Source of the DNA: Halalkalibacter suaedae
GTDB taxonomy: Bacteria; Bacillota; Bacilli; Bacillales; Bacillaceae_D
Length of the DNA: 64,000 bases
Direction: 5' to 3'
NCBI RefSeq assembly: GCF_017939705.1
Contig: NZ_JAGKSQ010000001.1
Location: 310,001-374,000, forward strand
The notes beneath the pieces were generated by a model. The model saw only the letters and a program-made list of their open reading frames with translations. It ran no database searches and was not told the DNA's origin. Below, piece after piece: positions 1 to 64,000 of this stretch (the first letter of the stretch is position 1; the number at the start of each line of letters is the position of its first letter). The position numbers and the translations under genes are program-made.

Positions 1-1532
1 GACCTAATGCCTCCACAATGAAACCACTCCTTGCTTACGCACCAGCAATGGAAATTGGAGCTGTCCAACCAGGCATTGTAGTTCCAGATACAGAAGAATT
101 TTATGCTAGTGGCAAAGAAATAAATAACTTTGATTTCCGTCATTTAGGACTTTTATCAGTTAGAGAATCATTAGCTAGATCACGTAACGTTCCAGCTATT
201 AGATCCTACAAAAAGGTTCCTTATGAACAAGCTAGAAATACATTATTGCAGTTAGGCTTTTCAATTCCTTCAGATGCTCCCTATGAGTCCTCTGCTCTAG
301 GTGCATTAGATGTAACAGTTGAACAGAATACAAATGCCTATGCTACGTTTGCAAATAATGGTACCTTTGTTCAATCGTATATGATTGAACGGATCGAAAC
401 AACCGATGGTGAAATTGTCTATGAAAATGAGCCGATTACACGAGAAGTCTTTTCGCCACAAACATCGTATCTGATGATAGATATGATGAGAGATGTTTTA
501 CGCGGAGTAGGAACAGCCTCTTCCGTACCAGGAAGACTCTCTTTCTCTGCTGATTGGGCTGGAAAAACAGGAACATCTCAGGATTCAAAAGATTCATGGT
601 TTGTTGGAACTAATCCTAATGTGACACTTGGTGTCTGGATTGGGTATGATGATCAACAAGAAATCGAAGGTAATTCAGGATCACGCACACAACAAATTTG
701 GGCAAATTTAGCTAATTCAGCCTATTCAATCTATCCAGAATTAATGGCACCGACTAACAGATTCGAAGTCCCAAGCGGTATTGTAAGCAGGTCAATTTGT
801 AGTTTAACTGGACTTCTACCATCAAGAATTTGTCAAGAAGCTGGATTAGTTACAACAGATCTATTTAATGCGAAATTTGTACCACAAAAAACAGATGATA
901 GCTTAGAAAATACTAGATATGTCACAATAAACGGGGTAAATTATTTAGCATTAGATTCGACCCCAGTTGAATTTACCGAAGAAGGTGTAATGATTTCTGA
1001 AGATTTCTGGGATATTGATGACATAGGAGATTATTTACCAGACTCAATGAAAAGCTTAGTGACTGGAACGAAAGCAACTCCTAATAATGGTAGAGCTCCA
1101 GGTAGTGTTAACAATGTATCAATTAGTGGTCAAACCTTAACCTGGTCTACTCATCCAGATAACGATATAGTCGGCTATAAAGTATATAGGGCAGAAAATG
1201 GATCAACTAATTACCAACTAATTTCAAATGTAGTAGGAAATGAAACGACTAGCTTTACTATTCGTGGAAGTGCGTATTCCTATTATGTTACTGCTGTCGA
1301 TTCTGCTGGTAGAGAATCTAGTCGGTCCGCACTAGCCGAGGGCACAGATTACGTACCTCAAATAATAGTGCCAGAGCCTGAACCTAAGCCAAAGCCTGAA
1401 CCTGAACCTACTGATGATGAAACACCTGAAAATGATGGTGATAATAGTGGGGAAGAAAATGAAAACGATGAAGGAAATGGAAACAGTAGTGGTAACGATA
1501 ATGATAATGATGACAACCCTGTAGACAATTGA
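1..1532 (+). CDS. Penicillin-binding protein 1A-type transpeptidase, C-terminal part (cut by window edge)
   Basis: Class A PBP that cross-links peptidoglycan outside the membrane; the glycosyltransferase half lies left of the window. The frame is open from the first bases, so the ATG at 18 is internal. It falls inside the active-site S-T-M-K motif, whose serine codon is at 12-14. The second motif SRN is at 180-188 and KTG at 564-572, so the penicilloyl-transferase domain is intact. After it comes a fibronectin type III-like module (about 1100-1350) and a low-complexity Pro/Glu then Asp/Asn/Gly acidic tail typical of Bacillus PBP1-type proteins. A class A PBP next to acsA is common in Bacillaceae from memory. 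The exact paralogue (ponA or another) cannot be decided without the N-terminus. Confidence 0.9.
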   Translation, partial: PNASTMKPLLAYAPAMEIGAVQPGIVVPDTEEFYASGKEINNFDFRHLGLLSVRESLARSRNVPAIRSYKKVPYEQARNTLLQLGFSIPSDAPYESSALGALDVTVEQNTNAYATFANNGTFVQSYMIERIETTDGEIVYENEPITREVFSPQTSYLMIDMMRDVLRGVGTASSVPGRLSFSADWAGKTGTSQDSKDSWFVGTNPNVTLGVWIGYDDQQEIEGNSGSRTQQIWANLANSAYSIYPELMAPTNRFEVPSGIVSRSICSLTGLLPSRICQEAGLVTTDLFNAKFVPQKTDDSLENTRYVTINGVNYLALDSTPVEFTEEGVMISEDFWDIDDIGDYLPDSMKSLVTGTKATPNNGRAPGSVNNVSISGQTLTWSTHPDNDIVGYKVYRAENGSTNYQLISNVVGNETTSFTIRGSAYSYYVTAVDSAGRESSRSALAEGTDYVPQIIVPEPEPKPKPEPEPTDDETPENDGDNSGEENENDEGNGNSSGNDNDNDDNPVDN

Positions 1533-1540
1533 TAGTAAGG

Positions 1541-1575
1541 GAAACGCTCAGTCGGAAAAACCCGCTGAGCGTTTC
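1541..1575 (+). terminator. Terminator after the PBP gene
   Basis: An 11-bp perfect inverted repeat (1541-1551 with 1565-1575) starts nine bases after the PBP stop codon. The T-tract is short. Confidence 0.6.
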
Positions 1576-1641
1576 TTATGGTCTTCTCTAATCAATGTGC
1601 CAATGTAAATTCTTTGACTTCTTATCAAACAATAATAAACA

Positions 1642-1698
1642 GAGGTCAGGACATAACTAAAGTGTCTAACCGAAATACTGAACTTTTATTCCAGCCTC
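1642..1698. repeat. Dispersed inverted-repeat element, copy 1 (short)
   Basis: The left end reads GAGGTCAGGACATAACTAAA and the right end ATTCCAGCCTC, the reverse complement of a GAGGCTGG-type end. The GGACATAACTAAAGTGTC core is identical to that in the copy at 58452-58573, and the complementary end is found at 22161-22183. It lies between convergent genes and is shorter than the other two copies. Confidence 0.65.
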
Positions 1699-1735
1699 GC
1701 TAAACTGTTTTTTCTTTTAAGAGTTGTATTGAAAC

Positions 1736-1769
1736 TAAACCCCTCTCTAATAATTTTGAGAGGGGTTTA
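1736..1769 (-). terminator. Terminator after acsA
   Basis: A 12-bp perfect inverted repeat (1736-1747 with 1758-1769), 18 bases beyond the acsA stop on the minus strand. A T-rich stretch follows in that direction. Confidence 0.7.
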
Positions 1770-1786
1770 AAATATTCAAGTATTCT

Positions 1787-3508
1787 TTAATCTTCCATCG
1801 TAGACAAATCACCTGTTGGTAGATCTAATTCCCATGCCTTTAACACTCGTCTCATAATTTTTCCACTACGCGTCTTAGGTAACTTCTTTCGAAATTCGAT
1901 TTCTCTAGGTGCTGCATGGGCTGCAAGACCACTTTTCACAAATGAACGAATTTCTTCTTCAAGCTCATTGGACATTTCGTATCCATCTCTTAATGCGATA
2001 AACGCTTTAATAATTTCTCCTCTTACCGGATCCGGTTTGCCTATGACCCCAGCCTCAGCAACAGCTGGATGCTCAACTAACTTACTTTCAACTTCAAATG
2101 GTCCTACACGTTCACCAGATGTCATAATGACATCATCGATTCTTCCTTGGAACCAGAAATAACCGTCCTCATCCATATAAGCTGAATCTCCCGAAACATA
2201 CCAGCCTTCAATTTCAAAATAACTTTTAAACTTTAGTTCGTTATTCCAAATGGCTCTCATCATTGAAGGCCAGCCCTTTTTGATAGCCAGATTCCCCATT
2301 CGATTAGGGGGTAGCTCGTTTCCACGGTCATCAATAATTGCTGCATGAATACCTGGTAATGGTTTCCCCATCGAGCCTGGACGTATATCCATTGATGGAT
2401 AATTACAGATCATTTGGGCACCTGTCTCCGTCATCCACCATGTATCATGGATTCGTAAATCAAATACCTTTTTTCCCCATTTAACTACTTCTGGGTTTAA
2501 AGGTTCTCCCACACTAAGCACATGGCGAAGCTGTGATAAATCATACTTTTTCACAACCTCATCACCGGCACTCATTAGCATTCTAAAGGCAGTTGGCGCA
2601 CTATACCAAACAGACACCTGATACCGCTCAAGTGTTTCATACCAGTCTTGAGGACTAAACCGTCCACCACGCACGACATTTGTGACACCAGCTAACCAAG
2701 GTGCAAAGATCCCATAGGAAGTTCCAGTCACCCAGCCTGGGTCAGCAGTACACCAGTATACATCCTCCTCTTTTAGATCGAGTACCCATTGTGATGACTG
2801 ATAGTGCTGAACCATTGCATTGTGAACATGGAGCACGCCTTTTGGTTTCCCTGTGGAACCAGACGTATAATGTAAGATCAATCCGTCTTCTCGATCAACC
2901 CATTCAATATCAAAATTCTCACTTGCTTCTGTCAAACGATCATTAAAGTTTAGATAAGCTTCTTCCTTTTCTTCGTATGTGTCTGCAACAATAAATATTG
3001 TTTCAAGGTTCGGAAGGTCGGCGACCGGAACTCTCTCTAATAGTGCAGGGGTTGTGATTAACACTTTTGCACCTGAATCTTCAAGACGATCACGGACAGC
3101 CCCTTCCATGAATGCTTCGAATAGTGGACCAACAATAGCCCCTACTTTGATTGTTCCTAAAAATGCAAAGTAAAGTTCTGGTGAGCGTGGCATAAAAATG
3201 AAGACACGATCCCCCTTATTTACTCCAGCATCCTTCAAAACATTAGCTGCTTTATTTGAATACTCTTTTAATTGTTGAAACGTATAAGCTTCTTCTCTAT
3301 TTGCATCACTATAATAGAGGGCCACCTTTTCAGATTTTTCTGATTCAGCATGGCGATCAATTGCTTCATAAGCGAGATTGACCTTTCCTGTTTGACTCCA
3401 ACTAAACTGCTTCTCGACACTATTCCAATCAAATGTTTGAACAGCTTCATCATAGTTTACTAGGTTATGATTTCCTTTTTCGGTTGGAAGCGCTTGCATA
3501 TTCATCAT
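1787..3508 (-). CDS. acsA: Acetyl-CoA synthetase
   Basis: Activates acetate to acetyl-CoA through acetyl-adenylate (ANL superfamily). The 573-residue length matches B. subtilis AcsA. Visible motifs are the P-loop TSGSTGKPKG, the adenylate motif TWWMTETG, the SGDSAYMDEDGYFWFQGR hinge region, and the C-terminal PKTRSGKIMRR whose lysine (about residue 550) is the site acetylated by AcuA and deacetylated by AcuC in B. subtilis. The ATG has an AGGGG RBS seven bases upstream. It is divergent from acuABC, its regulators, with a cre-like site between them. This arrangement strongly supports acetate-scavenging AcsA rather than another acyl-CoA synthetase. Confidence 0.97.
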   Translation of the reverse strand: MMNMQALPTEKGNHNLVNYDEAVQTFDWNSVEKQFSWSQTGKVNLAYEAIDRHAESEKSEKVALYYSDANREEAYTFQQLKEYSNKAANVLKDAGVNKGDRVFIFMPRSPELYFAFLGTIKVGAIVGPLFEAFMEGAVRDRLEDSGAKVLITTPALLERVPVADLPNLETIFIVADTYEEKEEAYLNFNDRLTEASENFDIEWVDREDGLILHYTSGSTGKPKGVLHVHNAMVQHYQSSQWVLDLKEEDVYWCTADPGWVTGTSYGIFAPWLAGVTNVVRGGRFSPQDWYETLERYQVSVWYSAPTAFRMLMSAGDEVVKKYDLSQLRHVLSVGEPLNPEVVKWGKKVFDLRIHDTWWMTETGAQMICNYPSMDIRPGSMGKPLPGIHAAIIDDRGNELPPNRMGNLAIKKGWPSMMRAIWNNELKFKSYFEIEGWYVSGDSAYMDEDGYFWFQGRIDDVIMTSGERVGPFEVESKLVEHPAVAEAGVIGKPDPVRGEIIKAFIALRDGYEMSNELEEEIRSFVKSGLAAHAAPREIEFRKKLPKTRSGKIMRRVLKAWELDLPTGDLSTMED

Positions 3509-3540
3509 ACATCTTCCCCTCTATATGTATTTTCAGTATT

Positions 3541-3569
3541 AGTATAATACAAACAGAAAATTTATTCAA
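3541..3569 (-). promoter_or_regulatory. Sigma-A promoter of acsA
   Basis: On the minus strand TTGAAT (3569-3564), a 17-bp spacer and TATACT (3546-3541), ending 33 bases before the acsA ATG. Confidence 0.65.
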
Positions 3570-3646
3570 TTTCAAATTGTAAAAAAAGGGATTATATGAG
3601 AAAATAGTAATGATTCCTAACCTATTGTTATTTAATAATACTGTTT

Positions 3647-3661
3647 AGGAAAGCGTTTCCA
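3647..3661. promoter_or_regulatory. cre site (CcpA operator) between acsA and acuA
   Basis: AGGAAAGCGTTTCCA fits the cre consensus WTGNAANCGNWNNCW with one mismatch and contains the palindrome GGAAAGCGTTTCC. It sits 43 bases before the acuA start and upstream of the acsA promoter. Acetate utilisation genes are CcpA targets in B. subtilis, and ccpA itself lies 4 kb away. Confidence 0.75.
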
Positions 3662-3703
3662 ATTTGAGTTTAACTAAACTCTGAAGGTGGCCTTATTACA
3701 AAT

Positions 3704-4336
3704 ATGATACACCACAAAACCTATTATTCTAAGAAAATTCAATATAAAGGACGTGATCTATTCATCGAAGGTCCTATTCCTCCAGACTTCCTTTCCTCAT
3801 TAAAGTTCCATTCTAAATTAACTTCTTTTAGAATCGCCGACGAACAGAAAGAAGCATTAATTGAAATTGCGGGCCTTGATGAAGGAAGAATTAATATTGT
3901 TCGCGATGACGATCTTATTGTGGGTTATGTTACTTTTGTTTATCCAGACCCCCTTGAGCGTTGGTCTGAAGGAAAAATGGATAACCTAATTGAGCTTGGA
4001 GCGATAGAAGTTGCTCCGGAATATCGAGGTGCACAGTTAGGAAAGAACCTTTTACGCCTTTCAATGATGGATGATGCGATGGAGGACTATATTATATTTA
4101 CTACGGAATACTACTGGCATTGGGACTTGAAAGGTAGTGGGTTAGATGTCTGGAAGTATCGCGATATGATGGAGAAGATGATGAATGCCGGTGGGCTTGA
4201 GTGGTATGCTACTGATGATCCTGAAATTTGTTCTCATCCTGCAAATTGTTTAATGGTTCGTGTCGGTAAAAGAATAGACCAAGATTCGTTACAGCGCTTT
4301 GATCAAATACGATTCCATAATCGATTTATGTTTTAG
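3704..4336 (+). CDS. acuA: Acetoin utilization protein AcuA, GNAT protein acetyltransferase
   Basis: Acetylates the active-site lysine of AcsA and so switches acetyl-CoA synthetase off. The 210 residues match the length of B. subtilis AcuA, and the middle carries the GNAT acetyl-CoA-binding region (IEVAPEYRGAQLGKNLLRLS, about residues 103-122). The flanking YPDPLERWSEG and TTEYYWHWDLKG blocks are diagnostic of AcuA. A GAAGGTGG RBS lies about 12 bases before the ATG. It is first in acuA-acuB-acuC, divergent from its target acsA, with a cre site in the upstream region. Confidence 0.95.
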   Translation: MIHHKTYYSKKIQYKGRDLFIEGPIPPDFLSSLKFHSKLTSFRIADEQKEALIEIAGLDEGRINIVRDDDLIVGYVTFVYPDPLERWSEGKMDNLIELGAIEVAPEYRGAQLGKNLLRLSMMDDAMEDYIIFTTEYYWHWDLKGSGLDVWKYRDMMEKMMNAGGLEWYATDDPEICSHPANCLMVRVGKRIDQDSLQRFDQIRFHNRFMF

Positions 4337-4351
4337 GAGGCTGTGATATAG

Positions 4352-4993
4352 ATGCTGATTAGTCAAATAATGAAACGAAAGATATTTACACTTAATGAAA
4401 GATCAACAATAAAAGATGCGATGCAGCTTTTAGAACTTCATCAAATCCGTCATATCCCTATTGTTGATGACAACCAACAATTAGTTGGAATTGTATCAGA
4501 TAGTGATGTCCGCGATGCAAGTCCATCTATTTTTCATTCAACAGATCATCTTGAAGATTTTTTAAAGCCTCTTTCCTCAATCATGGTCAAAAACGTAATC
4601 ACTGCACACCCACTTGATTTTGTTGAAGAAGCATCTGTATTATTCTATGAACATCATATTGGGTGCTTACCGATCGTACAAAACAACCAACTAATCGGTA
4701 TTATTACCGAAACAGATATTCTTCACACATTGGTTGAATTGATGGGGGCACATCAGCCAAGTTCTCATATTGAGGTAAAGGTCGAAAATATCACGGGTAA
4801 GCTTGCTGATATCGCAGAAATTTTTAAAACAATGAATATTACGATTACAAGTGTGCTTGTCTACCCTTACACTGATCCCGCTTATAAAATTCTTGTCTTC
4901 CGTATTCAAACAATGGACCCTCGGCGAATTGTACGAATCATTGAAGAAAAAGGCTATGACGTAATATGGCCAAAAGGACCTGAACAGCTATGA
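4352..4993 (+). CDS. acuB: AcuB, CBS-domain and ACT-domain protein
   Basis: Middle gene of acuABC. Two CBS domains (about residues 7-60 and 76-130; repeated RHIPIVDDNQQLVGIVSDSD and GCLPIVQNNQLIGIITETD blocks) are followed by a C-terminal ACT-like region from about residue 140. CBS pairs usually bind adenine nucleotides, so a sensory role towards the AcuA/AcuC switch is plausible, but its biochemical function is not established. An AGGAGG RBS precedes the ATG, 15 bases after acuA. Its stop overlaps the acuC start (ATGA), indicating translational coupling. Confidence 0.93.
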   Translation: MLISQIMKRKIFTLNERSTIKDAMQLLELHQIRHIPIVDDNQQLVGIVSDSDVRDASPSIFHSTDHLEDFLKPLSSIMVKNVITAHPLDFVEEASVLFYEHHIGCLPIVQNNQLIGIITETDILHTLVELMGAHQPSSHIEVKVENITGKLADIAEIFKTMNITITSVLVYPYTDPAYKILVFRIQTMDPRRIVRIIEEKGYDVIWPKGPEQL

Positions 4994-6150
4994 TGAGAGA
5001 TAGTGTTTATATTTATTCGAGTGATCAATTAGCTTATCGATTTAGTGAAAACCACCCCTTTAATCACTTACGATTAACACTCACATTAGATCTATTACAA
5101 AATATTAGTGCCATTTCTAAAAATGATATTGTTGCCCCGCGTATAGCAACTGATGAGGAAATTTCTCTCATTCATGATCCGATTTATATAGAAGCGGTCA
5201 AACAAGCAAGTATAGGCACATTAGATAACTCACTTAATTTTGGTCTAGGAACAGAAGACACTCCGATATTTGCGAATATGCATGAAGCATCTGCATTACT
5301 TGTAGGCGGAACATTGCAAGCAGTTGATGAAGTAATGGAGGGACGAGCAAACCATGCACTTCACCTTGGTGGTGGACTACATCATGGTTTTAAAGGTCGT
5401 GCGTCAGGTTTTTGTATATATAACGATAGCTCCATTGCAATTGAATATATCAAAAAAAAATATGATGCAAAGGTCTTGTATGTCGATACAGATGCACATC
5501 ATGGTGATGGTGTCCAAATGGCCTTCTATGACGACCCTAATGTATGCACATTAAGCATTCATGAAACAGGTCGCTATCTATTCCCTGGAACTGGTCAAGT
5601 TCATGAAAAAGGTGCCGGGAAGGGATATGGCTATTCAATCAATGTTCCTTTAGATGCCTTTACAGATGACGATTCATTTCTTTCAATTTACGAAACCGTC
5701 TTTCGCGAAGTTACTGAGTTTTTCAAGCCTGATGTTATCCTTACTCAGAACGGGGCAGATGCACATTTTCTAGATCCGTTGACACATCTTTGTTCATCCA
5801 TACGTACTTACTCGAGAATCCCCGAGCTTGCACACGAGTTGGCACATCAGTACTGTAACGGGCGATGGATTGCTGTTGGTGGAGGAGGCTATGACATCTG
5901 GAATGTCGTACCACGTGCCTGGGCTAATGTTTGGTTAGCTATGACTAATCAAACAGAAAAAGCAACCGGCCAGATTCCACTTAAGTGGTTGGATACGTGG
6001 CAAGGCAAAGCTCCACACCCACTAATCAATACTTGGGATGATCCTTATCAAACAATCCCTGTCATTCCTCGTAAACAAGAAATAACAGAGAAGAACCAAA
6101 ACACATTGGAGAAGGCTCTCTTTCAAATTAGAAATGAAATGAAAAGATGA
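4990..6150 (+). CDS. acuC: AcuC, class I histone deacetylase-like AcsA deacetylase
   Basis: Zinc-dependent deacetylase that removes acetyl from AcsA and reactivates it. The HDAC fold signatures are present: HLGGGLHHGFKGRASGFCIYND with the active-site histidine pair (residues about 122-143), the metal ligands in VDTDAHHGDG, and a later GADAHFLDPL block. The GGGGYD glycine loop follows. At 386 residues it is the size of B. subtilis AcuC. It starts inside the acuB stop codon (ATGA overlap), so acuABC is one transcription unit. Confidence 0.95.
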   Translation: MMRDSVYIYSSDQLAYRFSENHPFNHLRLTLTLDLLQNISAISKNDIVAPRIATDEEISLIHDPIYIEAVKQASIGTLDNSLNFGLGTEDTPIFANMHEASALLVGGTLQAVDEVMEGRANHALHLGGGLHHGFKGRASGFCIYNDSSIAIEYIKKKYDAKVLYVDTDAHHGDGVQMAFYDDPNVCTLSIHETGRYLFPGTGQVHEKGAGKGYGYSINVPLDAFTDDDSFLSIYETVFREVTEFFKPDVILTQNGADAHFLDPLTHLCSSIRTYSRIPELAHELAHQYCNGRWIAVGGGGYDIWNVVPRAWANVWLAMTNQTEKATGQIPLKWLDTWQGKAPHPLINTWDDPYQTIPVIPRKQEITEKNQNTLEKALFQIRNEMKR

Positions 6151-6186
6151 CCAAAAGGTACGTTCTGAAAGACTAACAAAATTCTT

Positions 6187-6221
6187 AAAGGCCTGCTATG
6201 AGAGTATCATAGCAGGCCTTT
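6187..6221. terminator. Bidirectional terminator between acuC and motS
   Basis: A perfect 15-bp stem (6187-6201 with 6207-6221) with a five-base loop, A-rich on one side and T-rich on the other, between two convergent genes. Confidence 0.85.
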
Positions 6222-6224
6222 AAA

Positions 6225-6995
6225 TTAGAACGTATCTGCCCCATCATGGGAGGGATCAGAAATAACGATGACGACGCGTCGATTCTTTGCTAAATTTTCA
6301 ACAGTGGTATTTGGTACAGTAGGTCGTGTTTCACCGTAGCCGATTGAGCTAAAGCGAGTAGGGTCTAACTGATTGTTTTCAATTAAAAATCGAATCACAC
6401 TACTTGCTCTTGCTCCTGATAACTCCCAATTTGAAGGGAATCTTGGTGTTGAGATAGGGCGACTATCTGTATGTCCCTCTACCTTCACCAAATTAGGAAC
6501 CGCTCCAAGCAGAGTGCCAACCTTCGCTAAAAAAGGTTCTGCCTCAGGAAGAAGATCTGCCTCTGCAGATTCAAACAACGTTCTCTCTTGCAGGACTAAA
6601 ACGACACCACGATCATCTCTCGTTGCAGAAATATTCTCTTGTAACTCATTTGTTTCTAAATACTCGTTAACTTCTGCTAACAGTTGATCCATATTGTCTT
6701 CATCTTGGTCAATCGGTTCACTCTCTGGAATCTCTTCAGTTTCAGTCTCTTCAAGGGGATCTTTATCTTGACCTTCTTCACCTTGATTTGGATTTTCAAA
6801 TTCAATTGCCGATGGCATAAAATCAAGAATTTCTCGTTGTTGAAAAGAGTCAGCAATCGCCTTAAACTTTTGAGCATCCACAACAGACATAGAAAAAAGT
6901 AAAATAAAGAAAACCAGAATTAATGTCATAAGGTCGGAAAAAGTTACCATCCACTTCGGAGCACCTGGATCTTCTTGCTTTCTTCTACGATGCAT
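6225..6995 (-). CDS. motS: MotS, sodium-type flagellar stator, MotB family
   Basis: Peptidoglycan-anchoring stator subunit. One N-terminal membrane segment (residues about 19-38) carries the ion-binding aspartate D21 in TFSDLMTLILVFFILLFS. An acidic linker (about 75-115) follows, then an OmpA/MotB peptidoglycan-binding domain with VEGHTDSRP and NWELSGARASSVIRFLI. Position 33 is leucine, the residue associated with sodium-only coupling in Bacillus MotS (recalled from B. alcalophilus work, where Met33 allowed potassium). The start lies inside the end of motP with an 11-bp overlap, preceded by AGGGGAAA. It is the last gene of ccpA-motP-motS. Confidence 0.95.
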   Translation of the reverse strand: MHRRRKQEDPGAPKWMVTFSDLMTLILVFFILLFSMSVVDAQKFKAIADSFQQREILDFMPSAIEFENPNQGEEGQDKDPLEETETEEIPESEPIDQDEDNMDQLLAEVNEYLETNELQENISATRDDRGVVLVLQERTLFESAEADLLPEAEPFLAKVGTLLGAVPNLVKVEGHTDSRPISTPRFPSNWELSGARASSVIRFLIENNQLDPTRFSSIGYGETRPTVPNTTVENLAKNRRVVIVISDPSHDGADTF

Positions 6996-7791
6996 TGTCC
7001 ATTTCCCCTAAACCTTCATCATCTCTTTTGTCTTTGTTACTGATAAAGGCACCTAGTTTTTCTTGAAGAATCTTAGGGTTTTGTCCAGACTGTACCCCAA
7101 TTACACCTTCAATAATGATTTGCTTAACAAAGACCTCTTCCTCCGTCTTATTACTCAGCTTAGTAGCCATTGGAAGGAAAACAAGATTTGCTAATATGGT
7201 TCCATATAATGTCGTCAAAAGCGCTACAGCCATACTTGGTCCAAGTGAAGAGGGATCACTCAGATTTTGAAGCATCAATATAAGACCAACCAATGTACCG
7301 ATCATACCCCAAGTCGGTGCATACTCGCCTGCTTTTTCAAGTATAGCTCGTCCTTTTCGATGACGTTCCTCCATGGCGACAACTTCAGCCATCATAATAT
7401 CTTTAATAACATCAGGCTCAATCCCATCCACTGCTAGGAGAACTCCTTTTTTAATGAATGGATCTTCGACTTCTTCTAGCCCCGCTTCTAAAGCCAATAA
7501 GCCTTCACGTCTTGCCTTCCCTGACAAATCTACAAAGGTATCTATTAGCTCCTGAAGATTGTGATTACTAGTGTTAAATGCTTGCTTCATGACCTTAGGT
7601 ACTACTTTTAATTCAGCAAACGAGAATGCAATTACGGTTCCCGCCACAACTCCTCCGACAACAATTAGAACCGAAGCAATATCAATAAATGAAATTAAAC
7701 CAGCAGCCCCTCCGCTGGAAAGGATGGCCATCAGAATTAAAATTGTTCCTGCCGCCATTCCAATAGGTGTCATTACATCAAATTTTTTCAT
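6985..7791 (-). CDS. motP: MotP, sodium-type flagellar stator, MotA family
   Basis: Ion-channel partner of MotS. The 268 residues hold four membrane segments (about 7-24, 34-55, 148-170 and 182-205), with the conserved cytoplasmic loop between the second and third and the PTWGMIGTLVGLILML signature of the MotA/ExbB fold. Charged residues in the loop (EERHRKGRAILEKAGEYAP) match the rotor-contacting region of the family. The gene starts 33 bases after ccpA and overlaps motS, reproducing the B. subtilis ccpA-motP-motS arrangement. A GGGAGAG RBS precedes the ATG. Confidence 0.95.
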   Translation of the reverse strand: MKKFDVMTPIGMAAGTILILMAILSSGGAAGLISFIDIASVLIVVGGVVAGTVIAFSFAELKVVPKVMKQAFNTSNHNLQELIDTFVDLSGKARREGLLALEAGLEEVEDPFIKKGVLLAVDGIEPDVIKDIMMAEVVAMEERHRKGRAILEKAGEYAPTWGMIGTLVGLILMLQNLSDPSSLGPSMAVALLTTLYGTILANLVFLPMATKLSNKTEEEVFVKQIIIEGVIGVQSGQNPKILQEKLGAFISNKDKRDDEGLGEMDNAS

Positions 7792-7824
7792 CGTTCTCTC
7801 CCTGCCTGCAAAAGCAAAACTTCT

Positions 7825-8826
7825 CTATGATTTTGTTGATTGCCTCATTTCAATACGGTGTGGCAAGACAACAATGTGATCACTAACCTCTTCTTTATTC
7901 ATATACTTGGTTAATAATCGCATTGAAACAGCACCGATATCATAAATCGGCTGAACTACAGTTGTTAATGTCGGACGTACCATTGTTGATAATCTAGTAT
8001 TATCAAACCCTAAAACCTCGATGTCATCTGGAACTGATAAGCCTTGGTCCTGTGTTGCATGAATGACACCTAGGGCCATTTCATCTGTAGCAGCAAAGAC
8101 AGCTGTTGGCTTAATCTTAGCCTCTAATAGAGTATTCATTGCTTCAATTCCAGAATCATACGTATAGTCACCGATCGCAACAAGATTTTCATCGAATGTT
8201 AAGCCTGCATCTTCAATTGCTTGACGATATCCAGAGAACTTCTGATACCCGTTAATTGGATCATCTAAAGTCCCTGACACCATACCAATTTGCTTATGCC
8301 CCTTTTCGATAAAATGGGAAATGGCATCATAAGCTGCCTGCTTATAGTCGATATTGACAGAAGGAATTTCATTTTCCTTGTCAAATGTAGCAGCTAACAC
8401 AACAGGAACCGGTGATCGCTTAAACTCTGTAACATGATCCTCGGTAATTTGTCCACCCATAAAGACAATTCCGTCAACTTGTTTTTCAAGTAATGTATTA
8501 ATTAGATGTATTTCCTTCTCTTTATTTTGGTCGGAATTACAAAGAATCATATTATACTTGTACATCGTCGCGATATCTTCAATTCCCCTTGCAAGTTCAG
8601 CAAAGAAAATATTTGAGATATCCGGAATAATTACCCCAACAGTTGTTGTCTTTTTGCTTGCTAATCCTCGTGCCACTGCATTTGGACGGTAGCCCAATCT
8701 TTCAATTGCTTCAAGTACCTTTTTTCTTGTTGTTGGTTTTACATTAGGGTTTCCGTTAACAACTCGTGAAACAGTTGCCATTGAAACACCTGCTTCTCTT
8801 GCTACATCATATATTGTTGTATTCAC
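7825..8826 (-). CDS. ccpA: Catabolite control protein A, LacI/GalR family
   Basis: Global carbon catabolite regulator that binds cre sites together with HPr-Ser46-P. An N-terminal LacI helix-turn-helix ([20 protein letters not shown], residues 4-23) and hinge helix ([14 protein letters not shown]) precede a periplasmic-binding-like core ([20 protein letters not shown], then VDGIVFMGG). The 333 residues match B. subtilis CcpA. The start is GTG with AGGAGG seven to eight bases upstream. It heads ccpA-motPS. A likely target site lies at 3647-3661. Confidence 0.97.
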
Positions 8827-8974
8827 TAGTGATCCTCCTCATAGTCCAAACATTAATTTTAATGTAATCATACGATACTACGTAGAGGTTCGCAATGTCT
8901 TCTCTACTTATATCGACAACGTTCCTGGTTATTTTCATGATTTTTTCATAATTTTCATAGGAAAATAATGAGAA

Positions 8975-9012
8975 AAGCACCTAAAAGGTCGATTTATGAC
9001 CTTTAGGTGCTT
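8975..9012 (-). terminator. Terminator after aroA
   Basis: A 15-bp stem with one bulged A (8975-8990 with 8998-9012) followed by TTTTCTC on the minus strand, 16 bases after the aroA stop. Confidence 0.8.
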
Positions 9013-9028
9013 GATAAAGTCTGATCAA

Positions 9029-10105
9029 TTATCTTTTATATAAGCCAGAAGCTTGAAGCTGATTTACAAATTCATTGAATTGAGGTATGTCCATTTGCTG
9101 AGCAGAGTCAGAAAGTGCGACTGCAGGATCAGGATGAACTTCAGCCATTACTGCATCTGCACCAATTGCAAAGGCAGCTTTCGCACAAGGAAGTAATAAA
9201 TCTCTTCTTCCGGTTGAATGTGTAACATCAACTAAAACTGGTAAATGAGTTTCTTGCTTTAGAATAGGAACAGCAGAAATGTCTAACGTATTACGTGTCG
9301 CTGTTTCATATGTTCGTATACCACGCTCACATAGCATAACCTGGCTGTTTCCTTTAGAAACAACATATTCAGCTGCATGGATAAATTCAGAAATGGTACC
9401 TGACAGCCCACGCTTCAACAGGACAGGCTTATTAACGGATCCGACCGCATTAAGTAATTCAAAGTTTTGGGCGTTTCTCGCACCGACTTGGATGACATCA
9501 ACATAATCTAAAGCCATCTCAACATGCGCTGGATTAATAATCTCACTAATTACAACCATACCGAGTTCATCCGCAACACGTCTTAGAATTTGCAGGCCTT
9601 CTTCTCCCAAACCTTGGAAGTCATATGGGGACGTACGAGGTTTAAATGCCCCACCACGTAGTAATGTGATCCCACGTTCCTTAAGAGCCTTTGCAACTGC
9701 ATAGACTTGCTCATAGCTTTCAACGGCACATGGTCCCATGATCAAACGTTGCTCACCATCACCAATTGTTTCTCCCTTTAAATCGATAATTGTATTATCT
9801 GGGTGCTTTTTACGAGAAACAAGTAATGCCTTACTATTATCTTCTTCTTGTAATTCCAAACTAGCTTTGAAGATTTGTTTGAATAGATGCTGTAATGTTG
9901 CTGTTTCAAATGGTCCTTTGTTATTTGCTGCAATATGATCTAGCATACTCCGTTCTCTTACTGGATCAAATCGATTAACGCCTTGTGAACTTTTCACTTT
10001 ACCAATCTCTTGAACGAGTTCAGCACGCTTGTTAATCAATTCTAGAAGCTTCAGATTCACCTCGTCTAAGTCTGATCTCAACAAATCTAATTTCTCATTA
10101 CTCAC
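9029..10105 (-). CDS. aroA: Bifunctional chorismate mutase / DAHP synthase
   Basis: First step of the shikimate pathway (phosphoenolpyruvate plus erythrose-4-phosphate to DAHP), fused to chorismate mutase, which acts as the feedback sensor domain. Residues 1-90 are an all-helical AroQ mutase ([20 protein letters not shown], then the GKVKSSQG and DPVRERSML blocks). Residues about 110-350 are a type I-beta DAHP synthase barrel ([44 protein letters not shown]). The length of 358 matches B. subtilis AroA, where this symbol means DAHP synthase rather than EPSP synthase. The start is GTG with a GGAG RBS. It sits upstream of ccpA as in B. subtilis. Confidence 0.96.
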
Positions 10106-10308
10106 TATACTCCACTCTCCCTCTTGGCTTCTTTATTGTTTTAACGTTATTATAAAGGAAAATAAATAAGATGTCACTACTTTCCTCTTTATTAATTAAA
10201 CGCTTTTAAGCACTAAAGTGATTTGATGTTTTTCTTACCTTTTAATAAAAACTCTAGTAGAATAACAAGATACTACAAAAACCATTATGAATGAAGGTGT
10301 TGATCTTC

Positions 10309-12486
10309 ATGACAACAAAACCATCTACATCTCCTCTATTTGCCCTAGACATTGGTACTCGCTCTGTTGTAGGACTTCTCTTAGAACCACAAGGCGATAC
10401 ATTTGAATTAATTGATTCCTATACTAAGGAGCATGCAGAACGTGCCATGCTTGATGGTCAAATTCACGATGTTCCCTCTGTAGCCAAAGTAATTGAGGAG
10501 ATTAAGCATGAACTTGAGCAAAGACACGGTCCATTAAAGAAAGTCTGTGTCGCTGCAGCAGGTCGATCTCTAAAGACGATTCGATCTCGTGTCGATATTG
10601 ATATTCAAACAAAACCAATGCTGACAAAGGATGATTTGCTTCACTTAGAGTTAAGTGCCGTTCAACATGCTCAATTTCAGCTCGCAAATGAACAAGAGGA
10701 CTCCAATACCGACTATTATTGTGTTGGATATTCAGTTTTGGTTTATCTATTAGATAATGAGCCAATCGGAAGTTTGCTTGACCAAACTGGAAAAGATGCT
10801 TCAGTAGAAGTTATTGCAACCTTTCTACCAAAGGTTGTTGTTGAATCTTTATTAGCCGCACTAGCAAGGGCTAACCTTGAACTTGAGGCACTAACACTAG
10901 AACCAATCGCAGCGATTAATGTATTAATACCTCCGTCCATGCGACGATTGAATGTCGCCTTAGTTGATATTGGTGCAGGTACGTCAGATATTGCACTAAC
11001 TGACGAAAATACAGTTATCGCTTATGGAATGGTTCCAGTTGCAGGGGATGAAATCACTGAAGCAATTAGTGATCATTTCCTACTAGACTTCCCTGAGGCT
11101 GAAATTCTCAAGCGTGAGTTGACTTATAACGATACAGTCGAGATTACTGATATTTTAGGAATGGAAACAACATTAGACCGAAAAGATGTCATTGAACCAA
11201 TTGAAAATTCAATCAAACAACTTGCCCGAACGATAACAGACGAAATTCTAAAGCTAAATGGGCACTCTCCAAAGGCTGTCATGCTTGTTGGAGGAGGAAG
11301 CTTAACTCCTAAATTACCAATCTACATTGCTGAGTTTCTTGATCTGCCAGTAAACCGAGTGGCAATACGAGGAGCGGATGCCATTAAGAAATTGGTGGTA
11401 CAAGACGGTATAAGCTATGGTCCCGAGCTTGTAACTCCTATTGGAATAGCTATTGCCGCGAAAGAAAACCCGATTGAATATATAAGTGTCACTGTAAACA
11501 ACCGAACTCTACGTCTGTTCGATGTGAAGACTTTAACTGTTGGTGATGGTCTCCTAGCTGCTGGAATTGATATTGCCAAGCTTTACGGAAAACCAGGACT
11601 TGCTCTAATGGTCACTGTTCAAAATCAATTGATTTCTGTTCCAGGAGAACATGGGGAACCACCAATTTTAATTAAAAATGGCGAAAAAACGATGTTGGAT
11701 GCTCCACTCGCTCCAAATGATAAGTTAATTGTCGAAAGGGGTAAAAGTGGACAGCAGGCATCCATTACTATCGAAGATTTGCTCGGGGACGTTCCATTAC
11801 TTTCAATTACGCTAAATAATATGAAAATGAACATTCCCGCTTCGATTATGTTAAATAGCAAGATTGTTGAACCTGAGACTCATGTTAATGACAGAGACCA
11901 CATTACCGTTGAGCAATTATCAACAATAAAGGAATTAGCACGATTAAGGCATATTCCGCTCAAAGCTTTTGAACCTTTTCGTATCCATGCAAACAATGAA
12001 ACCTGGGAATTTACAGAGCATATTCCAACGATTACAGTAAACGGCAAAACAACGACAATTGATGCGAAACTTGAACAACATGACATTGTTACCATTGACG
12101 AAACTAGAACTGATCCAAATCACAGTTATCGATTAGACCAACTTCTTAAATTAAAGGATATTCCCTTTCTAAAGGAACTTGATGTTTTTTATAATGATGA
12201 ACCTCTCTCGCTATCTAAATCAATTGTTGAGGTCTATCGCGATGACAAGCAACTTAATTTAAATGATTCGATCTTTGCTAACGACCGTCTGATTCTTAGA
12301 ACCAAAGAAATAGAACCCTTTATTTTGCAGGATATTTTCACTGTCATTGACATTGATATTGCCTCATTTTCAGGGAAGAAATTATCAATCGAGAAAAATA
12401 ATGAAGAAATTAGCTTTAGTTGTCCTTTAGTAAATGGAGATCGCATTAATATTTATGTAAAAGACAGTTTTGCAGCAAAGAGCTAA
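10309..12486 (+). CDS. FtsA/PilM-like actin-fold ATPase with a long beta-rich C-terminal extension
   Basis: The N-terminal 385 residues or so form an FtsA/PilM-type actin-like ATPase: LFALDIGTRSVVGLLLEP (phosphate 1), VALVDIGAGTSDIAL (phosphate 2) and AVMLVGGGSLTPKLP (adenosine motif). The remaining 340 residues are beta-rich, with recurring units that begin like V/I-x-V/L-N-N/G and end in L/N-D-x-I/L/V, resembling tandem small beta-grasp-type modules. That fold assignment is my inference. I chose the ATG at 10309, since AAGGTG lies nine bases before it and the ATG at 10291 has no RBS. A possible promoter, TTACCT-N17-TAGAAT, lies just upstream. Proteins of this type occur beside aroA in several Bacillaceae (recalled). 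Not ftsA itself, which belongs to the dcw cluster. Confidence 0.85.
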   Translation: MTTKPSTSPLFALDIGTRSVVGLLLEPQGDTFELIDSYTKEHAERAMLDGQIHDVPSVAKVIEEIKHELEQRHGPLKKVCVAAAGRSLKTIRSRVDIDIQTKPMLTKDDLLHLELSAVQHAQFQLANEQEDSNTDYYCVGYSVLVYLLDNEPIGSLLDQTGKDASVEVIATFLPKVVVESLLAALARANLELEALTLEPIAAINVLIPPSMRRLNVALVDIGAGTSDIALTDENTVIAYGMVPVAGDEITEAISDHFLLDFPEAEILKRELTYNDTVEITDILGMETTLDRKDVIEPIENSIKQLARTITDEILKLNGHSPKAVMLVGGGSLTPKLPIYIAEFLDLPVNRVAIRGADAIKKLVVQDGISYGPELVTPIGIAIAAKENPIEYISVTVNNRTLRLFDVKTLTVGDGLLAAGIDIAKLYGKPGLALMVTVQNQLISVPGEHGEPPILIKNGEKTMLDAPLAPNDKLIVERGKSGQQASITIEDLLGDVPLLSITLNNMKMNIPASIMLNSKIVEPETHVNDRDHITVEQLSTIKELARLRHIPLKAFEPFRIHANNETWEFTEHIPTITVNGKTTTIDAKLEQHDIVTIDETRTDPNHSYRLDQLLKLKDIPFLKELDVFYNDEPLSLSKSIVEVYRDDKQLNLNDSIFANDRLILRTKEIEPFILQDIFTVIDIDIASFSGKKLSIEKNNEEISFSCPLVNGDRINIYVKDSFAAKS

Positions 12487-12493
12487 ATAAAGA

Positions 12494-12536
12494 GGGGTGT
12501 CTCTTAAGGTCAGCTTTGACCTTAAAAGACACCCCT
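12494..12536. terminator. Bidirectional terminator between the FtsA-like gene and ytxH
   Basis: A long stem of about 19 bp with one mismatch (GGGGTGTCTCTTAAGGTCA against TGACCTTAAAAGACACCCC), between convergent genes. Confidence 0.85.
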
Positions 12537-12544
12537 TCAATATT

Positions 12545-12967
12545 TTATAATTTATCATCTTCCTCAACTTTAGCTTGGATATCGTCAACTTCCTGCTTCA
12601 CTGTTTCCGCAACTTCTTGTTCTGCAGCATTTACAGTGGAAGTTAAATCCTCAGCTAATTCATCTCCAGTTGACTTCGCACTTGCTGCGACTTCCTTCAC
12701 CTTATCAACGACTTGATTCGATTGATCCGAGACTACTTTAGCAATCGTGCTCGATTTATCTTTCGCATATGAAGCCCATTCACTGCCTTTGTCATACGCT
12801 GTCGTCGTGAATTGACTTGTTTTCTCTCTCGCTAATTGTGCTTGTTCGTTCAGGTCACTACGTAATTCTTTACCCGATTTAGGTGCTAGAAATAATGCAG
12901 CTGAAGCTCCAACAATACCACCAATTAACGTACCAATAAAGAAATCTTTAGTATTCATATCACTCAT
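12545..12967 (-). CDS. ytxH: YtxH-family general stress protein
   Basis: A small membrane-anchored protein of the YtxH family. The N-terminal hydrophobic segment FIGTLIGGIVGASAALFLAP (residues 9-28) is followed by the family mark KSGKELRSDL and a long charged amphipathic helical tail with Ala/Lys/Glu repeats. No catalytic motif is visible. It overlaps ytxG by four bases (ATGA), so the two are translated together. A consensus sigma-B promoter lies upstream of ytxG, consistent with the sigma-B and sigma-H controlled ytxGHJ stress operon of B. subtilis. No ytxJ follows here. Confidence 0.92.
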   Translation of the reverse strand: MSDMNTKDFFIGTLIGGIVGASAALFLAPKSGKELRSDLNEQAQLAREKTSQFTTTAYDKGSEWASYAKDKSSTIAKVVSDQSNQVVDKVKEVAASAKSTGDELAEDLTSTVNAAEQEVAETVKQEVDDIQAKVEEDDKL

Positions 12968-13407
12968 ATTAATTCCTCCTCTGATTTAGAAACTTTTTGG
13001 TTTTTTTTATCCTTAAACTTTGCATATAGATCAATCGCAACATTTCCCCATTGAACAGCTTGTGCAATCTGATCAGATTGTTTCACTGCCTGAGTTGAAA
13101 CCGTTGTGGACATATGTCGGATCGATCTTGTGATCTGACCAACAGAGTCACCTAGTTCCTTTACAGAGGAAAACACAGTATTTAATGATTGCGATTTTTC
13201 CTGGAGATCATCAGCTAAACGATTCGTTCGATGAAGAAGTTCCTCAGATTCTCTTGTAATACCCTTCATTTGAACCTCAAGTCCTGCCACTGTATTTGCA
13301 AGGTGATCAAGAGTACGGTTAGCTGATTTCAACGTACGAATAAGGTAAATAACTAAAAAAGCAAAAGCAATAGCGACGATAAAGGCACTTATGTACAATA
13401 AGTTCAT
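12964..13407 (-). CDS. ytxG: YtxG, DUF948 family membrane stress protein
   Basis: 147 residues: a single N-terminal transmembrane helix (about residues 4-24) followed by a coiled-coil-like helical region (about 25-115) rich in heptad hydrophobics, then a short basic C-terminus. This is the DUF948/YtxG layout; no enzymatic motif is present. A very strong AGGAGGTGA RBS precedes the ATG. It is first of ytxGH, with a sigma-B promoter about 50 bases upstream. The coiled coil suggests a structural or scaffolding role, not shown by sequence alone. Confidence 0.92.
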   Translation of the reverse strand: MNLLYISAFIVAIAFAFLVIYLIRTLKSANRTLDHLANTVAGLEVQMKGITRESEELLHRTNRLADDLQEKSQSLNTVFSSVKELGDSVGQITRSIRHMSTTVSTQAVKQSDQIAQAVQWGNVAIDLYAKFKDKKNQKVSKSEEELI

Positions 13408-13455
13408 TTCTTTTCTTCACCTCCTACTATACATATAGATGGTCTAATGAACTTA

Positions 13456-13481
13456 ATACCCATTTTTACATTATTTTAAAC
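13456..13481 (-). promoter_or_regulatory. Sigma-B promoter of ytxGH
   Basis: On the minus strand GTTTAA (13481-13476), a 14-bp spacer and GGGTAT (13461-13456), an exact match to the sigma-B consensus, ending 48 bases before the ytxG ATG. Confidence 0.85.
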
Positions 13482-13597
13482 CTACACCTTTTAAACATTC
13501 TATTTTCAAATAAGGTTATCCTGCATCTTTTTCACAATTACTGTTAAGTTGTCGAGATTTCGTATACAATAATCGAGAAGGTGAAGGAGGATAATAG

Positions 13598-14713
13598 ATG
13601 AGAGATCAAAGAATTCATACGCTTGCAAGGAAACTAATTACCTATTCTGTCGATTTAAAAAAGGGAGAAAAGGTCCTAATTGAAAATTTTGGTTTACAAA
13701 GAGAACTTGTAACCGCATTAGTTGAAGAGGCTTACCGAGTCGGCGGTTTACCATTTGTCCTTTTAAAGGATCATCAGGTTGATCGTTCTTTGTTACTCGG
13801 GGCACAGGAAGAACAGCTAGCGATGACCGCTGCATTTGAAGCACAAGTCATGAGTGAAATGGATGCATATATTGGGCTTAGAGCTGGGGATAATATCTCC
13901 GAATTCTCAGACGTCCCAAATGACAAATTAGCTCTCTACGGCAAAACGGTTGGAACGAAGGTGCACAGTGAGATTCGTGTACCAAAAACAAAATGGGTTG
14001 TACTAAGATATCCAAGCCCAGCGATGGCTCAATTAGCAAATATGAGTACAGAAGGCTTCGAAGACTTTTATTTTAATGTATGTAATCTAGATTATTCTAA
14101 GATGGATCTGGCAATGGATGGGCTCGTTTCTTTATTAAACAGAACAAACAAGGTTCAAATTAAGGGACCAGGTACGGATCTATCTTTCTCTATTAAAGAC
14201 ATTCCAGCGATTAAATGTGCTGGCAAATTGAACATACCTGACGGTGAGGTGTACACTGCACCTGTGCGCGATTCCGTTAATGGAACGATTACATACAATA
14301 CAGCTTCTCCATATCAAGGGTTTACGTTTGAAAATATTTCTTTCACATTTGAAAATGGAAAAATAGTTAAGGCGACTGCTAATGATTCAGAACGAATTAA
14401 CAATATTCTTGATACCGATGATGGATCTCGTTATATTGGAGAATTTGCTATTGGCGTTAATCCGTTTATCAAACATCCTATGAAAGATATTTTGTTTGAT
14501 GAGAAAATTGATGGAAGTTTCCACTTTACACCTGGCCAATGCTACGATGTTGCACCAAATGGAAATAACTCTTCCATTCATTGGGACATTGTCATGATCC
14601 AACGTGAAGATTATGGCGGTGGCGAAATTTACTTTGATGATGTTCTAATCAGAAAAGATGGACGTTTCGTTATCCCAGAACTTGAGGCATTAAACCCTGA
14701 GAATTTAATTTAA
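13598..14713 (+). CDS. ampS: M29 family aminopeptidase
   Basis: Cytosolic dinuclear-metal aminopeptidase releasing N-terminal residues from peptides. The M29 signatures are present: the first metal glutamate in NIPDGEVYTAPVRDSVNG (about residues 210-227), the second in IGEFAIGVNP (about 280-289), and the histidine and aspartate ligands in SSIHWDIVMI near residue 330. At 371 residues it is shorter than B. subtilis AmpS (about 410), so it may be a distinct M29 subgroup; the symbol is by family. A strong GGAGG RBS and its own terminator suggest a monocistronic unit. Confidence 0.88.
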   Translation: MRDQRIHTLARKLITYSVDLKKGEKVLIENFGLQRELVTALVEEAYRVGGLPFVLLKDHQVDRSLLLGAQEEQLAMTAAFEAQVMSEMDAYIGLRAGDNISEFSDVPNDKLALYGKTVGTKVHSEIRVPKTKWVVLRYPSPAMAQLANMSTEGFEDFYFNVCNLDYSKMDLAMDGLVSLLNRTNKVQIKGPGTDLSFSIKDIPAIKCAGKLNIPDGEVYTAPVRDSVNGTITYNTASPYQGFTFENISFTFENGKIVKATANDSERINNILDTDDGSRYIGEFAIGVNPFIKHPMKDILFDEKIDGSFHFTPGQCYDVAPNGNNSSIHWDIVMIQREDYGGGEIYFDDVLIRKDGRFVIPELEALNPENLI

Positions 14714-14732
14714 GACTAACACCTTTGTACAG

Positions 14733-14767
14733 AAAATCGCTCAGAGTTTTAAGCTCTGGGCGATTTT
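14733..14767 (+). terminator. Terminator after the M29 aminopeptidase
   Basis: A 14-bp stem with one G-T pair (14733-14746 with 14754-14767) ending in a run of T, 19 bases after the stop. Confidence 0.85.
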
Positions 14768-14884
14768 TGATTTACTCTTTTATAGCGAAAATCTATTATC
14801 GTACTTAATTTCAAATGACTTACATTTCTCTAGTCGCTTTTAGTAGCATAATTTCCATTTACTACAATTACATCCCCAAAAATA

Positions 14885-14909
14885 TGTGAACTATTGCTCT
14901 TTGTTCACA
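14885..14909 (-). terminator. Possible terminator after the acyl-CoA synthetase
   Basis: A TGTGAAC/GTTCACA stem (14885-14891 with 14903-14909) followed by TATTTTTGG on the minus strand, about 54 bases after the stop. Confidence 0.4.
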
Positions 14910-14962
14910 AAAAAATGGCCCAGGTCGTCATGTGATTATAATCTACGGCCGTTTCTGAAGGA

Positions 14963-16537
14963 TTATCTATTTTCCCAATTTCTCAAGTCAACTCTCTTTA
15001 TTTTCCCTGAATCGGTTTTTGGCAACTGAGGAACAAACTCTATCTGTCTAGGGTACTTGTAAGGTGCAGTTATTTCCTTTACAAAATTCTGCATCTCCTT
15101 AATAAGCTCAGGTGAACCCTTTACTCCATTTTGCAAAACAACAAATGCTTTAACAACATTTCCTCTTATTTCATCAGGACTTGCAACAGCAGCACATTCA
15201 ACGATAGCTGGATGATTCATAAGTGCATCCTCGATTTCAAATGGTCCTATCGTATAACCTGAACTTATGATCACATCGTCACTTCTACCTTGGAACCAAT
15301 AAAAGCCTTCAGCATCTTTGCTAGCGCGATCACCAGTTAAAAAATACTCACCGTTATAGGATAGAGTCGTTTTTTCAGGATCCTTGTAATACATTTTAAA
15401 GAGGGCAGGCAATTCTTTTTTTATTGCAATGTCGCCAACCTCTCCTGTTTTCACTGGAAGACCCTCTTCATTAATAATTTCTATTGTTCCATCAATGATT
15501 GGCTTTCCCATTGAACCGACTCGATGCTCTGCACCTTGAACAGTTCCAATCAAAAGCGTACTTTCTGTTTGACCATAGCCATCTCTGATTTGGATATTAA
15601 ATGTATCCTTAAAGACGTCGATCACTTCTCTGTTAAGAGCTTCACCTGCAGAAACCGCACTTCGTAAATTCGAAAGATTATATTGAGCCAAATCCTCTGC
15701 CTTGACCATCATTCGATACTCAGTTGGTGTACAACATAAAACACTAATCTGTTGATCCTGGAGCAACTGTAAGTATGTCGCCGCAGAGAACTTCCCTTGA
15801 TAAACAAACCCTGTTGCTCCAGATCCTAGTATAGAAAGAAAAGGTGACCATACCCACTTTTGCCAACCCGGAGCAGCTGTTGCCCATACCATGTCTTCTC
15901 CATTGATATTAAGCCATTCTTTTGCCGCAATACGAATATGGGCATAACCCCAGCTATGCGTATGGGCCACACCTTTGGGATTGCCTGTTGTTCCTGATGT
16001 ATAGGCTAAAAAGGCTAGATCATCACGTTTGGTTGTCTCATTATTGAAATCCTCCGAGGCATCATTAAGTATCTGGCCAATCTCTAGCCATCCCGGTTCC
16101 AATCCTCCGAAGACAATTTTATGATTAAGGTACGGGAGATCAACATCAATTGCATCAATCTCTTCTGTGAAATCCGTATAGGAGATCACAGCTTTAGCTT
16201 CGGAATGATTTAATCGATAAGCTAGGTCCTTAGCTCGTAGTAATTCAGAGGCAGGAATAATAACAAACCCTGCTTTTAAACAGGCCATATAGATTGTATA
16301 AGACTCTATTAAACGTGTAGTCACAACAAGTACACGATCTCCCTTTTGTAAGCCTAAATCATACAAACCATTCGCAAGTTTATTTGATTCTTTAATAAGA
16401 TCATTATATGAAATGGTCCTTTTCTCTCCTAAATCATTCAGATAGACCAATGCTAACTTATCTGAAGCATGCTTCTCAATCTCTTGAGTGATATTATAAT
16501 TTTCTAGTGCAATTAGATGATGCATCGTATTAACCAT
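14963..16537 (-). CDS. ytcI: Acyl-CoA synthetase of the AcsA/MbcS type
   Basis: A second ANL-family ligase activating a short- or branched-chain carboxylate with ATP and CoA. Motifs: LAYTSGTTGNPKGVAHTH (P-loop), DGYGQTEST (adenylate motif), TGDRASKDAEGFYWFQGR (hinge), and C-terminal PKTDSGKIKR with the catalytic lysine. At 524 residues it is shorter than AcsA and close to B. subtilis YtcI, named MbcS for methylbutyryl-CoA synthetase activity; the substrate here is not shown by sequence. GAGGT lies about ten bases before the chosen ATG; a second ATG is four codons in. The SGK context resembles the AcuA acetylation site of AcsA. Confidence 0.85.
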   Translation of the reverse strand: MVNTMHHLIALENYNITQEIEKHASDKLALVYLNDLGEKRTISYNDLIKESNKLANGLYDLGLQKGDRVLVVTTRLIESYTIYMACLKAGFVIIPASELLRAKDLAYRLNHSEAKAVISYTDFTEEIDAIDVDLPYLNHKIVFGGLEPGWLEIGQILNDASEDFNNETTKRDDLAFLAYTSGTTGNPKGVAHTHSWGYAHIRIAAKEWLNINGEDMVWATAAPGWQKWVWSPFLSILGSGATGFVYQGKFSAATYLQLLQDQQISVLCCTPTEYRMMVKAEDLAQYNLSNLRSAVSAGEALNREVIDVFKDTFNIQIRDGYGQTESTLLIGTVQGAEHRVGSMGKPIIDGTIEIINEEGLPVKTGEVGDIAIKKELPALFKMYYKDPEKTTLSYNGEYFLTGDRASKDAEGFYWFQGRSDDVIISSGYTIGPFEIEDALMNHPAIVECAAVASPDEIRGNVVKAFVVLQNGVKGSPELIKEMQNFVKEITAPYKYPRQIEFVPQLPKTDSGKIKRVDLRNWENR

Positions 16538-16680
16538 TGGAAATTCAACCTCAATTCATTAAAGTATCAAAATCTTATTATGTAGTGGTTTATGATATTA
16601 CTAGTTCCATAGTATACTATAATCAATTAAGCATTTAAAACTAATAGAGCTTCTATTAAATTATTTTTAAACAAAAACAA

Positions 16681-16713
16681 AAGCAGTTCAATTTTTCGCA
16701 AATTGAACTGCTT
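16681..16713 (-). terminator. Terminator after murC
   Basis: A perfect 14-bp stem (16681-16694 with 16700-16713) followed on the minus strand by TTTTGTTTTTGTTT. Confidence 0.9.
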
Positions 16714-16758
16714 TTTATTGTTTTGTGGACATAAACTAATCAATTGCCACAGAATAAT

Positions 16759-18051
16759 TTATACAAGCTTTTCATAGGCAGCTTGAAACTTTTGAACATC
16801 CCCTGCTCCCATGAATAAGAGAACACTATTTTCGTGCTTTTTCAGTAGGTCTACAGATTCTTCAGAAATTAAGTAAGCACCATCAATCAGCTCTTGGAGA
16901 TCTTGAATCGTCAATACACCCGAGTTCTCGCGTGCTGATCCAAAAATATCGCATAAATAGACATAGTTTGCCTCACTTAGTGAAGCCGCAAATTCCTTCA
17001 AGAACATCTTCGTTCGAGTAAAAGTATGTGGTTGAAAAATAGCGACAACATCCTTTTGTGGATATTTTTGCTTAGCAGATTCGATTGTTGCTGCAATTTC
17101 AGTCGGGTGATGTGCATAGTCATCAATAAGAATTTGATTATTAACGACCTTCTCGCTAAAGCGTCTCTTTACCCCTTGGAATGTTTTAATATGTTCAGCA
17201 GCTACCTGTGCCGGCACATTTTCATAGTGGCATAGTGCTATAACAGCTAAAGTGTTTAGAATATGATGGTTCCCAAACCCTCGAATTGTAAAGGCTCCAT
17301 ATAAATTATTACGGACAAACACATCAAAGTGCGTTCCCTCAGGAGTGACTTCTACATTCCGAGCTTGAAAATCATTGTCCTCATCAAAACCGTAATAAAC
17401 AACAGGAACATTCGCTCGAATTCCTTGTAAATGTCCATCATCTCCACAAGCAATAATTGCCTTCTTCACCTGCATCGCCATCTCCTGAAAAGCAGAGAAG
17501 ACATCATTGACGTCCTTAAAATAGTCCGGATGATCAAAGTCAATATTTGTCATAATACAATAGTCAGGATTATAATTTAAAAAATGACGTCGGTATTCAC
17601 ATGCTTCAAAGACGAAGTAGGATGAATTTTCCTCACCTTTGCCAGTTCCATCTCCAATTAAATAAGATGTTGGGTAGGCAGATCCTAACACGTGAGATAG
17701 CAATCCAGTTGTTGATGTTTTACCGTGCGAACCAGTTATGGCGACACTTGTAAAATTTTGAATGAACTCTCCTAGAAACGTCGGATATTTCTTGACTTCT
17801 AGCCCAAGCTCTCTAGCACGAACCATTTCTTCATGATCTTCCCCGTATGCAGCCGAAACAACGATTTTTTGATCGTCTTTAATGTTTTCTCGCTGAAATG
17901 GAAGTAAATCAATTCCTTTTTGTTCTAATGGTTTCTGTGTAAAAAATGTCTTCTCGACATCTGAGCCCTGCACAGGAAACTTCATGTCATGAAGGATCTG
18001 TGCCAAAGCACTCATCCCTGAACCTTTTATTCCAATAAAATGATATGTCAT
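16759..18051 (-). CDS. murC: UDP-N-acetylmuramate--L-alanine ligase
   Basis: Cytoplasmic step of peptidoglycan precursor synthesis: adds L-Ala to UDP-MurNAc. Three Mur-ligase domains: N-terminal Rossmann domain ([18 protein letters not shown], residues 3-20), central ATPase with P-loop [13 protein letters not shown] (about 103-115) and the [10 protein letters not shown] block, and a C-terminal domain starting near [11 protein letters not shown]. The 430 residues match B. subtilis MurC. The ATG at 18051 has GGAGGT seven bases upstream; the frame also contains a GTG seven codons earlier that lacks an RBS. It lies downstream of sftA as in B. subtilis. Confidence 0.97.
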
Positions 18052-18184
18052 AGTTGGACCTCCAAATTCCACAGCGTTTAATTATGTCCACACCGTCGTT
18101 CATTACCCCACATAGAGAAAAAACGAAACACTTGCCCACCGTTCTCCTCTGTTCACCCAATAGTATATGTAATAACATGAAGAA

Positions 18185-18210
18185 AAGACCCACTGAAGCC
18201 TGCAGGTCTT
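18185..18210 (-). terminator. Weak terminator after the nicotinate phosphoribosyltransferase gene
   Basis: An AAGACC/GGTCTT stem followed by TTCTTC on the minus strand, six bases past the stop. The short stem makes it uncertain. Confidence 0.4.
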
Positions 18211-18215
18211 CCCAT

Positions 18216-19313
18216 CTACTCTACAATGACCAAACGTGGATTGTCACGGAAGCGTCTCCCAGACTTTGCTTCGTGTTCTCCATTTAAAAGAACATTATCG
18301 CCTGTAAAGGCAATATTAATCTTTAAGAGACTCCCGCCTACTCCGTAAATATCTACAGGCACACCAGCTTCTTCATATTCACGAATTCGTTGATCCGTAA
18401 ATCCACCAGTCGCTATTATTTTCACATGATTAAATCCTTCGTTATCCAATGCCTCTCTTAAAGCAAAAAGTAAAGTTGGATTTGCACCACGTGGATCAAA
18501 TGCTCCCATTACTTCTGGCTTACGACAGAAAAATTGATCAACCATTGTTCCTGACGTATCAACCCGTACTCCTTTTAAGTCCGCACCAAATTCTCTAGCA
18601 ACTTTTAGAGAATCTGTAATGACATCGTTGTTGTAGTCTACCAATGCCATTAAATCATCTTCTGGAAACGTTTCTTTATAGGCACGAGTCGCTTCCACTA
18701 CGTCACCTTGGAACAATTGAATCAACGCATGTGGCATTGTCCCCATCCCTTGCTTGCCCCACCACTCATTCATTGCATGAGTCGCTTGAGCCTTAGAACC
18801 ACCAATAAAGGCAGCATAGCCATCTCCCGACTGTTGAGTGAAGTGGTCATCACGATCTCCCATGAAGATAACTGGCTTTTGCACACCAGACTTACGGGCT
18901 GCTTTGACAACATTGTAGACATTTGTGGCTACAGACGTTCTTCTAGCGAAAATCCCATCAATAATTCCTTCTAAAAAGCCAAAATCTTCATAGCGTCCAG
19001 TAATTGTAAATACTGTTTCAAATGGTTTTATTTTATCGCCGTCTTCTAACGAACGAAGCTCAAGCTCTTCCGGATTATTTGCAAACGTACGAATGAGTGC
19101 AATAACTTCATCTGTTCCGCATAATACTGCGTGTTCCTTTTGAAAGAACTGCATTGTTACTTTTTTATCTGGACGATATTTCTTAATAATTTCTTTTGTT
19201 TTCAAAAAGTAGACTGCAGAAAACCAGCCCTCTTTAATACGTTCATCAAACTTAAATGTTTCATTTGTTAATCTCTTTATTTCACCGTTTAGTTTCAGTG
19301 TGATTTCTTTCAT
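18216..19313 (-). CDS. Nicotinate phosphoribosyltransferase family protein (short type)
   Basis: Probable NAD salvage enzyme that joins nicotinate to PRPP. The 365-residue sequence has the type II phosphoribosyltransferase layout: an N-terminal domain, EGIIDGIFARRTSVATN, the conserved VDYNNDVITDSL block (about residues 218-229), GVRVDTSG, and the phosphate loop IIATGGFTDQRI (about 294-305). It is much shorter than classical Bacillus PncB (about 490) and resembles the archaeal-type short form. I start at ATG 19313, preceded by AAGGAG; the frame extends 15 codons further without a better RBS. It lies between sftA and murC, a place where B. subtilis has no such gene as I recall. Confidence 0.8.
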   Translation of the reverse strand: MKEITLKLNGEIKRLTNETFKFDERIKEGWFSAVYFLKTKEIIKKYRPDKKVTMQFFQKEHAVLCGTDEVIALIRTFANNPEELELRSLEDGDKIKPFETVFTITGRYEDFGFLEGIIDGIFARRTSVATNVYNVVKAARKSGVQKPVIFMGDRDDHFTQQSGDGYAAFIGGSKAQATHAMNEWWGKQGMGTMPHALIQLFQGDVVEATRAYKETFPEDDLMALVDYNNDVITDSLKVAREFGADLKGVRVDTSGTMVDQFFCRKPEVMGAFDPRGANPTLLFALREALDNEGFNHVKIIATGGFTDQRIREYEEAGVPVDIYGVGGSLLKINIAFTGDNVLLNGEHEAKSGRRFRDNPRLVIVE

Positions 19314-19517
19314 CGCATCTGAGCTCCTTGTGTTTCCTTCTGTTAAATCAAATGCCAATATCTTATTATCATATAGAACCTTCTCCTCGAAAACAAGAAG
19401 AAAGTTATCTACAAGACACTAAATGAGGTTGGATCACGTCTTTTTTTGGTGCCTTTAAACAATGAGTAGAGATCTTCCGATATATTTCACCTTGCCATGA
19501 GTAAGGTTCTCATGATT

Positions 19518-19541
19518 GTGAAAATCCGTTGCTATTTTCAC
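19518..19541 (-). terminator. Terminator after sftA
   Basis: A GTGAAAAT/ATTTTCAC stem (19518-19525 with 19534-19541), 33 bases beyond the sftA stop. The rest of the 260-base gap before the next gene shows nothing further. Confidence 0.5.
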
Positions 19542-19573
19542 GAATCCGCTAAAATAAACTTTGAATCGTCCAC

Positions 19574-22003
19574 TTAAACTTCGCTCTCATGATAAAGAAT
19601 CTCTTCCAATTTAATGGAATCAACTAGAATGTGACGTGGTTTGCTTCCCATCGCTTCAGAGACAATTCCGTAATCCTCCATCATATCGATTAACCTTGCA
19701 GCACGATTGTAGCCAACTCTGAATTTCCTTTGTAGTAGAGAAGCTGAAGCACCGCCTTGATCAATTACAAAATGACATGCTTCTTCAAACAAGTCATCTT
19801 CTTCAACCGTTTCTTGTGATGCTACCTTTACAAGCTGTTCACTTTCAAGTAAATATTGTGGCTCTCTTTGTTTCTTGACATAAGCAACAACTGCATCAAT
19901 TTCTTCGTCTGATACAAAGGTTCCTTGGACTCTGACTGCTTTGGGTGTACCATTTTCTTGGAAAAGCATATCGCCACGCCCGAGTAGACGCTCGGCACCA
20001 CCAACATCCAAGATCGTTCTAGAATCCGTTTGGGATGAAACAGAGAATGCAATACGCGTTGGGATATTCGCCTTAATTAAACCAGTAATAACATCAACAG
20101 ACGGTCGCTGCGTTGCAAGTAGTAAGTGAATTCCACACGCTCTCGCTTTCTGTGCGATTCTACAAATCGAATCCTCAACTTCTTGAGGTGAAACCATCAT
20201 AAGATCGGCTAATTCATCAATTACAACTAACATATATGGTAAGGCTGGCTTTTCAATAGACTCAGAATACAGATCATTGTACCGTTTTACATCTCTAACA
20301 CCGTATTGGCTAAACAATTCATATCTTCGTTCCATCTCTTGTACAACCCACTTCAAAGCAGCCGTTGCCTGCTTCGAATCTGTAATCACAGGTGTAATTA
20401 AGTGAGGCAATCCATTATAAGGAGCGAGTTCAACCATCTTTGGATCAATAAGCATAATCTTGACCTCATCTGGATTGGCTTTAAACAATAAGCTAATTAG
20501 GATGGAATTTATACAAACACTTTTTCCAGAACCTGTTGCACCAGCAACAAGTCCATGTGGCATCTTTTGTAGATCTGTTACAATTGGCTGACCTGAGATA
20601 TCTAGACCTAAGGCCACAGTTAGAGGTGAGCTTGATCTAACAAATACATCTCTTCGGAGTATTTCACGTAAGAAAACAGGTGCAGAATGACGGTTAGGCA
20701 CCTCAATCCCAATTGTATTTTTCCCTGGGATAGGAGCCTCAATTCGAATGTCCTTCGCAGATAGGGCGAGTTTAATATCGTCGATTAATCCTGTAATTTT
20801 CGTTACTTTTACGCCTCGACCTGGTTGTATTTCTAGTCTTGTTACAGATGGGCCTTTTGTAACATTAACGACTTTTGCTTCAACATGAAAGTTTTGCAGT
20901 GTTTCCTCTAGCATCGCCGACTGGCTTTCAAGCCATTCCGTTTCATCATCCTGCTTAACATTCGGATAATGTAGCAGATTAATTGTAGGATAACTATAAT
21001 CTGACTGCGGGGTAGCAGGACTAGGGTTCTTCTTGCCACGATCTTGAGGCAGCATCATCACATTAAAAGGAATCGGCGATTTTTTGTGTTCTGTTCTAGC
21101 AAATTCTTGCTTATTCTCTTGTTCACTAGCAGGCTTCTCATCACTTGATTCTACGACCACTTCTTTGGCAGCCTCTGCGTTCTTTTCAGTCGCTAGACTC
21201 TGTTTCGACTCTGTTTCAGGCACTTCAAAAACTGGCTCTATTTCGACCTTAGCTAAAATTTCTTGGTCTTGTTCATTTGGCTTCTCAAGTGGTTGTGATA
21301 AATCTCTTTCCCCTACTGAAATCTCTGCCTCTGCTACTTGGTCTGGTTTTATTTCTTGATCTAGTTCTTGTTCTTGATCTAGTTCTTGTTCTTGATCTAG
21401 TTCTTGTTCTTGCTTTAGTTCTTGCTCATACCGATGATCTGGAATATTCCTAATATTAGTATCAACCGATTCCTCGTTCATATCCTTTGCTTTAGAAGAA
21501 ACCTCCATTGGAAACTCTTCTTTAATATAAATAGATTCTGACTCTTGTTCTGGTTGATTCGGCATGTTTTCCTCATATATAGTCATATGCGTATTGTGCT
21601 TCTCTTCATCTTTAGAATGCTTCAAAGGCGGTGAAACACTTGGTTTTTTTTGTTGACCAAACCCATAGATAGGTGAAGGGGTTGTAGACCATTTATAATG
21701 TTGATTACTGAATGGCTCTTGTTTCACCTTTTTCTCAATTGTTTTTTTAGGCTGAGATTCTGGCTTTGTTGTAGGTTTATCTAAATGAACATTCCTCTTA
21801 TCACTAGGACGATCCACATCGACAGGAAAGCGAAACTTACCTTCCTTAGGATAATGGTATATCATTTTCGAATTTTCTTCGCTATGATCTGACTGGTGGA
21901 TGCGATAGGATTTTCTCAACTCCTGCTCCGGTTGTTCATTCTCGATGTCGTTTTCAGAAAAATATTGTTGCAGTTGTTTAAACCAATTGTGCAACATCCC
22001 CAT
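19574..22003 (-). CDS. sftA: SftA, soluble FtsK/SpoIIIE-family DNA translocase
   Basis: Septum-associated DNA pump that clears chromosome DNA from the closing septum. About 330 N-terminal residues form a low-complexity, charged, membrane-free linker, as in SftA and unlike SpoIIIE; it contains a tandem repeat of the six residues E-L-D-Q-E-Q encoded by an 18-bp DNA repeat near 21356-21410. The C-terminal motor has Walker A GATGSGKSV, Walker B MLVVIDELADLMM, and a winged-helix gamma domain (last 65 residues) that reads chromosome polarity signals. B. subtilis SftA is longer (952). The ATG at 22003 is chosen; an in-frame GTG at 22012 is possible, and neither has a strong RBS. Confidence 0.94.
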   Translation of the reverse strand: MGMLHNWFKQLQQYFSENDIENEQPEQELRKSYRIHQSDHSEENSKMIYHYPKEGKFRFPVDVDRPSDKRNVHLDKPTTKPESQPKKTIEKKVKQEPFSNQHYKWSTTPSPIYGFGQQKKPSVSPPLKHSKDEEKHNTHMTIYEENMPNQPEQESESIYIKEEFPMEVSSKAKDMNEESVDTNIRNIPDHRYEQELKQEQELDQEQELDQEQELDQEIKPDQVAEAEISVGERDLSQPLEKPNEQDQEILAKVEIEPVFEVPETESKQSLATEKNAEAAKEVVVESSDEKPASEQENKQEFARTEHKKSPIPFNVMMLPQDRGKKNPSPATPQSDYSYPTINLLHYPNVKQDDETEWLESQSAMLEETLQNFHVEAKVVNVTKGPSVTRLEIQPGRGVKVTKITGLIDDIKLALSAKDIRIEAPIPGKNTIGIEVPNRHSAPVFLREILRRDVFVRSSSPLTVALGLDISGQPIVTDLQKMPHGLVAGATGSGKSVCINSILISLLFKANPDEVKIMLIDPKMVELAPYNGLPHLITPVITDSKQATAALKWVVQEMERRYELFSQYGVRDVKRYNDLYSESIEKPALPYMLVVIDELADLMMVSPQEVEDSICRIAQKARACGIHLLLATQRPSVDVITGLIKANIPTRIAFSVSSQTDSRTILDVGGAERLLGRGDMLFQENGTPKAVRVQGTFVSDEEIDAVVAYVKKQREPQYLLESEQLVKVASQETVEEDDLFEEACHFVIDQGGASASLLQRKFRVGYNRAARLIDMMEDYGIVSEAMGSKPRHILVDSIKLEEILYHESEV

Positions 22004-22039
22004 ATGGTTCACTCACTTTCTAATGGACTCTCATGAAAA

Positions 22040-22183
22040 AGAAACTGGGACAAAAATAGGTTTTACCTAAATGAGTAAACGATTAATCAAAGGTGTAGAA
22101 ACACACAGCTCTGAAATATAATCCATTACCTTATTGATTGGTTCGGCATCTCAGTTATAAACTTTAGTTATGTCCCAGCCTCT
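22040..22183. repeat. Dispersed inverted-repeat element, copy 2
   Basis: Left end AGAAACTGGGACAAAAATAG (22040-22059), right end ACTTTAGTTATGTCCCAGCC followed by TCT (22161-22183). The ends are imperfect inverted repeats and match those of the copies at 1642-1698 and 58452-58573. The element fills most of the 194-base gap between sftA and ytpR. Confidence 0.7.
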
Positions 22184-22197
22184 TTACAATAATTCGA

Positions 22198-22806
22198 CTA
22201 TTTAAGCTCAAATGGTGCCCCAATTTCATAAGAGTTATCAAGAACTAGAATTCCTTTTTCTTGTGGTGCATCAGGTAAAGCTAACTCTTTTGCGGAGCAA
22301 ATCATGCCAGAAGAAGGAACACCACGGAGATTTGCATCTTTAATAATTAAACCACTTGGCATCACCGCACCAACTAAAGCGACAACTACCTTTTGATTTG
22401 CTTCTACATTAGGGGCACCACAGACAATTTGCAGTTCTTCTTGTCCAACATTTACTTTGCAAATATTTAATTTATCTGCATTCGGATGCTTTTCCATTGT
22501 CTCTACATAACCAACAACAAAATGATTCTGCTTTTGTAGGTCAACATCATCATTGACTCCATTTTTTGCAAAAGCTGTTTTGATTAGCTCCTTCATTTCA
22601 TCTGATAGCTCAACTGCTCCATGGTCCTTTATTTCACCATAACTCGATGCTTTAAATATATTATAGCCGATCACTTCATTCGTATCTGAGTTGTAGATTT
22701 TCACAACATCTCCAAATGTACTAAATTGACGTTGCTTTAGTTCAACATCCTTAATTTTCAATATTAACACGTCACCAATACCTTTTTGATTATAAAATAC
22801 GTTCAT
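22198..22806 (-). CDS. ytpR: YtpR, tRNA-binding (EMAP/PheT B1-like) domain protein
   Basis: 202 residues. The N-terminal half is the YtpR-specific domain (DUF4479). The C-terminal half (about residues 95-200) is a tRNA-binding OB-fold of the PheT B1/EMAP-II type, seen in [31 protein letters not shown] and [18 protein letters not shown]. It resembles the N-terminal extension of PheT but stands alone, so a role in tRNA binding or quality control is inferred. A GGAGC RBS precedes the ATG. It lies between ytpQ and sftA in the conserved ytpP-Q-R order. Confidence 0.94.
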
Positions 22807-22852
22807 TTTTTATTGCTCCTTTTATCGTAATCTCTTTATTTTAACATAACAC

Positions 22853-23647
22853 TTATTTCGGTCTACGCTGTGCTAAGATAAATGTCGGTTCAAGCTCTCC
22901 ATCCTCGTATAAAAATGGGAGTGCAGTAACAGGTACACGTCCTTCTCCAAAAAACTGTAGAGCAATTTGTGCGAGAACGTCATAACCCCTTTCATTAACA
23001 AGATCTGCAAAAATCAAAACATCCTGATGTGGAACCGCAACAGCTAATTGACCTGCCGCTTGATCACTCATCTTCTCAAGCAGTGATTGATCTAGAATAC
23101 GACTCGCATCATAACCATCTTTTGCACGTAAAAAGTAAAACTTATTCCCTGCCACAATGTCTTCTTTTAATGGCTGTGGGAGTGACCTAACGTTAAACAT
23201 AGCCATTTCGCGGATTTTTTCTTTTGTTAACGAAGTTCCCTCTAGTAGGTCATTGTAAATAAGAGTATATGATTCCCCTAAATCAATCACATAATATACT
23301 CTTGTTTCTGCAGTATGCTCATCAAATAATAAAGCCTGTCCTTCCTTTGTTTCTTCAGGAAACGATGTCGAACGAATGACAGGGAAAATATTTTTTTCAT
23401 TTCCACTAAGCACTGGCTTTGTTCGCATTGCCACTAGACCAACCTCAACATAGCGAATCACCTCATCAATCGAAGTGAATTCATTTCTTTCCCACTTTGC
23501 AAGTAATGGTTTTAGGGCAACAGTCACCCCTTTTTTTATTTCTTTATCTTCAATTCGTAATGTTGATTCATTATGATCATAGTAAATAGACCAACCATCC
23601 CGTTCAATACGCTCCTCTATTTCTTTGCGAAAACTTCTCATATCCAT
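22853..23647 (-). CDS. ytpQ: YtpQ, DUF1444 family protein
   Basis: A conserved Bacillaceae protein of 264 residues without an assigned function. The sequence is soluble with alternating strands and helices; motifs such as RIERDGWSIYYDHNESTLRI near the start and YFLRAKDGYDASRIL near residue 170 are family features I recognise from YtpQ. No signal peptide or catalytic signature is visible. AAAGGAG lies ten bases before the ATG. It sits 46 bases before ytpR and is separated from ytpP by a terminator hairpin. Confidence 0.9.
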   Translation of the reverse strand: MDMRSFRKEIEERIERDGWSIYYDHNESTLRIEDKEIKKGVTVALKPLLAKWERNEFTSIDEVIRYVEVGLVAMRTKPVLSGNEKNIFPVIRSTSFPEETKEGQALLFDEHTAETRVYYVIDLGESYTLIYNDLLEGTSLTKEKIREMAMFNVRSLPQPLKEDIVAGNKFYFLRAKDGYDASRILDQSLLEKMSDQAAGQLAVAVPHQDVLIFADLVNERGYDVLAQIALQFFGEGRVPVTALPFLYEDGELEPTFILAQRRPK

Positions 23648-23692
23648 ACTATTTTCTCTCCTTTACATACTTCATTATTAGATAAAAATGAA

Positions 23693-23720
23693 GGTCACTC
23701 TTATAATTTCACGAGTGACC
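23693..23720 (-). terminator. Terminator after ytpP
   Basis: A perfect 8-bp stem GGTCACTC/GAGTGACC followed by TTCATTTTT on the minus strand. Confidence 0.7.
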
Positions 23721-23728
23721 CCCATAAC

Positions 23729-24055
23729 TCAACTAATATGTGCTTCGGCTTTTGTCAAGAAATCTTCAATTTCATCTTGAGATTTACGATCTTTACTTAC
23801 AAAACGCTCAACTTCTTTTCCATCTACATAAGCCAGAAAACTAGGAATGCCGAAAATATCCAACTCTGAACATAAATCAATAAATTGATCACGATCGACG
23901 TAATAAAAAGAGAAACTTGGAAAATCAGCTTCAATTCTTGGTAAAACAGGTTCAATTACTTTACAATCCGGACACCAATCGGCTGAAAACATAAAAATTG
24001 CCGCTTCCTTTGATGCAACCGTTCTAAACTCTTCAATGTTCTTTATATGCTCCAT
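23729..24055 (-). CDS. ytpP: YtpP, thioredoxin-like protein
   Basis: A 108-residue single thioredoxin fold. The active site is ADWCPDCKVIEPVLP (about residues 25-39), with a CPDC rather than the canonical CGPC motif, and the cis-proline region is FGIPSFLAYVDG. Small thiol-disulfide proteins of this type are cytoplasmic; no signal peptide is present. AAGGAG precedes the ATG. It starts 12 bases after the EIIC-like gene, so the two are probably cotranscribed. Confidence 0.93.
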   Translation of the reverse strand: MEHIKNIEEFRTVASKEAAIFMFSADWCPDCKVIEPVLPRIEADFPSFSFYYVDRDQFIDLCSELDIFGIPSFLAYVDGKEVERFVSKDRKSQDEIEDFLTKAEAHIS

Positions 24056-24067
24056 TATTCATACTCC

Positions 24068-25096
24068 TTATTGATCAATTTTCATATCGCCTAACCGAAT
24101 ATACCCAAGCTTTCTCATCAATTCCGATACAGCCAAACTAATTAAGGCAGGGCCGATAAAATGTAAAAAAGCGATAACTAGAATTAAATTCCATGAAAAG
24201 CCCATATCTGTAATCGTAATAATTGGACCGACTAAACCACTTGTTCCCATACCTGCTCCAGCAGGCAGATTTGTCATTTGAAATCCAACTGTTGCGATAG
24301 GAGCGAGAATGATGCCTGCCACTACTGGCGGAATTAATATCAGCGGGTTTTTTATAATATTAGGCACTTGTAGCATCGACGTACCAAGTCCTTGGGAGAT
24401 CAGACCAGACCAGCCATTTTCACGATAGCTGCTAACCGCAAAGCCAATCATTTGAGCAGCACAACCTACTGTTGCAGCACCCGCTGCTACTCCGTCTAGC
24501 TCAAGCATGATCGCAATCGCTGCACTAGAGATTGGTGCCGTTAACGCAAGACCCATTAATGTTGCAACAATAATACCAAGTAAAATCGGCTGTTGTTCTG
24601 TTCCCCATTTTATCCATTCACCGAAAAAGACCATTCCTGATTGTATCCAAGGACCGATGAAGTAAGCAGTGAAAAAACCTGAGACAATTGTAACAAATGG
24701 GGTCACAATAATATCAATCTTTGTCTCCTGTGAGATAAGCTTCCCCACCTCAACTGAGATGACGGCAGCTACAAAGCTCCCAGCTGGACCACCAAGCTGT
24801 GCACCCGCTGCACCCGATATAACAGCTGCAAACAAGACTAATCTTGGTGCTTTTAATCCATAAGCAACAGCGACACCGATAGCCGGACCCATTAAACCAA
24901 TAGCTAACGTCCCCATCTCAATAAAAATCTCACTTAAAAATGGGAGACGATCTCTAAAGGCATGTTCTCCAAGAGTTCTAATAATTAAACCAATGATTAA
25001 AGATGCAAAAAGGCCTAGGGCCATATGACTTAGCCCTGTAATAATATAGGTTCTCCAAGAAAGATCAATACCTTTTTTCTGGATGAATTCTTTCAC
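24068..25096 (-). CDS. PTS EIIC type 2-like membrane protein (orphan)
   Basis: A polytopic membrane protein of 342 residues with about nine to ten hydrophobic segments and glycine-rich loops (PAGAGMGTSGLVGPIITI; AVISGAAGAQLGGPAGSFVA). It resembles the PTS_EIIC_2 family (PF13303) rather than sugar-specific EIIC proteins. No EIIA or EIIB gene is nearby, so whether it takes part in phosphotransfer transport is unknown. The start is GTG with GGGAGG seven to eight bases upstream. It is flanked by a lipoprotein gene upstream and ytpP 12 bases downstream. Confidence 0.75.
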   Translation of the reverse strand: MKEFIQKKGIDLSWRTYIITGLSHMALGLFASLIIGLIIRTLGEHAFRDRLPFLSEIFIEMGTLAIGLMGPAIGVAVAYGLKAPRLVLFAAVISGAAGAQLGGPAGSFVAAVISVEVGKLISQETKIDIIVTPFVTIVSGFFTAYFIGPWIQSGMVFFGEWIKWGTEQQPILLGIIVATLMGLALTAPISSAAIAIMLELDGVAAGAATVGCAAQMIGFAVSSYRENGWSGLISQGLGTSMLQVPNIIKNPLILIPPVVAGIILAPIATVGFQMTNLPAGAGMGTSGLVGPIITITDMGFSWNLILVIAFLHFIGPALISLAVSELMRKLGYIRLGDMKIDQ

Positions 25097-25124
25097 ACAT
25101 TTTCCTCCCCAAAAGAAAGATCAA

Positions 25125-25640
25125 CTATTTTGTTTCATATGATTGCACAATTTCGGTCATTGCTTCAATATCATCAATAAGCGTTTCATATGTAGAAAGT
25201 GTAGATACCTTTGCTCCACCAAGAGCTACAGCAACAAGTAGTCGATCTTCTTCCTCTTCTTGTATCATCAGAAAAGAAACATACTCATCGGTCGTAACTT
25301 CTTCGAACAAAAGAAATTCTTGTTCTTCTAGCTTATCTCTCTCTAAGAGGACAGTACTTGTTTGTGGCTCATTCGGTTCATGAAAGAAGACATAGAGCTG
25401 CTCTTCATGTTCGAGAACGATATTATACTCATCAATTGTTTCACTTACTTCAAACTGAGGAGGGAGATAAAATGTTGCTTGACCTTCCTCTGTATTCGTT
25501 TCGTTTTCTTGTTGTGATAGCTCTGATTCATATGTTTCTAGCCCTTTATCAATCGTTTCCTCTTCTGTTATTGTACATCCGACTAACATTACCATACAAC
25601 ATACTATACTAATTCGTATTGGCCAATGGTTTAAGATCAA
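25125..25640 (-). CDS. Predicted small lipoprotein, unknown function
   Basis: 171 residues with a basic/hydrophobic N-terminus and a lipobox LVGC with the cysteine near residue 22, predicting a lipid-anchored surface protein. The mature part is strongly acidic (many Glu, Gln and Thr) with predicted beta structure and no motif I recognise. The start codon is TTG with AAAGGAG about ten bases upstream. It lies between a DUF84 gene and the EIIC-like gene, 28 bases before the latter, so a joint envelope function is possible but unproven. Confidence 0.7.
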   Translation of the reverse strand: MILNHWPIRISIVCCMVMLVGCTITEEETIDKGLETYESELSQQENETNTEEGQATFYLPPQFEVSETIDEYNIVLEHEEQLYVFFHEPNEPQTSTVLLERDKLEEQEFLLFEEVTTDEYVSFLMIQEEEEDRLLVAVALGGAKVSTLSTYETLIDDIEAMTEIVQSYETK

Positions 25641-25740
25641 AATAAGGACACTCCTTTAAGCTTATCTTGGACATCTCTCCTTAATCATAACCCTAAGCTA
25701 GAAAACTGACAAGAAAACATTAATATGGACAAAACTCTAC

Positions 25741-26256
25741 CTAATTCGTTAACGATTCTCCTTTGTATTGTCCGTACAAAAGTTTGACAATATGTGAGAA
25801 CATTTCCTTTCGACTAACCATTCCCCCGGTAAAAACACCAATAGCTCCTTGATTCTTGCGGATATCTTTCTTACCAGTGTACTCAGCCATCAATGGACCC
25901 AGTTCTTCTCCTTTTAGCAAACGCACTCTTATTTCCTCAGGTAAAGGAATTCTCGCACCGCCTGCAATCCATTTTCTACCATCACTATGAACTAAGACGC
26001 CCCAACTGCAAAGAATCATGCCACCAGATGTTTCGACAACCCCTCCCTCAAGACCGAACGCAAGCAATGAACCTGTTTCTTGAAGTGCTGCAAGTGCTCT
26101 ATTTGTTGCTCCTAGAATCGTCTCTTCATCCGTAAATGGTTGGTCAGACACTTTGGAATCGACATCAATACTGACAAAATGAAATCCCTCTCTAATAAGA
26201 GTATCTTGAACAGCATGAATCTTCGCCGGATTTTTTGAACCAATAGCAATTTTCAT
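25741..26256 (-). CDS. DUF84 family NTPase (inosine/xanthosine triphosphatase-like)
   Basis: 171 residues with the Maf/ITPase-like fold of the YjjX/DUF84 family. It starts with KIAIGSKNPAKIHAVQDTL (residues 2-20), then SDQPFTDEETILGATNRA and FGLEGGVVE, the motif forming the nucleotide site. Family members hydrolyse non-canonical ITP and XTP, cleaning the nucleotide pool; activity here is inferred. An AGGAGGG RBS precedes the ATG. It lies 62 bases after the M42 aminopeptidase stop, behind a terminator. Confidence 0.85.
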   Translation of the reverse strand: MKIAIGSKNPAKIHAVQDTLIREGFHFVSIDVDSKVSDQPFTDEETILGATNRALAALQETGSLLAFGLEGGVVETSGGMILCSWGVLVHSDGRKWIAGGARIPLPEEIRVRLLKGEELGPLMAEYTGKKDIRKNQGAIGVFTGGMVSRKEMFSHIVKLLYGQYKGESLTN

Positions 26257-26273
26257 TTTACCCTCCTAACCCA

Positions 26274-26316
26274 AAAATGGGTGTCTCAAGTAGATTTATG
26301 CCGAGACACCCATTTT
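26274..26316 (-). terminator. Terminator after ytoP
   Basis: A perfect 14-bp stem AAAATGGGTGTCTC/GAGACACCCATTTT directly after the stop codon, before the DUF84 gene. Confidence 0.85.
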
Positions 26317-26318
26317 GC

Positions 26319-27392
26319 TTATACTTGTTCTGTTATACTCTTAACCGTACTTGCATCAGTTGTCTTCACTAATTTTACTAATAATTCCTTAGCGGCCGCA
26401 TAATCATCAATGTGAATAATCGAAGCAGCTGTATGGATATACCTTGAGCAAATACCGACTACTGCAGAAGGAACACCGTTACCAGATGTATGGACTCGAC
26501 CAGCATCTGTTCCACCTTGAGAAATAAAATATTGATACGGGATATTGTTCGTCTCTGCGGTATCTAAAATAAATTCCCTCATGCCTCGATGAGTTACCAT
26601 TGATCGGTCTAAGATGCGAAGTAATGCTCCCTTGCCTAGTTGTCCAAACGCATCCTTTCCACCGGTCGCGTCATTTGCCGGGCTTGCATCTAATGCATAG
26701 AAAATATCTGGCTTGATCATATTTGCGGCAGTTGCCGCTCCTCTTAAGCCTACTTCTTCTTGAACAGTAGCACCTGAAAAAAGGACGTTTGGCAACTTCT
26801 CGCCCTGCAGTTCCTTTAATAATTCAATTGACAATCCCACTCCGTAGCGATTATCCCATGCCTTAGCAAGAATTTTTTTTGAATTAGCCATAGGAGTAAA
26901 TGGACATATCGGAACAATTTGTTGCCCCGGCTTAATACCAATTTCAAGTGCATCCTGCTTATCATCTGCACCGATATCAATATACATGTTTTTAATCTCC
27001 ATTGGCTTAGCTCGCTGTGATTCTTCTAATAGATGAGGTGGGATCGAACCAATCACCCCAATAACTGGACCTTTGTTCGTCATAACCTGCACTCTTTGTG
27101 CAAGTAGAACTTGACTCCACCATCCACCTAATGTTTGAAAACGGATAAGCCCTTTGTCATCAACAGATGTGACCATAAAGCCAACCTCATCCATATGCCC
27201 TGCAACCATAACGGTAGGTCCTGTTTCATCACCACGCTTCACACCGAAAATACTACCTAAACGATCTTGAACAATCTCGTCCGTGTATTTTTCCAATTCT
27301 GAACGCACAAATTTCCTTACATCATGTTCAAAACCAGGCGCACCTTGTAACTCCGTTAATGTTTCAAATAATGCTAATGTACTGGAATTCAT
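26319..27392 (-). CDS. ytoP: M42 family metallo-aminopeptidase (YtoP)
   Basis: Cobalt- or zinc-dependent aminopeptidase of the M42 family (glutamyl/deblocking aminopeptidase, tetrahedral assemblies). Motifs include [13 protein letters not shown] (metal His, Asp), [16 protein letters not shown] (bridging Asp), [14 protein letters not shown] (catalytic glutamates), [11 protein letters not shown] and [11 protein letters not shown]. The ATG at 27392 has AAAGGAG immediately upstream and gives 357 residues, the size of B. subtilis YtoP; a 24-codon upstream extension has no RBS. It is divergent from ytzB. Confidence 0.94.
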
Positions 27393-27477
27393 ATAAACTC
27401 CTTTCGGCAACCGTAATAGTATGTACTTCTTCATTTTAGCTGAACTCTTCTTATATTGCCACAAAGACAGTGAATGT

Positions 27478-27506
27478 TTGGAAAAAACATTAGAGTTGGG
27501 TATACT
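27478..27506 (+). promoter_or_regulatory. Sigma-A promoter of ytzB
   Basis: TTGGAA (27478-27483), a 17-bp spacer and TATACT (27501-27506) 22 bases before the ytzB start. The GGGTAT overlapping its -10 with a GTTTGG 16 bases upstream is a poor sigma-B fit. Confidence 0.6.
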
Positions 27507-27528
27507 ATTTTTTAGAGGATATGAAAGG

Positions 27529-27846
27529 ATGATGAAGGTGAATGCGAAACGTTTATTAATTGGAATTGGAATTGGTGTTTCAATTGGACTTCTTCTTAGA
27601 CCTTCAATTGAGCAAAAGAAGCTTACACCTGAAAAGGCGCTTAAGCTGGTTAAAAAAACTGTATCTCAAACCCATACAATTACCGGTTCATGGATCCATA
27701 TGATTCCTGAACAGGTAACTCGACAAAACACTACATATGAAGTGTACCGTGGTGGTATCTCGACAAAGGAAGCCAATGACACGAAGCAATATGAATTTCT
27801 CGTAGACCGCACTACAGGGACTTTGTTAGACCTAATTGCCTCATAA
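27529..27846 (+). CDS. ytzB: YtzB-like PepSY-domain protein
   Basis: About 105 residues: a short N-terminal membrane anchor ([20 protein letters not shown]) followed by a small PepSY-like domain ([16 protein letters not shown], then [15 protein letters not shown]). PepSY modules are often peptidase inhibitors or structural domains near the membrane; the target is unknown. AGAGGA lies nine bases before the ATG at 27529; a second ATG and a GTG follow closely, so the exact start is uncertain. Gene order ytoP-ytzB-trmB matches B. subtilis. Confidence 0.85.
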
Positions 27847-27853
27847 CAAAAAA

Positions 27854-27886
27854 GAGTTAACGCAAAAAAAGCACCAGCGTTAACTC
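27854..27886. terminator. Bidirectional terminator between ytzB and trmB
   Basis: A perfect 10-bp stem GAGTTAACGC/GCGTTAACTC flanked by A-rich and T-rich sequence between convergent genes. Confidence 0.85.
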
Positions 27887-27894
27887 CTTTGTTA

Positions 27895-28536
27895 TCACAA
27901 GGTAAACCTTGCCTCACATCTATAGATCCTCATGCCTTTATTAGAAAACCTCTCTTCATATTCAGTCATGATGTTTCCTTCAATTTCGCTCTTGTGTAAA
28001 TCAAGACTAACTTCGTGCAAAGACAAGCCATTTTGTGAAAAGCTCTCCAATGAATATTCAAACAATCCTTGATTGTCTGTCTTCAAATGAATATCTCCAT
28101 CTGGTTTTAGAACTTGTTGATATAGACTCAGGAAATTCTTATACGTTAATCTTCGCTTTTCATGTCTACTCTTCGGCCAAGGATCAGTGAAGTTAATGTA
28201 CACACGATCAATTTCTCCCTCTGCAAAAAAATCAGTTAATTCGATAACATCTTGATTTAGAAGTCGAACGTTCGATCGATCACTTTCTTTTAATCGTTCA
28301 AGAGCCGTTAAAATCACTGAATCATATTTTTCAATTCCAATAAAATTAATATTCGGATGTAATTCAGACATCCCTGTTAAAAATTGTCCTTTTCCTGTTC
28401 CAACCTCAACATGGATAGGATGATTATTATTAAATAACTCAGCCCATTTCCCTTTTTGAGATGCCGGATCTGAAATAACAAACATAGGATTTTTGTCCAG
28501 CTCTTCTTTTGCCCACGGTTTATTGCGTAAACGCAA
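27895..28536 (-). CDS. trmB: tRNA (guanine-N7-)-methyltransferase
   Basis: Methylates G46 of tRNA using S-adenosylmethionine. The class I methyltransferase motif VEVGTGKGQFL (about residues 43-53), FIGIEKYDSV, and the TrmB signature FTDPWPKSRHEKRRL are all present. I start at the TTG at 28536: AAAGGAGTGAG lies eight bases upstream, and the resulting MRLRNKPWAKEEL matches the beginning of B. subtilis TrmB and its length of 213. The frame extends further upstream without an RBS. Confidence 0.95.
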   Translation of the reverse strand: MRLRNKPWAKEELDKNPMFVISDPASQKGKWAELFNNNHPIHVEVGTGKGQFLTGMSELHPNINFIGIEKYDSVILTALERLKESDRSNVRLLNQDVIELTDFFAEGEIDRVYINFTDPWPKSRHEKRRLTYKNFLSLYQQVLKPDGDIHLKTDNQGLFEYSLESFSQNGLSLHEVSLDLHKSEIEGNIMTEYEERFSNKGMRIYRCEARFTL

Positions 28537-28648
28537 CTGACTCACTCCTTTTATCATGCATATCAATATTTCCAACGTAAGAATAGTGTGTTACAAGCAT
28601 GGGTATTCTACAACTAAGGTTTAAACCCTAGCAAAGGAGAACACAAAT

Positions 28649-28900
28649 ATGCCGATTACTACTGAGGATAAACTACATTTGCTTGCAGACCTACTTCGAA
28701 ATCAAGCTTCAGAGCAGTATATGACAACAGATGAAGCTGAGCAGATACAGCGGCTCATATCAACTCTTTCAACAGAACCAAATTTGCAGCCTATATTAAA
28801 GGAAACGCTATCTGCAATTGAAGAAAAACACCAATTAAATCATCAGCCATTTGCTGAAAATGATGTCGTTCAATGGATTAATGTCCTTAATGTCGAATAA
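28649..28900 (+). CDS. ytzH: YtzH-like small protein
   Basis: An 83-residue, mostly helical, soluble protein without recognised catalytic residues; the TTDEAEQIQRLIS and ENDVVQWINVLN segments match the YtzH family as I recall it. AAAGGAG lies upstream of the ATG at a normal distance. It is divergent from trmB and convergent with ytmP, the neighbours it has in B. subtilis, which is the main support for the name. Confidence 0.8.
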   Translation: MPITTEDKLHLLADLLRNQASEQYMTTDEAEQIQRLISTLSTEPNLQPILKETLSAIEEKHQLNHQPFAENDVVQWINVLNVE

Positions 28901-28989
28901 TTCGACGGTATTTGAGCAAATTTCCCAGGAAATCCTGTAACGAGTTGATATTACTTTACAAATTTTGATTATAACATACAAGTCAATAA

Positions 28990-29036
28990 AAAAAGGATGT
29001 TTTTCATAAGGGTTACCTTTGAAGAACATCCTTTTT
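28990..29036. terminator. Bidirectional terminator between ytzH and ytmP
   Basis: A 12-bp perfect stem AAAAAGGATGTT/AACATCCTTTTT extended inward by an imperfect TTTCATAAGG/CCTTTGAAG pairing, between convergent genes. Confidence 0.85.
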
Positions 29037-29038
29037 AG

Positions 29039-29842
29039 TTATTTAGTTAACAGCTTGTGTAAATCATCTGTTAATTGTTCAACTTGCTCTACTTGCCGTC
29101 TTTCGTAATGCCATAGAAGAACAGAAATAGATTGAGATACTACATACCAATGCATCCTTTGCCGCAATGAATCATCCAATTCAATTCCGTATTGCTGTAG
29201 CCACTTTCCCCATTCAGCCTCTGGAATATAAGAGTAAAGGAGTAACCCAAGATCAAGTGCTGGATCAGCCACATTGGCCCCGTCCCAATCAATTAAGTAC
29301 AAATGCTCATCTTCATCATCTAACATCCAATTATTATGATTTATATCACAATGACAGACAACAAATTGCTGATATCGGACATTTTCTAATCGTTCATGTA
29401 AGTAGGTCATACCCTGTTCAATTGTTTCATCTAAAAGATGATACGTCTGAAGTTGAAGTCGAAGGTTCTCAACAATAATATAAGGAGTTAAAGGCTCATT
29501 TCCAATTCGTTTAAACATATCTAAAAGCTCACTAGAATTATGGATTTTTGCTAGTAATGCAGCAACTCGATTTCCTTTCATTTCGTTCGCCTTCAACTCA
29601 CGTCCTTTTAACCAACGCTGTGCTGTAACAACATCCCCATTTTCTAGCCTTCTAGTCCAAAGTAACTTAGGTACAATTCCTTCGGCCGAAAGAACAGCTA
29701 AAAACGGAGAAGAGTTCCGCTTCAAGAAAACCGTCTGATCACCTTGATGAGCGATATATGCTTCTCCAGTTGCCCCTCCAGCTGGTAATACCCTCCAGCC
29801 ATCACCTAATAGTTGTTCCACCCGATTCACCCTCAATTTCAT
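29039..29842 (-). CDS. ytmP: YtmP, aminoglycoside/choline kinase-like phosphotransferase
   Basis: 267 residues of the APH/thiamine kinase-like fold. The Brenner-type catalytic loop CHCDINHNNWML (about residues 163-174) and the metal-binding LIDWDGANVADPALDLG (about 183-199) are intact, so it should be an active small-molecule kinase. B. subtilis YtmP is annotated thiamine kinase-like; the substrate is not evident. Start chosen at ATG 29842 (a TTG precedes it); the RBS is weak. It is next to amyX as in B. subtilis. Confidence 0.88.
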   Translation of the reverse strand: MKLRVNRVEQLLGDGWRVLPAGGATGEAYIAHQGDQTVFLKRNSSPFLAVLSAEGIVPKLLWTRRLENGDVVTAQRWLKGRELKANEMKGNRVAALLAKIHNSSELLDMFKRIGNEPLTPYIIVENLRLQLQTYHLLDETIEQGMTYLHERLENVRYQQFVVCHCDINHNNWMLDDEDEHLYLIDWDGANVADPALDLGLLLYSYIPEAEWGKWLQQYGIELDDSLRQRMHWYVVSQSISVLLWHYERRQVEQVEQLTDDLHKLLTK

Positions 29843-29880
29843 CAACTGTCATCTTAACTTTCCCAATTTATAAGAAAAAA

Positions 29881-29893
29881 GCGGCTTTGCCGC
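29881..29893 (-). terminator. Terminator after amyX
   Basis: A compact GCGGC-AAA-GCCGC hairpin followed by TTTTTTC on the minus strand, about 90 bases beyond the amyX stop. Confidence 0.8.
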
Positions 29894-29984
29894 CTTTCCT
29901 AGAGTCAAATAGTTCTACTCTCTTGGATAGCATACGATTTATTTTTGTAAAAAGCTAAGCAGAATTGCATTCATTATGCACTGC

Positions 29985-32096
29985 TCACTGTTCATTTACA
30001 CATACGAATGTTGAGATAGGATCTACTAAAACATAGTCTATGCCCAATCTATATAATGGTATCAGAGAAGCATGTGTACCGTCAACGACAACTTGCCAAT
30101 TACCTTTGAATGGAAGAGCAATTTTCTGCTCTTTATTCGTTGCATTAAAAATAACCAATAAAATTTGATCTTTGTCCTTTAAAGTAAAAGAGAAACAACC
30201 CTGTATACTTTCATGGATTGAAAATGCTTCTTCTACCTCTTTAAATGTCTCTAAATGAAAAACGGGATAATCATCCCTAAATAAGATCAAGTCCCTTATA
30301 TATGTGACATACTTATCATTTTTCACTCGTTCATCCCAATTTAAAGCATTAATCCAGTCTGGAGAATTATAGCTATTTTCAACTCCATATTTCGTTCTAA
30401 ACCATTCTTGTCCCGCTTGTAAAAAAGGAGTTCCTTGTGACAGCAGTACAATCGTTGTTGCTAAACGATGCCGTTTTTCTAATATTAGCCTAGACTCATT
30501 CGGATGTAGAAGTTTTAACTTATCCCAAAGAGTATGATTATCATGGGATTCAACATAATTAATTGCTTGGCTCGGATATTTAACTAAAGAAGGACTTCCT
30601 TTCAAGCCATTGATGAAAGCTTCACTAGCTACTATACTTCCGCTAATGAAACCAGCATTTGATTCTTCAAAGGTATCTCCTTTTATTGAATCACGAAACT
30701 GATCTTGAAAAAAAGAAATGTCCGGGAGCAAATGAGCTTGCTCAATAGACGCCAAACCAGTAGGCTCATGTGCTGTCGGGAGTACCCAACCTTCTCCGAG
30801 AATAAGGACATCCGGCTGAATGGAAGTTGCTAGTTGTTTTATTTCATGCATTGTATCAACATCCAAAATGCCCATTAGATCAAAACGGAAACCATCCACG
30901 CTAAAGACTTTTAGCCAATGTTCAACGGCATCAACAATTAATTTTCTAGCCATTTTACGTTCTGAAGCATAATCATTTCCTACCCCAGTGCCGTCACTTA
31001 CATCGCCATTACTTTCATAACGAAAATAATAACCAGGAACAAGCTTCTCGAGTGCCGATTCCTCGCGAATGTATAAATGATTGAATACAACATCAACTAT
31101 CACTTTTAGCTGATTTGAATGAAAAGTCTGGATCAATTTTTTTAATTCATTTACACGAGTAAATGGTTCATAAGGATCTGTTGAATAGCTACCTTCGACT
31201 GCAAAAAAATGAGTTGTATCATATCCCCAATTATAAGTTGCACGCCAATCGCTCTCATCAACACTTCCATAATCCTGGACTGGTAACAGTTCAACATGTG
31301 TAACCCCTAAATGTTTAATATAATCTAATCCTGTTTCAAAATGTTGAATCGTTCTAGTCTTTTCTTCGGCTAATCCAATATATTTCCCCTTTTCTTTCGT
31401 TCCACTATTGGGGCCAATTGTAAAATCTCTAATATGTAATTCATAGATGATTGGCGGTTTCTTATCGAAAATGGAAACACCATCAACATCTTGTTCCTCT
31501 ATTATGTCTAGATAAGCCCGTTCGCCATTGATTGAAAGCATCTTGGCATATGGGTCAACAGCTAGATTCCATGAGTGATTGACTTCTACATTGTATAAAT
31601 AAAAGCCCCCAAGTCTGTTTTGATCCAAGGATGCTTTCCAAATTCCATTCTCTGTACGGCTACATGAAAATCTCTCAAATCGATCAGTATGCCAATTATC
31701 ATATAATAAAATCTCTACATTTGTTGCTGTGGGTGCCCACACTTGTAACATCAGCTTGTCTTCGAATCTACTTAATCCAAGATCTGTACCATTATAAAAA
31801 AACTGATTGTCAAACTCGATTGTTCGAACAACATCTGTAATCATCAAGGGGATCTTTTGTTGCCCACATCCAACGTAGCATTGTTCACCAAATGGAAAGA
31901 GGAATGGAAAAGATAATTCGAGCATATTAGAATCTCTCTTCTCGATGTTCAATGGGTATGTCATTGAACCAACAAATAAGGTCCATCCTTGTTCCTTCCC
32001 AACCGTCCCTTGAAAGAACAAATGGATCTGATTTATCTTCACTAGTTCAGCCTTTGTCATTATCCAATTGACAAATGCCTCTTGTTTTTGCTTCAA
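29985..32096 (-). CDS. amyX: Type I pullulanase
   Basis: Intracellular GH13 debranching enzyme cleaving alpha-1,6 links in pullulan and glycogen-like glucans. 703 residues without a signal peptide, near B. subtilis AmyX (718). A CBM48-type N-terminal region (LSRFEDKLMLQVWAPTATNV, about 108-127) precedes the catalytic barrel with YNWGYDTTHFFAVEG (the type I pullulanase YNWGYDP variant), VDVVFNHLY, nucleophile region GFRFDLMGILD, acid ILGEGW, and YVESHDNHTLWDKL. It is monocistronic, divergent from purU. Confidence 0.96.
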   Translation of the reverse strand: MKQKQEAFVNWIMTKAELVKINQIHLFFQGTVGKEQGWTLFVGSMTYPLNIEKRDSNMLELSFPFLFPFGEQCYVGCGQQKIPLMITDVVRTIEFDNQFFYNGTDLGLSRFEDKLMLQVWAPTATNVEILLYDNWHTDRFERFSCSRTENGIWKASLDQNRLGGFYLYNVEVNHSWNLAVDPYAKMLSINGERAYLDIIEEQDVDGVSIFDKKPPIIYELHIRDFTIGPNSGTKEKGKYIGLAEEKTRTIQHFETGLDYIKHLGVTHVELLPVQDYGSVDESDWRATYNWGYDTTHFFAVEGSYSTDPYEPFTRVNELKKLIQTFHSNQLKVIVDVVFNHLYIREESALEKLVPGYYFRYESNGDVSDGTGVGNDYASERKMARKLIVDAVEHWLKVFSVDGFRFDLMGILDVDTMHEIKQLATSIQPDVLILGEGWVLPTAHEPTGLASIEQAHLLPDISFFQDQFRDSIKGDTFEESNAGFISGSIVASEAFINGLKGSPSLVKYPSQAINYVESHDNHTLWDKLKLLHPNESRLILEKRHRLATTIVLLSQGTPFLQAGQEWFRTKYGVENSYNSPDWINALNWDERVKNDKYVTYIRDLILFRDDYPVFHLETFKEVEEAFSIHESIQGCFSFTLKDKDQILLVIFNATNKEQKIALPFKGNWQVVVDGTHASLIPLYRLGIDYVLVDPISTFVCVNEQ

Positions 32097-32131
32097 TGAA
32101 CAAAACCCCCTTTTTAATCTCTACTACTAAA

Positions 32132-32161
32132 ACGTATGATACGTCGATATCATGCATGATA
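32132..32161. promoter_or_regulatory. Two adjacent palindromes in the purU upstream region
   Basis: ACGTATGATACGT (32132-32144, perfect arms around a central G) and TATCATGCATGATA (32148-32161, a perfect 14-bp palindrome) sit immediately before the purU RBS, GGAGG at 32166. A repressor operator is an inference. Confidence 0.4.
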
Positions 32162-32176
32162 ACTCGGAGGAATTAA

Positions 32177-33046
32177 ATGTCAGATTACAAACAAACGAAC
32201 GAAGTACGACTACTTATCTCTTGTCTTGATAAGCCAGGGATTGTCTCCTCGGTTTCAACCTTTCTGTTAGAACATCAAGCCAATATTATTCAATCAGACC
32301 AATACACAACCGACCCTTCAGGTGGGATGTTTTTTATGAGAATTGAATTTGATCTATATGGCCAGGACCAGACATTTGAACAGGTTCGCGGGGCATTTGA
32401 GGAAATTGCTCAAACCTTTGAAATGGATTGGAGAATGGAGCTCGCCTCTAGGCAAAAAAAAATGGCAATCTTTGTTTCGAAAGAGGATCACTGTTTACTT
32501 GAGTTATTATGGAAATGGCGAGCAGCTGAATTACAGGTTGATATCCCATTAGTCATTAGTAATCACGAAGATTTACGTAGTGAAGTCGAGGGTTACGGTA
32601 TTCCCTTTTATCATATTCCTGTTACCAAGGCGACAAAGGCAGCAGCTGAACAGCAAGCAATTGATCTCATTAAGAAACATCAAATTGACTTCATCGTCCT
32701 TGCACGTTACATGCAAATTCTCTCTCCTACTTTCGTACAAGCATTTCCGAAGCAGATTATTAATATCCACCACTCATTTTTACCAGCATTTATTGGAGCC
32801 AATCCATATGCTAAGGCTTTTGAACGAGGTGTCAAATTAATTGGAGCAACAGCCCATTATGTAACAGATGACCTTGACGAAGGACCAATCATCGAACAAG
32901 ATGTTCTACGTGTGAATCATAGATACACGACTGAACAATTAAGAGTCGCTGGAAGACAGGTAGAAAGAATTGCACTGTCTCGTGCGGTATCTTGGCATAA
33001 TAATGATCAAATTATTGTCCATGGCAACAAAACAGTTGTCTTCTAA
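32177..33046 (+). CDS. purU: Formyltetrahydrofolate deformylase
   Basis: Hydrolyses 10-formyl-THF to formate and THF, balancing one-carbon units. Residues about 8-85 form an ACT-type regulatory domain (LLISCLDKPGIVSSVSTFLL). Residues about 95-289 are the formyltransferase-fold domain with IINIHHSFLPAFIGANPYA (catalytic Asn/His) and GATAHYVTDDLDEGPII (catalytic Asp). The 289-residue length and the HHSFLPAF signature separate PurU from PurN. A GGAGG RBS precedes the ATG. The gene is not at this locus in B. subtilis as I recall, so it is a local difference. Confidence 0.95.
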   Translation: MSDYKQTNEVRLLISCLDKPGIVSSVSTFLLEHQANIIQSDQYTTDPSGGMFFMRIEFDLYGQDQTFEQVRGAFEEIAQTFEMDWRMELASRQKKMAIFVSKEDHCLLELLWKWRAAELQVDIPLVISNHEDLRSEVEGYGIPFYHIPVTKATKAAAEQQAIDLIKKHQIDFIVLARYMQILSPTFVQAFPKQIINIHHSFLPAFIGANPYAKAFERGVKLIGATAHYVTDDLDEGPIIEQDVLRVNHRYTTEQLRVAGRQVERIALSRAVSWHNNDQIIVHGNKTVVF

Positions 33047-33054
33047 AAAAAGTT

Positions 33055-33084
33055 CGAGGGTACTGAACAAATTCAGTGCCCTCG
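33055..33084. terminator. Bidirectional terminator after purU
   Basis: A 13-bp stem with one G-T pair (33055-33067 with 33072-33084) between convergent genes. Confidence 0.85.
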
Positions 33085-33086
33085 CT

Positions 33087-33377
33087 TCAATTTAACTTCT
33101 CCAATTCTTGATTTATATAATGGAACTCATTTAATGTCATCTCTTGCTCAAGAAAAATAAGCTGTGCTCCCTCTCTAGGCTCCGGAAGCTGTTGTTCCCC
33201 GTATTTCCTTAGCCAATAGTGTAAGGCCAATGGTAGGCTTTCCCGAGCCTCTTTGAATGTATCTCCATATGAAACACAACCGTCAAGATCAATAAGTTCA
33301 ATCATTAATTCCATTTGACCATTCCATTTGTAAACTTTACGTACAATCCAATGAAAATCACTAGCTGTATAAAACAC
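33087..33377 (-). CDS. HicB-like antitoxin-fold protein (no partner)
   Basis: 96 residues. The N-terminal half resembles the partial RNase H-like HicB fold: a beta region ending IELIDLDGCVSYGDTFKEAR, the DLxGCxxxGxTxxEA pattern of HicB antitoxins, then LPLALHYWLRKYGEQQLPEP, matching the HicB helix and following proline-rich turn. No HicA toxin gene (about 60-80 residues) is adjacent, so it is an orphan. The start is GTG with AAAGGGG upstream. It lies 17 bases after ytlQ, with which it may be cotranscribed. Confidence 0.7.
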   Translation of the reverse strand: MFYTASDFHWIVRKVYKWNGQMELMIELIDLDGCVSYGDTFKEARESLPLALHYWLRKYGEQQLPEPREGAQLIFLEQEMTLNEFHYINQELEKLN

Positions 33378-33394
33378 ATCTTTCCCCTTTCAAT

Positions 33395-34297
33395 CTATTG
33401 ATTATCTCTTTCTTCTTCTTCTTTTTCTTCTGGCACTTCAGGTTTAGTACTATTTAGTAAGAGTAATGCACTTATTCGCATTTGCTGACTTTTAATTGGT
33501 GAAGGATTTTTCTTTAATGCCTCAAGCCACTCTGCAAATTTTCTACGATCAATAAATTCAGCCTTAACCCCTTGCATTTTATTGTCAATTATACTTTCAC
33601 GGTTTAAGACAACCTGTCTTACAGGAAAGGATAATTCGGCTGTATCAAGTAATGTCTTAATCACACCAGTCATCCGTGTTAATGATAGGAGTGGACTTAT
33701 TCTTCTTTTTCTTGATTCATTTATATATTCTGTCCAAAATTTACCTGACCCAGCTTCAAATACACTGTGCTCCTGTCCTTCTAATATTGATATACAGATA
33801 ATTTCGGTTGGACCTACTAAAAGAATTTCAAGATCGATCGGAGCCTTTTTCAAATAAAACACAGGCTTGTACATCAAAAAATAATTATCAGGTATGGTTT
33901 GTGCAAAAAAACGGAGCCACTTATCATCAACATAAGTAGCATCATCACTCGCATTTTCAAATGAGGAAGAGCTAGCCCATTTGATTTGCATTTTAAATAA
34001 ATCATCCATATATTTATCTTTAAGCTGATCAAGAGTGATGTTGAGCACCTTCGAATCATCAATCTTTTGATGGTGCGACCAGCTCTTAAATCGCTTTAAT
34101 GCTAGTTTGATTAGATCTTTCTTTGGAGCAACTTCATTTATCTCGTCTTCGTCCAAACGAGCATATTCAGATTGCTCCCACTCCGATTTCAAATAGAACC
34201 ATCTTTCTTTTTTCATCCTTGTGTACTGACTAGGATATCGATGAAGATCTAACTGGTAACGAGAATTATAATCTTCAAGTTTGATTAAGTGAGCCAC
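33395..34297 (-). CDS. ytlQ: YtlQ-like protein, possible NERD/restriction-fold domain
   Basis: About 300 residues. Gene order (amyX side, then ytlQ, thpR/ytlP, ytkP) suggests B. subtilis YtlQ. The middle part, LEILLVGPTEIICISILEG followed by a conserved aromatic/acidic stretch, resembles the core strand of NERD or PD-(D/E)XK-like domains; this is my inference. The C-terminus is an acidic tail rich in Glu. I start at GTG 34297 because GGAGG is seven bases upstream and the ATG at 34330 overlaps a -10 element (TATACT at 34337-34332 on the minus strand). Confidence 0.65.
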   Translation of the reverse strand: MAHLIKLEDYNSRYQLDLHRYPSQYTRMKKERWFYLKSEWEQSEYARLDEDEINEVAPKKDLIKLALKRFKSWSHHQKIDDSKVLNITLDQLKDKYMDDLFKMQIKWASSSSFENASDDATYVDDKWLRFFAQTIPDNYFLMYKPVFYLKKAPIDLEILLVGPTEIICISILEGQEHSVFEAGSGKFWTEYINESRKRRISPLLSLTRMTGVIKTLLDTAELSFPVRQVVLNRESIIDNKMQGVKAEFIDRRKFAEWLEALKKNPSPIKSQQMRISALLLLNSTKPEVPEEKEEEERDNQ

Positions 34298-34331
34298 GCT
34301 CGTACCTCCAGCCTTTATGTGTGTTGTCATT

Positions 34332-34361
34332 AGTATAATAGATGAATAAGAACTGGGGCAA
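34332..34361 (-). promoter_or_regulatory. Promoter of ytlQ
   Basis: On the minus strand TTGCCC (34361-34356), an 18-bp spacer and TATACT (34337-34332), 35 bases before the GTG start. Confidence 0.5.
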
Positions 34362-34384
34362 TGCTTGAAACAATAATGCAGATT

Positions 34385-34936
34385 TTATTTGAGCTCAAAC
34401 GTTTCAACCCGGTGGTATTTTGGCTCATTTGTTAAAACACTCTTGTACAGCACAATTTCATTAACGACCCACTTTGAGCTGATATCAGAGCATAGCTCCT
34501 CCAACTGGAAGCGATCAGCTCCGGTCCATTGTCTAGCTAATGTAATATGTGGTGAGAAAGCTTTCCGATCTAGTTGAAACCCAACGGATTGACATAATTG
34601 GTATAATTGTTCCCTATACCGATATAAAATCGGTTGTTCCTGCACCCCTAACCAGAAAATTCTCGGCTTATTTTCTTGACCGAATAAACCAAACTCAGAA
34701 AGTGCTAGAGAGAAAGGGATCCAGCTTCGTATTAATTCTTTTCCTTGTTTTATAATCGTTTCTAGCTGTTCCTTTGAACAGGCACCTAAAAAAGCAAGCG
34801 TGATGTGATAGTCCTCTTGATGCACCCAGCGTTTAAAGGATAAAGTTTCCCGTTGCTGGTCCTTCATCAGATGCTCTTTGATTTCTTGCTTCAAGATCTC
34901 TGGTAATGGTACGGCGATAAAATAATGTGATTGCAT
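34385..34936 (-). CDS. thpR: RNA 2',3'-cyclic phosphodiesterase
   Basis: A 2H phosphoesterase (YtlP of B. subtilis) that opens 2',3'-cyclic phosphates on RNA ends. Both catalytic HxTx motifs are visible: HITLAFLG (about residue 42) and HITLARQ (about 130). At 183 residues from the ATG at 34936, which has AAGGAGG ten bases upstream, it equals the family size; the frame extends 14 codons further with no RBS. It is divergent from ytkP. Confidence 0.92.
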   Translation of the reverse strand: MQSHYFIAVPLPEILKQEIKEHLMKDQQRETLSFKRWVHQEDYHITLAFLGACSKEQLETIIKQGKELIRSWIPFSLALSEFGLFGQENKPRIFWLGVQEQPILYRYREQLYQLCQSVGFQLDRKAFSPHITLARQWTGADRFQLEELCSDISSKWVVNEIVLYKSVLTNEPKYHRVETFELK

Positions 34937-35045
34937 TCTTGGTCTGCCTCCTTGCGCTATTATTCTATGCTTGCCCACTTTCCAGAAAGTTAGAACAGCT
35001 ATGATAAACTAAATAAAAAGTTCCAAATAAAAAGGAAGTGTCATA

Positions 35046-35981
35046 ATGAAAGTTGTAAATAATATCTCAGACCTCATTGGTCAAACTCCCCTTTTAAAAT
35101 TAAATCGGATCAGTGACCCAACCGGAGCAGCAGTCTATCTAAAAATGGAAATGATGAATCCAAGTGGAAGTGTAAAGGATCGGGCTGCATTTCAAATGAT
35201 TGTCCAAGCTGAAAATGATGGTCTGCTATCACCTGGGGCGACAATCATTGAACCAACCAGCGGCAATACAGGAATCGGAATTGCCATGAACGCTGCTGCT
35301 CGGGGATACAAATCAATCTTAGTCATGCCTGATACGATGTCAAAAGAGAGAATCAATCTCCTCAAGGCATACGGAGCTAAGGTTGTGTTGACAAAAGGAG
35401 ATCTAAAAATGCCTGGAGCAATTGAAAAAGCACATGAGCTAGCTCGGACGATCCCTAATAGCTATATACCAATGCAATTTGAAAACCCTGCAAATCCAAA
35501 TGCACATCGATACACAACAGCCTATGAAATTGAACAAGCCCTTAACTCTATTAGTAAATCTCTTTCAGCTTTTGTAGCAGCCTCAGGAACAGGGGGAACC
35601 ATCACCGGTACAGGTGAAGAATTGATAAAGAGATATCCAGAAGCATCAATCCATGTCGTCGAACCAGCAGGCTCTCCCGTTCTGTCTGGCGGAAAGCCCG
35701 GACCACATAAATTAGTTGGAACAAGTCCTGGTTTCATTCCACCTATTTTAAATACAAATGTTTATAATATGATTCATAAGGTAGAAGATGATGACGCCTA
35801 TAAGACTACGCTTCGGTTGGCACGTGAGGAAGGAATACTAGTTGGTCCTTCTTCCGGAGCAGCTTGTTTCACTGCCTTAGAAGTCGCTAAGAATCTGAAC
35901 CCAGATGAAGTTGTCATTGCCATTGCTTGTGATACTGGTGAAAGGTATTTATCAACAGACCTATTTGATTCAGAAAAATAA
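35046..35981 (+). CDS. ytkP: Cysteine synthase (O-acetylserine sulfhydrylase family)
   Basis: Fold type II PLP enzyme making cysteine from O-acetylserine and sulfide. The PLP lysine lies in PSGSVKDRAA (about residues 38-47), the substrate loop is EPTSGNTGIG (about 72-81) and the PLP-phosphate loop GTGGTITGTG is near residue 180. The 311 residues match B. subtilis YtkP, a CysK paralogue, so it may be secondary or have a different acceptor. An AAAGGAAG RBS precedes the ATG, and it is monocistronic with a terminator after it. Confidence 0.93.
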   Translation: MKVVNNISDLIGQTPLLKLNRISDPTGAAVYLKMEMMNPSGSVKDRAAFQMIVQAENDGLLSPGATIIEPTSGNTGIGIAMNAAARGYKSILVMPDTMSKERINLLKAYGAKVVLTKGDLKMPGAIEKAHELARTIPNSYIPMQFENPANPNAHRYTTAYEIEQALNSISKSLSAFVAASGTGGTITGTGEELIKRYPEASIHVVEPAGSPVLSGGKPGPHKLVGTSPGFIPPILNTNVYNMIHKVEDDDAYKTTLRLAREEGILVGPSSGAACFTALEVAKNLNPDEVVIAIACDTGERYLSTDLFDSEK

Positions 35982-35992
35982 GCCAAAACGAA

Positions 35993-36044
35993 CGATTAGG
36001 ATGCCTCTCGAGGGTCACTTATCCTCTTTGAGACACCCTAATCG
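35993..36044. terminator. Hairpin between ytkP and pepV
   Basis: Outer 8-bp stem CGATTAGG/CCTAATCG, continued inward with two mismatches to CTC/GAG, between convergent genes. Confidence 0.6.
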
Positions 36045-36052
36045 AATATCTG

Positions 36053-37459
36053 TTATTTTACTAGTTCATAAATTGCCTCTGCATAAATCGCTGTCATTTT
36101 TAACAGATCATCAACCTCGATATATTCATCCTTTTGATGTGCAACATCTTTACGACCAGGGAACATTGGACCAAAGGCTACCCCTGTCTTTAATGAACGT
36201 GCATAGGTGCCGCCTCCAATTGCCAGCAGGTCTGCAGCATTCCCTGTTTGACGTTCATAGACTGCCTGAAGTGTTTGAATTAGTGGATGATCCTGTTCTA
36301 CATAATTTGGACCCATATGATCAACTACCTCAAGCGTTGCACCTAACGTTTCTGCTAATTCATTTAGCTTCGTTAAACAGGTCTCTCCTTTTGCAGTGAC
36401 AGGATAGCGAATATTAATCCCAATTTGAGCTTGACCATTTGACTGACAAGTAAGAAGACCAGGATTTAGCGTCAGGGGACCTGAAACCTCGTCATTCAAG
36501 TCTAACTGAATTGTTTTACCATGATAGTCTTGTTTTAATGACTTAACGAACTCCAAATAAGACTGAATGTTTTCCGCTAGCTCCACATTAGTGACGAGAA
36601 ATGATGCTAATTCAACTCCTGCATTTAAACCATTCTCAGGTGTTGATCCATGTGCGGCTTCTCCAATATATCTGAGTATTAAAATGTCATCTTCAAAACG
36701 TGCTTCACCATTGTGATTTTCCTGCATCAGATGCCTACGAAATTCTTCTTCGATTTGATCTAAATGTGGTCGTTCTCCCTTTAATGTTACCTTCGCATCA
36801 TCAGGTACCATATTAAATCGTTCGCCTGAATGAAAATTTACTATTTCAATGAGGCTTTCCTTTTGAGGATGACCATTCCATGAAAGAGTAACATCCATAA
36901 TCCCCTTTTCAGCATGAATTATAGGAAAGTCAGCATCAGGCGCAAAGCCAAATGTCGGCATTTCTTCATGCTTAAAATAATGTTCAACACATCTCCAATG
37001 ACTTTCCTCATCGGTTCCTATAATCATTTGGACTCTTCTTGTTGTTGGTAAACCAAGCTCTTTTAACAAGACAATTGCAAAAAGCGCAGCCATTGTCGGA
37101 CCTTTATTATCAATAGCACCGCGTGCAAAAATTTTCCCCTCCCTTAGATCAGCAGAGAAAGGAGGAGTCGTCCAGCCATCCCCTGTTGGAACGACATCGA
37201 TATGACAGAGAACTCCTAAACTTTCTTCCCCAGTACCGTATTCAATTCTTCCAGCGTATCCGTCAACATTCTTTATATGTAATTGATAATCTTTACCTTT
37301 ATTTAACAAATGAGTCAAAGCGTGATCTATGCCTTTACCAAAAGGAGCTTTCTCACTTATAGTTGTTTCATCTAAAACACTGTTTATCCTTAGGAATTCC
37401 TGTGTTTCACTAATAATTTTCTCTTTTCTTTTTTCCACTTCTGATTGCCAATTAATCAT
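36053..37459 (-). CDS. pepV: Dipeptidase PepV, M20 family
   Basis: Cytosolic zinc dipeptidase of the M20 family (YtjP in B. subtilis). Metal-binding motifs: LGVLCHIDVVPTGDGW (metal His, catalytic Asp), ARGAIDNKGPTMAA (bridging Asp), IIGTDEESHW (catalytic Glu pair) and APDADFPIIHAEKG, with the C-terminal metal histidine in KDVAHQKDEYIEVDDL. The 468 residues fit the PepV family, including the inserted lid domain (about 180-330). It is divergent from ytzE across a 300-base gap. Confidence 0.95.
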   Translation of the reverse strand: MINWQSEVEKRKEKIISETQEFLRINSVLDETTISEKAPFGKGIDHALTHLLNKGKDYQLHIKNVDGYAGRIEYGTGEESLGVLCHIDVVPTGDGWTTPPFSADLREGKIFARGAIDNKGPTMAALFAIVLLKELGLPTTRRVQMIIGTDEESHWRCVEHYFKHEEMPTFGFAPDADFPIIHAEKGIMDVTLSWNGHPQKESLIEIVNFHSGERFNMVPDDAKVTLKGERPHLDQIEEEFRRHLMQENHNGEARFEDDILILRYIGEAAHGSTPENGLNAGVELASFLVTNVELAENIQSYLEFVKSLKQDYHGKTIQLDLNDEVSGPLTLNPGLLTCQSNGQAQIGINIRYPVTAKGETCLTKLNELAETLGATLEVVDHMGPNYVEQDHPLIQTLQAVYERQTGNAADLLAIGGGTYARSLKTGVAFGPMFPGRKDVAHQKDEYIEVDDLLKMTAIYAEAIYELVK

Positions 37460-37510
37460 TATAATTTATTCACACCCTTCATTTTTTCACGCACAACCCA
37501 TTCACTGACT

Positions 37511-37539
37511 TTGCTTAATTAATCAGATTATTGTAGAAT
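37511..37539 (+). promoter_or_regulatory. Promoter-like element far upstream of ytzE
   Basis: TTGCTT (37511-37516), a 17-bp spacer and TAGAAT (37534-37539). It would leave a leader of about 210 bases before ytzE. The gap 37460-37758 holds no other feature that I can support. Confidence 0.35.
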
Positions 37540-37758
37540 ACATAAATAAGAGGTATTTACCATCATGAAGAATACAAAAAGTTCCTTTTAAAGATACCTT
37601 TCTTAGTAGAATAATGCAAACAATCGTATCCTTTTGTTCTTTTGTTCTTTAGGTCTTCAACTAAAATACCGCACCCGTAATGACATGCATGAATAAGCTA
37701 TTCATTACATAGACTCTACTTAAGTACAAAGTCATGATTATGAAGAAGGAGTGGTTTT

Positions 37759-37977
37759 TTGAAAACTTCAACTGATCGTATGCTGACACGTATTAAGTCA
37801 ATCTACCTTTATATTAAACAAAGGGGGTCCGTCACAACGAATGAACTAGTTGAAGAATTCGGAATTACTCAACGGACCATCCAACGAGATTTGAATGTGC
37901 TTGAGTACAATAAACTCGTTGAAAGTCCAAGCCGCGGAAAATGGACAACAACACAAAAGAAAATCCGAGTATCATAA
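37759..37977 (+). CDS. ytzE: YtzE, DeoR-type helix-turn-helix mini-regulator
   Basis: 72 residues consisting almost only of a DeoR-family winged helix: RIKSIYLYIKQRGSVTTNEL followed by the recognition helix FGITQRTIQRDLNVLEYNKL (about residues 30-49). No effector domain follows, so it must act as a small DNA-binding protein; its target is unknown. The start is TTG with AAGGAGTGG five to six bases upstream. B. subtilis YtzE has the same size and neighbourhood. Confidence 0.88.
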   Translation: MKTSTDRMLTRIKSIYLYIKQRGSVTTNELVEEFGITQRTIQRDLNVLEYNKLVESPSRGKWTTTQKKIRVS

Positions 37978-37979
37978 CC

Positions 37980-38020
37980 AATAAGCAACCCAGAGGTCCC
38001 TTTCCTCTGGGTTGCTTATT
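37980..38020. terminator. Strong bidirectional terminator after ytzE
   Basis: A 17-bp stem AATAAGCAACCCAGAGG with its exact complement at 38004-38020. A second, smaller hairpin GCAGAGG/CCTCTGC follows at 38028-38047 and may serve rsuA on the minus strand. Confidence 0.85.
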
Positions 38021-38077
38021 GGTATTGGCAGAGGAGTCTCCCTCTGCTTGTATCTTATTATTGATAAAATTGATCGG

Positions 38078-38791
38078 CTATCTTTCTAAAAAAAGCAGAT
38101 CCCATTCTTCCTTTTTCAATTCACGATATGTACCTGATTCTAAATTAGGATCGAGAGCCAAATCAGCAATTTTTATTCGCTTTAAGTATGTAACCTTCTT
38201 TCCAACTGCTTCAAACATTCTTTTGACCTGATGAAATTTTCCTTCTGTAATGGTTAGTTCTATTTCCGATTGAACTCCTTTTTCAAGGATCACCAAATCA
38301 GCCGGTTTTGTGACGTACCCATCATCTAACGTGACTCCTTCTCGGAACAACTGTATATCTGTTTCGGTTACTTCCCCTCGTATTGAAGCACGGTATGTCT
38401 TAGTAACATGCTTTTTAGGAGACATAAGCGAATGAGAGAACTGACCATCGTTCGTTAATAATAATAGACCCTCTGTATCCTTATCCAGCCGTCCGACAGG
38501 AAATGGTTCAAATAAGGCATCCTCATGAAGTAGCAAATCAATAACCGTTTCATGCTCAGCATCTTCTGTTGCTGAGATTACCCCTTTTGGTTTATTCATT
38601 AGCAAATAAATATAACGTTTATACTTTACCACTTCCCCGAAAACAGTGACAATATCTTGCTCTGGGTCAACATGGTGCTTCCCTTCTTTTACTGGTTGAC
38701 CATTTACATGGACCCCTCCTGATTTCATCACTTTTTTTACTTCTTTTCGAGTACCATAACCCATATTCGACAGCAATTTATCCATTCTCAT
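38078..38791 (-). CDS. rsuA: 16S rRNA pseudouridine-516 synthase family protein
   Basis: RsuA/RluB-family pseudouridine synthase (YtzG of B. subtilis). An N-terminal S4 RNA-binding domain (MRMDKLLSNMGYGTRKEVKK, residues 1-20) precedes the catalytic domain with PVGRLDKDTEGLLLLTNDG, whose aspartate is the nucleophile (about residue 103). I start at ATG 38791, with AAAGGGTGG 11 bases upstream; this gives 237 residues. The start overlaps the end of the upstream NAD-binding gene by 14 bases, so the two are translationally linked. Confidence 0.93.
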   Translation of the reverse strand: MRMDKLLSNMGYGTRKEVKKVMKSGGVHVNGQPVKEGKHHVDPEQDIVTVFGEVVKYKRYIYLLMNKPKGVISATEDAEHETVIDLLLHEDALFEPFPVGRLDKDTEGLLLLTNDGQFSHSLMSPKKHVTKTYRASIRGEVTETDIQLFREGVTLDDGYVTKPADLVILEKGVQSEIELTITEGKFHQVKRMFEAVGKKVTYLKRIKIADLALDPNLESGTYRELKKEEWDLLFLER

Positions 38792-39470
38792 TCTGAGGTG
38801 TTCCACCCTTTCCTTCAAGATCTTCAGCAATTTTTTTTGCGAAATGTCCAAGATCGTTCTCTACATACCCACGTATCACACCAGACACGGTTTGTTTTAT
38901 CATTTGATCTACTAAAGAAGCTGAGAGGTTGTTCATTTCCAGTTCCTTTTTTAGTTCGATAATCATCCGAACAGCAGCCTTTGTGGCCATTGAGTTCGCA
39001 CGAAGAACATCAGCTTCAGAACCTACCGTTATTTTAACAGCTGGAAACCATGTCCGAATCTGGTCAATCTCATCTTTAAAGCCTTGTTCTACTACAAACA
39101 ATGCATCTTGGTCGCGCTTTGCTTGAAGAGCATGGCCTGCTAACTTCAATGGAACGACCTTTTTTCCGTGACTATATGTGATCACGTCTTCCTTGCTTAA
39201 TGCTGTAGCCATATGATAAATAGTTACACCTTTTTTTAGCAAGGGACCAACTTCTTCAAAAAAAGAAGAGTAACCTTCTGCAGGCAAACAAAGAAAAAGT
39301 TGGTCAGCATTTGCTAGATTCTCTTTTGTCGATACTTTTAATGATGGACGAAACTCAATAAGAGCATCCACAGTTTTACGATTTCTTCCATATATAAAGA
39401 ACGATTCCTTTGAATTTACCATTGTCACTAGCAATGAAGCAAGTCTACCAGAACCAACGATCACTTTCAT
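38778..39470 (-). CDS. NAD(P)-binding, pyrroline-5-carboxylate reductase-like protein
   Basis: 230 residues with a Rossmann N-terminus (VIVGSGRLASLLVTMV, residues 3-18) of the ProC/F420-dependent oxidoreductase type, then LANADQLFLCLPAEGYSSF and a helical C-terminal domain. The usual ProC signatures are not obvious, so the substrate is unknown. It overlaps rsuA by 14 bases, and it lies downstream of the two SEDS genes, separated by a terminator. Confidence 0.7.
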   Translation of the reverse strand: MKVIVGSGRLASLLVTMVNSKESFFIYGRNRKTVDALIEFRPSLKVSTKENLANADQLFLCLPAEGYSSFFEEVGPLLKKGVTIYHMATALSKEDVITYSHGKKVVPLKLAGHALQAKRDQDALFVVEQGFKDEIDQIRTWFPAVKITVGSEADVLRANSMATKAAVRMIIELKKELEMNNLSASLVDQMIKQTVSGVIRGYVENDLGHFAKKIAEDLEGKGGTPQNENG

Positions 39471-39507
39471 ATATGCCTCTCCCTTCGTTTCAGAAAAATA
39501 TATTTAT

Positions 39508-39543
39508 AAAAATCCAGCCATGAAAGCCATAGCTGGATTTTTT
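39508..39543 (-). terminator. Terminator after the RodA-type gene
   Basis: A 10-bp perfect stem AAAATCCAGC/GCTGGATTTT with flanking A and T runs. Confidence 0.8.
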
Positions 39544-39575
39544 ATAATATGCATTCATTGTGAGAAGGTGCCCTC

Positions 39576-40769
39576 TTACATACTCTGTTCTTCAGTTTCA
39601 AACATATAATGTCGTGTCCTCATATTAACATTTAAGACAATACCCATTGCTAGCATATTGGTAATAAGTGCACTTCCCCCGTAACTAATGAAAGGTAGCG
39701 CTAACCCCGTTATTGGCATTAACCCAATCGTCATAGCGATGTTTTGGAACACTTGAAAGACAAGAAGACCAATAACACCTGCAACCAAATACGTCCCATA
39801 TAGATTATTGCATGTTAAAGCAATAATAATCATTCTGTAAAACAATAGGAAATAAGTTACAATTAGAACCATTGCACCAAGAAAACCAAATTCCTCACCA
39901 ATCACTGTAAAAATAAAATCAGTATGGATTTCTGGTATGGTATCACTTTGAGTTTGAACACCTTGCATAAAGCCACTTCCATGAAGCTGACCAGCTCCAA
40001 TTCCTCTAATTGCCATGACTAGTTGATAACCATATGAACCCTGGTGCTCATATGGACTTAACCAACCATAGATTCGCTCTAATTGGTGGGGTTCAATGAA
40101 TGTAGAGAACAGTTCGAAATGATTATTATGAAGCCAAATCAAAGTGAGAATTCCAGTAAACGCACTAAGACCAAGAAAAAGAAGGATTCTCCAAGCAACG
40201 CCGGAAAGCAATAGCATTGTTGCAATAACACTCGCAACAACTAAGGCTGTTCCTAAATCAGGTTGAGTTAATATAAGGAAAAAGGGTGGTAAACCAACTG
40301 CAAATACTTTTGCAACAATAATTAAATCCGATTTAATATCCTTTTTCCCTCGATCGGCAGTGATTCGAAACAATAAATGGGCTAAGGCAAAAATTAAGAT
40401 GATTTTCATAAATTCGGAAGGCTGAGGTTCAGCGATCCCAATATCAAGCCACCGTGTTGACCCGTTTTTATACACACCGAGTGGTGAGTATGCGACTAAC
40501 AAGAGTGCCACTAAACCTAACCCGTATAAGGGAATGGACAGATACTTGAAAAAGTCGTAATCCAAGATCATAACTCCAACCATAATAACAACGCCAAGAC
40601 CATAAAAAATAAGCTGTCTTTTCACATAAAAAGTCGGATCATCACTATATTGACCTGACCCACTGTATATTGCTAGCAAACTCCAGCACATAAGGACAAA
40701 CATTAAAAAGAGCAATGTATAGTCTAGCTGTTGAAAGCCTGTTTTTCTTTCCTCCATTTGATCCTCCAC
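39576..40769 (-). CDS. rodA: RodA-type SEDS peptidoglycan polymerase
   Basis: A ten-helix membrane glycosyltransferase that polymerises lipid II during elongation. 397 residues with SEDS signatures: GSTRWLDIGIAEPQPSEFMK (about 118-137), TQPDLGTALVVAS with the catalytic-region aspartate, EIHTDFIFTVIGEEFGFLG (about 286-304), and GLMPITGLALPFISYGGSA near the C-terminus. The ATG follows GGAGG. It starts 31 bases after a second SEDS gene; no transpeptidase partner is adjacent. RodA rather than FtsW is chosen from the N-terminal LLFLMFVLMCWSLLAIYSG and the MPITGLALPFISYGG form. Confidence 0.9.
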   Translation of the reverse strand: MEDQMEERKTGFQQLDYTLLFLMFVLMCWSLLAIYSGSGQYSDDPTFYVKRQLIFYGLGVVIMVGVMILDYDFFKYLSIPLYGLGLVALLLVAYSPLGVYKNGSTRWLDIGIAEPQPSEFMKIILIFALAHLLFRITADRGKKDIKSDLIIVAKVFAVGLPPFFLILTQPDLGTALVVASVIATMLLLSGVAWRILLFLGLSAFTGILTLIWLHNNHFELFSTFIEPHQLERIYGWLSPYEHQGSYGYQLVMAIRGIGAGQLHGSGFMQGVQTQSDTIPEIHTDFIFTVIGEEFGFLGAMVLIVTYFLLFYRMIIIALTCNNLYGTYLVAGVIGLLVFQVFQNIAMTIGLMPITGLALPFISYGGSALITNMLAMGIVLNVNMRTRHYMFETEEQSM

Positions 40770-40800
40770 CTATTCAACAGCTATTTCAGGATTAGATAAA

Positions 40801-41955
40801 CTAAGCCGAAAGCTGCATTTCGTCCATATTTTCTTTCAGTCGTTTTTGGCGAATCGTATTTCTTGAAATATTCGCTAGAATCGCTAAAGAAACGAATGTA
40901 ATAAAAAGAGACGATCCGCCGTTACTTACAAGCGGTAGGGGTATACCGGTAATTGGCAGCATTCCAGTTACTGCTCCAACATTAAATAACACTTGAATAG
41001 CAATTTGAAACACAATTCCAAAAGCCAATAAGCTCCCAAAAGGACTTTTACACTTGGTACCAATCATCACACCGCGAAATATAATAACCATATAAGCAAC
41101 GATAACGAATAGAACACCAAATATACCAAGTTCCTCCGAGACAATAGCAAGGATAAAGTCTGTGTGTGGTTCCGGTAAGTAAAATAACTTTTGAATACTT
41201 TGTCCAAGTCCAGTTCCACTTAATCCACCATTCGCCATCGCGATATACGCTTGGACCAACTGCAAACCAGAGCCATTTGCATCAGCAAAAGGATCCAAAA
41301 AAGAAACAAGTCTTCTTAAGCGGTAAGGCTCCGTTACTGCTAGTAGCATAAATAGAGTTGATCCAACGAGTCCAAGTCCAACTAAATGTCTTAGCTTAGC
41401 CCCAGAGAAAAAAACAATTAGTAACGTGACTAGTAAAATGGAAGTCGCTGTACCTAAATCAGGTTGACGCATGATCAGACCAAACACAATAGCGACAACG
41501 ACTAATGGAGGCAAAACCCCTTTTATAAATTGATCGATATATGCTTGTTTCTGCGAATATACTTGTGCTAAATAGATAATCATCCCAATCTTCACAAACT
41601 CTGAAGGCTGGACTCTTAATGGACCAAAATCAATCCAGCGCTGGGCACCATTAACCGTTGCCCCGAGTCCTGGTATGAGAACCATTATTAAAGAGATAAT
41701 TGCCATTACAATAATATATGGTGAAAGCTTTTGATAAAAGCGATAAGGAATATGCATAATTAGCAGAAAAAAGAATGAAGCAATACAAAACCACATAAAT
41801 TGTCTTTTGACAAAAAAGTAAGGATCATTAACGTCTGCTAAGGAGAGCCCTTTAACGTAACTAGCACTGAAAACCATCACCAAACCAAAAGCGGCTAGTA
41901 GGAAGGTTGTTATAATAAGTATCCAATCATTATCTTTTCGAAACGAATAGTTCAT
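40801..41955 (-). CDS. ftsW: FtsW/SpoVE/RodA-family SEDS protein
   Basis: A second SEDS polymerase of 384 residues. Signatures: NGAQRWIDFGPLRVQPSEFV, MRQPDLGTATSILLV, PEPHTDFILAIVSEELGIFG and GMLPITGIPLPLVSNGGSS. LVMVFSASYVKGL near the start is typical of FtsW-type proteins. The ATG at 41955 has GGAGG five bases upstream; the frame also opens at a GTG six codons earlier. It is followed after 31 bases by the RodA-type gene. FtsW, SpoVE and RodA paralogues are hard to tell apart from one window, so the symbol is provisional. Confidence 0.88.
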   Translation of the reverse strand: MNYSFRKDNDWILIITTFLLAAFGLVMVFSASYVKGLSLADVNDPYFFVKRQFMWFCIASFFFLLIMHIPYRFYQKLSPYIIVMAIISLIMVLIPGLGATVNGAQRWIDFGPLRVQPSEFVKIGMIIYLAQVYSQKQAYIDQFIKGVLPPLVVVAIVFGLIMRQPDLGTATSILLVTLLIVFFSGAKLRHLVGLGLVGSTLFMLLAVTEPYRLRRLVSFLDPFADANGSGLQLVQAYIAMANGGLSGTGLGQSIQKLFYLPEPHTDFILAIVSEELGIFGVLFVIVAYMVIIFRGVMIGTKCKSPFGSLLAFGIVFQIAIQVLFNVGAVTGMLPITGIPLPLVSNGGSSLFITFVSLAILANISRNTIRQKRLKENMDEMQLSA

Positions 41956-42108
41956 TGCACCCTCCAACCTCACATAAAAGCTTCTAGCTTCTCTATTATT
42001 TAGTACTAATTATTTAGCTATACGTTAGTATTCCTTAATTATATCAAACGACTTATATGAGAAAAAGAGGCTTTCGTTGCCAATCTATGTCGAAACGAGC
42101 ATAACGCA

Positions 42109-43746
42109 TTAAGTTGACCCATTCATTTTCTTATTCTTATTTAAAATTCGGAATCGATTACCAAGAACTTGTCCAGCTAGATTAGTACGGTAAGACAAAA
42201 ACATATAAATAATTAATCCAGCTCCTGCCCCCAATATTAGAGTAGCAAATTGCCCGAAACGAGATGGCTCCGTCATAAATTCCTTCATACCCACATTAAT
42301 CGTAATAACACCAATTGCCATAACAAATGAGAATAGTGAAATAAGGATCGTTCGTTTTAAGATAAAGCGATAATTAAATTCTGCATATTTACCTATCGCC
42401 CAAACTGTAATGCCGAGTGAGGCAAAATAGCCAAGATATGTAGAAAAAACTCCACCAAGCGGACCCATTAGAACGAGCAGCCATTTTGTTGTCATTAATT
42501 TCATCGTTAAACCAACTGCTAGAGCGATCACTGCGTATTTCTGTTTATTGATTCCCTGCAATATTGCTGCCGTTACCGCAAATAAAGAAAAGAATAATGC
42601 GATTGGGGCATAATAACGTAAAATAAAACCGCCTATTTCTATATCTGCCAAGCCATATAAAGAACCGAATACAGGATATGAAAGAACAGATAGACCTACA
42701 GCAGCCGGAATCGTTAAGAATAAAATGATTTGAAATGTTTGGGTAATCTGTTTTTGTAATATTCCTTTATCTTGGTTCGTGAATGATTTTGTAATCGTTG
42801 GAATCAACGTAATTGACAATGCCGTCGCTAAAGCCATTGGAATTAAGATAACCTTATGAGCTGTTCCTGAAAAAACAGCAAAATACGTTTCAGCTACAAG
42901 CTTATCCCAACCATTACTTGTGAGTGTTTTATTAAAGGTAAACATATCAATTAATTGATACAAGGGCAGTGCTAGACCCACAAATGAAAGGGGTAATGCG
43001 TAGGCAACCAACTCCTTGTACATGCTTTTAAATGAAAGCTTGTGATCAACCTTACTTAGTTCAATTTGTTCTTGGATTGATTGCTTTCTTTTGAACCAAT
43101 AAGTTAGCAAAACCGCCAGCCCGCCAAGTGCACCGACAAATGCACCAAACGTTGCAAAACCAACTGCTTTTCCTGTATTTCCATTCATGACTTCAACAAT
43201 GACAAAGGTAATTGACAAAATAAAAATAATACGTACAAGCTGCTCTACCACTTGAGAAACAGCCGTCGGTCCCATTGATTGAAAACCTTGGAAATAACCA
43301 CGAATCACAGACATAATTGGAACAACTATTAGTGCAACACTGACCATTCGTATTGTAAAAACAATATCTTCATAGGAGTTACCTTGCAAGTCTGATGTAT
43401 CGACAACCATTGGAGCAAGCTTAGGTGCAGATAAGAAGAGTAAGAGAAAAGCAATGAATCCACTTATTGATAAAATAAAAAGTCCTGATTTGAATAAACG
43501 GTGTCCTGTATTGTAATCACCTAATGCATGATATTTAGAGACAAACTTTGAAATAGCTAATGGTACCCCAAGTGTTGCCAAGCTTAATAAAACAGTATAG
43601 GGTAAATATCCATACTGGTATAATGCAATCCCGGTTTGGCCAACAATGGCTGTAAAAGGGAAAATGTAAATGAGGCCAAGAATTTTCGAAGCGATTGTGG
43701 CAGCTGTTAAGATAGCCGTCCCTCGCATTAATTTTGAATCTGACAT
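42109..43746 (-). CDS. ytgP: YtgP, MurJ-type lipid II flippase
   Basis: A 14-helix MVF/MOP-family exporter of 545 residues (B. subtilis YtgP, functionally MurJ). It begins with LMRGTAILTAATIASKILGLIYIFPF reduced here to its key features: a conserved small-residue first helix (about 5-30), LATLGVPLAISKFVSKYHA (about 56-74), RGYFQGFQSMGPTAVSQVVEQ (about 150-170) with the basic residues lining the cavity, and LIPTITKSF (about 313). It moves lipid-linked peptidoglycan precursor across the membrane, supplying the two SEDS polymerases next to it. The ATG has GAAGGAA upstream. Confidence 0.92.
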   Translation of the reverse strand: MSDSKLMRGTAILTAATIASKILGLIYIFPFTAIVGQTGIALYQYGYLPYTVLLSLATLGVPLAISKFVSKYHALGDYNTGHRLFKSGLFILSISGFIAFLLLFLSAPKLAPMVVDTSDLQGNSYEDIVFTIRMVSVALIVVPIMSVIRGYFQGFQSMGPTAVSQVVEQLVRIIFILSITFVIVEVMNGNTGKAVGFATFGAFVGALGGLAVLLTYWFKRKQSIQEQIELSKVDHKLSFKSMYKELVAYALPLSFVGLALPLYQLIDMFTFNKTLTSNGWDKLVAETYFAVFSGTAHKVILIPMALATALSITLIPTITKSFTNQDKGILQKQITQTFQIILFLTIPAAVGLSVLSYPVFGSLYGLADIEIGGFILRYYAPIALFFSLFAVTAAILQGINKQKYAVIALAVGLTMKLMTTKWLLVLMGPLGGVFSTYLGYFASLGITVWAIGKYAEFNYRFILKRTILISLFSFVMAIGVITINVGMKEFMTEPSRFGQFATLILGAGAGLIIYMFLSYRTNLAGQVLGNRFRILNKNKKMNGST

Positions 43747-43891
43747 CCACGATTCCTTCTTTCTAGTCGATAAACTCTAATGCATTTTACCATATCCACA
43801 GACGAGTTGCTCAGTAAAACATTCCATTTTGTGAATAAACATGCTACTTTTGATTAAATAGTTCGGCTACAGATCTTAATGAGGTGAAATA

Positions 43892-45160
43892 ATGAAACAA
43901 GATGTAATTGTTATTGGAGGCGGTCCATCTGGACTGATGGCGTCGATTGCCGCCGCTAAACACGGTGCTCAGGTCCTTTTAATTGATAAAGGAAACAAAC
44001 TAGGGAGAAAGCTAGCAATCTCTGGTGGTGGACGATGTAATGTGACAAATCGAATGGAAATTCAAGACCTTATTGCCCACATACCTGGAAATGGACGCTT
44101 CATGCATAGTCCTTTCTCTGTTTTTAATAATGAAGACATTATTGACTATTTTGAAGGGCTTGGAATTGCATTAAAAGAAGAGGACCGCGGCAGAATGTTC
44201 CCTGTTAATAATAAGGCGACCACTGTAGTTGAAACGCTCCTCAATCAAGTAAGGTCTCTTGGTGTTCAAATTAGAACGAACACAACCGTTAGAACAATTG
44301 AGTATGAGAACGAAGCCGTTAAAGCCGTTAAATTAGACAATGGTGAACTTATACAAACGTCTGCTGTCATAGTCGCTACTGGTGGGAAATCTGTACCCCA
44401 TACAGGTTCTACAGGAGATGGTTATCCATGGGCTGAAAAAGCAGGCCATACAATTACCGACTTATACCCTACTGAAGTGCCTATCACGTCAAATGAGCGA
44501 TTCATCAAAGAGAAGAAACTTCAAGGTGTATCCCTAAGAGATATTGAACTAACCGTGTACAATCCAAAAGGAAAAAAGATTAAAACTCACGATGGTGATA
44601 TGATTTTTACTCACTTTGGTATTTCAGGGCCCGCTACCCTTCGTTGTAGTCAGTATGTCGTTAAAGCTCTTAAGAAATTTAGTACACCAACAATCAAAAT
44701 GGAGATTGATTTATTTCCAAAACAGTCTAGTGAAAGCCTCTTTCAGGAAATCTTATCAGAGGTCAAAGATAATCCAAAGAAGTCTTTAAAAAATACGTTA
44801 AAAGGACTTGCTGTTGAACGCTTCTTACTTTTTGTTTACGAATCACTTTCAATCGACTCCCAGCTAGATAGTCAGTCAATTCCGCACGACCAGTTAAGAG
44901 CCATTGTTAAGATGTGTAAACAGTTTGAAATCGAGGTTAATGGAACTCTATCGATCGAAAAGGCGTTTGTCACTGGCGGAGGCGTCTCAATCAAAGAAAT
45001 AGAACCTAAAACCATGCATTCAAAAAAAGCAGAAGGCCTATACTTTTGTGGAGAAGTTCTCGATATTCATGGGTATACAGGTGGGTATAACATTACAGTC
45101 GCTTTTTCCACAGGCTATACTGCCGGTAAGTCAGCAGCGGAACATGTTTTGCACAGATAA
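43892..45160 (+). CDS. ytfP: YtfP, HI0933-like FAD-dependent oxidoreductase
   Basis: A 422-residue flavoprotein. N-terminal FAD Rossmann motif [20 protein letters not shown] (residues 5-24), then [18 protein letters not shown] (about 38-55), the HI0933 family mark, an inserted domain (about 195-330), and C-terminal [16 protein letters not shown] with [13 protein letters not shown] near residue 390. The physiological substrate of this family is not known. A GAGGTGA RBS precedes the ATG. It is convergent with leuS across an intergenic region rich in DnaA boxes. Confidence 0.93.
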
Positions 45161-45307
45161 TATCCACATTACACACAGATTTAATAATTATTTACCCACG
45201 ATCGTTCAATTTTCTACAAAAAACGCGTAGTTTCACGCCTCGATCAAAAATGAGCGGTGTGGATAATCGGTGCTTATCCACACACCTGTCCACAAGTAGG
45301 TGGATAA
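45160..45307. promoter_or_regulatory. Cluster of DnaA boxes between ytfP and leuS
   Basis: Boxes compared with TTATCCACA: 45258-45266 minus (exact), 45274-45282 plus (exact), 45299-45307 minus (one mismatch), 45160-45168 plus (one mismatch), and 45286-45294 plus (two mismatches). Four lie within 50 bases in both orientations. The region has convergent genes on both sides and thus no promoter to regulate. Confidence 0.7.
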
Positions 45308-45318
45308 ATAGATGAAAA

Positions 45319-45356
45319 AAGGGTGTCTTTCGTTCAGTTGAACGAGAGACACCCTT
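45319..45356. terminator. Bidirectional terminator between ytfP and leuS
   Basis: A stem of about 17 bp with one mismatch, AAGGGTGTCT...TCGTTC with GAACGA...AGACACCCTT, 11 bases past the leuS stop. Confidence 0.85.
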
Positions 45357-45367
45357 CATTTTTTGAT

Positions 45368-47791
45368 CTATCCTACAACAATGTTTACAAGCTTACCAGG
45401 TACAGCAATAACCTTACGAATCGTTTTATCTGCAATTGCTTCAATTACTTTTTCATCTGCACGAGCAATCTCTTCCATTTGTTCACGTGTTGCATCTGCT
45501 GGAATGATTAGTTTCGTACGTACTTTACCGTTTAATTGAACAACTACTTCCACTTCGTTTTCGACAAGCTGCGACTCATCATATGTTGGCCAAGCTGCAT
45601 ATGATATTGTCTCTGAATGTCCTAGCTTTTCCCAAAGCTCCTCAGCTACATGAGGGGCAATCGGTGCCAGCATTTTCACAAAGCCTTCCATATACTCTCG
45701 CGGTAACACGGTTTGTTTATATGCTTCATTTATGAATACCATCATTTGTGAGATCGCAACATTAAAGCGAAGCTCTGTCATGTCTTCAGTTATTTTCTTA
45801 ACTGATTGGTGATAGGCCCTTGTTAAACTCTCCTCACCGTTTGTTGCTTGAATCGCTTGATTTAACTCACCAGTACGCTCATCAATAAACAATCTCCATA
45901 CTCGATCTAGAAAACGACGAGCACCATCAAGACCATTTGTTGACCAAGCAATCGAACCATCTAACGGTCCCATAAACATCTCGTACAGACGTAGTGTGTC
46001 AGCACCATGGCTTTCAACAACATCATCAGGATTTACGACATTTCCTTTTGATTTACTCATCTTTTCATTATTTTCACCAAGGATCATTCCTTGATTATAT
46101 AATTTCTGGAATGGTTCTTTCGTTGAAACAACGCCGATGTCATATAAGAATTTATGCCAGAATCTCGCATATAGTAAATGCAAGACAGCATGTTCAGCTC
46201 CACCGATATAAATGTCAACTGGAAGCCATTTTTCTAATTTATCTTGATCGGCTAATGCTTCTGTATTTGTTGGATCAATATAGCGTAAATAGTACCAGCA
46301 GCTACCAGCCCACTGTGGCATTGTATTTGTTTCTCGACGTCCTTTTAGACCCGTCTTTGGATCAGTAACCTCAAGCCATTCTTTTTCATTAGCTAGTGGT
46401 GACTCGCCTGTCCCTGAAGGTCTTATTTCTTTCATTTTTGGTAAAACAAGCGGAAGCTCCTCTTCAGGCAATGCAGTCATTGTCCCGTCTTCCCAGTGAA
46501 TAATCGGAATCGGTTCACCCCAATAACGTTGACGACTGAAGAGCCAATCACGTAAACGATAGGTTACTTGTTTTTTCCCAACATGATTTGCTTCAAGCCA
46601 TGTAATCATATTAGTAATTGCGGCTTCTTTTCCAAGTCCATTTAAGAAGTCTGAATTCACATGTTCGCCTTCACCTGTATATGCTTCCTGTTCAATATCT
46701 CCACCAGAAACGACTTCACGAATGTCTAGATTGAAAGCTTTCGCAAATTCAAAGTCTCTCTCATCATGTGCTGGAACAGCCATAATCGCACCAGTTCCAT
46801 AGCTAACTAATACATAATCAGCAATCCAAACTGGAATCTTTTCACCATTAACAGGGTTAATCGCATAAGCACCAGTAAAGACCCCTGTCTTCTCTTTCGA
46901 TAATTCAGTTCGTTCAAGATCACTCTTAGCCGCAACTTTGACCTTATACGTTTCAACATCCTGTTTTTGATCTTCTGATGTTATAATGTTCACTAATTTA
47001 TGTTCAGGTGCCAACACCATGTAAGTTGCACCGAACAATGTATCAGGTCGTGTTGTAAACACCTTAACTTCCTCATTCTGATAGCCGTCTACCTTAAAGG
47101 TAACTTCAGCCCCTTCAGAACGACCAATCCAGTTACGTTGCATATCTTTTATACTTTCAGGCCAGTCAAGCTCTTCTAAATCTTCAAGAAGACGATCTGC
47201 ATATGCTGTAATTTTCAACATCCATTGCTTCATCGGTCGACGTTCAACTGGATGACCGCCACGCTCACTTTTCCCATCAATGACTTCTTCATTTGCTAAC
47301 ACCGTTCCAAGGGCTGGACACCAATTGACAGCAACTTCATCAATATACGCCAAGCCTTTTTCGTACAACTTCGTGAATATCCACTGCGTCCATTTATAGT
47401 AACCTGGATCTGTCGTATTCACTTCACGATCCCAGTCATAAGAAAAACCAAGAGCTTTAATTTGACGACGGAAATTATCAATATTTTGCTTTGTGAAAAT
47501 AGCTGGATCATTCCCAGTATCAAGAGCATATTGCTCTGCTGGTAAGCCAAACGCATCCCACCCCATTGGATGAAGCACATTATATCCTTGCATTCGTTTC
47601 ATTCGCGATAGAATATCAGTTGCCGTGTAGCCCTCTGGGTGACCTACATGAAGTCCAGCTCCTGATGGATATGGAAACATATCCAAAGCATAAAACTTTG
47701 GCTTATTCTCTTCTTCCTTTGTTTTAAATGTTTTGTTTTGTTCCCAGTACTGTTGCCATTTCGGCTCAACATGCTCGTGTGAAAAAGACAT
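45368..47791 (-). CDS. leuS: Leucyl-tRNA synthetase
   Basis: Class I aminoacyl-tRNA synthetase of 807 residues. The HIGH-type motif is [17 protein letters not shown] (about residues 40-56), the KMSKS loop is [16 protein letters not shown] (about 575-590), and the CP1 editing domain lies between ([19 protein letters not shown] about 245-263; [15 protein letters not shown] about 335-349). The ATG at 47791 has AGGAGG upstream; the frame extends 12 codons further without an RBS. Expression is controlled by the T-box leader just upstream. Confidence 0.97.
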
Positions 47792-47857
47792 TTCTTCTGC
47801 GCCTCCTAATAATGTGTATCTTCTCATACGTCATTAAACGTATAGTTAAGTCAAAAC

Positions 47858-48116
47858 AAAAAACCCCCATCCCTAACAAACCTGTTAGGGACGAGAGTTT
47901 AATCCCGCGGTACCACCCACATTAATAAATGTACATATAGACATTTATTCACTTAAAACGCATAACGGGCGTGATCCGTTGAAAACTACATAACGATTCG
48001 CTTTCAAAACTCAAAGGCGAGTTCACAATAGAAGTTCGACTGACTCGCACCTTCCGTCAGTTCTCTGCATTCCCAACTATAGCTACTATTCCTTGTCAAC
48101 ATTAACGTATGAACTT
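47858..48116 (-). ncRNA. T-box leader (tRNA-Leu sensing) of leuS
   Basis: The minus strand holds the conserved T-box sequence TGGGTGGTACCGCGG (47919-47905), followed by an intrinsic terminator: TCCCTAAC/GTTAGGGA stem (47891-47870) and a T6 run (47863-47858). The upstream part has the stem I elements AGAGAACTGACGGAAGGTGCG typical of T-boxes. A CTC leucine triplet in GAACTCGCC (48021-48019) is the likely specifier. Uncharged tRNA-Leu should favour the antiterminator and leuS expression. The promoter is at 48123-48151. Confidence 0.93.
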
Positions 48117-48122
48117 ATTAGT

Positions 48123-48151
48123 ATTGTATGAATTCAGAACCTCGCTGTCAA
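48123..48151 (-). promoter_or_regulatory. Promoter of the leuS T-box transcript
   Basis: On the minus strand TTGACA (48151-48146), a 17-bp spacer and TACAAT (48128-48123), near the sigma-A consensus. Confidence 0.85.
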
Positions 48152-48172
48152 GCAGGTCCATAAGAAATTCAC

Positions 48173-49390
48173 TCATATTTCCGAAGTGACAGTTTGATTC
48201 TCATCTAAGATCACATTTGTTTGCGGTCTTTTTAGAGGATAATCATAAATAGTTAGAACAGCAATGGCCAGTAGAAACAACATCAGTAAAGCATAAATAA
48301 GCATTGAAATCGAAAACAGATCGACAATCATACCACCAAGTAATGGCCCTACCATCCGACCACCTGTTGCAACACTATTGACAATTCCTTGATAAAATCC
48401 TTCCTTACCTTTAGGTGCAAGCTTATTGGCAATCGTTGGAACAGCCGGCCATACAAACATTTCACCGATTGTTAGGATAATCATTGCCACTAGAAACATT
48501 GAGAACACACTCGCCTGCAATAACACCACGTACGACAGCATAAAGATAATCACACCAATAATCATTTGCTGCTTAAGGGTATGAACCCACTTTCGAATGA
48601 CCCAAGATAACAATGGCTGAACACAAACGATCATCAAGCCATTAATTGTCCACAAGAAACTATAATGTTGTAGTGAAATGTCCAATGTCTGCATATGAAC
48701 AGAAACATTTGCCTGCCATTGCGTGTAAGCAATCCAACAAATAAAAAAGGCAATTGACAATAAAGTCAACGCTTGGAGTCGATAATTACTTCGAAGAGAT
48801 AGCTTCGGCTTAAACGAAATGGCCGCATGCGATTCCTTCGATCCCTCTCCAATCGTACGAAAACAAATAAGAATGAATAAAAGCAACCCGATATACATGA
48901 TAGCATTAGCTGAAAAAACAGCAGTTAACTGAATAGAGGCTACAACACCTACGAGGGCTGTTCCAAGGGCAACTCCAACATTCTGAGCAACATAAATGGC
49001 ATTGAAAGCTCGTCTTCCCCCTTCAGGCCATAAGCTCCCCGCTAGTGCATACATGGCTGGAAAGATTAAGCCAGTTCCAAAGCCAATTCCAATTAACAAG
49101 AACATGTAGAAATAGAATGTATTAAAAAACACAAGGACTAGAGCACTAACTGATGTGACCGTAACGCCTAGGACCATTGTTTTAAACGCACCAATTTTGT
49201 CAAACATTCTACCACCAATTAAGTTACCAATCACACCTGCACCTGCATTTAACATAAGAACAAAGCCAGCCATAGTAAGTGATTTTCCAAGTTCCTGATG
49301 AATGATAATGGCATTTAATGGCCATAGAAATGAGGCACCGGTAACGTTGATAATCATCGCTATAATAAGTAACCAAAGTGACTTCGGCAT
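48173..49390 (-). CDS. yttB: MFS transporter, YttB type
   Basis: A 405-residue, 12-helix major facilitator. The N-terminal half carries the MFS loop 2-3 motif GNLIGGRMFDKIGAFKTMVL (about residues 55-74) and a glycine/proline-rich helix 4 region GIGFGTGLIFPAMYAL. It resembles B. subtilis YttB, whose substrate is unknown and which is usually grouped with drug-efflux MFS proteins. GAGGGGG lies seven to eight bases before the ATG. It is codirectional with leuS downstream but has the leuS promoter in between. Confidence 0.85.
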   Translation of the reverse strand: MPKSLWLLIIAMIINVTGASFLWPLNAIIIHQELGKSLTMAGFVLMLNAGAGVIGNLIGGRMFDKIGAFKTMVLGVTVTSVSALVLVFFNTFYFYMFLLIGIGFGTGLIFPAMYALAGSLWPEGGRRAFNAIYVAQNVGVALGTALVGVVASIQLTAVFSANAIMYIGLLLFILICFRTIGEGSKESHAAISFKPKLSLRSNYRLQALTLLSIAFFICWIAYTQWQANVSVHMQTLDISLQHYSFLWTINGLMIVCVQPLLSWVIRKWVHTLKQQMIIGVIIFMLSYVVLLQASVFSMFLVAMIILTIGEMFVWPAVPTIANKLAPKGKEGFYQGIVNSVATGGRMVGPLLGGMIVDLFSISMLIYALLMLFLLAIAVLTIYDYPLKRPQTNVILDENQTVTSEI

Positions 49391-49547
49391 ACATGTTTCC
49401 CCCTCTAAAAATATCCCTTCGCCATCTTAGGTTATTCCACCAGAAATCGCAATACTTTTTCAACTAATAATTTCGACAAACGAAGCTTTGTTGTTAGAAT
49501 GAGCTCATGCTAAAATAATAGGATCATTGAAAGTAAAGGAGAACGCT

Positions 49548-50519
49548 ATGTTAGAGTCGGACCAAAGTCAAATGATACCGGAAATATTCGGAGAAAAACG
49601 ATATTATTCCTGGAATCACTATTTACGTAATCAATTCGGTGAAAAAGTATTCAAAGTTCCATTGGATGCAGGGTTTGACTGTCCTAATCGAAATGGGTCT
49701 GTTGCATATGGGGGCTGCACATTTTGTAGTGAAAGAGGTTCTGGTGATTTTGCGGGAGACCGTCAAGATGATCTTGTTACTCAATTCAATCAAATTAAGA
49801 ATCGGATGCATCAAAAGTGGAAGAGCGGTAAATACATCGGTTACTTTCAAGCCTACACAAATACCTTTGCTCCTGTAGAAACATTAAGGGCCTATTTTGA
49901 AGCCATTCTTCAGCAGGAAGGTGTTGTCGGACTTGCGATTGCAACAAGACCTGATTGTCTTCCAGATGATGTAGTCGAGTATTTGGCTGAATTAAATGAG
50001 CGAACATTTCTTTGGATCGAGTTAGGCTTACAAACCGTTCACGAAAAAACAGCAACACTTATTAATCGTGCACACGATTTTCAATGTTATGTTGAAGGCG
50101 TCAATAAGCTCCGAAAACACAATATAAATATTTGTGCCCACATCATCAATGGACTTCCTATGGAAAATGAAGAAATGATGATGGAAACAGCTCGTGAGGT
50201 AAGTAAGCTTGATGTCCAAGGAATTAAAATTCATCTGCTTCACTTATTGAAGAGAACCCCTATGGTGAAGCAATATGAAAAGGGACTACTTGAACTAATG
50301 AGCTTCGAAAGTTATATAAAAACAGTCGTTGATCAACTTGAAATTCTTCCACCAGATATGATCATCCATCGTTTAACTGGTGATGGTCCTGCCGATCTGA
50401 TGATTGGCCCGATGTGGAGTCTCAATAAGTGGAAGGTGTTAAATGAAATTGAAAATGAACTAAGACTACGAGGAAGCTGGCAAGGGAAATATTTCAGTAA
50501 TGAAAGAGTGATCGAATGA
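49548..50519 (+). CDS. ytqA: YtqA, radical SAM protein (TIGR01212 type)
   Basis: A 323-residue radical SAM enzyme. The iron-sulfur cysteines are in CPNRNGSVAYGGCTFCS (about residues 38-54), with an extended spacing before the CxxC typical of the YtqA/YhcC subgroup rather than CxxxCxxC. Then IATRPDCLPDDVVEYLAEL and WIELGLQTVHEKT mark the SAM-binding barrel. The reaction is a tRNA or small-molecule modification not defined by sequence. I start at ATG 49548, preceded by AAAGGAG; the frame opens earlier at a TTG. Its stop overlaps the ytqB start. Confidence 0.92.
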   Translation: MLESDQSQMIPEIFGEKRYYSWNHYLRNQFGEKVFKVPLDAGFDCPNRNGSVAYGGCTFCSERGSGDFAGDRQDDLVTQFNQIKNRMHQKWKSGKYIGYFQAYTNTFAPVETLRAYFEAILQQEGVVGLAIATRPDCLPDDVVEYLAELNERTFLWIELGLQTVHEKTATLINRAHDFQCYVEGVNKLRKHNINICAHIINGLPMENEEMMMETAREVSKLDVQGIKIHLLHLLKRTPMVKQYEKGLLELMSFESYIKTVVDQLEILPPDMIIHRLTGDGPADLMIGPMWSLNKWKVLNEIENELRLRGSWQGKYFSNERVIE

Positions 50520-51085
50520 AGCTACTAGGTATTTTACCATTTGCTCGTTTTTTATTAGAACAAGCACTAAAGCCGGGGGATATTGCGATTGACTGTACGA
50601 TTGGAAAAGGGAACGATACCGTTTTTCTTGCAAACCTAGTTGGTGAAACAGGACATGTGTATGGATTTGATATCCAAAAAGAAGCAATTTCCTTTACAAC
50701 AGAGCGCTTATTGAAACATCAAATCAATGATGTATCGCTCTACCAGCTAGGTCATGAAAATGTCGGAGCGATCGTTCCAGTACAAGAACACCACAGGGTA
50801 AGAGCTGCTATTTTTAATCTTGGTTATTTACCTGGTGGAGATAAATCCGTTGTCACCAAACCTGAATCAACCATTACTGCCATTAAAGGCCTGTTCAAGA
50901 TGATGGCAAGTGGTGGCATCATCGTACTTGTGATCTATCATGGGCATGAAGAAGGAAAAAAAGAAAAAGAAAGTATTGATTTATTTGTGGAAAACTTCAG
51001 CCAGCAAGAAGCCCATATTCTAAGTTACCAATTTATTAATCAAGCTAATAACCCTCCCTATATTGTCGCGATCGAAAAGAGATAA
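50516..51085 (+). CDS. ytqB: YtqB, SAM-dependent methyltransferase
   Basis: A 189-residue class I methyltransferase. SAM motif I is IDCTIGKGNDTVFLANLVG (about residues 23-41), motif II is GHVYGFDIQ, and the later block is AIFNLGYLPGGDKSV (about 99-113), the YtqB/rRNA methylase signature. It overlaps ytqA by four bases (ATGA), an operon pairing kept in Bacillus that suggests one modification pathway with the radical SAM protein. Confidence 0.93.
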   Translation: MKLLGILPFARFLLEQALKPGDIAIDCTIGKGNDTVFLANLVGETGHVYGFDIQKEAISFTTERLLKHQINDVSLYQLGHENVGAIVPVQEHHRVRAAIFNLGYLPGGDKSVVTKPESTITAIKGLFKMMASGGIIVLVIYHGHEEGKKEKESIDLFVENFSQQEAHILSYQFINQANNPPYIVAIEKR

Positions 51086-51151
51086 CACTTGACTTCTACT
51101 TCTAAACGCTAAAAAATAGGAAGAAAGTAGAAAATGAGGGGGGAATCATTT

Positions 51152-51715
51152 TTGACACTATTAGATAAAATATTGAATCATAATGATGAGTTTGTATCTA
51201 CAGAGCAATATGTTAAGTTTCAGACAACAAAGTTTCCTAATAAAAAGGTTGTCATTCTTAGCTGTATGGACACTAGGTTAATTGAATTATTACCTTCTGC
51301 TATGAACATCAAAAATGGCGATGCGAAAATCATAAAAAATGCAGGTGCCATCATCTCACATCCTTTCGGAAGTGTGATGAGAAGTATTTTAGTCGCCCTT
51401 TACGAGCTTCAAGCAGATGAGGTAATGATTGTTGGTCACCACGGCTGTGGGATGGCAGGGCTAGAATCTAAAAGTGTCCTTGAAAAAGCTGCGACAAGAG
51501 GAGTAGATATGCAACAGATTCGAGACCTAGAGTTTCTAGGTATTGATGTAACAAGCTTTCTAAAAGGATTCGATAAAGTAGAAGATAGTGTTCGACATAG
51601 TGTGGAAATGGTTAACAAGCATCCCTTACTACCAAATGACGTCCCAGTTCACGGTCTCGTTATTCATCCAGAAACAGGCAAGCTAGACCTTATTATCGAC
51701 GGCTATAAGAAATGA
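51152..51715 (+). CDS. ytiB: YtiB, beta-class carbonic anhydrase-like protein
   Basis: Zinc enzyme of the beta-carbonic anhydrase family (CO2 hydration to bicarbonate). Ligands are visible: ILSCMDTR (Cys and Asp, about residues 32-39) and MIVGHHGCGM (His and Cys, about 91-100). I start at the TTG at 51152, which has AGGGGGG eight bases upstream and gives 187 residues as in B. subtilis YtiB; the earlier ATG at 51134 would place the RBS inside the gene. It follows ytqAB by 66 bases. Confidence 0.9.
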   Translation: MTLLDKILNHNDEFVSTEQYVKFQTTKFPNKKVVILSCMDTRLIELLPSAMNIKNGDAKIIKNAGAIISHPFGSVMRSILVALYELQADEVMIVGHHGCGMAGLESKSVLEKAATRGVDMQQIRDLEFLGIDVTSFLKGFDKVEDSVRHSVEMVNKHPLLPNDVPVHGLVIHPETGKLDLIIDGYKK

Positions 51716-51760
51716 TTAACTTCACCAAAAAGGAGAAAATTACACCTTTTATATCATACA

Positions 51761-51798
51761 AAAAATGCCCTTGAGAACTGAATCTCAGAGGCATTTTT
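51761..51798 (+). terminator. Terminator after ytiB
   Basis: AAAAATGCC with complement GGCATTTTT and inner TTGAGA/TCTCA pairing; ends in a T5 run. Confidence 0.8.
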
Positions 51799-51903
51799 AT
51801 GTATATTCGTCTTTGCAACATTAGCAAGAAGACAAAACGTCACCAATTAGTAAATACAAAGGACTTTCAAAAGGAAGTTAGTTCTCGTTTCTACTCATAT
51901 AAA

Positions 51904-52033
51904 GCGGACGGGATGGGAGGGCCGACTCCTGCAGGATGAGAGGGCAGGTGGAAATCCACCGGCAAAGCCGGTTAGTTCCACGCCCGCCTGCGGAAAGCGT
52001 GCCCCCCATCCCGGTAGCGGAGTCGAAGCTCCT
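51904..52033. repeat. GC-rich structured intergenic element
   Basis: A GC-rich island in an AT-rich neighbourhood containing nested inverted repeats: GGGATGGGAGGG (51910-51921) against CCCCCCATCCC (52002-52012), CGACTCC (51923-51929) against GGAGTCG (52019-52025), GGTGGAAATCCACC (51947-51960), and CCGGC-AAA-GCCGG (51959-51971). Pieces such as GACTCCTGC and GCGGAAAGCG resemble a GC-rich repeat often seen between genes in Bacillaceae (recalled). No coding function is apparent in the remaining gap. Confidence 0.7.
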
Positions 52034-52056
52034 ATTATGGCAACTCCTCTGTTTTA

Positions 52057-53109
52057 TCAACGTTTCCTTCGCATCATCCAGCTATTAAGGTAGAAGATCA
52101 TCGTAGGTAATCCTCCTAGCTTAATCATTTTTTTGGATTTCTTCTTCATTTCCTTATCCTTTTGAACCTTTTCATCGGAAATATACATAGCTAAGATTCC
52201 TTTTAATATCATACGATGAAACTCGGGATCTGGTAATGAAGATAAGCATTCTTCTGCCTTCATGACGAAAAAGCGAAAACGCTCAATCATTTGTTCTTCA
52301 TTCTCATAATAAAAAAGGAAATTCAACTCATCATCAGCAATATCTTCTTCTTGGTCAATAAAATAATCAAGGAGAAGATGGACCCCTTGGACCCAGGGGA
52401 AATAGCCGTTTTTTAATTTAATTGCCGTTTCTTTAGTTAGCCCTTTTCTTGTTGCATATGTTGCGAGAGTATAAATTCCAAGTGTTGAACCAGTACAAGC
52501 CGAAAATTCAAACCATGTCATATCAGGAACCAAGTCCTTATGAAGATTAAACCATTCTTCCAATCTTGGTATCCGTTCTTCTTTTTTTACATGCTTATGT
52601 ACTTGGAGGTCACCATAAAACCCGCTTAACTCAAGCATTGCTGATTGTACAACTGAAAAGGAGGGAAATGTCACAAGCACCTTTTGACAGGTCTGAATAA
52701 GCTCATGTAAATAGCCCCCATCCTCCTGTTCCTCATGATACAAATAATAGTTTTTCGGTTCTGCGCCTGGGGTTAGTGCATCCAATAACGCTTGGTGTAA
52801 TTGTCTAAAATCATTTGGATCAAGAGCAGGACTTTGATCACATAAATTATCTAAATAGTCGCAAATAATTTGATAGGCAATAATAAATTGGATTAGCTCA
52901 TCAAAGCGTTCTGCTGCTAAGCCAAACACCCCTCCACCTTCACAGTGAAATTCTTTCTTCTCCAGGGCATCCATAGCTTGAGAACGAAGCTCGCTATTCG
53001 GAATTTGTGTTGCTCTTACTTTCCACTTGTCAAAATGAGTATGAACCGTTGGTAGCACTTGTCGGTAGATATCAATTAATAATGGGATTGGTTTTGTTGG
53101 AACAGTCAA
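52057..53109 (-). CDS. ytpB: YtpB, tetraprenyl-beta-curcumene synthase (DUF2600)
   Basis: Class IB terpene synthase making C35 terpenes from heptaprenyl diphosphate in Bacillus. 350 helical residues. Acidic metal-binding segments appear in IICDYLDNLCDQSP (about residues 82-95) and DYFIDQEEDIADDEL (about 247-261), and the family start HCEGGGVFGLAA is near 54. The start codon is TTG with GGAGG upstream. It lies 55 bases after the ytpA stop on the same strand, as in B. subtilis ytpA-ytpB. Confidence 0.93.
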   Translation of the reverse strand: MTVPTKPIPLLIDIYRQVLPTVHTHFDKWKVRATQIPNSELRSQAMDALEKKEFHCEGGGVFGLAAERFDELIQFIIAYQIICDYLDNLCDQSPALDPNDFRQLHQALLDALTPGAEPKNYYLYHEEQEDGGYLHELIQTCQKVLVTFPSFSVVQSAMLELSGFYGDLQVHKHVKKEERIPRLEEWFNLHKDLVPDMTWFEFSACTGSTLGIYTLATYATRKGLTKETAIKLKNGYFPWVQGVHLLLDYFIDQEEDIADDELNFLFYYENEEQMIERFRFFVMKAEECLSSLPDPEFHRMILKGILAMYISDEKVQKDKEMKKKSKKMIKLGGLPTMIFYLNSWMMRRKR

Positions 53110-53164
53110 ACGTTCTCCTCCTAATTTCTTTCTAGTCTAACAAACAGGATAGATATTAAATACA

Positions 53165-53947
53165 TTACGGAAGGAGCAAGTTTAGAAAACCTAAAGCATG
53201 ACGAAATACATCTTTCCGTTCAGGTTCATTAAATACCTCATGGTAAAGTCCATCCCATTCCTTGTAATATTTATCTGTTAAAGTTAAATGGTCAAACCAG
53301 GCACGCACTTCAAATTTATCCACAACATAGTCTTCCCCACCTTGTAGAACAATTAAAGGAAGATCAGGAAATTTCTCAGGGTATCTCTGTGCCGTTCGCA
53401 TTGCCTTAGACAATTCCTGATACCATCTAACTGAAACCTTCGTTACTCTCAATTCATCTTTGAGGTATTCTTCTTTCACTTCATCATTTCTTGTTAGGTG
53501 CTCTGTTTTGATTCCTGCATTTGCACTTATTGTCGGCATAACCCTATGGATTACTTTAATCCCAATTTCCTGAGTTTTCGAAGGTTGTTGCTGAAGACCT
53601 AGACATGGAGACGATAATATAACTCCTTTAATTTGCTTTGAGCCACGCTCCATTAATGTCCTGATAACGATTAATCCACCCATACTATGTCCGAGTAAAA
53701 ATACAGGTAGTTCGGAAGTTCTTGCTTCATCTATCCATTCCTCTATTGTATCTAAATAGGCATTAAATGATTGCACATGACCTCGTTTTCCTCTTGTCCG
53801 ACCCTGACCTGGTAAATCACCCATAACAATATCGAAACCATGATCGTTCCATTGCTTCGCTAACCATTCATATCTGGCATGATGTTCACCAGCTCCATGA
53901 ACAATTACGATCACTCCTCTTGGATCCTCAACTTCCCATTTCCACAC
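53165..53947 (-). CDS. ytpA: YtpA, alpha/beta hydrolase (lysophospholipase-like)
   Basis: A 260-residue serine hydrolase, in B. subtilis implicated in making the lysophospholipid antibiotic bacilysocin. Catalytic triad candidates: Ser in LLGHSMGGL (about residues 88-96), Asp in GGEDYVVD, His in LYHEVFNEP. The oxyanion segment is IVIVHGAGEHHARY (about 11-24). The GTG at 53947 has AAAGGGGG seven bases upstream and gives the family size; the frame runs 50 codons further upstream without an RBS and overlaps the divergent ytoA region. It is upstream of ytpB. Confidence 0.92.
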   Translation of the reverse strand: MWKWEVEDPRGVIVIVHGAGEHHARYEWLAKQWNDHGFDIVMGDLPGQGRTRGKRGHVQSFNAYLDTIEEWIDEARTSELPVFLLGHSMGGLIVIRTLMERGSKQIKGVILSSPCLGLQQQPSKTQEIGIKVIHRVMPTISANAGIKTEHLTRNDEVKEEYLKDELRVTKVSVRWYQELSKAMRTAQRYPEKFPDLPLIVLQGGEDYVVDKFEVRAWFDHLTLTDKYYKEWDGLYHEVFNEPERKDVFRHALGFLNLLLP

Positions 53948-54054
53948 GATGCATTCCCCCTTTGGCGTCATTTTAGAAAATAGAAACATGAAGACATTAT
54001 TTACGTTACAATTAGTATATCGATTTTTCACATAAACGCAAAGGAGATGAACAA

Positions 54055-54567
54055 ATGATTTATTCGTATAAAGGCGTTTTTCCAACAATTTCTCCAAGTG
54101 CTTTCATTGCAGATGGAGTAACAATTACTGGTGACGTAACAATTGGTGATGAATCTAGTATTTGGTTTCAATCCGTTATTAGAGGAGATGTCTCTCCAAC
54201 AAGAATTGGAAATCGAGTCAATATACAAGACCAATCTATGCTTCACCAGAGTCCCTCCTACCCACTTATTATTGAAGACGATGTGACAATTGGACATCAA
54301 TCAATGCTACATAGTTGTACTATTCGTAAAAAGGCACTGGTTGGAATGGGTTCCATTATCCTCGATGGTGCTGAAATAGGAGAAGGAGCCTTTATAGGTG
54401 CAGGTAGCCTTGTCCCCCAAGGAAAAGTCATACCTCCACATATGCTAGCCTTTGGTAGACCCGCAAAAGTGATTAGAGCTTTGACTGAGGAAGATATTAA
54501 AGACATGACTAGAATAAGGGATGAATATGTAGAGAAGGGGCAACATTATAAGTCCCTCCAAAAATAG
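54055..54567 (+). CDS. ytoA: YtoA, gamma-class carbonic anhydrase-like hexapeptide protein
   Basis: A 170-residue left-handed beta helix with repeated hexapeptides (ADGVTITGDVTIGDESSIW, then TIGHQSMLHSCTI and ALVGMGSIILDGAEIGEGAF). The three zinc histidines of gamma carbonic anhydrases are matched by H in SMLHQSP and by HQSMLHS. It resembles PaaY/CaiE/YrdA proteins and B. subtilis YtoA; carbonic anhydrase activity is plausible but unproven. AAAGGAGATGA precedes the ATG. It is divergent from ytpA. Confidence 0.92.
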   Translation: MIYSYKGVFPTISPSAFIADGVTITGDVTIGDESSIWFQSVIRGDVSPTRIGNRVNIQDQSMLHQSPSYPLIIEDDVTIGHQSMLHSCTIRKKALVGMGSIILDGAEIGEGAFIGAGSLVPQGKVIPPHMLAFGRPAKVIRALTEEDIKDMTRIRDEYVEKGQHYKSLQK

Positions 54568-54570
54568 CAT

Positions 54571-54615
54571 AAAGGTGGTCTCATAAGGTCGTGATATTCC
54601 TTTGAGACCGCCTTT
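54571..54615 (+). terminator. Terminator after ytoA
   Basis: AAAGG-T-GGTCTCA against TGAGACC-G-CCTTT with a trailing T7 run. Confidence 0.85.
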
Positions 54616-54762
54616 TTTTGTTGGACTTTTACGGAATATGTCAAATTAGATTAAGCAACATTAACAATTAAATTGATAATCTTTTACAAAACTTTGATTC
54701 TTGCTCAATATGTGGACACTACAATAAAACTATACGATATTAGAGGAAATGGGGGGCACTAC

Positions 54763-55296
54763 ATGTTCAGACACATGGAAAGGCTTTATGAGGCAGATTG
54801 CCATATTTTTCATTTATTTAATCAAAAGAATCAGTTGCTTAAAGGGATGAGAATGATCACTCATGCTGGGGGTGCACGTTTTACAACGATCACAACCCTT
54901 TTCGTTTGCTTATTTTCAAATGGACTCATTCAACAGACTGCCTTTTCTGCTTTTCTATCTCTCGTTTTTAGTCATCTTATCGTTGTTCTTATTAAACGTT
55001 TCCTTCCTCGCAATCGTCCTTATCTTGTCTTACCAAATGCTTTTGTTGTCGAAAATCCATTTAAAGACCACTCCTTTCCATCAGGACATACAACCGCTAT
55101 TTTTTCAGTTTCATTTCCTTTCATGATTATCTATCCTTCACTCATTATTCCATTACTTCTTCTAGCATGTCTTGTTGGTCTATCACGTATTGTACTCGGT
55201 CTACACTACCCTTCAGATGTTCTTGCCGGGGCAACAATTGGAATGTTATTTGGTTGGCTAAGCTTACTACTCATTACAAGCATACTCGGTTATTAA
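54763..55296 (+). CDS. PAP2-family membrane phosphatase
   Basis: A 177-residue membrane phosphatase. All three PAP2 motifs are present: KRFLPRNRP (KX6RP, about residues 85-93), PSGHTTA (about 111-117) and SRIVLGLHYPSD (SRX5HX3D, about 149-160), with five to six membrane helices. Candidates are undecaprenyl pyrophosphatase (BcrC-like), phosphatidylglycerophosphatase or phosphatidate phosphatase. The ATG at 54763 has GGGGGG six bases upstream; the frame opens earlier without an RBS. The glycosyltransferase gene follows after 15 bases, suggesting a lipid or glycolipid operon. Confidence 0.85.
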   Translation: MFRHMERLYEADCHIFHLFNQKNQLLKGMRMITHAGGARFTTITTLFVCLFSNGLIQQTAFSAFLSLVFSHLIVVLIKRFLPRNRPYLVLPNAFVVENPFKDHSFPSGHTTAIFSVSFPFMIIYPSLIIPLLLLACLVGLSRIVLGLHYPSDVLAGATIGMLFGWLSLLLITSILGY

Positions 55297-55311
55297 ACGG
55301 GAGGTATTTTA

Positions 55312-56457
55312 ATGAAATTAGCATTGTTCACCGACACCTTTGTCCCTCAAGTGAATGGAGTAGCTCGAACTTTAAAGAGACTTGTGAACCACCTTGATAA
55401 ACGTCAGATTGAATATCAGCTGTTTGTCCCAGACTCAATAGAAAAGACTGATTTATTCGCAAGTAATATTCAAACATTTACTAGCTTACCTTTCTTTCTT
55501 TATCCTGAATGTCGAATGGCTCTACCAAATGTTTTTAAAATCCGTCGGAATCTAGAATTATTTGAACCCGACCTGATTCATATAACCACACCTTTTAACA
55601 TCGGATTGTCTGGACTACACTATGGAAAGAAACATAATATTCCAATGGTTGGATCATATCATACACATTTTGATCACTATCTTCGTTATTACAAGTTAAC
55701 ATTCATGTCAGAAATGCTATGGAAATATCTAAGATGGTTTTATTCTGGATTCGAAAAAACATTTGTCCCTTCAGTTGAAACGAAGAACCATCTTCAATTA
55801 AGAGGCTTTTCGTCGATTGATATTTGGAGTCGAGGGGTCGATTGTTCTTTATACGACCCCGCCAAGCGAAAAGAAAATGATTCTTTGTCGGCAACTTCTT
55901 CTAAGTACACACTGCTTTATGTCGGGAGGATGGCTCCAGAAAAAGATCTAAATACTCTTTGTCAAGTAATGAAACAGCTTCCCCAAGCTCTTAGTGAACA
56001 AATTCATTGGATTTTTGTAGGTGATGGCCCTATGCTGCCTGAACTAAAGGCAGCGTTTCAGACAGCAAACGTAACCTTCACTGGCTATTTACAAGGTGAG
56101 GCCTTAGCCTCCGTCTATGCTAAGGCTGATTTATTCGTCTTCCCTTCTGTAACTGAAACATTTGGTAATGTTGTTCTAGAAGCATTAGCCTCTGGTACTC
56201 CTGCGATTGTTGCTAATAAAGGAGGGGTAAAAGAAATTGTGCAACATGGAAAAACGGGGATGGTTTGCGAAGCAGGTCAGGCTGAGTCATTTGTAAATGC
56301 AATCTCCCAAGTACTTTCTCAGCGTACTATAAAAAACCAAATGGGATATGATGCAAGGGCATATGCAAAAACTCAGTCATGGGACGTAATCTTCGACGGG
56401 CTCCTGCAACAATATGAACGAGCGATTTTCGATAAAAATAAACAACGACTTGCCTAA
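55312..56457 (+). CDS. GT4-family glycosyltransferase
   Basis: A 381-residue GT-B enzyme resembling alpha-mannosyl/glucosyltransferases that act on lipid acceptors (MgtA/PimB type). N-terminal acceptor domain: FTDTFVPQVNGVARTL (residues 6-21) and GSYHTHFDHYLRYY (about 115-128). C-terminal donor domain: LLYVGRMAPEKDL (about 203-215) and the EX7E motif ETFGNVVLEALASGTP (about 282-297). No membrane segment. A GGGAGGT RBS precedes the ATG. It is 15 bases behind the PAP2 gene. Confidence 0.85.
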   Translation: MKLALFTDTFVPQVNGVARTLKRLVNHLDKRQIEYQLFVPDSIEKTDLFASNIQTFTSLPFFLYPECRMALPNVFKIRRNLELFEPDLIHITTPFNIGLSGLHYGKKHNIPMVGSYHTHFDHYLRYYKLTFMSEMLWKYLRWFYSGFEKTFVPSVETKNHLQLRGFSSIDIWSRGVDCSLYDPAKRKENDSLSATSSKYTLLYVGRMAPEKDLNTLCQVMKQLPQALSEQIHWIFVGDGPMLPELKAAFQTANVTFTGYLQGEALASVYAKADLFVFPSVTETFGNVVLEALASGTPAIVANKGGVKEIVQHGKTGMVCEAGQAESFVNAISQVLSQRTIKNQMGYDARAYAKTQSWDVIFDGLLQQYERAIFDKNKQRLA

Positions 56458-56510
56458 AAATTCATTTAAGCTGAATAAGATTGATTATTATTATCAATAC
56501 TATATAAGAA

Positions 56511-56558
56511 AAGAAGAGACCTTCATAAAGGGTTACGACCTTTATGTCATCTCCTCTT
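56511..56558. terminator. Terminator between the glycosyltransferase and DUF1540 genes
   Basis: AAGAAGAG...CTCCTCTT outer pairing with an inner 8-bp stem CATAAAGG/CCTTTATG (56524-56531 with 56539-56546), between convergent genes. Confidence 0.65.
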
Positions 56559-56568
56559 TCCAAACGTT

Positions 56569-56724
56569 CTAGTGTTGAGGTTCAAATGTCTTACAGTCCG
56601 TTTCCTCTTGAGACTCTGCTTGTTCACCCTTATGACTAACAACATAGATGCGATCAGCCTCACACTGATTGCCGTGTGCCCAGTGAACACAGTTATTTAC
56701 TTCACATAATACATCTTGTGCCAT
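56569..56724 (-). CDS. DUF1540 small cysteine-containing protein
   Basis: 51 residues with the DUF1540 cysteine pattern: LCEVNNCVHWAHGNQCEAD (C-x4-C-x8-C, residues 6-24) and a final DCKTF. Four conserved cysteines suggest metal binding or disulfides; its function is unknown. The family is widespread in spore-forming Firmicutes. The ATG at 56724 has the very strong AGGAGGTGA RBS. It is monocistronic. Confidence 0.85.
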   Translation of the reverse strand: MAQDVLCEVNNCVHWAHGNQCEADRIYVVSHKGEQAESQEETDCKTFEPQH

Positions 56725-56777
56725 TGAAATCACCTCCTCATTATTTATGTTTACCAAATCAGTACTAGATCATACTT

Positions 56778-56809
56778 AAAAGACCACTGATAATTTCCAG
56801 TGGTCTTTT
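56778..56809 (-). terminator. Terminator after metK
   Basis: A perfect 12-bp stem AAAAGACCACTG/CAGTGGTCTTTT, 59 bases beyond the metK stop. Confidence 0.85.
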
Positions 56810-56867
56810 GCTATCATCATGCCGTTTTAATTTTTAATTAGATTCTTACTCATGTAAAATCGGTCAA

Positions 56868-58073
56868 TTATAATCCAGCTTGTTCCTTCAGAACTTGTGC
56901 CTTATCTGTTTGCTCCCAAGGTAACTCAATATCAGTACGCCCGAAATGACCATACGCAGCAGTTTGCTTGTAAATAGGTCGGCGTAGGTCTAACATTTTG
57001 ATGATACCAGCTGGACGAAGATCAAAATGATCTCGAACAAGCGTTACTAAAGTTTCTTCAGACACTTGTCCGGTTCCAAACGTATCAATCGCGATCGATA
57101 CTGGCTGAGCCACACCAATTGCATAAGCTAATTGAACTTCACATTTATCTGCAAGACCAGCAGCAACGATATTTTTAGCGACATAACGAGCCGCATATGC
57201 ACCGGAGCGATCAACCTTTGTTGCGTCTTTACCGGAGAATGCTCCACCACCATGACGTGCGTAGCCGCCATATGTATCAACAATAATCTTACGTCCTGTT
57301 AGACCAGCATCTCCCTGTGGTCCCCCAATAACGAAACGACCTGTTGGATTTATAAAATACTTTGTATTTTCATCAATCAAGTTCGGTGGAACAACATGAT
57401 TGATTACGTATTCTTTTAAATTGCGTTGAATTTGCTCAAGACTTACCTCTGGATGATGTTGAGTTGAGATAACAATCGTGTCGATTCTAGCTGGCTTCCC
57501 ATCCTCATCATATTCTACAGTTACTTGTGTCTTTCCATCTGGACGTAGATACGGCAGAATTTCTTCTTTACGTACCTCCGTTAGTCGACGAGCAAGCTTA
57601 TGGCTTAGCGATATAGGTAGTGGCATAAGTTCTTTTGTTTCATTATTGGCATAACCAAACATTAGACCTTGGTCTCCAGCACCAATAGCTTCTATTTCTT
57701 CATCTGACATTTGACCTTCACGTGCTTCTAAGGCTTGGTCTACCCCTTGAGCAATATCGGCAGACTGTTCATCAATTGAAGTTAAAACAGCACATGTTTC
57801 AGCATCAAATCCGTATTTCGCACGAGTATATCCAATTCCTTTAATCGTATCTCTTACTGTCTTAGGAATATCCACATACGTACTAGTTGTTATTTCACCA
57901 GCAACTAAAACTAAACCAGTTGTTACGGATGTCTCACAAGCAACACGAGCATTTGGATCCTTTTTTAAGATTTCATCTAAAATGGCATCTGAAATTTGGT
58001 CACAAATCTTATCAGGATGCCCTTCTGTAACTGATTCTGACGTAAATAAACGACGACCTCTTTGTTCTGTCAT
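56868..58073 (-). CDS. metK: S-adenosylmethionine synthetase
   Basis: Makes SAM from methionine and ATP. 401 residues; signatures are [20 protein letters not shown] (about residues 11-30), [12 protein letters not shown] (about 131-142) and [15 protein letters not shown] (about 276-290), all intact. The ATG has GGAGG upstream. Transcription is controlled by the SAM-I riboswitch directly before it, giving feedback by the product. Confidence 0.98.
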
Positions 58074-58181
58074 TTCAATTTCCTCCTTTGAACACAGCTT
58101 CTCTTATAGCATGTGCTATTTTTGAGACGGCACTCATTCCCTTTAAAATGGGAACACATTCCTGTAAAGACGCTATAAACG

Positions 58182-58344
58182 AAAAAACCCTATTCCTAAT
58201 AGAGGAAAAGGGTTGAATGTTTACCTTTTGCCTCTTATCGTTCAAGGCATATGCCTTGCAGGTTAGCACCTTTTCATTCATGGCATTAGAATGATGGTTG
58301 CTGGGCTTCTTCGGGCCTGTCCCTCCGCCTACTCAGGATAAGAG
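58182..58344 (-). ncRNA. SAM-I (S-box) riboswitch of metK
   Basis: The minus strand reads the S-box core: P1 arms CTCTTATC (58344-58337) and GATAAGAG (58239-58232), GGCGGAGGGACAGGCCC, GAAGCCCAGCAACC and a variable P4 region with GGTGCTAA. It ends in an intrinsic terminator AACCCTTTTCC/GGAATAGGGTT with T-run (58214-58182). SAM binding should favour the terminator. It lies 108 bases before metK. Confidence 0.97.
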
Positions 58345-58360
58345 TATCCGTTCGACGCAT

Positions 58361-58389
58361 ATCATATCGCACATGTCGATAGCTGTCAA
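58361..58389 (-). promoter_or_regulatory. Promoter of the metK riboswitch transcript
   Basis: On the minus strand TTGACA (58389-58384), a 17-bp spacer and TATGAT (58366-58361). Confidence 0.85.
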
Positions 58390-58451
58390 CCTTGTCAACA
58401 TTATTATCATTCCTCTTTTTTCCAATACATATAACAAAAACGTTAAAAAAA

Positions 58452-58573
58452 GAGACTTGGACATAACTAAAGTGTCGAACTAATTCCCGAACAAATCAAT
58501 CACTTAGCGATTTACGTCCGCCAACATCATTGTTCCGATTTTCTATTAGTTACATCACTTTTGTCCCAGCCTC
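58452..58573. repeat. Dispersed inverted-repeat element, copy 3
   Basis: Left end GAGACTTGGACATAACTAAA (58452-58471), right end CACTTTTGTCCCAGCCTC (58556-58573), imperfect inverted repeats. The GGACATAACTAAAGTGTC core is identical to copy 1. It fills the space between the metK promoter and the small membrane-protein gene. Confidence 0.75.
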
Positions 58574-58581
58574 GGTATGAA

Positions 58582-58911
58582 TTAATAGGGTGTATCGTCG
58601 CCATTCCTACGTCGCTGTTCTGCTTCATTTTCATTCCTTAGTTCTTCTCTCATCTGTAATCTCATTAGTTCATTTTGGTTATCTCTTGGTTTCACTTGAC
58701 TATATACCCCACTAGCTGTTAATCCGATTATTAATGCCATTACAACCTGTTCTCCCCATTCACGAGGAATAAACCATAGTATGCCTGCAATCCCGATCGC
58801 CAAAAGTGCTCTGTAGCGTTTATCAATAGAAAATGCATTGCCAATAACTGTTACTAACGCGGCAACAACAGCAGAGACAGTAGCTAGATCGAACATAGAT
58901 ACCTCAGTCAA
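58582..58911 (-). CDS. Small membrane protein, unknown function
   Basis: 109 residues: two hydrophobic segments (about residues 8-28 and 35-65, the latter with a short break at PREWGE) followed by a charged tail rich in Arg, Glu and Asn (from about 72). The layout resembles small holin-like or stress membrane proteins but I do not recognise the family. The TTG at 58911 has GGGAGG eight bases upstream; an ATG five codons later with GAGGT is an equally good start. It lies 85 bases after the ytmA hydrolase region on the same strand. Confidence 0.65.
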   Translation of the reverse strand: MTEVSMFDLATVSAVVAALVTVIGNAFSIDKRYRALLAIGIAGILWFIPREWGEQVVMALIIGLTASGVYSQVKPRDNQNELMRLQMREELRNENEAEQRRRNGDDTPY

Positions 58912-58996
58912 AAAGACCGCCTCCCTTTTCCACTTTGCTTTATACTATGCAAAGAATAAAAAAAAGGAACAGTAATTAGATGACAAGAAGGAAAGC

Positions 58997-59761
58997 TTAG
59001 CTTTCTCTCATCCAATTAGCTGCCCTAGTAAGCGTTCTCTGTTGTGCTTTTAACGGAAATTGATGTTCAAACATAGGAAATAACCAAAATGTCACGTCTT
59101 TTTGGTGCCGAATACATTCATTATTCAATCGATAGGCATGTTCAACTGAAACATGTTGATCTACAAAGCCATGTATAATTAGTAGACGGGGAACTAACTG
59201 ATTGATTCTACTTAATGGTGTTCTCCAAGAGAAACGTTCTGGATACTTTGATGGCGTCCCACCTATAACACGCTTCATCATTCGACGTAGGTCAATTCGC
59301 TCTTCATATGTAAGCACCATGTCTGAAACTCCACTCCAACAAGTCACCGTTTTTACTTCATCTCTTGCAAGTGCTGTAAATAATGCCATAACTGCACCTC
59401 GAGAAAAGCCAACGATATGAATCGATCCTGAGTCAACTTCTGGCATAGACTTCATGACGTCGAATGCCGCTATCGCATCATTTCGGTCATGCCCACAGAA
59501 ATCCTCATGACCTTGCCCTCCTTTATTTCCACGATAAAAAGGAGCAAAGACGACCATTCCTTCTGATGCCCATTGGATCATCCGTTGAATCCTAACCATT
59601 CCGACATTTTTAATGCCACCACGTAAATATAGCAATCCTGGCCATGTCTTGTTGCCATCTGGTATGGCCAAATACCCTTTTACGGGCATTTCATCACTTA
59701 TATACGTTACTTCATAAAGACGTATTTTCGGATGGGGAGATGGAATTCTAGTTTTGTTCAT
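58997..59761 (-). CDS. ytmA: YtmA, S9-type alpha/beta hydrolase
   Basis: A 254-residue prolyl-oligopeptidase-like serine hydrolase without the propeller domain. Catalytic residues: Ser in GFSRGAVMA (about residues 118-126), Asp in HGFVDQHV (about 205), His in MFEHQFPLKA (about 236-245). An earlier LRGGIKN holds the oxyanion region. The substrate is unknown. The ATG has GGGG upstream. It lies 22 bases after ytkD on the same strand, and ytmA neighbours metK in B. subtilis too. Confidence 0.88.
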   Translation of the reverse strand: MNKTRIPSPHPKIRLYEVTYISDEMPVKGYLAIPDGNKTWPGLLYLRGGIKNVGMVRIQRMIQWASEGMVVFAPFYRGNKGGQGHEDFCGHDRNDAIAAFDVMKSMPEVDSGSIHIVGFSRGAVMALFTALARDEVKTVTCWSGVSDMVLTYEERIDLRRMMKRVIGGTPSKYPERFSWRTPLSRINQLVPRLLIIHGFVDQHVSVEHAYRLNNECIRHQKDVTFWLFPMFEHQFPLKAQQRTLTRAANWMRES

Positions 59762-59783
59762 TGAAGTACATCCCCTTTCTCCA

Positions 59784-60260
59784 TCACACTTTAAGTAGTT
59801 GTTTCGTTTGTAGTTGCTCTAACGTAAGCTTCAGTACTTGATCTTTCATAATGAAACTATAAGCGGGATCAGCTTCTATCCGCTTAGGTAATGTTGAAAT
59901 AAGCACAGGTCCTTCTGTTTCTAGATAATCTTCCTTCTTTTGTATAGCACTAATCGTGGCAAAATAGATCGCCTTGCTTATTATTTCATCTGTACAGCGC
60001 ACTTGATAATGTCCTATATCAAAAAGCTCTTCAATTAGGGCACCGGTTTCTTCCCAAACCTCACGATGAACAGCTTCTACCTCTGTTTCCCCTTGCTCGA
60101 TTTTTCCACCAGGGAATTCTAAGCCCCTCACCTTGTGATTTGTCAGTAACCATTCTTGCTGATAACGGCAAACAACCCAAATATGCTCTGGTTTTACATT
60201 TGATTTTCTTTCAAATGCTAGTTGAACCAAACAGCCATTCTGATCTTTAAAATTAACCAT
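59784..60260 (-). CDS. ytkD: YtkD, Nudix hydrolase
   Basis: A 158-residue Nudix enzyme; B. subtilis YtkD hydrolyses oxidised dGTP and can remove RNA 5' pyrophosphate. The Nudix box GX5EX7REUXEEXGU is visible in GGKIEQGETEVEAVHREVWE followed by ETGALI (about residues 51-76). The ATG at 60260 has GGGAGGAA upstream and gives the family length; an 18-codon upstream extension has no RBS. It is followed after 22 bases by ytmA, so the two are likely an operon. Confidence 0.9.
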   Translation of the reverse strand: MVNFKDQNGCLVQLAFERKSNVKPEHIWVVCRYQQEWLLTNHKVRGLEFPGGKIEQGETEVEAVHREVWEETGALIEELFDIGHYQVRCTDEIISKAIYFATISAIQKKEDYLETEGPVLISTLPKRIEADPAYSFIMKDQVLKLTLEQLQTKQLLKV

Positions 60261-60326
60261 TTGTGTTCCTCCCCTTCCAATACTAGTACTTGTAGTATAG
60301 CGAGGAATGATCAAATGCGAAACTAT

Positions 60327-61538
60327 TTATCCCCATGTTGTCTTGACTGTTTCCTCAGGTCTAATCGCAAATAAAATGACAACGATTGTTAATAAACAGA
60401 TTCCTGCATTTAAAAGAAACATAAACGAATGGCTTGTCTTCATTAAAATTGAGAATACGGGTGGGCCAAGTGCTACACCTAAAAAGCGCATGCTACTGTA
60501 AAGCGATGTGATCGATCCTCTTTGTTCCATCTTAATCCCTTCTGTAACAAGTGCATCTAAACTTGGCAGGGCAATTCCAATTCCCACACCGCTAACAAAT
60601 AATGCGGTTAACAATAAATATATATCCTTAGAAAATGACACAGAAAAAATGGCAACTGTTAATAATCCAATTCCTACTACCGTCATCCATTTCATCTTTT
60701 GTTTTTCCTGCCCAATGGCTTTTCCTGTTGCAAAGGACGAAAAGCAAAGAGCTGCAAGAGGAATAGCAAGAATGATCCCCTTTTTGATTCCATCTATGTG
60801 ATACGTTTTCTCAAGCATATCTGATAAATAGAAAAGCACCCCAAACAAAACAAACATGCAAATGCCTCCGACCACAAAAACAGCATAGAGCCATCTACCC
60901 TCTCGTCTAAAAATGACTTTAATGCTTTTAAGAAACTCCATAAATTGAAGAGGCTCTTTTTGAATTGGTGGCTCCTTTACTAAGAAACTCATTGCTGCAA
61001 TCGAGATTAAACAAAAGACAGGTATAGCAAAAAAAGGCATGTACCAAACGATTAATGCTAATGCTGCACCTAAAATCGGACTAAGCACCTTCCCAAGCGT
61101 GTTAGCAGTTTCAATCATTCCAAGACCTTTACTTACATCTTTCTGAGCTGTAAACATATCTCCAACCAAAGGCATGACAATCGGTGCCGCTCCTGCTGCT
61201 CCAATTCCTTGTAGGAATCTCCCGAAAACAAGGACTGCATACGGGCTATCCATTTGCCATGAAGCAAATGCAGAGATAAGTCCACCAATTCCTGTAATAA
61301 CTAGACTCGGAATAATTACTTTCTTTCGCCCTATATGGTCTGAAATATACCCGGCAATAGGGATACATAAAATCGCAACAATTGAATATACCGTTATAAG
61401 CATACTGACTTGAAATGAGGTAATCCCAAGTTCCTTCTCAATCTGTGGTAATACCGGAATTAGCATGGAGTTTCCTAAAGTCATTACAAGTGGAATAGAA
61501 GAGATCGAAATAATATCCCAAGTTTTCTTTTCCTTCAT
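60327..61538 (-). CDS. MFS drug-exporter-like transporter
   Basis: A 403-residue, 12-helix DHA1-type major facilitator. The loop 2-3 signature is GYISDHIGRKKVIIPSLV (about residues 62-79), and the helix 5 antiporter-type region is VFGRFLQGIGAAGAAPIVMP (about 104-123). It is most like Bacillus multidrug or metal-citrate exporters (YfmO type) from overall pattern; the substrate is not evident. GGGGGAG precedes the ATG at six bases. It is not part of the B. subtilis order here, as far as I recall. Confidence 0.85.
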   Translation of the reverse strand: MKEKKTWDIISISSIPLVMTLGNSMLIPVLPQIEKELGITSFQVSMLITVYSIVAILCIPIAGYISDHIGRKKVIIPSLVITGIGGLISAFASWQMDSPYAVLVFGRFLQGIGAAGAAPIVMPLVGDMFTAQKDVSKGLGMIETANTLGKVLSPILGAALALIVWYMPFFAIPVFCLISIAAMSFLVKEPPIQKEPLQFMEFLKSIKVIFRREGRWLYAVFVVGGICMFVLFGVLFYLSDMLEKTYHIDGIKKGIILAIPLAALCFSSFATGKAIGQEKQKMKWMTVVGIGLLTVAIFSVSFSKDIYLLLTALFVSGVGIGIALPSLDALVTEGIKMEQRGSITSLYSSMRFLGVALGPPVFSILMKTSHSFMFLLNAGICLLTIVVILFAIRPEETVKTTWG

Positions 61539-61610
61539 TAAAGGCTCCCCCGTCCTGCTGACAAATTAATGTAATGATAGTATGGGGAAGTCACCTTATT
61601 CTATACATAC

Positions 61611-62099
61611 CTACTCTAATGAATATTTCCCATCTTCCTTTAATGATTGATACAACTCATCAAGTGTTCGTTCAGAAAATTCACTAAGATTTGCTCTTCT
61701 ATGACTAAATTCAGCTAGTAATTTCTCTCCTTGAACACCTTCGCCAACGATATCTTCGAGGACATCGGCTAAAAGATCGTCTTTTTTCAAGGCCAAATCT
61801 CCCTTTAATAACACACTCACTTTTTCTGAAAGCTCTGTTATTGATAGCACATTTGTAATCATGGCAGCTGGGTGATTCTCCTTACTCGTAATGACTACGT
61901 CAATCAGTACATTGCCATTCTTCTCGAGAATGCTATTGAAATAAGGATAGTATTCCTTTGAAACGACTGCCTCTATAAACCAAACCTGAGGATTCTCCAT
62001 ATTAATAATTAATCCATCTTCAATCGGTACAATCTTCTGTTCAACATGGCCCTTTTTCCCATCAAGTAAGCAAAGTGAGATCAATCTAAATGTTTTCAT
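61611..62099 (-). CDS. YwpF-like protein
   Basis: 162 residues with a beta-rich N-terminal half (KTFRLISLCLLDG, then EDGLIINMENPQVWFIEAVV) that resembles the YwpF family from memory, followed by a more helical, acidic C-terminal part. No signal peptide or membrane segment. Its function is unknown. The start is among tandem ATGs (62102, 62099) with GGAGG two to five bases upstream; I take 62099. It has its own gap and terminator-like hairpin on the upstream side. Confidence 0.55.
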   Translation of the reverse strand: MKTFRLISLCLLDGKKGHVEQKIVPIEDGLIINMENPQVWFIEAVVSKEYYPYFNSILEKNGNVLIDVVITSKENHPAAMITNVLSITELSEKVSVLLKGDLALKKDDLLADVLEDIVGEGVQGEKLLAEFSHRRANLSEFSERTLDELYQSLKEDGKYSLE

Positions 62100-62141
62100 C
62101 ATAGCCTCCAATCTATTTTTCGGTGTTCATCGATTTAATAA

Positions 62142-62185
62142 AAAGGCCACTGAAAAGGGAAAAGCGTACTCATTTAGTCGCCTTT
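62142..62185 (-). terminator. Possible terminator after the 48-residue gene
   Basis: AAAGGC-G-ACT against AGT-G-GCCTTT followed by TTATT on the minus strand, 42 bases past the stop. Confidence 0.45.
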
Positions 62186-62226
62186 AAATCAATCCTTTTC
62201 AATAGCCTAACTAGCACTTTTTTCAT

Positions 62227-62373
62227 TTACGAACTCTTAAGACTTTGGTAACATGCTTCATATTCCTTCTCTTGTACCCATTTAAGAAGATCTGTTTCTT
62301 CACGTGTCAATTCTCTTCCAAGCTTACTCTTGCAATCACTGACAAGCTCGAGATATAGATTTTCTATTAGCAT
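62227..62373 (-). CDS. Small protein of 48 residues, unknown
   Basis: An open frame of 48 codons between sda and the YwpF-like gene. AAAAGGGG lies about nine bases before the ATG, supporting translation. The product is charged and helical (LVSDCKSKLGRELTREETDL, then LKWVQEKEYEACYQSL), with two cysteines. I do not recognise the family. Because its RBS, codon use and a downstream hairpin fit a real gene, I report it rather than calling the interval empty. Confidence 0.6.
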   Translation of the reverse strand: MLIENLYLELVSDCKSKLGRELTREETDLLKWVQEKEYEACYQSLKSS

Positions 62374-62488
62374 TGAATAGAATCCCCTTTTCATTCATCT
62401 AGTATCATTCTTTTAGTATATTTTCTAACTCTTTACATTATGAGTAATAATAAAAGAATTCAATAATAATCGAAAATTTCCTGCAAGT

Positions 62489-62638
62489 CTATATACAGAC
62501 TAATGATTTATCTTTCGATTGATTCTGGTTCCTATGCTCAATTTCTTCCTTCAAAAGACCTATGAAATCCTCTTCTAACTCTAGGTTCACTGCACGCTCA
62601 TATGCTTCAATTAACACTTCATATTCTAATTCATTCAT
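62489..62638 (-). CDS. sda: Sda-like sporulation histidine kinase inhibitor
   Basis: 49 residues. Aligned without gaps to B. subtilis Sda (recalled), 16 of the first 36 positions are identical, including the helical-hairpin residues L4, E7, L9-I10-E11, Y13, A16, L21, D24-F25-I26, L28, E32-I33 and R36. L21 and F25 are residues that contact KinA in B. subtilis Sda. Sda blocks KinA autophosphorylation when replication is perturbed, delaying sporulation. It starts 21 bases after the patB stop, and a TATAAT overlaps that stop, but no good -35 is seen. RBS is modest (AAAGAAG). Confidence 0.85.
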   Translation of the reverse strand: MNELEYEVLIEAYERAVNLELEEDFIGLLKEEIEHRNQNQSKDKSLVCI

Positions 62639-62658
62639 TTCTTCTTTTCACCGCACTA

Positions 62659-63831
62659 TTATAAATTATCGTAAGCCGCTTTAATTCGATCAAGACCTTC
62701 TTTCAAGGTTGCTCTTGGACATGCCAAATTGATTCGTTCGAAATCTTTTCCTTCAACCCCGAAGATAGAGCCTGGATTTAAAGCGACCCCTGCTTCTTCA
62801 ACAAGCCATTTCTTCCGCTCTGTAGGAGATAAGCTTAATTTCGAGCAATCAAGCCATAACAAGTACGTCCCCTCGGAATTCATTACACGTAAGGTCGGAA
62901 GATGCTCTTTCACATAGTCAACTACAAAGTTATAATTATCTTCAACGTACTCCATTAATTCCTCAAGCCACTGCTCTCCATGGTTGTAAGCCGCCTCTGT
63001 TGCCACCTCTGCAAATGAATTAGTCATATTCGCAAATGAGTTTGATAAGTGATTCGATAACTTCAAACGAAGCTCTTTATTCTCTACAACAACGTAAGAG
63101 GTCATTATTCCAGCTAAATTAAATGTCTTACTTGGTGCTAGACAAGAGAATGTTCTACCTGCTGCGTCTTCATTTAACGAAGCAAAAGGAATATGCTTCT
63201 GCCCTTTAAACAACAAATCAGCATGAATTTCATCTGAAACGACTAGCAGATCATATTTTTTACATATTGCTGCTAATGCCTCTAATTCTTCTCTTTTCCA
63301 AACCCTACCTACAGGGTTATGTGGATGACATAGTACAATCATTTTCGTCTTATCGGTGATACTCGCTTCTAGTTGAGCTAGATCCATCTCATAATGGTCA
63401 CCATCAAAAGCAAGAGGATTAGCTAGAAGCTCGCGATTATTCTTGTTGACTACATCATAAAAAGGGTAATATACAGGGGTTTGAACAATGACTTGATCAC
63501 CAGGTGCTGTAAAGGCTTGAATAATAAAACTAATTGTCGGAACAATTCCTGCAGTATAAATAATCGAATTCTTATTAATTGTCCAATCATATCTTCGCTT
63601 TAGCCAACTTTGAACAGCAGCATCAACACTCTCTGAGTGTGCTGGATACCCAAATATACCATGCTCCACCTTCTCATGTAGGGCATCAAGTACTTCCTGC
63701 GGTGCTCGAAAATCCATGTCCGCAACCCACATCGGCAATAGATTTTCGCCACCGAAACGTTGCTTAGCCATATCCCATTTCATTGAATCTGTTCCTAACC
63801 TGTTGATAACCTTATCAAACTGCTTACTCAT
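62659..63831 (-). CDS. patB: PatB/MalY-type cystathionine beta-lyase
   Basis: Fold type I PLP C-S lyase that splits cystathionine or cysteine conjugates to pyruvate, ammonia and a thiol; B. subtilis PatB also acts as aminotransferase. The PLP lysine is in LAPSKTFNLAGI (about residue 234), and the substrate-facing start is PMWVADMDF (about 33-41). VLCHPHNPVGRVW (about 165-177) is the MalY/PatB signature. 390 residues from the ATG at 63831, which has GAGAGGAAG upstream. It is followed closely by the Sda-like gene. The region 63832-64000 shows no other gene. Confidence 0.93.
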   Translation of the reverse strand: MSKQFDKVINRLGTDSMKWDMAKQRFGGENLLPMWVADMDFRAPQEVLDALHEKVEHGIFGYPAHSESVDAAVQSWLKRRYDWTINKNSIIYTAGIVPTISFIIQAFTAPGDQVIVQTPVYYPFYDVVNKNNRELLANPLAFDGDHYEMDLAQLEASITDKTKMIVLCHPHNPVGRVWKREELEALAAICKKYDLLVVSDEIHADLLFKGQKHIPFASLNEDAAGRTFSCLAPSKTFNLAGIMTSYVVVENKELRLKLSNHLSNSFANMTNSFAEVATEAAYNHGEQWLEELMEYVEDNYNFVVDYVKEHLPTLRVMNSEGTYLLWLDCSKLSLSPTERKKWLVEEAGVALNPGSIFGVEGKDFERINLACPRATLKEGLDRIKAAYDNL

Positions 63832-64000
63832 ATACACACTTCCTCTCAATGCAAAGCGACTGCAAAGTATTTAATTTACTCTACCTTCTTAGCCAATAGT
63901 AATTATTCAACACTTCAGTTGAATATCCTTTTATTTATATTGATTTTATCGTTTTAAGATCAAATAGTAAATGATTCTAACTTAGAACAAAACCATTTTC

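Follow-up and report, generated by a model that had tools for sequence, protein, structure and literature searches.

DnaA-box clusters outside the origin

In Bacillus subtilis, DnaA boxes are grouped outside oriC at ywcI-vpr, gcp-ydiF, jag-trmE, ywlC, yqeG-sda and yydA, and removal of six such clusters was reported to cause early initiation (PMC5295017). Of the regions bound by DnaA in vitro, ywlC, gcp-ydiF, yydA (rlmH) and oriC rank in the top eight by strength, and gcp-ydiF also lies between two 3' ends (PMC4447404, its Table 1). According to PMC13220808, B. subtilis is without Hda, SeqA, IHF, datA and DARS, and is not known to have regulators of the ADP/ATP balance of DnaA. In Escherichia coli, the datA region is a group of boxes between converging genes away from oriC (E. 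coli record) and needs IHF, and the DARS cores set one box against two others (PMC5742627 and PMC8682772, the former for both statements).

The site considered here lies between ytfP and leuS of Halalkalibacter suaedae. An earlier note on this DNA knew of no described cluster at that position, which seems right: ytfP is not among the top-20 B. subtilis regions of PMC4447404, the main text of which names neither ytfP nor leuS, its full list of 269 regions being in the supplement. No DnaA-box cluster at ytfP-leuS was found in a search of the open-licence literature, and none of the titles on alkaliphiles concerned DnaA-box clusters.

The ytfP-leuS site and its predicted boxes

The window, i.e. 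the whole stretch of 64,000 nucleotides analysed, corresponds to C11:310001-374000 in a draft genome that comprises 30 contigs and 4.32 Mb. Since ytfP is on the plus strand and leuS on the minus strand, both confirmed by family models, the gap between them is convergent and bounded by two 3' ends, as had been proposed (Table 1). Compared with the 12 closest named loci (among the best 80 of 381), most of which are Halalkalibacter, the YtfP of the window shows 75-82% identity, and by this measure the host would belong to that genus. At the other end of leuS, a T-box leader is present 5' of the gene (47884-48108, minus strand; Rfam RF00230, 132.7 bits), as expected for an aminoacyl-tRNA synthetase gene.

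Five boxes had been claimed within 45160-45307. Four of them are within one mismatch of TTATCCACA in these 148 bp, two being exact, and the fifth, most likely B3, has two mismatches; A1 and A3 are additional to that description.

Table 1. Genes, predicted DnaA boxes and hairpin at the ytfP-leuS gap (window coordinates; identity is the mean pairwise value over nine aligned sequences).
Feature	Sequence	Position	Strand	Identity (%)	Remarks
ytfP, aminoacetone oxidase family FAD-binding enzyme		43892..45160	+		left neighbour; TIGR00275; stop codon 45158-45160
Putative DnaA box A1	TTTTGCACA	45147..45155	+	73	fits TTWTNCACA; inside last ytfP codons
Putative DnaA box A2	ATATCCACA	45160..45168	+	93	begins at final base of ytfP stop codon
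Degenerate DnaA box A3	TTACACACA	45169..45177	+	80	one mismatch to TTWTNCACA
Putative DnaA box B1	TTATCCACA	45258..45266	-	59	exact; weakest conserved position
Putative DnaA box B2	TTATCCACA	45274..45282	+	95	exact
Degenerate DnaA box B3	CTGTCCACA	45286..45294	+	81	two mismatches; 12 bp past B2
Putative DnaA box B4	TTATCCACC	45299..45307	-		counterpart in 0 of 8 other aligned sequences
Terminator-like hairpin		45319..45356	+		past cluster; with T tract; terminator scan
leuS, leucine--tRNA ligase		45368..47827	-		right neighbour; TIGR00396

Box numbers in the window and the genome

The densest 148 bp of the window hold four boxes at no more than one mismatch, a number reached in none of 400 Markov simulations of the window (200 first-order, 200 third-order), where the largest was three. 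The window total is ordinary, with 26 boxes against 21.35 expected and as many in 20 of 100 shuffles. Across the 4.32-Mb genome there is no excess of exact boxes (49, against 48 for a reversed-pattern control), and the signal is therefore one of clustering: nine pairs of exact boxes within 100 bp were found at six places, namely oriC, rlmH, ywlC, yqeG-sda, the ytfP-leuS gap and the ilvD/srtD gap, whereas about 0.05 pairs would be expected from 49 boxes. The excess over background to which the earlier note looked thus held for local clustering (0 of 400 simulations) but not for total numbers. Tandem box pairs occur at four places in the own genome, three of which are oriC, rlmH and tsaD (control, one place), and divergent pairs at two, one being the ytfP-leuS gap, with hardly fewer (one place) for the reversed control. 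The missing genome-wide excess and the near-control count of divergent pairs would suit an origin by chance or composition, in which the AT-rich gaps of the genus collect DnaA-like 9-mers without function; the simulated windows argue against it, as do the conservation and the pattern screen described below.

Box groups in the own genome are also present at oriC, tsaD (gcp), rlmH (yydA), ywlC and yqeG-sda. The tsaD group, the counterpart of B. subtilis gcp-ydiF, comprises eight boxes at no more than one mismatch behind the gene, one of them exact (L118:3944-4115, G000:C30); it is the densest of nine stretches looked at, and a 716-aa ORF separates it from the ydiF-like gene. For jag-trmE, no box within one mismatch was found in L115 (8001 bases) beyond 4941, where we take jag to lie from the gene order.

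Conservation of the boxes in relatives

Two blocks stand out in an alignment of nine sequences. Block A consists of up to three plus-strand boxes across the ytfP stop codon; block B follows about 70 bp beyond A, some 85-125 bp past the stop, and in most relatives contains a minus box followed by one or two plus boxes spaced by a helical turn, the second plus box standing 12 bp on and the minus box being unrecognisable in both H. oceani sequences. At the A3 position, a box within one mismatch is found in six of the eight other sequences. The boxes are selectively conserved while the surrounding DNA changes: mean pairwise identity is 59-95% at the six aligned boxes, compared with 40% for the spacer, 38% for the DNA following the block and a mean of 39% (maximum 55%) for 121 other 9-mers, although B1 at 59% barely exceeds the best non-box 9-mer and the alignment program tends to align shared words. 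The conservation that the earlier note had made a test of its proposal is also borne out by counts in the genus, where 11 of 13 genomes have at least three boxes between positions -20 and +180 relative to the ytfP stop. The footprint counts against a chance origin, as does the scarcity of boxes in the rest of the 80 loci (best of 381), where 0.00-0.24 occur per 200 bp; the densest other 200 bp there, with four boxes, belongs to L012, in which the cluster extends past the counted stretch.

The two remaining genus genomes (G006 and G011) have no box within one mismatch behind ytfP. In G011, the leuS end comes after ytfP across a short box-free gap, and in G006, where a frame change in ytfP shifted the counted stretch, the correct place was inspected and was again without a box. 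The G006 frame shift (L094/L099) lies near the 3' end of ytfP, and may reflect a real change or a sequencing error, the cluster being absent. The ytfP of G005 is split across contigs and was counted from its 3' part (L096).

The 80 named loci were selected, as the best of 381 confirmed, for their similarity to the window; at least three boxes are present in 14 of them, one in five and none in 61. Those with at least three are all 12 of the closest named loci and two of the 68 others (Bacillus piscicola and Alteribacillus persepolensis), whereas no boxes are present in the loci sampled from Shouchella, Alkalicoccobacillus and Halalkalibacterium halodurans or in the one titled B. subtilis (L077). 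Because some species occur both among the named loci and among the genus genomes, the two counts are not additive. Absence from two of 13 genus genomes and from 61 of these best 80 loci indicates that the site is dispensable over evolution. The cluster stays beside ytfP where leuS is 0.98-2.4 kb off (L004-L007, L009-L011), in a survey restricted to loci without a minus-strand match (the genus count of 11 of 13 includes those with one), and in three genomes of another family (L152-L154) it adjoins leuS with no ytfP match within 3 kb. It is therefore unlikely to serve one gene.

These comparisons also bear on the inverted repeat formed by the two exact boxes, which is perfect over 10 bp with a 7-nt loop and matches the terminator scan on the minus strand, as would befit a terminator or other RNA hairpin to which DnaA is irrelevant. 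Of 12 sequences, six pair at eight or more of nine positions, and L015 shows a joint change of the two arms, though at the free position of the box. Pairing is nonetheless full in only three of the 12, reaches eight of nine in three and seven in two, and falls to five or six in four, which does not describe an intrinsic terminator. The cluster is followed by a better hairpin that has a T tract, Rfam has no match in the gap (its only match in 43000-48500 is the leuS T-box), and block A, though conserved, takes no part in the exact-box hairpin. An RNA role is consequently very improbable.

A role in local transcription, with DnaA bound but acting in end-of-gene control of ytfP or leuS, at an antisense promoter or as a read-through block, is less remote but still unlikely. 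Several B. subtilis clusters do precede genes, for instance sda and ywlC (PMC4447404, Table 1), and promoter-like minus-strand matches are present in the gap at 45292-45263 and 45216-45187. Such sites number 10 in 43600-48000, however, against 11.4 expected from shuffles, which places the gap matches at chance level; moreover, the gap lies between 3' ends and the genes beside the cluster differ between lineages. The gap upstream of ytfP also has two boxes with one mismatch each (43792-43838, starting at 43792 and 43830). They suggested a layout in which boxes flank ytfP on either side, as they do dnaA; this was rejected because the 200 bp upstream of ytfP are free of boxes in all of the 12 closest named loci (best 80 of 381).

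A three-box arrangement across the order

A strict triple (inverted box, box, box) was shaped on block B of the relatives' ytfP sites; the window's own site does not fit it because B3 is degenerate. The triple was found at nine places in eight of 41 family genomes and at 71 places in 66 of 397 genomes drawn from a larger group for the order, one place being shared between the sets. The reversed control pattern had no match in any of the 41 and 397 genomes, and with this, the footprint and the simulations taken together, a chance origin is hardly credible.

The 79 distinct places, in 74 loci spanning only 1.5 kb on each side, were compared with 13 kinds of own-genome protein. They adjoin ytfP and/or leuS, at the 3' ends, in 12 cases, ywlC in 33, gcp and/or ydiF in eight, dnaA in four and rlmH and/or htrA in three; the 19 elsewhere belong to 14 loci, with neighbours that include murA, hisZ and a chemotaxis receptor gene. 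With 48 of the 79 at dnaA, ywlC, gcp-ydiF and rlmH/htrA, most of the places that the pattern picks out correspond to DnaA regions already known. The 12 ytfP/leuS triples span three families by label (f1, f5, f42), have gaps of 7-11 and 3-4 bases between 8-base cores, and share the inverted-direct-direct arrangement with the ywlC, gcp and rlmH/htrA sites of other genomes as well as with dnaA.

Some loci depart from the simple layout. Five genomes of one family (f44; L163-L167) have two overlapping triples in opposite directions, near which L165 has a large ORF with only a weak domain match (PF13749). In L138, L178 and other ywlC loci, the triple seems to lie inside the first 25 or so codons of ywlC, judging from alignments extended to residue 1, so that the boxes would be partly coding.

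Comparison with oriC, datA and DARS

In E. coli oriC the boxes at the two edges point away from each other, the left one being minus and the right one plus, while those between them are of either orientation; B1 and B2 diverge likewise. The ytfP-leuS cluster differs in lying away from dnaA and dnaN, which sets it apart from a replication origin. On shared contigs of four relatives the distance from dnaA is 0.7-0.9 Mb: about 0.76 Mb in G021 (using the chromosome size of its named counterpart), 0.72 in G154, 0.74 in G205 and 0.90 in G024, values that follow gene order and so are not independent evidence. The own genome, in which dnaA is on another contig (C28), is too fragmented for such a distance.

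Like datA and DARS, the site might alter the nucleotide state of DnaA beyond holding the protein. In favour of this are the inverted-direct-direct order with preferred gaps that the relatives' sites share with the ywlC, gcp and rlmH sites, the one-against-two design of the DARS cores and the datA-like position between converging genes. The DARS1 and DARS2 cores, taken here as the stretches whose three-box sets fit the published description, resemble the triple in having one box opposed to two and 12 bp between the direct pair. They differ in that the ACA ends of their opposed boxes are turned towards each other, at a distance of 14 bp, whereas at ytfP-leuS and in the triples the opposed box is on the TT side; DARS membership would call for facing ACA ends with start spacings of 14 and 12 bp, which the site does not have. 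Nor was its triple geometry seen to be shared with datA, the minimal set of which comprises box 7, box 2, an IHF site and box 3, and neither datA and DARS nor the IHF that datA needs is found in B. subtilis, as cited above. A switch of nucleotide state is thus improbable, more so than local transcription.

A different group, at L113:6258-6291 (G000:C6) in the gap that separates the 3' end of ilvD from a class D sortase gene on its 5' side, has two exact opposed boxes with facing ACA ends, 16 bp apart, immediately preceded by a one-mismatch plus box. This plus-plus-minus order is that of the E. coli DARS core on the other strand, with spacings of 9/16 rather than 12/14.

A broader proposal is that a single geometric core is common to the extra-origin clusters of Bacillales. 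This core, an inverted box and two further boxes with preferred gaps and facing TT ends, would assemble a particular DnaA oligomer and change DnaA activity as a Gram-positive counterpart of datA. We regard this as a doubtful, low-probability extension; if it were true, ytfP-leuS would be a lineage-specific member, and such elements would come and go independently of genes.

A predicted DnaA sink

The site is real and conserved and, judged from its sequence, very probably a DnaA site. Several grouped boxes outside oriC are what defines the B. subtilis clusters, and we favour, at a probability of about 0.62, a predicted extra-origin DnaA-box cluster of that kind, cooperatively bound and acting as a DnaA sink. 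The DnaA reservoir suggested in the earlier note is supported in part, by the local clustering and the conservation of the boxes. DnaA would bind the box blocks cooperatively, and the cluster would lower free DnaA instead of acting on a promoter; its place between gene ends and the variation of its neighbours by lineage point to a sink rather than to promoter action. Passage of the fork would double the copy number of the cluster and may thereby put off the following initiation at the origin.

A sink is the simplest extension of B. subtilis biology, where six clusters jointly restrain initiation (PMC5295017 and PMC13220808), and we consider it the probable function on our analysis. Against it count the 19 of 79 triple places at other loci and the divergent pairs hardly above control, and simple titration is weakened by the report that B. 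subtilis did not initiate in excess when DnaA was overproduced tenfold (PMC13220808). The cluster is probably lineage-specific and would add a further position to those of a known type of element.

The three-box screen offers a simple means of listing candidate clusters across many genomes. Present in some lineages only and lying between converging genes, the ytfP-leuS cluster would provide a natural test of DnaA sequestration apart from transcription.
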